A program made the translations under genes and the position numbers. Below are positions 1 through 33,937 of a DNA stretch of 33,937 nt, piece by piece (positions within the stretch are counted from its first letter, which is position 1; every line of letters starts with the position of its first letter). The DNA is from Candidatus Hydrogenedentota bacterium (GTDB lineage: Bacteria > Hydrogenedentota > Hydrogenedentia > Hydrogenedentales > CAITNO01). The notes beneath the pieces were generated by a model. The model saw only the letters and a list, made by a program, of their open reading frames with translations, ran no database searches and was not told the origin of the DNA. Location of the stretch: positions 1-33,937 of the forward strand of contig JAAYBJ010000206.1 in the NCBI GenBank assembly GCA_012730105.1. Direction: 5' to 3'.

Positions 1-213
1 GAACCGGAGAAAAACACGTTCCTACGCGCCCCACTCGCGAAGGCAGAAGGCGGCATGGAGACCTGCGGCGCTGAGATATTCCAATCCAGGGACGACCCGG
101 ACTATAAAGCGCTCGTGAGCACCTTCGTGCCCATACATGAACTGCTCAAGACCAACCCCCGTATTGACATGGTGACGCCAAAGGAAGATGACACGGGCGA
201 ATGCGTGCCGTAA
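1..213 (+). CDS. C-terminal fragment of an unidentified protein (5' end outside window)
   Basis: Frame 1 is open from the first base to a TAA at 211-213, giving the last 70 residues of a longer protein. The visible part is hydrophilic, contains a DDPDYKAL segment followed by a PIHELLKTNPRIDM-like stretch, and ends ECVP. From memory, tails of this kind (short Cys-containing segment, then 'DDPDYxAL') occur at the C-terminus of large PD40/cytochrome-type exported proteins of Planctomycetes-like bacteria. The assignment is only suggestive because no catalytic or heme motif is inside the window. It lies on the same strand as the pnt operon but is separated from it by 524 bp, so it is probably a separate transcription unit. 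Confidence 0.6.
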   Translation, partial: EPEKNTFLRAPLAKAEGGMETCGAEIFQSRDDPDYKALVSTFVPIHELLKTNPRIDMVTPKEDDTGECVP

Positions 214-737
214 CCCACAGGGATTTTAGCATCCTCACTGTAGCACAGTTCCCGAATTGTTCGGCCTTGAACCTTTGTACTGCAAAAAAATAGCTCAGTG
301 GCACCCCCAAAATACCCCCAAATCACTATCATTGACAAGAGCAGTACTGTTTGTAGAATGTTTATCCTAAAAACGGCTGTTAACGCCGGGGAAACCTCTT
401 AAAAGAAAGGACCGAAAAGACTTAAAGGACGTAAAGGACGCACAAACGGGAGAACGTTTTACTGTCCTTTTGGTCGTTTATGTCCTTTAAGTCCTTTGGT
501 TTGAAAACCGCTTCAGAATTCAACAGCTGTTTTTAGGTTTATTCCTCCTTTACGGAAATAAGGTGAGTAGGTCCAGCGGTTTATATAATGTGGTCTGCGC
601 ACAACTAATTCATTGTGTCTTCGGGAAGACTGGCTATTGAACACGGAACATCGGTTGTTGCCATGATTTTATGCGGAAGCGCAGACTTTAGCAGATTTCG
701 AGACCCTTCTTAAAACGTTGCCAGAGAGGAACCGGCC
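214..737. other. Intergenic region upstream of pntAA
   Basis: No supportable gene is seen in these 524 bp. The stretch holds an AAAGGAC inverted-repeat cluster (405-500, listed separately). A TATAAT hexamer at 584-589 could be the -10 of the pnt promoter, but nothing resembling TTGACA lies 16-18 bp upstream, so I do not call a promoter. GAGGAA at about 726-731 is the likely ribosome-binding site of pntAA. Confidence 0.5.
405..500. repeat. Inverted repeat built from AAAGGAC heptamers
   Basis: AAAGGAC occurs at 406-412, 424-430 and 433-439. Its reverse complement GTCCTTT occurs at 464-470, 482-488 and 491-497. The best pairing arms are 419-439 and 473-493, complementary at 19 of 21 positions, with a 33-nt loop. 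No run of T follows the right arm directly, so it is not a classical terminator. It may be an intergenic repeat element, a protein-binding cluster or a transcript-end hairpin. Confidence 0.6.
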
Positions 738-1874
738 ATGCAATTATTTATTCCGAAAGAAACAGCCCCCGGTGAAACACGCGCGGCGGCCACGCCGGAG
801 ACGGTATCCCGCCTGGTGAAACTGGGGGCGGACGTTTCCGTGGAAACGGGGCTCGGCGCGGCGAGCGGTTTTCCGGACGACCTGTACGCGCAGGCGGGGG
901 CTTCTGTGAGCGCCGATCGCGGCGGGCTCCTTGCCGGGGCCGATGCGGTGATTCGGGTGCGCAAGCCGCCCCTGGACGAAATCGGCGTTATGAAGGCGGG
1001 CGCCCTGCATATCAGCCACCTGGAACCGTTCACCGCCCATGACGTGCTGGACGCGTTCATAGCGCGCGGGGTGGACGCCATCGCCATGGAGATGATTCCC
1101 CGGACCACCCTTGCCCAGAAAATGGACGTGCTCAGTTCCCAGGCCAACCTGGCCGGCTATGTGGCGGTGCTGGTTGCCGCGGGCCGGCTGAACCAGGTGC
1201 TGCCCATGATGATGACTCCGGCCGGGACTTTGAAGCCGGCCCGGGTATTCATCATCGGCGTAGGCGTTGCGGGGCTTCAGGCCATTGCCACGGCCAAACG
1301 GCTGGGCGCGCGAGTGGAGGCCTTTGACACGCGCCCGGTCGTCGAAGAACAGGTCCACTCGCTGGGCGCGAAATTTGTCAAGATCGACCTGGGTGAAACG
1401 GGGCAGACCCGGGACGGTTATGCCACCGAACTGACCGCAGAACAGAAGGAACGGCAGAAAGCGGCCATGGCCAAGGTTATTGCCCAGTCGGATATCGTGA
1501 TTACCACGGCACAGGTGTTTGGCCGGAAGGCGCCGGTCATTGTCACCCGTGAAATGGTGGCCGCCATGAAGCCCGGCAGCGTGGTGGTGGACCTCGCCGC
1601 TGAAACGGGCGGCAACGTGGAGGGCGTGCAAGCCGGCGTCGAACAGGACATGAACGGCGTGCGGCTCATCGGCGCGGAGAATTTCGCCGGGCGCGTGCCC
1701 GCCCATGCCAGCCAGATGTACGGCGCCAACGTGGTAAACCTGGTTTCCCATTTCTGGGACACCGAAAACAAAACCCTTCGTCTGAATTTGGACGATGAAA
1801 TCATGAACGGCTGTCTGATTATTCAATCGGGCGAACTGCGCAACGAACTCCTTAAGAAAGCGAGGCAAAGCTGA
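738..1874 (+). CDS. pntAA: NAD(P) transhydrogenase subunit alpha, part 1 (NAD-binding domain I)
   Basis: This 378-residue soluble subunit forms the NAD(H)-binding domain I of proton-translocating transhydrogenase, which passes hydride between NADH and NADP+ using the proton gradient. It aligns with the alanine dehydrogenase/PntA N-terminal family: an N-terminal FIPKET segment, a Rossmann loop GVGVAG at residues 174-179 followed about 20 residues later by an acidic residue in EAFDTRP, and the late RVPAHASQMYG segment that characterises PntA. The ATG is preceded by GAGGAA. It is followed after one base by pntAB and then directly by pntB, so the three are one operon. The split into a soluble alpha-1 and a membrane alpha-2 chain is the arrangement seen in Rhodospirillum and many other bacteria, unlike the fused E. 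coli PntA. Confidence 0.96.
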   Translation: MQLFIPKETAPGETRAAATPETVSRLVKLGADVSVETGLGAASGFPDDLYAQAGASVSADRGGLLAGADAVIRVRKPPLDEIGVMKAGALHISHLEPFTAHDVLDAFIARGVDAIAMEMIPRTTLAQKMDVLSSQANLAGYVAVLVAAGRLNQVLPMMMTPAGTLKPARVFIIGVGVAGLQAIATAKRLGARVEAFDTRPVVEEQVHSLGAKFVKIDLGETGQTRDGYATELTAEQKERQKAAMAKVIAQSDIVITTAQVFGRKAPVIVTREMVAAMKPGSVVVDLAAETGGNVEGVQAGVEQDMNGVRLIGAENFAGRVPAHASQMYGANVVNLVSHFWDTENKTLRLNLDDEIMNGCLIIQSGELRNELLKKARQS

Positions 1875-1875
1875 T

Positions 1876-2166
1876 ATGGATATGTTACTGCTTCTTTTCA
1901 CTTTCGTGCTGGCCATTTTTCTTGGCTTCGAGCTCATCAGCAAGGTGCCTTCCCAATTGCACACGCCGCTGATGTCCGGTTCCAACGCCATTTCGGGCAT
2001 CAGCATTGTGGGCGCCCTGCTTGCGGCGGGCCTTTCCGCCGACTCGGTCCTGGGAATTGTGCTGGGCCTGGTAGCGGTCATTTGCGCCAGCATCAATGTA
2101 TTCGGCGGTTATGTGGTCACCGACCGCATGCTCAGCATGTTCAAGTCGAAAGAAGGAGGCAACTAA
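1876..2166 (+). CDS. pntAB: NAD(P) transhydrogenase subunit alpha, part 2 (membrane)
   Basis: A 96-residue hydrophobic protein with three predicted membrane helices (about residues 2-20, 36-57 and 60-80). It corresponds to the short membrane portion of the alpha subunit. The segment ISKVPSQLHTPLMSGSNAISG between helices 1 and 2 is the hallmark of this family. With PntB it forms the proton channel (domain II) in the inner membrane. The ATG lies one base after the pntAA stop, and its TAA directly abuts the GTG of pntB, indicating translational coupling. Length is typical of the family. Confidence 0.95.
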   Translation: MDMLLLLFTFVLAIFLGFELISKVPSQLHTPLMSGSNAISGISIVGALLAAGLSADSVLGIVLGLVAVICASINVFGGYVVTDRMLSMFKSKEGGN

Positions 2167-3561
2167 GTGGAAACCGTTATTACACTTGCCTATATCGCGT
2201 CCGCTGTTCTGTTCATTATGGGCTTGAAAATGCTGAGCAAACCCGCGACCGCGGTGCGCGGCAACAAGATATCCGCTCTCGGCATGCTCATTGCCGTGGT
2301 GGCCACACTGTTATACGGCGGCATGGATTATAAGTGGATTTTTCTCGGGATGGTCATCGGCGGTGGCATAGGCACAGTAGCCGCCATTCGGGTTCCCATG
2401 ACTTCCATGCCCGAATTCGTTGCTCTCTTTAACGGCACGGGCGGCCTGGCCAGCCTGCTGGTCGGCTGGGCGGAATATAACAAGTTTCTGAACACGCCGG
2501 ACGGAACGCTTGAACTGGTGCCTGTCATTGCCATTTTCCTGGCGGTGCTCATAGGCGGTGTCACCTTTACCGGCAGCATGATCGCCTACGCCAAGTTGGC
2601 GGAGCGTATCGACGGCAAGCCTGTGCTCTATAAAGGGCAGCAGATTGTCAATGGCGTGCTGCTTGTAGTCCTGCTGCTTTGCGGCCTCGTGTACATTGCC
2701 GATCCGGGAGCGGCGCTGGCACAGCCCCTGTTCTATCTCGCTGTCTTACTTTCGCTGGTGCTGGGTGTGTTGGTCACGATTCCCATCGGCGGGGCGGACA
2801 TGCCGGTGGTAATTTCCTTGTTAAACAGTTATTCGGGCCTTGCCGCCTGCGCCGCCGGTTTCGTTATCTCCAATACGGTTCTCATTGTTGCGGGTTCACT
2901 CGTGGGCGCGAGCGGTATCATTCTGACTAGCATCATGTGCAAAGCCATGAACCGCTCCCTGACCAATGTGCTTTTCAGCGGTTTTGGCGCTGGAGCGGGC
3001 GCCGTCGGAACCGGCAAAACGGCGACCGGCGAAGTGAAGGCTATTACCGCTGAAGACGCCTATTATGTGCTCGAAGCGGCAAGTTCTGTCGTCTTTGTGC
3101 CCGGGTACGGCATGGCGGTGGCCCAGGCGCAGCACGTGGTGCGCGAACTGGGCGACCTGCTTGCCGCAAACGGGGCGGAAGTCAAGTATGCGGTGCACCC
3201 GGTGGCGGGCCGCATGCCCGGTCACATGAATGTGTTGCTTGCCGAGGCGAACGTGCCTTATGAGCAGCTGGTTGAGATGGACGATATCAACCCCATTATT
3301 GAAAGTGTGGACGTCTGCGTCGTGATCGGTGCAAACGACGTGGTGAATCCCGCGGCCCGGGAAGACGAAACCAGCCCGATTTACGGCATGCCCATCATCA
3401 ATGTGGACCTGGCGCGTTCCTGCTTTGTTCTCAAACGGTCCTTGCGGTCCGGTTTTGCGGGAGTGGAAAATCCCCTGTTTTACAAGGAAAACACCCGTAT
3501 GCTTTTCGGTGACGCCAAGGCAAGCATTACGGCGTTGGTAGACCAGTTTAAAAGCGCTTGA
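2167..3561 (+). CDS. pntB: NAD(P) transhydrogenase subunit beta
   Basis: A 464-residue protein of the usual PntB length. The first about 270 residues are a polytopic membrane domain. The C-terminal domain III binds NADP(H): it shows GYGMAVAQAQ, HPVAGRMPGHMNVLLAEA, a GANDVVNPAA segment and a KRS motif near the end, all standard for PntB. The start is a GTG directly after the pntAB stop, with GGAGG of the pntAB 3' end (about 2155-2159) as ribosome-binding site. This completes the three-gene transhydrogenase operon, which probably supplies NADPH for biosynthesis. A weak AAGCGC/GCGCTT pair after the stop is not convincing as a terminator. Confidence 0.96.
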   Translation: METVITLAYIASAVLFIMGLKMLSKPATAVRGNKISALGMLIAVVATLLYGGMDYKWIFLGMVIGGGIGTVAAIRVPMTSMPEFVALFNGTGGLASLLVGWAEYNKFLNTPDGTLELVPVIAIFLAVLIGGVTFTGSMIAYAKLAERIDGKPVLYKGQQIVNGVLLVVLLLCGLVYIADPGAALAQPLFYLAVLLSLVLGVLVTIPIGGADMPVVISLLNSYSGLAACAAGFVISNTVLIVAGSLVGASGIILTSIMCKAMNRSLTNVLFSGFGAGAGAVGTGKTATGEVKAITAEDAYYVLEAASSVVFVPGYGMAVAQAQHVVRELGDLLAANGAEVKYAVHPVAGRMPGHMNVLLAEANVPYEQLVEMDDINPIIESVDVCVVIGANDVVNPAAREDETSPIYGMPIINVDLARSCFVLKRSLRSGFAGVENPLFYKENTRMLFGDAKASITALVDQFKSA

Positions 3562-3619
3562 TCCTGGAATTTAGGCGCTTAATTCGATTTGGTTGACAAT
3601 TAATTATGAGTTTAACTTT

Positions 3620-3760
3620 CCTGGGATCGCCGCTCCCCAGAGCGGCACGACCATGGGTATAGAGGAGAAGTCACAAAAAGACTCAGTCAAAGATTTGGAC
3701 GATTGCAGTTCAGGGGTCTTATTCCTGTGTTTTGCCGCTCTGGGGAGCGGCGATCCCAGG
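3620..3760. repeat. Perfect 28-bp inverted repeat flanking 85 bp (MITE-like element?)
   Basis: Bases 3620-3647 and 3733-3760 are exact reverse complements over 28 bp (arm begins CCTGGGATCGCCGCTCCCCA). Pairing stops sharply at both ends. The 85-bp centre has no gene. The arms are too long and too exact for a normal terminator, and no T-run follows. It resembles a small non-autonomous mobile element or an intergenic repeat. It sits between pntB and the next lipoprotein gene. No target-site duplication is obvious. Confidence 0.75.
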
Positions 3761-3843
3761 TATTCAGACTTTTGGGTTTTGACGAAGGCTCCTCTTCTTC
3801 CGGGCGAAGTCCCATTTTGTGCGAACTGTTGAAGGAGGTTCAG

Positions 3844-4698
3844 ATGGTGAAGGTATCTGCCCCTAAATTAACGCTTGACGCGGTTTTTCTCGTCAGTTTC
3901 ATGCTTGCCGGGTGTTCGAGTCCGAAACCCTGGCCGGAAAGCCCGCTCTATGAAGCGCCGGCTGAGAATCCGGATTGGGAGGCTCCCGCGAACCAGGAAG
4001 AAGCCCTGGCCGCCATGGCGGGACATTATGCCCATTATGACGTGGTGGCTTATCAAGGCGAAACGCCTAACGGGCCTCTGTCCACGTTCATTATTTCCTA
4101 TGGTTTTACGGATTTGGTCATTGAAGACGGAGAACTTGTCGAATATGATTCCTTCTGCCATGCGGAGCATAAGGCCAACCAGAATATGACCACGTCTTTC
4201 CCCGACGAGGCTACCCAGGCGATCCTGCCGCGAAGCGCCGTGGTGGATGTTTATGAAGAAGACGGCGTTTGGAAACTATGGCGCCCCGCCACACCTACGC
4301 TGATTGGCATCGGCGGCGATCCCGATGTGCCGTTGTCCATGGATCCTGATGATCCCTTGATACGAGATGATGATAATGATGGTAAGCCCGGTGTTACGGT
4401 ATTCGTGAACCTCTTCGGTTTGATCCGGGGCGAGATCTATATTGCCCGTCGGGAGATATTTCAAAATGACATGACCCTGTATTCCGATGGCAGTTTGCGG
4501 GGCACTGTAATCGATGATTCGGAGCAGTTGGTCGTTGGCGCATCGCTTGGTATTTTGAATGCGCCCAACAATCCCGACCAATTGGACGACCCCGGCCTGA
4601 ATCCAATCATCCTCATTCCCATTCCCGATGACATCGATACCTGTGAAGAACTGATGGCGTATCGGGATGCGCTGTTTCCGCCCGAGCCAGAATTCTGA
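3844..4698 (+). CDS. Predicted lipoprotein, function unknown
   Basis: The frame is open further upstream, but the ATG at 3844 has AAGGAGG at 3832-3838 and begins a lipoprotein signal: charged start, hydrophobic stretch, then lipobox LAGC with the Cys at about residue 24. The upstream part of the frame overlaps the 28-bp inverted repeat and is unlikely to be translated. The mature 284-residue product is acidic. It contains a DDDNDGKPG segment (DxDxDG-like, possibly calcium-binding) near its centre and ends in a Pro/Glu-rich tail. I recognise no enzymatic motif. It stands alone, between the pnt operon and the metalloprotease gene. Confidence 0.8.
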   Translation: MVKVSAPKLTLDAVFLVSFMLAGCSSPKPWPESPLYEAPAENPDWEAPANQEEALAAMAGHYAHYDVVAYQGETPNGPLSTFIISYGFTDLVIEDGELVEYDSFCHAEHKANQNMTTSFPDEATQAILPRSAVVDVYEEDGVWKLWRPATPTLIGIGGDPDVPLSMDPDDPLIRDDDNDGKPGVTVFVNLFGLIRGEIYIARREIFQNDMTLYSDGSLRGTVIDDSEQLVVGASLGILNAPNNPDQLDDPGLNPIILIPIPDDIDTCEELMAYRDALFPPEPEF

Positions 4699-5065
4699 CA
4701 AGGTCCGGCGATCAGAAAATCTTAGATAGTGCCCGGCGCGGTTTAAGATCAGGTACAACGCTTATGGCGCGTGCCGGAGGCCGTTGCATTATTGCAACCG
4801 TACTTGCCATACCCTGCAAGGGTGCATGTAACGCCCGCGTTAGGATTTTATTGACCCCATTTCTTTTCAGAGAGTACACTAAAGGGAGGGTGTGCCGTCT
4901 CGCTCTGAAGGTACGACAGCCGATACCGTATGTCGCATTGAATATCGGGTTGCCGTTTCTGTGGAACATAAATAGCCCAACGATATAGTAATCCCGCAAT
5001 ATCTGCTAAAATATCAGTGTCATGGAGATAGCTTGAATCTCATATTCACAAAGGAATCCCGGATC
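4699..5065 (+). other. Intergenic region upstream of the metalloprotease gene
   Basis: No convincing gene lies in these 367 bp. A short open frame at 4764-4988 lacks a ribosome-binding site and any recognisable sequence, and I regard it as chance. The stretch contains a small palindrome (GTTGCA-ttat-TGCAAC, 4783-4798) and one plausible promoter, listed separately. Confidence 0.5.
4851..4880 (+). promoter_or_regulatory. Candidate sigma70-type promoter for the metalloprotease gene
   Basis: TTGACC (4851-4856) and TACACT (4875-4880) are separated by 18 bp. This would give a leader of about 180 nt before the ATG at 5066. No other pair in this interval looks as good, but the match is moderate. Confidence 0.35.
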
Positions 5066-7336
5066 ATGTTTAGAAAAATATCGTTGCCGGTAGTGTTTAT
5101 TTTGGTTTTGGGAATCGGCATATTAACCCCACTGTTTCCGGCCGGAGCGCAGGAGATTGCGGCGCCGTTATATCAGGTGGTTTCGCCGGTGCGGGAGAAT
5201 CCAAAGAGCGATGGAGTGGTCGTGCGCAGCGCCGAGGTTCGCCTTGCTTCTGACTTGTTCGCATTGGGCGCCAAGACGGACAGAGACCCGCTTTGTTTTC
5301 CCACGTTTTCCGGAGATGTCTTCGGAGAAGTATCCTGGGAACGCGAACACGGCTCCGGCACGTTTTCCGTGGCGGGCGCGCTGACCGGGGAAAACAGCGG
5401 GCATTTTATTTTGACAGTCCACGCGGGCCATGTCACCATTTCCGTCCATGACACCAAGCGGGGCTGGCTTCGTGTGTCCAATTCGCCGGAGGGCTATGTG
5501 CTGGAGGAGATCGATGAGACCGCCCGCCCTGAATGCGGCGCGTGCCGGCATCCGGAAGCGTTTCGCGTTTCCGGCGGGCAACCGGCAGCGATACGAGGCA
5601 AGGCAGACAAGGAAGATCCCGCTATTATCGACGTGATGGTGGTTTATACGCCGGCCTCCAGGACGCTTGCGGGGAGTACGGCTGCCATGGAAACGATGAT
5701 TCTCAACGCAGTCGATATGGCGAATGTATCTTATGCGAACAGCCTTATTCCCCTGACCCTTACTGCGGTGCAGATGGCTGAGGTGGACTATGTTGAGGAT
5801 TATCAGCTGGCGCTGGCGTTGGCGAAACTCACCTTTGACAATGACGGTGTTATGGATGAAGTGCATGACCTGCGTGACGCCCATGAGGCCGATATGGTGT
5901 CTCTCATCGCGTCCGGCGGTGATGTGGCGGGCATCGGCTGGATATTGACCGCGTTGGATGCCACTATGGCGCAGCGCGCTTTCAGCATCACCACTTACTA
6001 TTCCCTGGGCAGCCTTACTTTCCCGCACGAACTGGGCCATAACATGGGCTGCGACCATGACCAGGAAAACATTACCGCTGACGGTTACCGGCTTTTCAGC
6101 TATGCCCGTGGCTGGCGCTTTTACGGAGCGGAAGACAGCAAACTGTATCGGACGGTTATGTCCTACGCGCCCGGCACGCGGATACCTTATTTTTCCAACC
6201 CGGACATCAATTACAAGGGTACGCCAACCGGCGTGCCCGTAGGCCTTCCGGACGAAGCGCACTGCGCCTTGACCATCACCCAGAGCGCGCCCTATCTCGC
6301 CCAGAACCGCCCCCAAATCGCGGAGGGTGAAACCGAAGGCGAAGCTCCTGTGGTGTACGAAGGGTATTACTGTGAGCTGCTTGGCGGCATCTATACGAAC
6401 GAGCTGCTGCGCAGCCTGCTGCCGCCTTTCGCCATCGCCCTGTTCGATCTGCTCGATCCCGAAACGGCGGATTTGAACGGCGGGGCGGACCCGGAAACCA
6501 TGACGTTCAACGGTAACGGCATGCTGGATTGCGGGTACGAGCTGGGCGTGTTCCGGAGAATTCTGGATACGGAGACGCTTGATCTAAGCAGTACGGGCGG
6601 CGTGCAGTATGAACAGGTCTATGAGGCGAACAGGAACAACCGTCTGCAGCTGGTCGCGGACATCGGTGCGAGTAACGCGGCCATCGTCAACGGCATCGCT
6701 CCCGGTCTGCTGGAAGTGGCCGCCGCTTATATTACCCTGGGCGATGAAGGCTCCACAGGTTTTATTGTGGGCTTGATGGACATTATCAACGAAGTGCAAT
6801 ATGTGGGCGACCTGAATCTTGCGCTGTACGTGCGCCTGCCGGAATTCCTGTCCGCCGAGGGGGACGCCGATGGTGACGGCGCCACCAATCGCGAGGAGTA
6901 TGAGGCGTACTATCAATACGGGCCTGATGCCTATGTCACCTACGCGCTGAATCCCTCCGTTTTCCCGGGCAGCACCGGCTCCGGCCAGGCAATTATCCTC
7001 GGCAGCCAGAAAGTGAAAGAGGGGGATGCAGTTACGCTGAGCGCGTTCCTGTCTTATATGGTAGGTACGGTGACGATCGCCTGGTACAAGGACGGTGTTG
7101 TGTTGGAGGGGCAGGCCGGCACGGAATACCACATCAGCAATGTGACGCCTGACGATGCGGGAGAATACCAGCTTCTCGTTACGGATGAAAGCAAGGGCCT
7201 GTATGAGAGTCCGCCATTTGTACTCGAGGTGATAACAGAGGCAAGTATGCCCGTTTCCAGTATCGTAGCGCTTGGCTTGCTGACGCTTGTGTTGCCCTGG
7301 TTTGGTGGCCGGCGCAGGAAACCTGTCCGGGGATAA
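5066..7336 (+). CDS. Secreted metzincin-type metalloprotease with EF-hand, Ig-like domain and C-terminal anchor
   Basis: A 756-residue exported protein. I chose the ATG at 5066 because AAAGGA lies about 10 nt upstream and a signal peptide follows immediately (cleavage near AGA-QE, residue about 29); an in-frame TTG at 5033 has neither. Residues about 190-430 are a zinc protease domain: HELGHNMGCDHD starting at His321 (HExxHxxGxxHD, metzincin type) and a Met-turn VMSY at Met365. This fits the reprolysin-like / peptidyl-Asp metallopeptidase families. After an acidic EGETEGEAP linker (about 420) comes an uncharacterised region with an EF-hand-like loop (Asp600, Asp602, Asp604, Glu611). An Ig-like domain follows (about 648-720, WYKDG and DAGEYQL). 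The end is Met728-Pro, a hydrophobic helix and RRRK (749-752), like a sortase-type anchor. It probably degrades proteins at the cell surface. Confidence 0.88.
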   Translation: MFRKISLPVVFILVLGIGILTPLFPAGAQEIAAPLYQVVSPVRENPKSDGVVVRSAEVRLASDLFALGAKTDRDPLCFPTFSGDVFGEVSWEREHGSGTFSVAGALTGENSGHFILTVHAGHVTISVHDTKRGWLRVSNSPEGYVLEEIDETARPECGACRHPEAFRVSGGQPAAIRGKADKEDPAIIDVMVVYTPASRTLAGSTAAMETMILNAVDMANVSYANSLIPLTLTAVQMAEVDYVEDYQLALALAKLTFDNDGVMDEVHDLRDAHEADMVSLIASGGDVAGIGWILTALDATMAQRAFSITTYYSLGSLTFPHELGHNMGCDHDQENITADGYRLFSYARGWRFYGAEDSKLYRTVMSYAPGTRIPYFSNPDINYKGTPTGVPVGLPDEAHCALTITQSAPYLAQNRPQIAEGETEGEAPVVYEGYYCELLGGIYTNELLRSLLPPFAIALFDLLDPETADLNGGADPETMTFNGNGMLDCGYELGVFRRILDTETLDLSSTGGVQYEQVYEANRNNRLQLVADIGASNAAIVNGIAPGLLEVAAAYITLGDEGSTGFIVGLMDIINEVQYVGDLNLALYVRLPEFLSAEGDADGDGATNREEYEAYYQYGPDAYVTYALNPSVFPGSTGSGQAIILGSQKVKEGDAVTLSAFLSYMVGTVTIAWYKDGVVLEGQAGTEYHISNVTPDDAGEYQLLVTDESKGLYESPPFVLEVITEASMPVSSIVALGLLTLVLPWFGGRRRKPVRG

Positions 7337-7435
7337 GTCCAAAAATAATCACCATGTGTGACACTCCTGTGCGCCGGGGGTGGTCATACTGTTATACTTT
7401 TCCCTTCACGAAATCATCCTGCAGAAAGGGCTTTT

Positions 7436-10400
7436 ATGCGCACCTATTATGGAAAAAATGTGGTTTTATGCTTGTCGACGGTGTTTGTGTTCTCCTTGAT
7501 ATTCCCTGCTCCGCCGTCGCGGGGTGAGGAGGCTTCCCTTTATGCCAGGGGCGCTTCCTGGCAGGAAACCATGCTGGCGATGCGGGCGAATTACCAGGCC
7601 TGGCGGTCGTCGCGTCCGGGTATGGACGGGCTCCGCTTCGGTCCGTGGAACGGCATCGAGCCTGTGCCTGCCCCCAGTTTTGATGATGCCGCGTTTCCCG
7701 AGCAGGGTGTGGATTTAAACGCGCGCAACGAGGTGGACAAGCGGCTGTGGCTGCGGCGCAATGAATTCAAGGATGGTGTTCCAAACGCTATGAACTGTCC
7801 GGACAAATCCGCAATCTACCTGGCGCGTGTGATTACTTCAGACGCCCCGGCCGTATTTAAGGCCGGGTTCGGTAGTGATGATGGCATCAAGGTGTGGTTG
7901 AACGGCGCGCTGTTGCTGTCCCGAAATGTGCCGCGAGGTGCGGCGCCGGACCAGGATATCGTGGAATTGCCGTTGCAGGCGGGCGAAAACATGTTGCTTA
8001 TCCGGATTTACAATATCAGCGGCGGCTGTGGATTCTATTTTGGGCCGGCCGGCGACCCGGTACAGGCCCTATGGAACCAGGTCCGGGCGGATTTTCCCGC
8101 TGAAAGCCACCGGATGGAAGGTGATTTGGGCGTGGAGAGCCCGTTGGCCTGGTTTTCCCTGCCGGACCCCGCAAAACTGGAAGAGGCCATGATTGTCCAA
8201 GCGCTGGGTCCCCGCGCTGACGCGGGCGCCCCGCTGGGCCTTGAATTTCAGGAACTCTCCGGGGTCGGGGGTGATTCTTCGCGCCGACTCGACTTATATA
8301 CGCGGGCGTGCGCGGCCCGGGACGGGGTGAACCGCCTGGACCTGGTGGATGTGGAAGCGTTGCGCCGGGCTATCAACCACCTCAGTGTGGCCTACCCTGA
8401 GGACTATACCGGGGGCGCGTCTTATCTGGCCCGCCTGGACAGCTTCACGGGGCGGATGGACGCGATCCGGGAGGGGATAAACAAGGCGGATGCGGCCGCA
8501 CTGGCTGCGATCGACGAACTGATCGCTCTGCAGCGCGAGGCCTTGCTGGCGAACCCGCTGCTTAATTTTGACACAGTCATGTTGATTCGCCGTTCGGAAG
8601 CCAATCTCGGCCTGCCTCAGAATTGGCAGGGCAATTGTTCCCTGCCGCGTCGGGGATATGACAATGAGCTTGTCGTATTGACGCCCTTTAAAAAAGACAG
8701 CACACCGGTCCGGATATACCGGCCGGAGCAGGATGTGCTCCTTGCGGATGTCGATCTGCATTTTGACGCGGACAAGATCCTGTTTTCCATGCCTGGCTCC
8801 CATAACCGCTGGCAGATCTGGGAGATGGTCGTCGATGGTGGCGGTCTGCGCCAGGTAACGCCGGGAACGGAACCGGATGTGGACAACTACGATGCCTGTT
8901 ATCTGCCGGATGGGCGTATAATTTTCGATTCCACCCGCTGTTTTCAAGGCATTCCCTGTGTGGGCGGCAGCGACGCCGTAGCGAACCTGTATATCATGAA
9001 CGCCGACGGCACTGGCATCCGGCAACTTTGTTTTGACCAGGACCACAATTGGTGTCCCACCGTGCTGAACAACGGGCGCGTGCTTTATTCACGATGGGAA
9101 TACTCCGACACGCCGCACTATTTTTCGCGCCTGCTGTTCCATATGAATCCCGACGGCACGAACCAGGTGGAATTTTACGGTAGCAACTCCTACTGGCCGA
9201 ATTCCATGTTTTACACACGGCCCATCCCCAACGATCCGACCAAAGTGGTTACCATCGTTTCTGGTCATCACGGGGTGGCCCGCTTCGGTGAACTCGTGAT
9301 TCTCGATCCTTCAAAAGGCCGCCACGAGTCCGACGGGGTGGTGCAGCGGATTCCGGGCCACGGGCAAGCGGTGGAGCCGGTGATTGCGGACCAGCTGGTG
9401 GAAAACAGCTGGCCACGGTTTCTGCACCCCTATCCGCTCAGTGAGCATTTTTTCCTGGTTTCCTGCAAACCCACGCCGGACAAGCCCGTGGGTCTATACC
9501 TCGTGGATACCTTCGACAATATGCTGCTTTTGCATGAAGAGCCCGGATACGCCATGCTCGAGCCTTTGCCGCTGCGAAAGCAGCCCGTGCCGCCAGTCAT
9601 TCCTGACCGGGTCAACCTGGCCCAAAAAGACGCCACCGTTTACCTGATGGACGTGTATGAAGGTCCGGGGTTGCGCAATGTGCCCCGGGGCACCGTAAAA
9701 GCGCTTCGACTGTATTCGTTCCACTATGGGTATCAGCGCATCGGCGGCCATCAGCATATAGGTATGGAGGGGCCTTGGGACGTGCGCCGTATTTTGGGGA
9801 CAGTGCCTGTATCGGAAGACGGATCCGCGTATTTCCGGGTGCCAGCCAACACGCCCATTGCCGTGCAACCCCTGGATCAGGAAGGCAAGGCCCTGCAGGT
9901 CATGCGCAGCTGGTTTACCGCCATGCCGGGCGAGGTGCTTTCCTGTGTGGGATGTCACGAGCCACAAAATACCGCGCCGCCCGCGCAGTTTACCCTGGCG
10001 GCGCGTCGTGTTCCGGATGATATTGCGCCCTGGTACGGCAAGGCGCGGGGCTTCAGTTTCAAGCATGAAGTACAGCCGGTGCTAGACCGTCATTGCGTCG
10101 GCTGTCACGGGGCGGAACCCATCACGGACGGGCGTCCCGATTTCAGGGATCACGAGGAACGGGGCGAATCCAACTTTAACAGGTCCTACCTGGCGCTGCA
10201 TCCCTACGTGCGGCGGCCCGGGCCGGAGAGTGACTATCATCTCCAGAAGCCCATGGAGTGGCACGCGGATACCAGCGAGTTGATTCAATTGCTTGGTAAA
10301 GGGCACAAAGGGGTTCAACTGGATGGGGAAGCGTGGGACCGGCTGATTACCTGGATAGACTTGAACGCGCCGGACCATGGCCGCTGGAGCGATCATACCA

Positions 10401-11482
10401 CGATCCCGGACACGGGCTGCGAACGCCGCGCGGAGATGCGCGCGCTGTATTCTCTGCTACCCGAAGATCCTTCAGAGGAGGAGTTGTCGCCGGCAGCCTA
10501 TCCCAGGGAATATCTTGTCCCAGTAGAGCCCGTGCTTGCGCTGGACCCGCCTGAAACAAACGGCTGGCCTTTTGCAGCTGAAGAGGCCATGGCACGTCAA
10601 GCGGCGGCCGGCCCGGAAATCAGACGTACCCTGGACCTGGGTGAAGGGGTGACCATGGAATTCGCGCTGGTGCCGCCCGGCACCTTTGTCATGGGCGGCG
10701 GCGCGTTCGCGGACGAGTTGCCGCTGACCTCTGTCACGATTGAAACGCCTTTTTGGATGGGCGTGACGGAAGTCACCAACGCGCAATACGCGCGCTTCGA
10801 TCCGGAGCATGACAGCCGATTTATTGACCAGCACAACAAGGACCACACGACACCGGGCTATCCCGCGAATGAACCGAATCAGCCTGTTATCCGGATCTCT
10901 TGGCATGAAGCCCGGGCCTTCAGCGAATGGTTGGCGGGGCAATCGGGCGAGGCCTGTTCCCTGCCCACGGAGGCGCAATGGGAATGGGCGTGCCGGGCGG
11001 GCAGCGCCGAAGCGATGTCCTACGGCGGTTTGGATACCGACTTCGCGGGCTTCGCCAATCTTGCCGATGCGTCGGTTCAACGTTTGGCCGTGGCTGGCAT
11101 CAATCCCCAGCCCATCCCGAACCCGTCCCCGTTCATGGATTTCCTGCCCAAAGACGCGCGCTTTGATGACGGCGAACGGCTCATGTGTGATGCAGGCCGG
11201 TATGCCGCCAATTCCTGGGGACTTAAGGATATGCATGGCAACGTCTGCGAATGGACGCTGTCCGCCTACCGCCCCTATCCGTATGCGGACCAGGACGGCA
11301 GAAACGATGTGAAGGAAGACGTGAAGCGGGTGGTGCGTGGTGGTTCCTGGAGTGACAAACCCGTCCGTGCGCGGGCGGCGTTCAGGGTACCGTACCAACC
11401 CTGGCAGGCGGTATACAACGTAGGGTTCAGGGTCATGATCCCTTGTGCGGCGGCGCAACAACTGGCGGCGGAACAGCGTTAA
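7436..11482 (+). CDS. Exported propeller protein with two CxxCH motifs and C-terminal FGE-like domain
   Basis: A 1348-residue protein starting at the ATG at 7436 (AGAAAGGG at 7423-7430, then a signal peptide ending near SRG-EE); the frame extends upstream without a better start. Residues about 126-165 resemble a PA14/carbohydrate-binding beta fold (GSDDGIKVWLNG). Residues about 450-600 hold PD40/TolB-type blades (WQIWEMVVDGGGLRQVTPG, LYIMNADGTGIRQL, FHMNPDGT). Two c-type heme-like motifs follow, CVGCH at 837-841 and 887-891. This layout resembles the family related to the hydrazine synthase alpha subunit, found widely in Planctomycetes-like bacteria that do not make hydrazine. Residues 1074-1348 are a formylglycine-generating-enzyme/SUMF1 domain (PPGTFVMGGG, TEAQWEWACRAG, GLKDMHGNVCEW, RVVRGGSW, NVGFRVM). 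The two catalytic cysteines expected after GGSW are absent, so FGE activity is doubtful. Function unknown; a periplasmic redox or carbohydrate-related role is inferred. Confidence 0.87.
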   Translation: MRTYYGKNVVLCLSTVFVFSLIFPAPPSRGEEASLYARGASWQETMLAMRANYQAWRSSRPGMDGLRFGPWNGIEPVPAPSFDDAAFPEQGVDLNARNEVDKRLWLRRNEFKDGVPNAMNCPDKSAIYLARVITSDAPAVFKAGFGSDDGIKVWLNGALLLSRNVPRGAAPDQDIVELPLQAGENMLLIRIYNISGGCGFYFGPAGDPVQALWNQVRADFPAESHRMEGDLGVESPLAWFSLPDPAKLEEAMIVQALGPRADAGAPLGLEFQELSGVGGDSSRRLDLYTRACAARDGVNRLDLVDVEALRRAINHLSVAYPEDYTGGASYLARLDSFTGRMDAIREGINKADAAALAAIDELIALQREALLANPLLNFDTVMLIRRSEANLGLPQNWQGNCSLPRRGYDNELVVLTPFKKDSTPVRIYRPEQDVLLADVDLHFDADKILFSMPGSHNRWQIWEMVVDGGGLRQVTPGTEPDVDNYDACYLPDGRIIFDSTRCFQGIPCVGGSDAVANLYIMNADGTGIRQLCFDQDHNWCPTVLNNGRVLYSRWEYSDTPHYFSRLLFHMNPDGTNQVEFYGSNSYWPNSMFYTRPIPNDPTKVVTIVSGHHGVARFGELVILDPSKGRHESDGVVQRIPGHGQAVEPVIADQLVENSWPRFLHPYPLSEHFFLVSCKPTPDKPVGLYLVDTFDNMLLLHEEPGYAMLEPLPLRKQPVPPVIPDRVNLAQKDATVYLMDVYEGPGLRNVPRGTVKALRLYSFHYGYQRIGGHQHIGMEGPWDVRRILGTVPVSEDGSAYFRVPANTPIAVQPLDQEGKALQVMRSWFTAMPGEVLSCVGCHEPQNTAPPAQFTLAARRVPDDIAPWYGKARGFSFKHEVQPVLDRHCVGCHGAEPITDGRPDFRDHEERGESNFNRSYLALHPYVRRPGPESDYHLQKPMEWHADTSELIQLLGKGHKGVQLDGEAWDRLITWIDLNAPDHGRWSDHTTIPDTGCERRAEMRALYSLLPEDPSEEELSPAAYPREYLVPVEPVLALDPPETNGWPFAAEEAMARQAAAGPEIRRTLDLGEGVTMEFALVPPGTFVMGGGAFADELPLTSVTIETPFWMGVTEVTNAQYARFDPEHDSRFIDQHNKDHTTPGYPANEPNQPVIRISWHEARAFSEWLAGQSGEACSLPTEAQWEWACRAGSAEAMSYGGLDTDFAGFANLADASVQRLAVAGINPQPIPNPSPFMDFLPKDARFDDGERLMCDAGRYAANSWGLKDMHGNVCEWTLSAYRPYPYADQDGRNDVKEDVKRVVRGGSWSDKPVRARAAFRVPYQPWQAVYNVGFRVMIPCAAAQQLAAEQR

Positions 11483-11505
11483 CAAAACAAAGAAAAAAGC
11501 ACCGC

Positions 11506-11535
11506 AAGCCCGGCCTTCATGGCCGGGCTTTTTGT
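11506..11535 (+). terminator. Rho-independent terminator
   Basis: A perfect 10-bp stem AAGCCCGGCC / GGCCGGGCTT (11506-11515 and 11521-11530) with loop TTCAT is followed by TTTGTT. It lies 24 bp after the stop at 11482 and ends the transcript of the propeller/FGE-like gene. Confidence 0.92.
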
Positions 11536-11703
11536 TGGAAACCGGCACTGCAGTATGTGCGTCGAAAACAAGAAGGAATAGGATGCCGTTTCAAACCGGT
11601 TATAGGACGATGCGGTGGATATGGTATTGTCTTTGAGTACCGTGCCTCTGAAATAAGCAAGGGGCTTTTTGACAACAATAAGCCAGGAGCAAAAAGAAAA
11701 GGA

Positions 11704-13083
11704 ATGATGAAGTTATTAAGAACAAAGATGGACGGCTTGTTAATAGTGTTTGTGGTTGCCGTAGTGATTTATCCGATTGCCTATGGAGAATCATTGACCG
11801 CGGCGGTGTTTGATGTGGATGTCACGCCTCCCATTGGATCGCAAATGGCCTATGACCCGGTAGTGAACACTTGGGACATGGGGTTGCGGGCAAAAGGGGT
11901 GGTCCTTATCGGTGCGGGTCAACCCATTGTGTTGTGCGCCTTGGACTGGATAGGCATTGGCAACGATGGGCATGCAGCGTTTCGCGCAGGTCTTGCGCGG
12001 GGAGCTGGTACGGTTCCCGAAAGGGTCGCGGTGCACACGGTGCATCAGCATGACGCCCCTGCCTGTGATTTTTCGGTAGAGGCCATAGCGAAACAGTATA
12101 ATGCGGATCCCGGATGTTACGAAGGGAGTTTCGCCAGAGAAGTGATCGAAAAATTGGAGTGGGCTGTACGGGATGCACTGATATCGGCGCAACCGGTCAC
12201 CCATATCGGCACGGGATCGGCGGAAGTGAAAGAAGTCGCCTCCAATCGCCGCATTCTGGATGAGGCGGGAAAAGTGCGCGCTGTTCGATACACAACGTGC
12301 AAGGATCCGGTTTTACGGGCTGAACCAGAAGGCCTGATCGATCCGGAAGTATCGCTGATCAGCCTATGGAATGACGATGCACCAGTGGCCGTCCTGAGTT
12401 ATTATGCGTGCCATCCCCAAAGTTATTATCGTACCGGCATCCCTAATCCGGATTTTCCTGGGCTTGCGCGTTTTATGAGGCAATTGGCGGTGCCGGAAGC
12501 ATTGCATATACATTTCAACGGCGCAGGCGGCAATCTGGGCGCGGGAAAATATAACGACGGATCCAAAGAAAACAGGCTGCGACTCGCGGAGCGTTTGGCT
12601 GACGGCATGCGACGGGCCTGGGAAAGCACGGAACGGATGCCGGTCTCTCCGGAAGATGTCGACTGGGGTGTGGTGCCTGCCCTTTTGCCGGTTTCTCCTC
12701 TTTTAAACGGCGAGTCACTGCAAGCTGAATTGGAAAAAGGCGCTGATGCGGTTGGCATACTGAGTAATGCAGCGGGCCTCGCATGGGTGGAACGTTGTAA
12801 GGCCGGCCGGCCCTTGGATATCAGCTGCCTGAGCCTTGGAAAAGCCAGGGTCATTCATATGCCCGGTGAGTTGTTTGTGGAATATCAGCTGGCGGCGAAG
12901 AAGGCCCGGCCGGACCTGTTTGTGACCATGGCCGCATACGGGGATTATGGAACCGGATATATCGGTACCGCCAAAGGGTATGAAGAGGGTGGTTACGAGA
13001 CCAGCGGAAAGGCCAGCAAGGTGGCGCCACAGGTGGAGACGGTACTCATGGATGCCGTTCACACACTTCTTCAGAAAGAATAA
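11704..13083 (+). CDS. Neutral/alkaline ceramidase-like secreted hydrolase
   Basis: A 459-residue protein, starting at ATG 11704 (or the adjacent ATG 11707) after AAAAGG; the frame runs upstream through the previous terminator, which cannot be coding. An N-terminal signal peptide ends near AYG-ES. The mature part begins AAVFDVDVTPPIGSQM, typical of the N-terminal domain of the neutral/alkaline ceramidase family. HTVHQHDAP (His111, His114, His116) and YYACHPQ (His237) are likely zinc ligands, and FNGAGGNLG (Asn272 on) is the conserved glycine-rich segment. Ceramidases cleave the amide of N-acyl sphingoid bases; bacterial relatives without the full domain have unknown substrates, so a lipid or amide hydrolase is the safe reading. 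It heads a co-directional run with a glycosyltransferase, a small unknown protein and rsmG. The C-terminal Ig-like domain of true ceramidases is not evident. Confidence 0.82.
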   Translation: MMKLLRTKMDGLLIVFVVAVVIYPIAYGESLTAAVFDVDVTPPIGSQMAYDPVVNTWDMGLRAKGVVLIGAGQPIVLCALDWIGIGNDGHAAFRAGLARGAGTVPERVAVHTVHQHDAPACDFSVEAIAKQYNADPGCYEGSFAREVIEKLEWAVRDALISAQPVTHIGTGSAEVKEVASNRRILDEAGKVRAVRYTTCKDPVLRAEPEGLIDPEVSLISLWNDDAPVAVLSYYACHPQSYYRTGIPNPDFPGLARFMRQLAVPEALHIHFNGAGGNLGAGKYNDGSKENRLRLAERLADGMRRAWESTERMPVSPEDVDWGVVPALLPVSPLLNGESLQAELEKGADAVGILSNAAGLAWVERCKAGRPLDISCLSLGKARVIHMPGELFVEYQLAAKKARPDLFVTMAAYGDYGTGYIGTAKGYEEGGYETSGKASKVAPQVETVLMDAVHTLLQKE

Positions 13084-13108
13084 GAAAAACAGGAAGCTAG
13101 AAAAATAA

Positions 13109-14377
13109 ATGAGGGATAAACAAAAGCAAAACGGTATGCCCATACGGTTAGCCTGTGTGGATTTATTGTTCTGCTGGCCGCCTCAAGGCGGTGCCGATGT
13201 GGATGTTTTCCATGTGCTTGAAGGACTTCGCAGATCCGGAATTGACCTGAAATTGTTTGTTCCCCATTTTGAAGGCGTAACGGGACGGGGGGTTGTGGAT
13301 ATCAGCGTCTTGCCCTTTTCCTGTTCTGTGATTCCCATAGTCCAGCGAGAGTACCAGGCGGATAAAATTATTGGCAAGATTTGTGGTGCCGTGGATGCCT
13401 GGAAACCTGACATCGTTTTTCTTGCGCATGGCTATGGCCTGAAGCCGTTGCTGGCGCTTGCTTTGCGGAAATATCCCCTGATTAGCCGATACTACGCCCA
13501 TGAATTGCTCTGTGCGCGGGACGCATACCGCTTTAAAGACGGCGAGCCCTGTCCCTATAATTATCTCGACCATCCGGACCATTGCAGGCGATGTGCATTT
13601 ACAACCCTTGCCCCGGAAATCAAATCAGGCAGATGGCATGCCTGGTCGCAGGAGTATTTGCTTGCGAACGCGTACGATACGCGGTATCACTGCGCCGTCC
13701 TGGAGGCGTTGGATGTCATGAGCGCCATTGTTGTATATAATACAGCCTTGAAGGAAGCGCTGCCTTCTTACAAGGATAAGGTGCGGGTAATTCCAGGCGG
13801 TGTCTCCCCCGTTGCGGAGAGTTCAGGGCCACTACCGCAGATTTCCGTTGACTCGGACAAGAAACTTCTCTTTATGCCAGGCCGTGTGGAGGATCCGGCA
13901 AAGGGCTTGTCGTTGTTGATTGAAGCGGGAGCACGGTTGCTGGCGAGGCGGAATGACTTTCATATTTTGGCCACCCATTTCGACCCCATGTGGCGGGGGC
14001 CCTTTTTCTCGTCCACGGGCTGGCTTTCCCACGACCAAGTCCGGGCTTTATACGAACGGGCGGACATCTGCGTGGTGCCTTCCCTATGGCAGGAGCCTTT
14101 TGGCCTGGTGGCGGTGGAGGCCATGATGGCCGGGGTGCCTGTTTGCGCGGCGGACTGTGGCGGGCTGCATGACATCGTGTTGCATGGAGAAACCGGCTTG
14201 TTGTTTTCCAGGTCGGATGTGGATTCGTTGGTGTACTGTCTGAACCGGCTGTTGGACGATGATGCTCTCAGACGAGGCATGGGAACATCGGGACGTCAGC
14301 GCGTTCTTTCACACTATATCTGGGATACCGTGATTGACTCACATTACCTGCCTCTTATAGAATCCCTGGTGCCATGA
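13109..14377 (+). CDS. Family 4 glycosyltransferase
   Basis: A 422-residue GT-B fold enzyme that would transfer a sugar from a nucleotide-sugar donor to an acceptor at the cytoplasmic face. Evidence: N-terminal QGGADVDVFHVLEGL, a PGRVEDPAKGL segment opening the C-terminal domain, and EPFGLVAVE (Glu329 to Glu337, the E-x7-E donor-binding motif) followed by MMAGVPVCAADCGG and HGETGLLF. The N-terminal half carries a Cys cluster (LLCARDAYRF, EPCPYNY, HCRRC), seen in some GT4 enzymes and possibly metal-binding. The start at 13109 has only a weak AGGAAG upstream; an ATG at 13136 is the alternative. It lies 25 bp after the ceramidase-like gene and overlaps the next gene by 4 bp, so it is part of an operon. 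Acceptor unknown. Confidence 0.9.
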   Translation: MRDKQKQNGMPIRLACVDLLFCWPPQGGADVDVFHVLEGLRRSGIDLKLFVPHFEGVTGRGVVDISVLPFSCSVIPIVQREYQADKIIGKICGAVDAWKPDIVFLAHGYGLKPLLALALRKYPLISRYYAHELLCARDAYRFKDGEPCPYNYLDHPDHCRRCAFTTLAPEIKSGRWHAWSQEYLLANAYDTRYHCAVLEALDVMSAIVVYNTALKEALPSYKDKVRVIPGGVSPVAESSGPLPQISVDSDKKLLFMPGRVEDPAKGLSLLIEAGARLLARRNDFHILATHFDPMWRGPFFSSTGWLSHDQVRALYERADICVVPSLWQEPFGLVAVEAMMAGVPVCAADCGGLHDIVLHGETGLLFSRSDVDSLVYCLNRLLDDDALRRGMGTSGRQRVLSHYIWDTVIDSHYLPLIESLVP

Positions 14378-14886
14378 CACAAAGAACCCGTATAGGCCTT
14401 TTTTATAGTTACGGGCCGCATTTTATCAAGACGGTGCGGTCCTTGCGGGAAACCCACCCCCAAGCGGACATAACCGCCTTCGTTCCAGAGCATTTCCCTG
14501 TGGAGCTGCTGTCCGGCTTGAACATCTCAAGTCAGCCGTTGTTGCCCGATACTGGCCGAGGACGTGCGATTAAAAAGGTTGTGACAATTATCCGCGCTAT
14601 CCGAAAGGAGCACCTCGACATTTTTGTGGTGCTATTTAATAGCCCCCGGTTGCAACTGTTATCGACAATCAGCGGCGCAAAAGAGCGGCGGTGCCGGCTT
14701 GTGGACGGGCGTGAGCTTCCCGTGCGATTGACCCTGCTTTCCGGTATTTATCATACGGCGGTTAATACGGTTGTTGGGCATTGGCGCTATGCGCGCATTT
14801 GGATCCATGTGCGCTGTACCCGGGTCCATGCCCGGACAACAGAAAGAAGGTCGAACACGACAGGCCCGGATAACGAGCCGTATTGA
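14374..14886 (+). CDS. Small protein of unknown function in the glycosyltransferase operon
   Basis: A 170-residue protein whose ATG overlaps the stop of the glycosyltransferase gene (ATGA), which implies translational coupling and supports it as real. The N-terminus RIGLFYSYGPHFIKTVRSLRE and the following beta-alpha pattern suggest a Rossmann-like half domain, as in the N-terminal part of GT-B glycosyltransferases or activator-binding proteins. The middle has DIFVVLFNSPRLQLLS and KERRCRLVDGRELPV. The C-terminal 30 residues are basic and Arg/Thr-rich. I know no family match and assign no function. It is followed 12 bp later by rsmG. Confidence 0.7.
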   Translation: MTQRTRIGLFYSYGPHFIKTVRSLRETHPQADITAFVPEHFPVELLSGLNISSQPLLPDTGRGRAIKKVVTIIRAIRKEHLDIFVVLFNSPRLQLLSTISGAKERRCRLVDGRELPVRLTLLSGIYHTAVNTVVGHWRYARIWIHVRCTRVHARTTERRSNTTGPDNEPY

Positions 14887-14898
14887 AGGAGTTGCCCC

Positions 14899-15543
14899 AT
14901 GACTGTTGAGGCATTAGAACAGGCCTATGCATTGCTCTGTCCCCTTTTTGGGAAGGAACCGGGCAAGGAAGCGCTGCAACGGGTCCAAGGCCATCTATCG
15001 TTGGTACGCCAGTGGAACCCCATGATCAGCCTTGTGTCAGAAGGGGATGTTGCCTTTTTAGAGGAGCGGCACCTCATTGATTCGCTCAGCCTGATTCCCT
15101 ATGTAGTACGTCATTGTGGGCACGAGGGTGGTTTGCTGGATGTTGGTTCGGGTGGCGGGTTTCCGGCCATTCCGATCAAGTGTCTGCTTCCGGAAATTCC
15201 CATGGTGTTGGTGGAGCGCAGTATGCGCAAGGCGGGATTTTTGCAGCGCGTGGCGGCAACTTTGGGACTGAAAGGCATCGAGATTATCCATGGCGGTTTT
15301 CCGGAAGCGGTGCCCAAGGTGGACGCGCGGTGTATTACGGCACGGGCCGTAGAGCGGCCGCGCCATTTCCATCCTTCGCTACTAAAACGAATGCCGCAGC
15401 GGTGTGCGTTTCTATGCCAGGGTGAATTGACCCCGCTTCCCAGCCTGAAAACGTTCCACGTGGAACATGTGGAGGATGCGTGGCGGCAAGCGGCGTTGCG
15501 CCGCGGAGAGTTGTACATCATTACCCACCAGAAACCTGCGTAA
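14899..15543 (+). CDS. rsmG: 16S rRNA (guanine(527)-N7)-methyltransferase RsmG
   Basis: A 214-residue enzyme that methylates N7 of G527 in 16S rRNA with S-adenosylmethionine. Family landmarks are present in order: WNPMISLVSE, RHLIDSLSL, the SAM-binding loop LLDVGSGGGFPAIP (Asp81 on), VLVERSMRKAGFLQRV and the ITARAVERP segment near 150. AAGGAG at 14885-14890 precedes the ATG. rsmG (gidB) commonly sits beside parA-parB near the replication origin. Here parAB are absent, but two parS-like palindromes occur in the 3' end of the gene and directly after its stop. The gene downstream is an unrelated M23 peptidase on the opposite strand. Length is normal. Confidence 0.95.
   Translation: MTVEALEQAYALLCPLFGKEPGKEALQRVQGHLSLVRQWNPMISLVSEGDVAFLEERHLIDSLSLIPYVVRHCGHEGGLLDVGSGGGFPAIPIKCLLPEIPMVLVERSMRKAGFLQRVAATLGLKGIEIIHGGFPEAVPKVDARCITARAVERPRHFHPSLLKRMPQRCAFLCQGELTPLPSLKTFHVEHVEDAWRQAALRRGELYIITHQKPA
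15452..15467. promoter_or_regulatory. parS: parS-like centromere site 1 (inside rsmG)
   Basis: GTTCCACGTGGAAC is a perfect 14-bp palindrome at 15453-15466 with a 3' A at 15467, giving 15 of 16 positions of TGTTCCACGTGGAACA. Chromosomal parS sites bound by ParB follow TGTTNCACGTGAAACA-type sequences. It encodes part of the RsmG C-terminus (residues FHVEHVE). Confidence 0.75.
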
Positions 15544-15559
15544 TGTTCCACGTGGAACA
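15544..15559. promoter_or_regulatory. parS: parS-like centromere site 2 (after rsmG stop)
   Basis: TGTTCCACGTGGAACA is a perfect 16-bp palindrome beginning just after the rsmG TAA (15541-15543). It lies 92 bp from the first site. Two near-identical palindromes of this type beside rsmG are hard to explain by chance and match the known tendency of parS sites to cluster near gidB and the origin. Confidence 0.85.
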
Positions 15560-15603
15560 TCCACTTCCCATACGCCCTGTTGCCATAGGCTCATACTGGA
15601 CTG

Positions 15604-16206
15604 TTACCGCTTTTCTGACTCTTGGGAAATGTACCAGTGAAACATGCGCGGCACACCCGCATGGCGCTGAACATCATAAAAACTAATCGGCTGGGTCATG
15701 GCGCTCTCAGGGTCGAAAACATGAAAATGCAGGTGCGGCATCATGCTGTTGCCCACGTTCCCGCTGGCGGCAATAACTTCCCCTTGCACGACCTGCTGCC
15801 CTGTTTTGACCTTGGCGCCACCTTTACGAATATGGGCGTAACAGGCACGTGTGCCATCTTCATGAAGCACCCAGATAACGTTATTGGGCCAATTTACCCC
15901 ATTGCCGTCATAGCTGTCAACGACCTTGGTTACTTCACCCGCCCGCGCTGCGCAGATGTCGGAGCCGACGGGCATATAGAAATCATAGGCGTACCGGCTT
16001 TTGCCGCGATGGCTTACTATACCGCGCACCCCCTGAACGCAGAATCTGGACACACCCTTTGGGTAGGGAAGTACATAGGGGGAGGTTTCCCGCGGCATAA
16101 ACACGGACAGGTCATCCGGGCCGGTAAATAGACTGTACAGGATGAACAAGAGGGTGAAAAGGATCACCACCATGCCGCCGGCAATGGAGAGTACTTTTTT
16201 GGTCAT
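15604..16206 (-). CDS. M23-family (LytM-type) peptidase, membrane-anchored
   Basis: A 200-residue protein with an N-terminal membrane helix (about 5-27) that anchors it to the outer face of the inner membrane. The rest is an M23 peptidase domain of the sub-family that reads SHRG..YAYDFYMPVG: His66 and Asp75 supply the first zinc ligands. It is completed by PHLHFHV (His158, His160, His162) and the typical segments GEVTKVVDS and VKTGQQVVQGEVIAASGNVGNS. Such enzymes cleave peptide cross-links of peptidoglycan, or act as regulators if a ligand is missing; the ligands look intact here. AAGGAA lies about 10 nt before the ATG. It is convergent with rsmG and alone on its strand. Confidence 0.9.
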   Translation of the reverse strand: MTKKVLSIAGGMVVILFTLLFILYSLFTGPDDLSVFMPRETSPYVLPYPKGVSRFCVQGVRGIVSHRGKSRYAYDFYMPVGSDICAARAGEVTKVVDSYDGNGVNWPNNVIWVLHEDGTRACYAHIRKGGAKVKTGQQVVQGEVIAASGNVGNSMMPHLHFHVFDPESAMTQPISFYDVQRHAGVPRMFHWYISQESEKR

Positions 16207-16259
16207 AATCCCGCAGTTCCTTGTATCTGTTTCCGGTAATTCGATTTTCCTGGGAAAAC

Positions 16260-16283
16260 GTGTATAGTATGGATAGTATACAC
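16260..16283. promoter_or_regulatory. Possible operator palindrome upstream of the M23 gene
   Basis: GTGTATA (16260-16266) and TATACAC (16277-16283) are perfect inverted heptamers separated by 10 bp, about 55 bp upstream of the M23 start and between two divergent units. The spacing suits a dimeric repressor, or the TATA-rich sequence may simply be promoter DNA. No clear -35/-10 pair can be assigned. Confidence 0.3.
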
Positions 16284-16389
16284 TTATATCGTAACAAAAT
16301 TCCTCCGGGTACGTTTCGTAGAACCTGTAAGGGGCTGCGATACTGATGGTTCCGGTTATATTCTTCCTTCACAGGACAGCAAAGCGACT

Positions 16390-17153
16390 ATGAACTATGA
16401 TTCCAGAAGATTCAGCAGGCGTGATTTACTAAAACCATCCACTACTGTTATTTGCACGACGGGTTGTGTGGCATTTCCGGTATCTTTCGGTAAGCGACGA
16501 AGCATGGGCCGACAATAAGCGGCCCAACATCCTGTTGCTTTTTGCTGACGATTACTGCTTTAGTCTGATTCGCGCGCTATGGCATCCATCGCAGGATAAG
16601 ACATTTCCACGCGAAAAAGACGGAATGACGTGCATCAGGTCGCTGTTGTTAAGCGATAGTTGGGCAACCTACAACAGGCTGGAATTCGGGCCCCTTTTAG
16701 TGGTCATCCTCATACCACCGGCATCGCCGGGGGTCGCTGATTGTAAAAATCAACAAAAAAAAGCAATTGAAGCATGCCATGTCTTTGATATGGCCCATAG
16801 CCCGCGTTTTTTTTGTGGGTATTCGATGCAGCCATCGGGTGGGGGACAGACCGACCTGCTTGCTCTATTTCATGCCGCAAAATACGGTGTCAGTCCCGTT
16901 CAACTGCTTTTTTTAGGTTTATGGGGCTTGCCAGGACCTGCAACTTATGATTCGTGCGGATTCGATTAAGATGATTTAGTATCCGGCAGTGGAACAGGCC
17001 GACTTATTTGACCTCTCCATGGGTCCCCATGAACAGCGTTCCCTTGCCGTGGCTTCCGGCTATACGGCACAGGTTCATGGGCTGTGCGCGCGCCTTGAAA
17101 CCCTGCAGCAGGCACTGCAGGATCCCCTTGGGAAAACACTTGACAATAAGTGA
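16390..17153 (+). pseudogene. Decayed sulfatase gene (N- and C-terminal remnants)
   Basis: The ATG at 16390 opens MNYDSRRFSRRDLLK, a twin-arginine signal, but this frame stops at 16516-16518. In the +1 frame the reading continues as NKRPNILLLFADD (about 16520-16560), the diagnostic start of a sulfatase domain, and then becomes unrecognisable. At 16989-17153 a third segment reads LFDLSMGPHEQRSLA...ARLETLQQALQDPLG, matching the C-terminal 'LFDL..DP.E..NLA' tail of sulfatases. A full sulfatase is about 450-550 residues; only about 760 bp remain, and the catalytic C/S-x-P-x-R signature is missing. The gene thus has a frameshift and a large internal loss. The open frame at 16466-16969 is this remnant, not an intact gene. 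Confidence 0.78.
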
Positions 17154-17213
17154 TCTAAACGGCTATTTTTATTTTTTCTGCCATATCCCCTTGTGTTTTT
17201 TGATCTTTATTTA

Positions 17214-17241
17214 TTGACATCCATTTCTTTCTTAGTACATT
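17214..17241 (+). promoter_or_regulatory. Weak candidate upstream promoter
   Basis: TTGACA (17214-17219) and TACATT (17236-17241), 16 bp apart, lie in the AT-rich 235-bp gap between the sulfatase remnant and the CAP lipoprotein. It could be a second promoter for the CAP gene or a relic. The rest of the gap shows no gene; a small open frame starting near 17328 runs through the CAP promoter and is rejected. Confidence 0.25.
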
Positions 17242-17388
17242 GCTTGGCACCATGTTTTTCGGCTGGCATGTCTTATTTCAATTAATACAGGTCATATTCA
17301 GGGAAATAGACCAACAATACCCGCTTTTTGGAGGGAATGAAAATATTTTTTCTGGAGCTTCGCAGTTATTTCCTAAATAAAATTTCTA

Positions 17389-17417
17389 TTGCACAATTTT
17401 GCACCATATGCTATAAT
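17389..17417 (+). promoter_or_regulatory. Strong sigma70-type promoter for the CAP lipoprotein
   Basis: TTGCAC (17389-17394) and TATAAT (17412-17417) are separated by exactly 17 bp. Transcription would begin near 17424. This rules out the ATG at 17389 as a start codon and supports the ATG at 17464. Confidence 0.75.
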
Positions 17418-17463
17418 TGCCCTGCGTCGATACATGAAAATGTATTCGGGAATCTTTTTATAT

Positions 17464-18063
17464 ATGGTCAAACTAAAATTCTGGCTGGTTCTTTTTTTCG
17501 TTTCCCTCAGCCTCATGGGGTGTCCCCTCTTGATTCCAATTCCGGAAGAGGGACCAGAAGGCGAAGGCGAAATTTCTATCGAAGGTGAAGCGCCTGAAGG
17601 CATAGTGGAAGGGGAACCCGAGGGGAAGGTAGAGGGGGAGGTCGAAGGCGAAGCGCCTACCGACTATATTTCCGAGTTGGAACAGGAAGTGTATGAGCTG
17701 ATCAATGCCGAACGCGTCGCCGCGGGCGTACCGGAGCTGTTCCAGGATCGTCATGTTGCCGTTGTTGCCAGGGAACACAGTCAGGATATGGCGGACAACG
17801 ACTTCTTTGCCCACAACAACCTTGAAGGGGACTCTCCAGGTGACCGCCTGGATAATGCCGGAATTGCCTGGATGCGCTATGGGGAGAACCTGTCGTACAA
17901 TTACGGCTATAGCGATCCCGCCATCGTGGCGGTTGAGGGATGGATGGCCAGCTACGGCCATCGCGTTAACCTCTTAAACCCCAGGTATACCCACACTGGT
18001 GTGGGTATAGCGCAGGATGACAAGGGCGCCTTTTATCTGACCCAGGATTTTGTCAGTTATTAG
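17464..18063 (+). CDS. CAP/SCP-domain lipoprotein with acidic EGE linker
   Basis: A 199-residue lipoprotein. The ATG at 17464 begins MVKLKFWLVLFFVSLSLMGC, a lipoprotein signal with lipobox LMGC (Cys20). Earlier in-frame ATGs (17389, 17434, 17440) lie in or just after the promoter. GGGAA at 17448-17452 is a modest ribosome-binding site. Residues about 28-65 are an acidic repeat of Glu-Gly-Glu units, a probable spacer. The rest is a bacterial CAP (YkwD-like) domain: EVYELINAERVAAGVPEL, AREHSQDMADNDFFAH, GENLSYNYG and GHRVNLLNPRYTHTGVGIA, with the conserved His and Glu residues present. CAP proteins are extracellular; bacterial roles are poorly defined. It appears monocistronic, driven by the promoter at 17389-17417. 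Confidence 0.9.
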   Translation: MVKLKFWLVLFFVSLSLMGCPLLIPIPEEGPEGEGEISIEGEAPEGIVEGEPEGKVEGEVEGEAPTDYISELEQEVYELINAERVAAGVPELFQDRHVAVVAREHSQDMADNDFFAHNNLEGDSPGDRLDNAGIAWMRYGENLSYNYGYSDPAIVAVEGWMASYGHRVNLLNPRYTHTGVGIAQDDKGAFYLTQDFVSY

Positions 18064-18363
18064 CACGGTGGCGTTAAGAGACACGGCGTCATTCCAGAAA
18101 ACCGGAGTCCGCTGTTTTTTTCCCGGGATGATTCTTCCAAACAGAGTGTGCTAGTGTATCTGTACTTCGTTGTGACGTATCCTCAAGAAGGGGAGACCGC
18201 AAACGGAGCGGGCAAAGCGTGAAAAGACCGTTTCGGCGCTTCAGTCGGAGTCCCATTTTTTTGCCTGGGCTATTTGAATGGCTTTATGCTGCGACCACGT
18301 CCGCGTTCATTCAGGTGAAGCCGCCGAACTGTTTTCAACGCCCGGATATTTTTCTGTGAAGCC
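18064..18363. other. Intergenic region between CAP and STN-repeat lipoproteins
   Basis: These 300 bp contain no supportable gene, promoter or terminator. No strong ribosome-binding site is seen just before the ATG at 18364. Confidence 0.4.
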
Positions 18364-19398
18364 ATGAAACGTTTATTAAAAGTCGAACGCACCCCATTCC
18401 TGTCCGCCCTTGCATGTATGGCGGCGGTGTTGGTGATTGCCGCCTGTGCCCGGGATAGTGCAAGAGAACGCCCTAATTTATCTCCCGATAGCGCTCCCGA
18501 TTCCCCAAAGCCCAAGTTTGGTCCGGTTAGCTTTAGCCATCCCATGGCGCCGGTGGGCGACATGATGCGGACTTTTGGCACTACGGTGGGCGGCGGTTTC
18601 GTTTTGATGAGCGGGCTGGAAGAACATGCTATGGCCGCGGTGAACTACAAGGGGGCGTCTTATGAACAAGTCATCGCCGATTTTGCTTCGGCCGCAGACG
18701 CCACCTACAGCCATACTTCAAATTACTACCTGATACTTCCGCAACGTTATGAGCCCCTGATGGGCGTGTCCTTATTGGATAAACTTGACGAACGATACCG
18801 GGAAATGCGTGTCGGCGCCGTGTTTGGCGCGAAGACAAATCTGTATGTGCTCTTTTCCGCGTTGAGCAAGAGTCTTGATATCACCATCGTGGCGGACAAC
18901 TATATTGCCGAATCCCGTTGCGGCGAGCTGTATTTGCCGGATCTCCCCCTTGCCACTGTTCTGGAAGCGATTCTACAGTCCGCCAGGATTGCCCGCGACG
19001 CGTTCGAAGTGGAAAGCACGCCGGAGTATATTTTCCTGCGCGCGCCTCAAAATAACGGTCCGTCCACCGTGCGCCTGGAAACGGGTTCCCCAAATGACGC
19101 CCTGCAGGCATTGTTGGATCGCCAGGTATCACTGGTCCTGCCGGCAAATCCCGAAAAGAAGGAGGAAGTGGTGCTTGTCTCGCAGCCCGTGCCGCTGCAT
19201 GAGGCGTTGTTTCCCCTGACCGAACAACTTGGCGTGGAAATCGTAGCCCGGCGTCAGTTGGCGGACATTCCCATCAACCCGTGTGTCATCAACAAGGTAA
19301 GGCTTTCAACGGCCCTGGACTTACTCATCCGCCAGTGGCCGCTCGCCCGGTTCGGCTGGGAAGTTCAGGCCGATCGTATCCTGATCCGGGAACGTTGA
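18364..19398 (+). CDS. Lipoprotein with tandem STN/secretin-N-like domains
   Basis: A 344-residue predicted lipoprotein: charged start, hydrophobic segment and lipobox VIAAC (Cys at about 22), then a Pro/Ser-rich spacer. The mature part appears to hold three copies of a beta-alpha-beta fold like the short STN domain of secretins and TonB receptors. Examples are GVSLLDKL...LYVLFSALSKSLDITIVADN, with LYLPDLPLATVLEAILQSA...FEVESTPEYIFLRAP, and the final VSQPVPLHEALFPLTEQLGVEIVA...LSTALDLLIRQW...ILIRER. No secretin pore domain follows, so it is not itself a channel. It may be an accessory or pilotin-like periplasmic protein. The family assignment is by pattern only. It converges on dut, ending 4 bp before the dut stop. 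Confidence 0.75.
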   Translation: MKRLLKVERTPFLSALACMAAVLVIAACARDSARERPNLSPDSAPDSPKPKFGPVSFSHPMAPVGDMMRTFGTTVGGGFVLMSGLEEHAMAAVNYKGASYEQVIADFASAADATYSHTSNYYLILPQRYEPLMGVSLLDKLDERYREMRVGAVFGAKTNLYVLFSALSKSLDITIVADNYIAESRCGELYLPDLPLATVLEAILQSARIARDAFEVESTPEYIFLRAPQNNGPSTVRLETGSPNDALQALLDRQVSLVLPANPEKKEEVVLVSQPVPLHEALFPLTEQLGVEIVARRQLADIPINPCVINKVRLSTALDLLIRQWPLARFGWEVQADRILIRER

Positions 19399-19402
19399 CG
19401 GG

Positions 19403-19858
19403 TCATATCCCCGTATGGCCGAAGCCCCCTTCCCCGCGGAGCGTTATGTCAAGCGACTGTAGTTCCTGCCATTCAACGCGCGCGACCGGCGCCACGATTA
19501 GCTGGCCGATACGGTCGCCCCGGCGGATGAGAAAAGGCTTCTCACCGAGGTTTATCAGGAGTACTTTTATTTCGCCGCGGTAATCGGCGTCTATGGTGCC
19601 CGGGGTGTTGATCATGGAGATCCCCTCTCTAAAGGCCAGGCCACTGCGGGGGCGCACCTGTCCCTCATAACCCGGGGGGATGGCGATGCAGATTCCGGTG
19701 GGGACGGCAAGCCGGGCACCGGGTTGAATCACGGTAGTTTCCGTTACGGCGGCGCGGAGGTCCATGCCGCTGGCATGTTCGGTTTCGTATGCGGGCAGCG
19801 CCAGGTCGTCGTTGCCGGGAAGCCGTTGTATCGATATGCGAACCGGAAGCATGGTCAA
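19403..19858 (-). CDS. dut: Deoxyuridine 5'-triphosphate nucleotidohydrolase (dUTPase)
   Basis: A 151-residue trimeric dUTPase that hydrolyses dUTP to dUMP and pyrophosphate, limiting uracil in DNA. All five family motifs are present in order: SGMDLRA, RSGLAFREGI, GTIDADYRGEI (with the catalytic Asp), RGDRIGQLIV, and the C-terminal RGEGGFGHTG that closes over the substrate. The start is either a TTG at 19858, overlapping the stop of the upstream M16 gene and 8 nt from GGAG, or the ATG at 19852, 14 nt from it; the spacing favours the TTG. It is the last gene of the minus-strand housekeeping run. Confidence 0.95.
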   Translation of the reverse strand: MTMLPVRISIQRLPGNDDLALPAYETEHASGMDLRAAVTETTVIQPGARLAVPTGICIAIPPGYEGQVRPRSGLAFREGISMINTPGTIDADYRGEIKVLLINLGEKPFLIRRGDRIGQLIVAPVARVEWQELQSLDITLRGEGGFGHTGI

Positions 19859-21111
19859 AGCACTATCTCCACGGGAATTTTAATTTCTTCTGGACCGAGT
19901 ACCAGCATGGCGCAGGACTCCTGTGTAAGGTGAGCGGCCGCGTATTCGAGCAGCCCGTCAATGGTCACCGCATCGATATCCGCCACGATTTCTTCCACAG
20001 GCGTCACGCGCCCCTTGAACAGCAATCCTTTGGCCATGTGAGACACGCGGGCATAGGTGCCTTCAAAGGCCATAAGCATGGACCCCTTCAATTGCTGCCG
20101 CGCGCATTCCAGTTCTTCCGCCTTGACCGGCTCGCGGCGGATGCGGCTCAATTCATCAAGCGTCAGCGCGACGGCCCGCTCGCAATTATTAGGAGCTACG
20201 GCTTCGTAGATGCCCATCATGCCGGTGTTTATATGGTTGGTGTGATAGGCGTAGACACTGTAGGCGAGCCCCTCCCGTTCACGAATGCACTCGAAGAGGC
20301 GCGCGGTGCTGCCGCCGCCGAGAATGCCTGTCAGCATGCTGCATTGAAAGCGGTCTGCGTCGGTCGCGGAGGATCCGGGGAACGCGATGCCGATATGCGC
20401 CTGCGATATGGGGCGATGCACGGTTTTGATGCCTGGTTGAAATCGGGGCATGCCCGCCATTTGAGGAGGATCTTGGGAGTTGATGTTGGCCATGGCGGCT
20501 TCCACCTGACGCAACACCTCTTCCGGATTAAATTTGCCTGCGATAGAAAATACCATGTTTGAGGGGGTGTACCAGGTGGAATAAAACCGAAGGAAATCCT
20601 GCCGTGTGAATCCTGACACCGTGTTGGCATAGCCGGAAATTGGCCTGCCAAGCGGGTGGTTCGGCCAGTGAAATTCGGATAACAGGTCATGGGACAGTTC
20701 GTCGGGGGTGTCTTCAATGGAAGCGATTTCCTCCAGAATCACCCCGCGTTCTTTTTCAATATCGGTGAAGAGGGAATTGTTCAGGATATCGAAAAGGATT
20801 TCTATGCCGGCGCCTATGTGTTCCTCGAGCATACGCACATAGAGGGTAGTGTATTCGCGCGAGGTGCTGGCGTTTATGTATCCGCCGCGGCTTTCAATGG
20901 CGTCCATAATCTCATGAACAGTTCGTGTTTTTGTTCCCTTGAAAAAGAGATGCTCCAGGAAGTGGGCCAGTCCGGCCTCCCGGGGGTCTTCCGCGGCTGA
21001 CCCTGTTTTGATCCAGAGTCCGAAGGTGGCGGAATGCACATAGGGGAGCGGTTCCATGGCGATGGTGAAGCCGTTGTCAAGCCGGTGTACTGTGGTTGTC
21101 GAATCTGCCAT
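19855..21111 (-). CDS. M16-family (pitrilysin-like) zinc peptidase
   Basis: A 418-residue cytoplasmic protease of the processing-peptidase type. The inverted zinc motif HFLEH (His50, Glu53, His54) is present, with a further acidic ligand expected in the ERGVILEEIASIEDTPD segment, and the C-terminal domain shows EREGLAYSVYAYH. The open frame extends to 21177, but that part overlaps the pnp terminator; I therefore take the ATG at 21111. AAGGAG lies 15 nt upstream of it; a TTG at 21120 has better spacing (6 nt) and is the alternative. Members beside pnp (YmxG/MlpA type) are common in many bacteria. The gene overlaps dut by a few bases, indicating coupling. Confidence 0.92.
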   Translation of the reverse strand: MADSTTTVHRLDNGFTIAMEPLPYVHSATFGLWIKTGSAAEDPREAGLAHFLEHLFFKGTKTRTVHEIMDAIESRGGYINASTSREYTTLYVRMLEEHIGAGIEILFDILNNSLFTDIEKERGVILEEIASIEDTPDELSHDLLSEFHWPNHPLGRPISGYANTVSGFTRQDFLRFYSTWYTPSNMVFSIAGKFNPEEVLRQVEAAMANINSQDPPQMAGMPRFQPGIKTVHRPISQAHIGIAFPGSSATDADRFQCSMLTGILGGGSTARLFECIREREGLAYSVYAYHTNHINTGMMGIYEAVAPNNCERAVALTLDELSRIRREPVKAEELECARQQLKGSMLMAFEGTYARVSHMAKGLLFKGRVTPVEEIVADIDAVTIDGLLEYAAAHLTQESCAMLVLGPEEIKIPVEIVL

Positions 21112-21146
21112 GTGGATCAATCTTGGCTCCTTTGCCGGTGTGACAA

Positions 21147-21179
21147 TAAAAAAAGGTTGCCGCTGTTTGCGCGGCAACC
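21147..21179 (-). terminator. Terminator after pnp
   Basis: On the minus strand GGTTGCCGC and GCGGCAACC (21179-21171 and 21163-21155) form a perfect 9-bp stem with a 7-nt loop, followed by a run of eight T (21154-21147). It sits 26 bp after pnp and within the leader of the M16 gene, so some read-through or a separate promoter must serve M16-dut. Confidence 0.88.
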
Positions 21180-21204
21180 CATTGCCAGTATAACAAACTA
21201 TGGA

Positions 21205-23487
21205 TTACCTGTCACGGCCGCGATCATTGTCCCGCCGGGAACGATTATGATTGCGGTCGTTGCGGTCGTTGCGTCCGCCCCGCCGGTCGTCCCGTCTCGG
21301 CCGTCCGCCATCGCCCTGCGGGGGGGCTTCCTTGTACCCTGCCGGAGGCGGCTGTACCTGGCCCAGTTCACGGTCCGCGGCGATTTTTGACAGGTTGATA
21401 CGGCCCATCTGGTCGATTTCGATGACCTTGATCGTGACTTCATCCCCGATATTGAGGATGTCGGTAACGTTGTTCACGCGATAATCGGCCAGTTCGGAAA
21501 TGTGTATCATGCCTTCCTTGTTGCCTACCACGGTGCAGAAGGCGCCGAAATTCATGATACGGGTGACGCGGCCGGTGTATATTTTGCCGACTTCGACATC
21601 GGCGACGATTTCTTGGATCAGTTCGATGGCGGCATCCGCGGCTTCTTTGTCGGTGGCGGCGATATTGATGGTGCCGTCATCTTCGATTTCAATTTCCGCG
21701 CCGGTTTCCGCCTGGATCTGCCGAATGACCTTGCCTCCGGGTCCGATGACTTCACGTATCTTGTCGGGGTTGATCTTAATGGTGAAAATACGCGGCGCAT
21801 ACGGGGAGAGCTCAGGACGCGGCTTGTCAAGGGCCTTGTTCATTTCACCGAGAATATGCTCGCGTCCCTGCCGTGCCTGTTCAAGGGCGTCTTCCATCAC
21901 TTTCCTGGAAAGTCCCTTTACCTTGGTGTCCATCTGGAATGCGGTAATGCCATTGGCGGTGCCGCACACCTTGAAATCCATGTCGCCGAGATGGTCCTCA
22001 TCGCCGAGGATGTCGGTTAGAATGCGGACTTCATCTTCCTCTTTAATGAGGCCCATGGCGATGCCGGCCACGGGCGCTTTGATGGGAATGCCGGCATCCA
22101 TCATGCTCAGGGAGCCGCCGCAAACGGTGGCCATGGAGCTGGAGCCGTTGCTTTCCGTGACATCCGATACAATACGCACGGTATAGGGGAAATTCGTTTC
22201 ATCTCCCTCATCGTAGCGCTCCGGGTGAAGAAAGGGAAGCATGCATTCGAGGGCGCGTTCAGCCAGTTTTCCGTGACCGACTTCGCGGCGTCCCGGACCG
22301 GAAATACGGCGCACCTCGCCGACCGACCACGCGGGAAAGTTGTAGTGAAGGAAGAACCGTCTAAACTCATCGCCGGTAAGTTCATCCAACCGCATTTCAT
22401 CACGACTGGTTCCCAGGGTGGCGGCCACAATTACTTGCGTTTCCCCGCGGGTGAACAAAGCGCTTCCGTGAACGCGGGGCAGAATGCCCACCTCGATGGA
22501 GATGTCACGGACCTGGTCGAGACGCCTGCCGTCCATGCGGATATTCGTTTCAACGACGGCTTTGCGCATGATGCGTTTCTTGAGATCGGCAAATACGTTC
22601 GAGATTTCGGTGGCGCAGGCGGTGTAGCGCTCTTCACCGTAACGTTCCTGCAAGGCCTGCAGGGTGTCTGTTTTGACTGTGTCGAGTGTATCCAGCCGGT
22701 TCTGTTTTTCGCGGATGCTGAACGCTTCCTTGATTCGTGCGGAGGCCAAGGCTTCGATATCGGTTACGATTTGCGGGTCTGGTTCCACGGCATCGACAGG
22801 CATTTTTTCAACGCCCGCGCGGGCGCGCAGTTCCTCAATGCAGCCGACGATCGTACGAATATGCGTTTGGGCGAATTGAAGGGCCTCCACCATCAGGCTT
22901 TCGGGCAGTTCATGCGCCTGGCCTTCCACCATGCAGATGGAATCTTTGGTGCCCGCGACAATAATGTCAAGCGTGCTAGATTCCATTGTGTCCATGTGCG
23001 GGTTAACCACGAGTTCGCCGTCGAAACAGCCGACCCGCACCGCGCCTATGGGTTCGGTGAGGGGGGCCTTGGAAATATGCAGGGCCGCGGAGGCTGCGTT
23101 GATGGACAACACGTCGGGATTATGGATATTGTCCGCCGAAAAAACGGTCTGGCAGATCATCAACTCGTTGTGAAACTTTTTGGGGAACAGGGGCCGCAGC
23201 GGCCGGTCCGTCATGCGGCAGACCAGAATTTCGCGTTCAGAGGGACGCGATTCGCGCCTGAAAAAATTACCCGGAATCTGGCCAACGGAATAGAACTTTT
23301 CCCGGTAATCCACAGTCATCGGGAAAAAATCCGCATCTTCCCGCGCTTCCGGCGCAACAGTCACCGCGGACAGCACCATGGTGTCTCCGCTTTTGCATAT
23401 TACAGCGCCATGCGCCTGTTTGGCAATACGTCCCGTTTCAAACTGTATTTCATCCGCGCCAATTTGAACCGAAATTTTCTCTACCAT
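21205..23487 (-). CDS. pnp: Polyribonucleotide nucleotidyltransferase (PNPase)
   Basis: A 760-residue phosphorolytic 3'-5' exoribonuclease of the RNA degradosome. Domain order is standard: first RNase PH domain (VEKISVQIG..., [14 protein letters not shown]), helical linker, second RNase PH domain ([41 protein letters not shown]), KH domain ([24 protein letters not shown]) and S1 domain ([21 protein letters not shown]...GMIHISEL). The last about 45 residues are a low-complexity Arg/Asp/Asn/Gly tail of RGG/RND type, likely an RNA- or protein-binding extension. AAAGGA precedes the ATG. It follows rpsO at 156 bp, the classical rpsO-pnp arrangement, and is closed by its own terminator. Confidence 0.97.
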
Positions 23488-23546
23488 AGTACTTTTCCTT
23501 TACACCTTACGATAAGCAGCACGCCTGCCGTGTCCGCCTGGTTGCC

Positions 23547-23568
23547 GTGTCGGTCCACAGACCGACAC
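23547..23568 (-). ncRNA. Structured rpsO-pnp spacer (leader hairpin)
   Basis: In the 156-bp spacer, GTGTCGGTC and GACCGACAC form a perfect 9-bp stem with a 4-nt loop. Further short stems occur beside it (CTCCGG/CCGGAG near 23574-23591, AGGCG/CGCCT nearby). No T-run follows. In E. coli the corresponding spacer carries a hairpin cut by RNase III through which PNPase controls its own mRNA; a similar role here is inference. Confidence 0.5.
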
Positions 23569-23643
23569 CTCTCCACTCCGGAACAGGCCGGAGAGAAATG
23601 CAGGCGGCATACGCCTCCTGATTCCGAACCTCCCCATGCAAAG

Positions 23644-23913
23644 TTACTTGCGGAGACCGAGCTTGCCGATAAGCGTACGATACCGTTCCACGTCCTGTTT
23701 ATGGACATAGTTCAACAGATTCCGGCGTTTGCCGACAAGGCGCAAGAGGCCGCGCCGACAGGCGAAATCCTTCGGGTGTTGCCGCAAATGCTCGGTAAGC
23801 TGGTTGATACGCTCAGTAAACAAGGCTACCTGTACCTCCACGGAACCGGTATCCTTGTTATCACTTCCGTGAGCCAGAACGATTTTTTCTTTTTCTTCTC
23901 TTGCCAGTGACAT
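23644..23913 (-). CDS. rpsO: 30S ribosomal protein S15
   Basis: An 89-residue protein, the standard length of S15, which binds the central domain of 16S rRNA early in small-subunit assembly. Diagnostic stretches are [24 protein letters not shown], the [16 protein letters not shown] segment and the basic C-terminus IGKLGLRK. The ATG follows AAAGGTGA at good spacing. The gene lies between pgk and pnp on the same strand. An extended -10 sequence in the pgk/rpsO gap suggests its own promoter. Confidence 0.98.
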
Positions 23914-24005
23914 TTTCTTTCACCTTTCATGGTATACGCCCGCGCCCAGCACAGCGACGGTGAACCGCTTGGCCGAATCACGGGTAGACACTTACACTTA
24001 ACGAT

Positions 24006-24014
24006 AGTATAACA
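24006..24014 (-). promoter_or_regulatory. Candidate extended -10 promoter for rpsO
   Basis: On the minus strand TGTTATACT gives a TG-n-TATACT extended -10 at 24014-24006, about 90 bp before the rpsO ATG and just after the pgk stop. No -35 match is seen at 17 bp, which is tolerated by extended -10 promoters. Confidence 0.4.
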
Positions 24015-24045
24015 AAAAAAACATACTAAATGGAAAGATTCGCGG

Positions 24046-25308
24046 CTAGCGACAGCCGCAACAACATCCGCCCGTTTCAGGCGCGTCCGTCAGCGCGGCG
24101 AGTCCGGGCAGCACTTTTCCTTCGAGCATTTCGAGGGAGGCGCCGCCGCCCGTGGAGACATGCGACATCTTGTCGGCAAGCCCAAACTGGATTACAGCCG
24201 CCGCGGTGTCTCCGCCGCCAATGATGCTGATGACATCGCTTTCGGCAAGCGTCTGCGCTATGGCATGCGTGCCCTTGGCGAAGTTTTCCATTTCAAATAC
24301 GCCCAGAGGCCCGTTCCAGACAACCGTTCGCATGCTTTTTATCGTCGCTACAAAGAGATCAATGGTCTCCGGGCCGATATCAAGACCTTGCCAATCCGCG
24401 GGAATGGCGTTAATTTTGGCCACTTTCGCGTTGGCGTTATTGTCGAAGGCGTCGGCCACCACGATATCGACGGGAAGCAGCAGTTTGACGCCCTTTTCTT
24501 CGGCAAGTTTCATCGCTTTTTCCGCCACGGCAATGCCGGGCTCATCCAGCAGGGACTTGCCGATTTCATAACCCTTGGCTTTCAGAAAGGTATAGGCCAT
24601 GCCGCCGCCGATGATCAGCGTGTCCACCAGGTCAAGGAGATGTTCGATGACGCTGATTTTGTCCGAGACTTTGGCGCCGCCCAGCAGGGCCGCCAGGGGG
24701 CGTTCCGGGCTTTCCAGAACCTTGTCGAAATACTCCATTTCCTTGCTTACCAGAAAACCGGCCGCGCTTTGCGCGATAAAGTGGGTGACGCCTTCCGTGG
24801 AGGCATGGGCGCGATGCACCGTGCCGAAGGCATCGGAAACGTACACATCACTAAGTGCGGCCAATTGCTTTGAAAATTCGGGATCGTTCTTCGTTTCGCC
24901 CTTGTAAAAACGTGTGTTTTCCAGGAGGATAATGTCGCCCGCTTTCATGGCGGCGACTGCGGCTTCCACTTCCGGTCCGATGCAGGCGTCCATCTTTTTG
25001 ACAGGCGCCCCGGCCAGTTCGCTGAGTTTGGCCGCGACTGGATCCATTTTCAAGGAAGCGTTCTTCTTCTCCATGGCGGCGCGTTCTTCTTCATTGGCCG
25101 CCTTGGCGAGATCCTTTGGCCGGCCCAAGTGCGACATAAGTATTAGTTTGCCGCCGTTGTCGCGGACGTATTGAATGCTTTTAAGAGCCGCGCGGATTCG
25201 CGTATCATCCCGCACGGTGCCGTCCTCATGCTGGGGCACATTGAAATCCACGCGCATCAGCACGCGCTTGCCGTTAACATCCACCTGGTCAAGTGTGAGT
25301 TTTTTCAT
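24046..25308 (-). CDS. pgk: Phosphoglycerate kinase with Cys-rich C-terminal tail
   Basis: A 420-residue glycolytic enzyme that interconverts 1,3-bisphosphoglycerate + ADP and 3-phosphoglycerate + ATP. It shows KRVLMRVDFNVP at the start, LILMSHLGRPKD, the GGAKVSDKISVIEHLL segment, GPLGVFEMENFAKGT and the nucleotide-binding IIGGGDTAAAV with STGGGASLEMLEGK. I use the ATG at 25308 because AAGAGG lies 9 nt upstream; the ATG at 25317 is too close to it. The family usually ends soon after 'LPGVAAL'. Here the chain continues and ends GGCCCGCR, with Cys415, 416, 417 and 419, an unusual tail that could bind metal or be redox-active. It is downstream of gap on the same strand. Confidence 0.96.
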   Translation of the reverse strand: MKKLTLDQVDVNGKRVLMRVDFNVPQHEDGTVRDDTRIRAALKSIQYVRDNGGKLILMSHLGRPKDLAKAANEEERAAMEKKNASLKMDPVAAKLSELAGAPVKKMDACIGPEVEAAVAAMKAGDIILLENTRFYKGETKNDPEFSKQLAALSDVYVSDAFGTVHRAHASTEGVTHFIAQSAAGFLVSKEMEYFDKVLESPERPLAALLGGAKVSDKISVIEHLLDLVDTLIIGGGMAYTFLKAKGYEIGKSLLDEPGIAVAEKAMKLAEEKGVKLLLPVDIVVADAFDNNANAKVAKINAIPADWQGLDIGPETIDLFVATIKSMRTVVWNGPLGVFEMENFAKGTHAIAQTLAESDVISIIGGGDTAAAVIQFGLADKMSHVSTGGGASLEMLEGKVLPGLAALTDAPETGGCCCGCR

Positions 25309-25340
25309 TTGGAACATCCTCTTACCGGTTTTACAGACAA

Positions 25341-25369
25341 TCGGGGCCGCCCATTCTGGGCGGCCCCGA
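25341..25369 (-). other. Strong gap-pgk intergenic hairpin
   Basis: A 13-bp perfect GC-rich stem (25341-25353 with 25357-25369) and a 3-nt loop lie between gap and pgk. No T-run follows on the minus strand, so it is more likely an mRNA-stabilising or processing hairpin, or a partial attenuator, than a terminator. Confidence 0.7.
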
Positions 25370-25386
25370 AGAAAAACATGGGTTGC

Positions 25387-26385
25387 TTAACCAGCCATCA
25401 ACTTGAACAAGTCGATGCAGCGGTTGGAATATCCCCATTCATTGTCGTACCAGGATATGATCTTGACAAGATTGCCTTCCAGTACCATGGTCAGTTTGGA
25501 ATCGAAAATGGAGGAGTGGGGGTTGCCGACGACGTCGCAGGAAACAATTTCGTCTTCCATGTATTGCAGGATGCCTTTGAGGGGGCCTTCTGCGGCGTCC
25601 TTGATGGCGCCATTCACTTCTTCCACTGTTACTGTGCGGGACATTTCGGCGACCAGGTCCACTACGCTGCCGTCGATGACGGGCACGCGCATGGCCATGC
25701 CGTGCAATTTCTTGTTGAGTTCGGGAAGCACTTCGCCAACCGCCTTGGCGGCGCCGGTGGAAGTCGGGATAATCGAGTAGGCAGCGGCGCGCGCGCGGCG
25801 CAGATCGCTGTGGGGCATGTCAATCACTTTCTGGTCGTTCGTATATGCGTGGATCGTGGTCATTAAACCGCGCTTGATACCGAAGTTTTCGTGAAGGACC
25901 TTGGCGACCGGGGCCAGGCAGTTTGTGGTGCAGCTGGCATTGGAAACGACCTTGTGTTCCGGTTTCAGCGTTTCGTGATTGACGCCGTATACGATGATGG
26001 CATCCAGGGCGCCCTTGGGCGGCACGCTGAGCAGGACTTTTTTCGCGCCGGCTTTGATATGGAGCTCGCATTTTTCCTGGGAGCGGAAAACACCTGTGGA
26101 TTCCAGGACCAGCTCCACGCCTTTATCACCCCAATTCAGGGCGGCGGGATCTTTTTCAGCGCTTACCAGCACCTTTTTCCCGTCCACGATAATGGAATCG
26201 CCGTCGGCCTTCACCTCTTTGTTGTACACGCCCATGACACTATCATACTTGAGCAGGTGCGCCAGTGTTTTCGCGTCGGTCAGATCATTGATTGCCGCCA
26301 CTTCAAACGCGGATTCATTCATGAGCAGCTTGAATACATTTCTTCCGATGCGCCCAAAACCATTAATACCAACCTTTGTTGCCAT
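25387..26385 (-). CDS. gap: Glyceraldehyde-3-phosphate dehydrogenase
   Basis: A 332-residue tetrameric enzyme of typical length that oxidises and phosphorylates glyceraldehyde 3-phosphate with NAD+. The N-terminal Rossmann motif GINGFGRIGRNVFK, NDL at 33-35 (Asp34 favours NAD+ over NADP+), the catalytic SNASCTTNCLAP (Cys152), HAYTNDQ (His179), the AAAYSIIPTSTGAAKAVGEVLPEL stretch and the final SWYDNEWGYSNR are all present. GAAAGGA lies upstream of the ATG. It is first in the minus-strand run and is followed by pgk across a hairpin. Confidence 0.98.
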   Translation of the reverse strand: MATKVGINGFGRIGRNVFKLLMNESAFEVAAINDLTDAKTLAHLLKYDSVMGVYNKEVKADGDSIIVDGKKVLVSAEKDPAALNWGDKGVELVLESTGVFRSQEKCELHIKAGAKKVLLSVPPKGALDAIIVYGVNHETLKPEHKVVSNASCTTNCLAPVAKVLHENFGIKRGLMTTIHAYTNDQKVIDMPHSDLRRARAAAYSIIPTSTGAAKAVGEVLPELNKKLHGMAMRVPVIDGSVVDLVAEMSRTVTVEEVNGAIKDAAEGPLKGILQYMEDEIVSCDVVGNPHSSIFDSKLTMVLEGNLVKIISWYDNEWGYSNRCIDLFKLMAG

Positions 26386-26790
26386 AATCAGATTTTCCTT
26401 TCAATTGTACGGGTTATTTTCTACACAACGCCTTTGAAGCACGCTATTTTTTGTATACCAACGGAAGTGTTGCAACGTTAACAAATATATAGACCTCTGA
26501 CCCCGACAATACACCTGGGAAAAAGGGGTAAAGCCCGGAGAAGTCTAACCGCGGGAAAAATCCTGCGAGTGGTACCGTCTCCCCTATGCACCCCTGTGAG
26601 AAATTCTTGCTTTAACGGGGTGATATACCTTACCTTAATATACGTAGTATGCCATATTGCCGCCAGTTATGTCAATCGAGCCCGGTTTCACCCGTTGCTC
26701 TGGGTGGTTCTGTCGGTTCCGGACGGTGTCAGGTGTTTTTGAACCGTGGAAGCGGCGGGTAGTTATTTTCACGCGCAAAGGAATGCGATT
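26386..26790. other. Divergent intergenic region between gap and the BamE-like lipoprotein
   Basis: These 405 bp must contain promoters for both directions, but I cannot name a convincing -35/-10 pair on either strand. TATACA-type sequences occur near 26454-26460 on the gap side and a TTGCTT/TACCTT pair (26607-26636) on the other; both are weak. No gene is seen. Confidence 0.4.
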
Positions 26791-28095
26791 ATGAGTGCAA
26801 GAGTGCCCCATATCCAACCAAGGCATTTTAAAAAGCCCTATCAGGTTGCCGTCGTGGTTGCGGCCATTCTGCTCTGCCTTGGCGGCTGTGATTCCTGTTT
26901 GGGCAGAAAGCCCGCTCCGGCCACGCCGGGCGTGCAATCACCCGCGACGCCCCTGTCTCCGCCCCGGGTACAGACCCCGGAATCACCGGCAGCGCTGCCG
27001 GCCCTGCCTCCGGAGGAGGGTGAGGGCGAAGTCCCGCCGGAAGAGGATGAGACGTCCGGCCCCCCCTCGGAATACAGTGCGGACCTGCTCTTAGGCATCA
27101 AACCCGGGATGTCTTACGAGGAAGTGCAGCGGATTTTAGGAGACCCGGGTGTGGTGGTTGCGGGAACAGAAGAGAAGAATCTTGTCTATCGCTGGAGTTA
27201 TTCCGGCATAAGTTTCATGGGCCGCTTTGAAAACGGTCAGTTGCTCCGCAAAAGCATCGTGGCCAACGAGCCGCTCGAGAACGCGGTGGACGAGGAAACG
27301 AGGCAGTTTGACCAGGAGCTGTTTGACACGATTCAGCCCGGCATGAACTTCGATGACGTTCTTATGCTCATCGGCATGGACGCGCAACCGCTGACTTCGG
27401 GCAGCTCGGGGGTCAGAATATACAAATGGACCGATGCCACCGGCTCCAGCATCACCGCGCGTTTTGAAAACCAGGTGCTTACCAGGAAATCCGGAACCAT
27501 TATCACGGCGAAACCGGAACAATTGAGGGAAACGGATCAAGACGAAGGCGTTGAAACCATTGAAACCGTTGAAACGGACGAACAGCCGCCTGTTCAGGAT
27601 ACCGGTAAGGCCGGCGCCGACGGAATGTTGCCCATGCCCGCCGCCGAAGAGGAAGAATATCCGGAAGAAGTGCAACCAGATGTTCCACAGGAAGGCGCAC
27701 AGAAACCGCGGGTTCATGTGGTGGGTGCGAAACGCCGTGAACGTGAAATTGCCGGAGATGATTCTCCCAATGCCGGACGATCCTACCGTCCAAAAACCAA
27801 GCTGCCGGAATACAAGCGAAGCCTTCGTACGGGCTCATACGAAATACGGGTCCAAAACACGACGAAGAGCAGGGCTCATGTTGCCATCATTTCCAATGAA
27901 GGCGGTCTTGAAATGACCGTGGCTCCCAACGGCAGCGCTTCCGCGCGTGTCGGTCGGGGAATGTACCAGTTCTATTTCATCTATGATGACGATCCCCATA
28001 CGTTGCATCACGGGCAGCGTATCCCAGTGGAAGAACTTCTCATGGATTTTGTTGTGTATCTTTTCGATGACTCCTCTGAAGTAAGTCTTATGTGA
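26791..28095 (+). CDS. Lipoprotein with two BamE/SmpA-like repeats
   Basis: A 434-residue lipoprotein. The ATG at 26791 has AAAGGAA about 8 nt upstream; the frame extends back without a better start. A hydrophobic segment ends in lipobox CLGGC (Cys at about 33), followed by a Pro-rich and acidic linker including EEGEGEVPPEEDE. Two similar units follow. The first begins LLLGIKPGMSYEEVQRILGDPG and ends RWSYSGISFMGRFENGQLLRKS; the second begins TIQPGMNFDDVLMLIGMD and ends KWTDATGSSITARFENQVLTRKS. These match the SmpA/OmlA (BamE) fold found in outer-membrane assembly lipoproteins and in many unrelated lipoproteins. A variable acidic linker and a C-terminal beta-rich domain (YEIRVQNTTKSRAHVAIISNE onwards) complete it. 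Role unknown; envelope-associated by inference. Confidence 0.85.
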   Translation: MSARVPHIQPRHFKKPYQVAVVVAAILLCLGGCDSCLGRKPAPATPGVQSPATPLSPPRVQTPESPAALPALPPEEGEGEVPPEEDETSGPPSEYSADLLLGIKPGMSYEEVQRILGDPGVVVAGTEEKNLVYRWSYSGISFMGRFENGQLLRKSIVANEPLENAVDEETRQFDQELFDTIQPGMNFDDVLMLIGMDAQPLTSGSSGVRIYKWTDATGSSITARFENQVLTRKSGTIITAKPEQLRETDQDEGVETIETVETDEQPPVQDTGKAGADGMLPMPAAEEEEYPEEVQPDVPQEGAQKPRVHVVGAKRREREIAGDDSPNAGRSYRPKTKLPEYKRSLRTGSYEIRVQNTTKSRAHVAIISNEGGLEMTVAPNGSASARVGRGMYQFYFIYDDDPHTLHHGQRIPVEELLMDFVVYLFDDSSEVSLM

Positions 28096-28469
28096 CAGCT
28101 GTCTTTGGATCTTTCTTTCATCTGTGAGAAACGTTCCGATCTCTTTTCGTGGATCTTTTGCGCGACGCCGTCCGCATGAACCAGGACATCATCCCCGTAT
28201 GCTTCCCTTCCTGCGCGCAATGTCGATCACGGTGCGCCACGTGCTCGGCAGTGTTCTTCAGTGTGACAATCGTACGTTTACGCGAACGCCCACGCATATG
28301 CGGAGACGTGATAAAACAGGCTCTCCGCAGTGGTGTTCGATGATTATGTGAAACAAGACGTTGTGAATATCGTGCGGCCGCGGCGAGAAAAAAACAACCG
28401 TTCACCCTTGAAAACTTTTCACCTTGACGCACAAAAAAGCTGCAAAAAAAAATCCAAAAAAAATTTTAC

Positions 28470-28498
28470 TTGTATTTTTTGAAAAAGTTTGGTAAAAC
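28470..28498 (+). promoter_or_regulatory. Candidate promoter of the H1-like gene with A-tract upstream element
   Basis: TTGTAT (28470-28475) and TAAAAC (28493-28498) are 17 bp apart. A-runs at about 28434-28439, 28444-28452 and 28456-28463, roughly one helical turn apart, precede the -35. Such phased A-tracts bend DNA and can act as UP elements for RNA polymerase. Confidence 0.45.
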
Positions 28499-28622
28499 TA
28501 TGTTAGTTGCAATTTGAATATTTATTTTTTCGGTGTGTTTTTATGGCATTGCCGATGTTGTGGTTTGCACCGGCGAGGTTGCTTTTGTCGGCATAACCAG
28601 GCATGTGCCTGTTATAGGCAAC

Positions 28623-28641
28623 GCCTGCCAGGATGGCAGGC
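28623..28641 (+). other. Leader hairpin upstream of the H1-like gene
   Basis: GCCTGCCA and TGGCAGGC (28623-28630, 28634-28641) form a perfect 8-bp stem with loop GGA. No T-run follows. It lies about 85 nt before the start codon and may affect mRNA stability or translation. Confidence 0.5.
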
Positions 28642-28726
28642 AATGGCCTCGGTTGCTCATGAAGGAATGGGTGACCGGCAATAGTTGATACTGGGAGATG
28701 GCCACAACAATTAGGAGAAACATCAA

Positions 28727-29014
28727 ATGGCCGCAACGAAACCTGCAGTGAAGAAAGCCGCCGCGAAGAAGCCGGCCGCGAAGAAAGCCGCCGCGAAGAA
28801 GCCGGCCGCGAAGAAAGCCGCCGCGAAGAAGCCGGCCGCGAAGAAAGCCGCCGTGAAGAAACCGGCCGCGAAGAAAGCCGTCGCGAAGAAGCCGGCTGCG
28901 AAGAAAGCCGTCGCGAAGAAGCCGGCTGCGAAGAAACCGGCCGCGAAGAAACCGGCTGCGAAGAAACCGGCCGCGAAGAAACCGGCCGCGAAGAAAGCCG
29001 CCGCGAAGAAGTAA
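28727..29014 (+). CDS. Histone H1-like Lys/Ala/Pro-rich protein
   Basis: A 95-residue, extremely basic protein: MAATK followed by 18 pentapeptides of the form P/A-A-A/V-K-K, mostly alternating PAAKK with AAAKK and ending in five PAAKK copies and one AAAKK. It has the composition of the C-terminal tail of eukaryotic histone H1 and of bacterial H1-like proteins (Hc2, AlgP, BphA-type), which bind and condense DNA without sequence specificity. AGGAG at 28713-28717 precedes the ATG. Codon use is almost restricted to a 30-bp unit, which leaves misleading long open frames on the opposite strand. The protein has no globular domain. Copy number of the repeat is likely variable between strains. Confidence 0.88.
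   Translation: MAATKPAVKKAAAKKPAAKKAAAKKPAAKKAAAKKPAAKKAAVKKPAAKKAVAKKPAAKKAVAKKPAAKKPAAKKPAAKKPAAKKPAAKKAAAKK
28742..29011 (+). repeat. Tandem 15/30-bp repeat coding for PAAKK/AAAKK
   Basis: Eighteen 15-bp units, mostly arranged as 30-bp doublets (GCCGCCGCGAAGAAG, GCCGGCCGCGAAGAAA types), occupy 270 bp. The last third switches to near-identical PAAKK units. Exact long repeats of this kind are prone to slippage and recombination. Confidence 0.9.
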
Positions 29015-29051
29015 TCCTGCCGTCGGCAGGCATTCTTGTTGAGAATGAAGC

Positions 29052-29109
29052 AACGCCGCACAGGCTGTCCGGGTTTTCCCGTACAGGGTCTTGTGCGGCG
29101 TTCTTTATT
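29052..29109 (+). terminator. Probable terminator of the H1-like gene
   Basis: AACGCCGCACA (29052-29062) pairs perfectly with TGTGCGGCGTT (29092-29102). Inside the loop CGGG-TTTT-CCCG and flanking CTGT/ACAG can extend the structure, and CTTTATT follows. A smaller CCTGCC-GTC-GGCAGG hairpin (29016-29030) with a T-rich tail lies just after the stop. Confidence 0.7.
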
Positions 29110-29157
29110 GTGAATGACATTGAAAATTACGGAGCCAACTACCACGGGAGCATCCAA

Positions 29158-31365
29158 GTGAACCATGAGCATATCCGCGCAGCGCTTCAGCGTGCCGTTA
29201 CATACGCGCAGGCGCCGGGCGCTGTGGCATGTGTGGGGAAAGGTGAAGAACGGCTTTTCCTGGGCGGCTCGGGGCATCGCGCGCTGACACCCGGCGAGGA
29301 GCCGGCCACGGCGGACACGGTGTATGATCTTGCTTCTCTGACGAAAGTTGTTGCGACGACGACAGCCGTCATGTTGTTGCGTAATCGCGGCATACTCGAT
29401 CTAAACCAGCCGGTGTCGGACTTCATCCCCCTTCCAAACCTGAACCGGTTTACCCTGCGCCACCTGATCACCCACACCTCGGGGCTGGAGGCGTGGCGCC
29501 CCTGGTATACGGAATTATCCGGAAGGCTTCAGTATGTGGAGCGCATTGCCGCTGAAGCGGGCGGCGCGCAGCCCGGCATCCGGCGTGAATATTCGGACTT
29601 TGGATTCATTTTGCTTGCGCGGGTGGTGGAACAGGCGGCCCAGGATACCTTCGACGGTTTTTGCATGAAACACATTTTCGAGCCCCTTCAGATGAAGGAT
29701 ACTTGTTTCACACCGTCTGCGGCGCTTCGCGAACGGTGCGCGCCTACGGAAGATAGTATTGAACGGGGCCGTCTGATTCGCGGCGAGGTGCATGACGACA
29801 ATGCATTTGCCCAAGGCGGCGTTTCCGGACATGCCGGTTTGTTCAGTACAGCGGAAGATCTGGAGCGTTTCTGCCGTGCCCTGATGGATGGCCGCGTACT
29901 GCCGATGGAAACTCTGGATGAAATGACGCGCATTGGCCAGGTGCGCTGTTATCCTTGGCAGGGGTTGGGCTGGTGGCTCGATCCGTGCGTATCAGGTGCG
30001 AATGGATTTCTTCCAGCGCGAACGGCCATGGGACATACGGGCTGGACGGGCACCTGTATCTGGATGGACCGCGCGACCCGGCTATATGCGATTCTACTTT
30101 CCAACACGTGCCACCCCGACAAGACCAGGCGCAACAACCGGGAACTGCGCCGACGTTTTTATACACCGATTGCCGCCGCTTTTTACCCGGAAACCACAAA
30201 TGCGCATACCGGTTTGGACAGGTTGGTGCGTAACGCCTTTGATGATCTGCGCGGCAAGCGTCTGGCGCTGCTGGCCAATACGGCCGCCGTGGACCAGACC
30301 GGCCGGCCGATCCTGGAAACACTCGGTTTGGAGAAACTGCTGCAGCTGCGTTATGTCTACAGTCCTGAGCATGGCTTTACGGGAAGCGCCGAAGCCGGGG
30401 AGAAGGTGGCATCCAGTCAGGAATCCGTCCCGTTCATCAGTTTATATGGGGATCGTAAACAGCCTTCGCGGGAAGAGCTTAAAAACGTTGATTTGTTTGT
30501 GGTGGACCTTCCTGACATTGGCGCCCGATACTACACCTATATGGCCACCATGAAGGACTGCATGGAAGCCTGTGCCGCGTACAAGGTGCCCATGCTGATT
30601 CTTGACCGGCCGAATCCCGTAGGCGGCGCCATTCTCGAAGGACCTATAGCCGCGAAATACGGTTCTCCCGTCTGCTGCGCACCCATTCCCATACGGCATG
30701 GCATGACCCTGGGCGAGCTTGCCCTTTATTTCAAGCAAAGCTTCTTCTCACGGACAAGTCTGGACGTGAAGGTTTGCCTGGCCGACAACTGGTGGCGTGA
30801 GCTGCAGTTTGACAGTTGTAGTCTTCCCTGGGTGGCGCCGTCGCCGAACATACCCGCCAGTGAATCGGCGCTCATGTATGTCGGCACCTGCCTCTTTGAA
30901 GGCTTGAACCTGAATGAAGGGCGGGGCACCAAAACCCCCTTCCTGGTGTGCGGCGCGCCCTGGCTGCGTCCCGTGCGTGTGCTGAAGAAAGTAAAGGAAT
31001 CGGATCATCCGGGCATCTCGATAAAGGGTGTCATGTATATTCCGGAATCCATACCCGGTAAGGCGTCCAATCCCAAGTACCGGGACCAATTATGTCAGGG
31101 GATCACCTTTCATGTTACGGACCGCCGCACAGCCCGGCCGTTCACGGCGGCCGTTGCCGTCATCAGCGCCATATTCCAGTGCCACCCTGAACTGCAATGG
31201 GATCCGTTTTTTGACACACTGGCGGGCGGGCCCTGGATTCGTGAACAGATCGTGTCAGGCCGCTCCGCGCAGGACATCGTGGAAAGTATCCGTCCGGATC
31301 TGGAAGCCTTTGACGCGTCGCGTCCCCGCCTTTATGACACGCTTGAGCAGCGCGCGCTGGTGTAA
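29158..31365 (+). CDS. Fusion of AmiE-like serine amidase and NamZ-type exo-N-acetylmuramidase
   Basis: A 735-residue two-domain protein. I place the start at the GTG at 29158 (GGGAG 7 nt upstream); a GTG at 29110 lies next to the terminator and has no ribosome-binding site. Residues about 1-345 are a serine hydrolase of the class C beta-lactamase fold: SLTK (Ser60, Lys63), YSD (Tyr145) and HTG (293-295). Residues about 353-735 match the DUF1343/NamZ family (GH171): RLALLANTAAVDQTG, YSPEHGFTGSAEAGE (Glu404, His405), VVDLPDIGARYYTY (Asp453) and DRPNPVGG. In Bacillus subtilis the separate genes amiE and namZ lie together: AmiE removes the peptide from MurNAc and NamZ releases terminal MurNAc. 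The fusion suggests one polypeptide performs both muropeptide-recycling steps. No signal peptide is evident, so location is uncertain. Confidence 0.88.
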   Translation: MNHEHIRAALQRAVTYAQAPGAVACVGKGEERLFLGGSGHRALTPGEEPATADTVYDLASLTKVVATTTAVMLLRNRGILDLNQPVSDFIPLPNLNRFTLRHLITHTSGLEAWRPWYTELSGRLQYVERIAAEAGGAQPGIRREYSDFGFILLARVVEQAAQDTFDGFCMKHIFEPLQMKDTCFTPSAALRERCAPTEDSIERGRLIRGEVHDDNAFAQGGVSGHAGLFSTAEDLERFCRALMDGRVLPMETLDEMTRIGQVRCYPWQGLGWWLDPCVSGANGFLPARTAMGHTGWTGTCIWMDRATRLYAILLSNTCHPDKTRRNNRELRRRFYTPIAAAFYPETTNAHTGLDRLVRNAFDDLRGKRLALLANTAAVDQTGRPILETLGLEKLLQLRYVYSPEHGFTGSAEAGEKVASSQESVPFISLYGDRKQPSREELKNVDLFVVDLPDIGARYYTYMATMKDCMEACAAYKVPMLILDRPNPVGGAILEGPIAAKYGSPVCCAPIPIRHGMTLGELALYFKQSFFSRTSLDVKVCLADNWWRELQFDSCSLPWVAPSPNIPASESALMYVGTCLFEGLNLNEGRGTKTPFLVCGAPWLRPVRVLKKVKESDHPGISIKGVMYIPESIPGKASNPKYRDQLCQGITFHVTDRRTARPFTAAVAVISAIFQCHPELQWDPFFDTLAGGPWIREQIVSGRSAQDIVESIRPDLEAFDASRPRLYDTLEQRALV

Positions 31366-31370
31366 ATGAG

Positions 31371-32585
31371 TCAATAGCGCTTACGTGTTACGAAGAGATA
31401 TTCCGCAAGGGCGCGGTACATCCAGGCTACGCCCCAGCGCGGGAACACAATGCGCGATGTAAAGAAGGGATAGGCGCGGTACCGGGGTGCGCCATCCCGG
31501 GGATCGCGCATGGCGTAGTGGGTCCAGCGCATCACCAGCAGGGCGGCGTCAATTGCGCCGGGCCGCAACTCCGCCAGCACGCTGTTGCACAGGATGCCTT
31601 CGGCGCAGGCGTGAATATCCACCGGCCACGTACCGTACGCGTTGATGGGCGTGCCATCCGGGCGGATGAGCGTCCTGTAGAATCTGTACCCTTTTTTAAG
31701 CGCCCCGGAAAGCTCCGGCGAAGGTAACACGCTGTTGATGCCATGCAGGGCGCGCAGCACGAAACCGGTGTGGTGATGGTCCACGAGTCCCATCAGCTTC
31801 GGCTCGTACGGTTCCCCTGCGCCGCTCGCGCCATAGGGCCACGCGCCGTCTTCGCGCTGCGCGGACAGGCTGAACGCAATGGCGGGCCCGGCTTCCTCCT
31901 TCATGGCGGCATTTCCCGCGCGTTCCGCCGTTTTCACGATGTGTTCCGCCGCAAGCAGGTTGGCGTTGTGCACGCGCCGGCGGTCCACGGGGGTGTACGC
32001 GAAACACCAGGCGCCGTTCTCACAGGGAATGCGCGGCAGTTCTTCCAGGAAGAAAGCGGCGATGCCGAGCGCCGTGTCAAGGTGGCTTTGGTCGCGGGTG
32101 ATTTCATGAGCGAGCAGGAAGGCCTCACCCGCAATGGCGCACACCACACTGACGGGCGTATAGGCGGGGCAGTCCAGACCTGTCGCCCGCACGGGAAAGG
32201 GATATCCCCAGCACGGACCCGCGTGGCCCGGAACGGCCAGATGTGACAACTGTTCCAGCGTATTGAGTCCGTTCTCGAGATGGACCGCGTCACCGGTAAT
32301 CTGGTGCAACCGAAGATGGCCCAGCGCTGTCAGGGCGAGCGCCTTGGGATTGATGGCGGGTTGAATCCGGAGCAGCCGTCGGGACAGTGTCGGAAAGATA
32401 TCACACAGGGCTGTGGAACCCTTGCGCAGCAACGGACGGTGTTGTATGCCGCTTATCCATGGATGCGCCTTGATGTCGAAGGGATCGTACCCGGCCAGGC
32501 CGTGCCGCCGCAGCCAGGTGTGCAACTGGAGGATCCATTCCTGGGCCAGGTGAATGTCCCTGTCGTTGGTCAGGCGCAACGGCAT
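31371..32585 (-). CDS. Uncharacterised protein, probable alpha/alpha-barrel fold, coupled to a glycosyltransferase
   Basis: A 404-residue protein beginning at the ATG at 32585, one base after the stop of the upstream glycosyltransferase gene, with GGAGG 11 nt upstream. The longer open frame (to 32705) runs inside that gene and is discarded. The chain is a series of paired helices with Trp/Tyr/Gly/Pro-rich turns (PCWGYPFPVRATG, CENGAWCFAYTPVD, NANLLAAEHIVKTAE, REDGAWPYG, DHHHTGFVLRALHGI), as in six-hairpin alpha/alpha toroids such as glucuronyl epimerases, polysaccharide lyases and cyclase-like proteins. HHHTGF and YGTWPVDIHACAEGI look like active-site segments. I cannot assign an enzyme activity; a role in polysaccharide synthesis or modification follows from its neighbour only. 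Confidence 0.8.
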   Translation of the reverse strand: MPLRLTNDRDIHLAQEWILQLHTWLRRHGLAGYDPFDIKAHPWISGIQHRPLLRKGSTALCDIFPTLSRRLLRIQPAINPKALALTALGHLRLHQITGDAVHLENGLNTLEQLSHLAVPGHAGPCWGYPFPVRATGLDCPAYTPVSVVCAIAGEAFLLAHEITRDQSHLDTALGIAAFFLEELPRIPCENGAWCFAYTPVDRRRVHNANLLAAEHIVKTAERAGNAAMKEEAGPAIAFSLSAQREDGAWPYGASGAGEPYEPKLMGLVDHHHTGFVLRALHGINSVLPSPELSGALKKGYRFYRTLIRPDGTPINAYGTWPVDIHACAEGILCNSVLAELRPGAIDAALLVMRWTHYAMRDPRDGAPRYRAYPFFTSRIVFPRWGVAWMYRALAEYLFVTRKRY

Positions 32586-32586
32586 G

Positions 32587-33675
32587 TCACTTCGCGCCTC
32601 CATCACGCGCCGCACGTTGAAGCACGTTTTTAAACACCGGGTAATAGGCGGCAATCGAATACTGCGCTTCGATATAACGCCGTGCCGCCCGCCCCATGCG
32701 TTCACGCAAGCCGGGGTCCGTTATCAAGCGCTCAAGTTTGTCTTGCCATTCTTCCGGCGATTCCGCGAGGAAACCGGTTACCCCGTCTTCGACCACCGTC
32801 TTGTTCATGCCCACAGGCGACAACACCACCGGCGTGCCCACGCCCATATACTGCAGCGCCTTGAAGGCGCACTTGCCCCGGGCGCGCGGGGTATCCTCCA
32901 GCGGCATCAGGCCGATATCCGCTTCAGACAAGTAGTCGATCTCTTCACTCATGGTCCAGGTACGGTTCCGGACGGTGATGCCGGGGAAAGTATAGGGCTT
33001 TGATGTGGACACCATCAGTTCGAGGGGATAACGTTCGGACAGCGTTTTGATGATGGGCGCGATACGGTCCAGGTAGCCGAGATTGTCGCTCAGGCCTGTC
33101 CAGCCCAGCACGACCGGCCTGTCACGGTCCGCCGGAGGGTATGGTTTCTGCCGGTGCAGGTCCATGTCGATGCAGGTGGGAATGATTGTCGCCGGGCAGC
33201 CCGCCTGTTCCACGTAGGCTTTGATCACTTCATTGCCCGCGACAGCGTGACGGCACCATCGTGCCAGTTTCGCGGTCCAGCCAAAATCCATGAAACGGAC
33301 GAAGGGACTTTCCACGAACGCGGGCCGTTCCCAGATGGCATCGTCCAAGTCCATAACGAGACGCTTGTTTAAGCAATGAATGATACGCTCGAATAACGGC
33401 GGGCCGTAGGGGAACACGGGTCCCCGGAAAAAGACCGCATCCGCGCCGATGACATGCCGCAATTGGGTTATTCGGCGCGCCAGGACCAGCAACAGATACA
33501 GCAGTTTGCCCAGCCTGCCCCGCGACTCATAGAACCGCTCTTTCTGGTTCACGGACGCCGGAACGCATACCACACAGCTGTGGCCTTCCTGTTCCAGCAG
33601 GCGTGCGAACGATTCCACACGATACCGTATGGCGGCGATTTTGCGTGTTTCGCAGGCGAAGAAAACAAATTTCAT
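32587..33675 (-). CDS. Family 4 glycosyltransferase
   Basis: A 362-residue GT-B enzyme. It begins MKFVFFACETRKIAAIRYRVESFARLLEQEGH and has DLDDAIWERP in the N-terminal domain and GWTGLSDNLGYL at the domain junction. The late ADIGLMPLEDTPRARGKCAFKALQYMGVGTPVVLSPVG followed by VEDGVTGFLA forms the donor site. The expected second Glu position is occupied within the KCAFKALQYM segment, typical of this GT4 sub-group. AAGGAG lies 15 nt before the ATG at 33675, which is long; an upstream ATG at 33702 has no ribosome-binding site. It is followed by the alpha/alpha-barrel gene and likely forms a two-gene unit with it, perhaps for exopolysaccharide or surface glycan assembly. Confidence 0.88.
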   Translation of the reverse strand: MKFVFFACETRKIAAIRYRVESFARLLEQEGHSCVVCVPASVNQKERFYESRGRLGKLLYLLLVLARRITQLRHVIGADAVFFRGPVFPYGPPLFERIIHCLNKRLVMDLDDAIWERPAFVESPFVRFMDFGWTAKLARWCRHAVAGNEVIKAYVEQAGCPATIIPTCIDMDLHRQKPYPPADRDRPVVLGWTGLSDNLGYLDRIAPIIKTLSERYPLELMVSTSKPYTFPGITVRNRTWTMSEEIDYLSEADIGLMPLEDTPRARGKCAFKALQYMGVGTPVVLSPVGMNKTVVEDGVTGFLAESPEEWQDKLERLITDPGLRERMGRAARRYIEAQYSIAAYYPVFKNVLQRAARDGGAK

Positions 33676-33828
33676 GGATGAAAGCTGCCGCTCCTTATGC
33701 ATACCGGCCGCGTTGTTTCCTAAAAAGGCGTTCGTGATGGGCCGTATGCGCCTGTCTATTATGTCCGGTGCATCCATGCCATCTCAAACGGGATGCCCGG
33801 ACCGAAACAAAAATATGCTGCCTGGCAG

Positions 33829-33868
33829 GAAAAAGAAAAAACCCCGCCACGGTAATACCGTGCAGGGC
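33829..33868 (-). terminator. Terminator after tRNA-His
   Basis: On the minus strand an about 10-bp GC-rich stem (33868-33858 with 33852-33842, two mismatches) with loop TATTA is followed by a T-rich tract (TTTTTTCTTTTT, 33841-33830). It lies about 20 bp after the tRNA. Confidence 0.8.
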
Positions 33869-33886
33869 TTTCTCCAAATCTTAAAC

Positions 33887-33937
33887 TGGTACCGGGGCTG
33901 GGGCTCGAACCCAGGACCTCTGGATCCACAATCCAGC
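33887..33937 (-). tRNA. tRNA-His (anticodon GTG), 3' part; 5' half outside window
   Basis: Reading the minus strand from the window edge: anticodon arm CTGGA-TTGTGGA-TCCAG (anticodon GTG at 33929-33927), variable loop AGGTC, T arm CTGGG-TTCGAGC-CCCAG, acceptor strand CCCCGGT, base 73 A, encoded CCA (33889-33887). The D arm and 5' acceptor strand are cut off. Most bacterial tRNA-His have C73 pairing with an extra G at -1; A73 is unusual but known in some lineages. Confidence 0.9.

Follow-up and report, generated by a model that had tools for sequence, protein, structure and literature searches.

The gene at 29158..31365 (+) of the window (the 33,937-nucleotide stretch of a Candidatus Hydrogenedentota MAG analysed here) raises the question of whether a serine hydrolase and a NamZ-type muramidase are genuinely joined in one polypeptide in this organism and, if so, what such a polypeptide would do in the metabolism of the cell wall.

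Architecture and spread of the fusion

The reading frame is uninterrupted from its GTG start to a TAA stop and encodes a product of 735 residues. An alternative in-frame GTG at 29110 would add 16 residues; the start at 29158 is favoured because the homologue in genome G003 begins with MNEDMLRMIL, which lines up with the first residue of the shorter product. Pfam searches placed an S12/β-lactamase-fold domain (PF00144) of PBP4B/AmiE type, a predicted MurNAc-L-Ala amidase, at 29182..30153 (+) (residues 9–332, E = 1.3e-59). It is followed by NamZ_N (PF07075), the predicted catalytic N-terminal domain of exo-β-N-acetylmuramidases, at 30265..30858 (+) (residues 370–567, E = 1.2e-61), and by NamZ_C (PF20732) at 30871..31329 (+) (residues 572–724, E = 5.8e-39). 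All three domains score far over the curated Pfam cut-offs (208.2 bits vs 26.9 for NamZ_N and 134.7 vs 25 for NamZ_C), and both NamZ domains are complete. Within the S12 domain, three motifs aligned in register with other S12 proteins: S60-L-T-K63 (29335..29346, +), the SxxK motif with the predicted nucleophile Ser60 and Lys63; Y145-S-D147 (29590..29598, +), where others have YxN; and H293-T-G295 (30034..30042, +), part of HTGWTG, where others have KTG. The frame itself, the Pfam search and the motif alignment thus confirm the earlier note's description of a single frame with SxxK, YSD and HTG motifs followed by a complete DUF1343/NamZ domain.

We considered the possibility that the fusion was an artefact, or that a frameshift had been overlooked that would divide it into two genes, as the earlier note had envisaged. 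The intact frame rules out a frameshift. Full-length fused frames with 41–74% identity are found in dozens of independent Hydrogenedentota genomes, so an artefact of assembly is not the explanation. An AlphaFold2 run on a three-row alignment of the fusion gave a mean pLDDT of 37.6, and the model was not used.

NamZ_N was matched in 61 of 68 Hydrogenedentota genomes, once per genome, and all of these matches sit in fused frames, barring those that a contig end truncates; direct inspection of four such ends was consistent with truncation of a fused frame. The Hydrogenedentota fusions form a single group in both the S12 tree (100/99) and the NamZ tree (100/97), which indicates that the fusion is ancestral or near-ancestral in the phylum. 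The S12–NamZ fusion is real and phylum-wide in Hydrogenedentota. Divergent fusions with 41–43% identity make up family f7 (L089, L090 and L091), in which SAEHG or AGEHG replaces SPEHG; their remaining motifs are kept, and their host genomes have no clear MurQ match.

Just 5′ of the gene, at 28750-29011, lies a tandem array of ≈8.7 copies of a 30-bp unit, which accounts for a low-complexity SSRPVSS ORF (28503-29120, −) and for the long open frame before the gene start. A 444-residue ORF at 31371-32705 (−) is convergent with the fusion gene and is kept as its neighbour in four genomes (that of the window, G001, G003 and G013); it had no match in Pfam or NCBIfam.

Identity of the two halves

The C-terminal half aligned over its full length with PDB 4jja (5.7e-56) and also matched 4k05. 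The 4jja protein, deposited as a hypothetical protein, is presumably Bacteroides fragilis NamZ; it corresponds to the C-terminal half of the fusion, but stands alone. The positions kept in at least 95% of 41 NamZ sequences are all present: E404, H405 and G406 (30367..30375, +; the EHG that is the conserved part of the SPEHG motif), D450, D453, R457, D483–P487 (DRPNP), H514, E520, P561–N564 (PSPN) and G588–T591 (GRGT). On this sequence evidence, the C-terminal half is probably a GH171/NamZ exo-β-N-acetylmuramidase.

The S12 half was placed in a tree of 55 S12 domains, which included 13 Hydrogenedentota S12 paralogues; B. subtilis AmiE (O05213) was not among them. The fusion domains grouped with E. 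coli PBP4B, with S12 proteins from the MurNAc operons of Deinococcus and Thermomicrobium, and with haloarchaeal, Listeria and Enterococcus S12 proteins, to the exclusion of AmpC, AmpH and 12 of the 13 paralogues (99/99). The sole paralogue inside the clade, par_L134, has a very long branch and its placement is unsure; E. coli PBP4B is also long-branched. A grouping with esterases or β-lactamases rather than with AmiE, one of the two outcomes that the earlier note had named as refuting its reading, did not occur. The best NCBIfam model for the S12 half was PBP4B (PRK03642; 102.9 bits, 1.7e-29), below its curated cut-off of 385, while AmpH scored 69.0 and class C β-lactamase 46.4 bits against a cut-off of 415. 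A class C β-lactamase identity was rejected on the basis of that last score, the separation from AmpC in the tree, and the presence of YSD and HTG rather than YxN and KTG.

The replacement of YxN by YSD had been presented as a feature of this protein. YSD is indeed present, and AmpC and AmpH carry YxN and KTG (YAN in AmpC, YSN in AmpH); however, YSD is not peculiar to the fusion. Together with HTGxTG, VHD and SGHAGLF, it is general across the clade; exceptions include haloarchaeal YSC, the YAD and YTD of Listeria and Enterococcus, and the HLG of the Burkholderia fusions. YSD is thus a mark of the PBP4B/MurNAc-operon group.

By gene context, this clade belongs to MurNAc use. In E. coli, yfeW (PBP4B) comes after murQ-murP, and the Deinococcus S12 gene comes after murQ. 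The Thermomicrobium gene lies between nagA and anmK, accompanied by genes for a β-N-acetylhexosaminidase, a BadF kinase and murQ, and in haloarchaea S12, NamZ, nagZ and anmK are clustered. On plasmids of Haladaptatus and Halorussus (L069 5974-11088 and L111 2977-8227), genes for S12, a hypothetical protein, NamZ and NagZ stand in a row, with AnmK nearby. To our knowledge, haloarchaea have no murein, and this row possibly serves the scavenging of bacterial walls.

Taken by its clade and motifs, the S12 half is probably a MurNAc-L-Ala amidase of the AmiE/PBP4B clade. E. coli PBP4B (YfeW) resembles it in DLAS-x-TK, YSD, HTGWTG and SGHAGLFS and in having its gene in the murQP operon, but is a longer single-domain protein (434 residues) without NamZ. 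PBP4B was reported to be a DD-carboxypeptidase (Vega and Ayala 2006, as cited in PMC5061867 and PMC4916385), and membership of the clade therefore leaves the cleaved bond unfixed. The S12 half could accordingly be a PBP4B-like DD-carboxypeptidase or endopeptidase that trims peptides, with NamZ using sugars freed by another amidase, a reading with which the sub-threshold NCBIfam match agrees. We consider it unlikely. The location of the PBP4B gene in the murQP operon suggests that the physiological role of PBP4B is itself likely to be MurNAc salvage, and the fusion apparently has no signal peptide (see below), whereas the substrate of DD-carboxypeptidases is the periplasmic wall. Furthermore, NamZ prefers peptide-free MurNAc, so that a fusion to NamZ favours an amidase as its partner.

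MurNAc pathway genes and cell location

The placement of the fusion in peptidoglycan recycling, which the earlier note had proposed, is supported by MurNAc genes, which are found elsewhere in this genome and, in two relatives, next to the fusion gene. In the genome itself, contig C94 (L116, G000:C94) carries at 5438-9953 (−) a BadF/BcrA-type kinase::MurQ fusion, a SpoIID-domain protein and AnmK, with overlapping ends; the 5′ end of the kinase::MurQ ORF is truncated by the contig end. These three genes apparently form one MurNAc-recycling operon. In T. forsythia, the BadF-family protein MurK is a proven MurNAc kinase, and its gene adjoins murQ (PMC5790795). Contig C332 of the same genome encodes a GH3 NagZ-type protein that has a LysM domain. 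At L112 1231-2508 (−), a GH3 NagZ-type protein has a C-terminal LysM and a hydrophobic N-terminus, suggestive of a wall-bound, exported glucosaminidase. AmpG was searched for and not found.

In genome G045, the genes for kinase::MurQ, SpoIID and AnmK begin ≈1.3 kb downstream of the S12–NamZ fusion, and in G047 AnmK and MurQ adjoin the fusion gene on the opposite strand. Apart from these two genomes, no conserved operon was found around the fusion gene in 20 relatives. Clear MurQ matches were present in about 49 of the 68 genomes, mostly as frames of ≈600 residues that fit the kinase::MurQ fusion. Most of the remaining genomes (about 19 of 68) retain the S12–NamZ fusion, several good genomes among them, so MurQ is not an obligate partner of the fusion.

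With either start, 29158 or 29110, no signal peptide is visible in the fusion protein; this judgement, and with it the reading of location, rests on a hydropathy scan of the N-termini. In 32 of the 43 Hydrogenedentota sequences with an upstream stop in view, at most 15 residues of extra N-terminus are possible, and none shows a strongly hydrophobic stretch. Given this absence of an export signal, the fusion protein is probably cytosolic in Hydrogenedentota. The kinase::MurQ fusion is probably cytosolic too. The fusions in G057 and G023 (L042 and L086) have twin-arginine-like N-termini (RRAFTQL and RRQFARQ), possibly reflecting a change of compartment inside one family.

We think it likely that the protein is a single-chain peptidoglycan-recycling enzyme with two active sites, an S12 amidase and NamZ, whose product would be passed to kinase::MurQ. 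In such a scheme, the S12 site would take the stem peptide off MurNAc, as a MurNAc-L-Ala amidase does, and NamZ (GH171) would then split the exposed non-reducing-end MurNAc from MurNAc-GlcNAc. The BadF-type kinase half of the C94 fusion would phosphorylate the free MurNAc, and the MurQ half would cleave the lactyl ether to yield GlcNAc-6P. From the sequences we infer that both halves would be catalytically active and would act in this order, that their coupling would be of benefit, and that the reactions would take place in the cytosol on imported fragments. Several observations count against this reading: the DD-carboxypeptidase report for PBP4B, the lack of a common operon in most genomes, the genomes without a clear MurQ match, the failure to find AmpG, and the two Tat-like relatives.

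The last of these bears on a different possibility, namely extracellular digestion of foreign peptidoglycan by the fusion, which would then serve scavenging and not the recycling of the cell's own wall. The Tat-like relatives, the hydrophobic signal-like N-termini of fusions in Burkholderia and Cupriavidus, and the clustering of separate S12, NamZ and NagZ genes in murein-free haloarchaea are consistent with scavenging; however, an export signal is absent from the window protein and from most of the phylum, and the genome has the pathway genes for using MurNAc internally, which makes extracellular digestion quite improbable here. Imported foreign wall fragments may nevertheless be used in the cytosol. 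That the S12 half is catalytically dead and merely a binding module, as the changes from YxN to YSD and from KTG to HTG might suggest, is hardly credible, since SxxK and the Tyr are kept across Hydrogenedentota and the same YSD and HTG occur in PBP4B, for which activity has been reported in the literature cited above.

Comparison with known systems and origin of the fusion

The amidase–muramidase reading of the fusion can be compared with the B. subtilis system, where the cluster is murQRP-amiE-nagZ-ybbC and AmiE is the MurNAc-L-Ala amidase (PMC5061867). The earlier note had described amiE and namZ as separate, neighbouring genes of one pathway; separate genes of one pathway they are, but nagZ stands between amiE and namZ (ybbC) in that cluster (PMC5061867). 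The B. subtilis enzymes AmiE, NagZ and NamZ (YbbE, YbbD and YbbC) include the AmiE and NamZ families that are joined in the fusion and serve a single MurNAc-recycling pathway. In B. subtilis, however, they are separate and extracellular, with a murQRP operon and PTS uptake, whereas here there is one probably cytosolic chain, and the genome encodes a kinase::MurQ fusion.

The DDPept-DUF1343 architecture was already listed in 2008 (YP_439122.1; PMC2605481), as were Glyco_hydr_3-DDPept fusions, in which S12 is joined to a GH3 peptidoglycan-type glycosidase and not to NamZ (PMC2605481). Fusions on Burkholderia and Cupriavidus plasmids (WP_059583925.1 and WP_342482048.1) have the same order, S12–NamZ_N–NamZ_C, in one chain, but differ from those of Hydrogenedentota in their signal-like N-termini and in the group to which their NamZ belongs; NCBI names a Burkholderia fusion after its NamZ domain. 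On the Cupriavidus (L073 2806-7244) and Burkholderia (L074 2823-7196) plasmids, the fusion comes directly after a gene for a glycoside hydrolase (DUF4015 in L073), and both genes share a strand with a polysaccharide deacetylase gene.

The NamZ tree (support 98/94) groups the Hydrogenedentota NamZ half with Bacteroidota-type NamZ from Spirosoma and Parabacteroides, plus Providencia, and the Burkholderia half with NamZ from Paenibacillus, haloarchaea, Streptomyces and Subdoligranulum. This distribution suggests two fusion events. AU tests did not reject a single shared event (p-AU 0.245 and 0.535), and two independent events are therefore not claimed. More tentatively, and with some doubt on our part, Hydrogenedentota may have formed the fusion independently, with a Bacteroidota-like NamZ, and may then have given up its export, which would have created a cytosolic MurNAc-recycling line of two bifunctional proteins (amidase–muramidase followed by kinase–etherase), unlike the exported versions of B. 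subtilis and Burkholderia.

The novelty is modest: to an architecture known since 2008, the present analysis adds its phylum-wide occurrence and a probable change of compartment. A literature search found no account of the fusion as a recycling enzyme, although the main NamZ paper (JBC 2021, PMC8054146) was outside its reach. The phylum-wide fusion is strong natural evidence that MurNAc-operon S12 hydrolases and NamZ work sequentially on one substrate, and it suggests a recycling function for PBP4B-like proteins, such as the one encoded beside murQP in E. coli. It also offers a compact protein for studying peptide removal and MurNAc release jointly.
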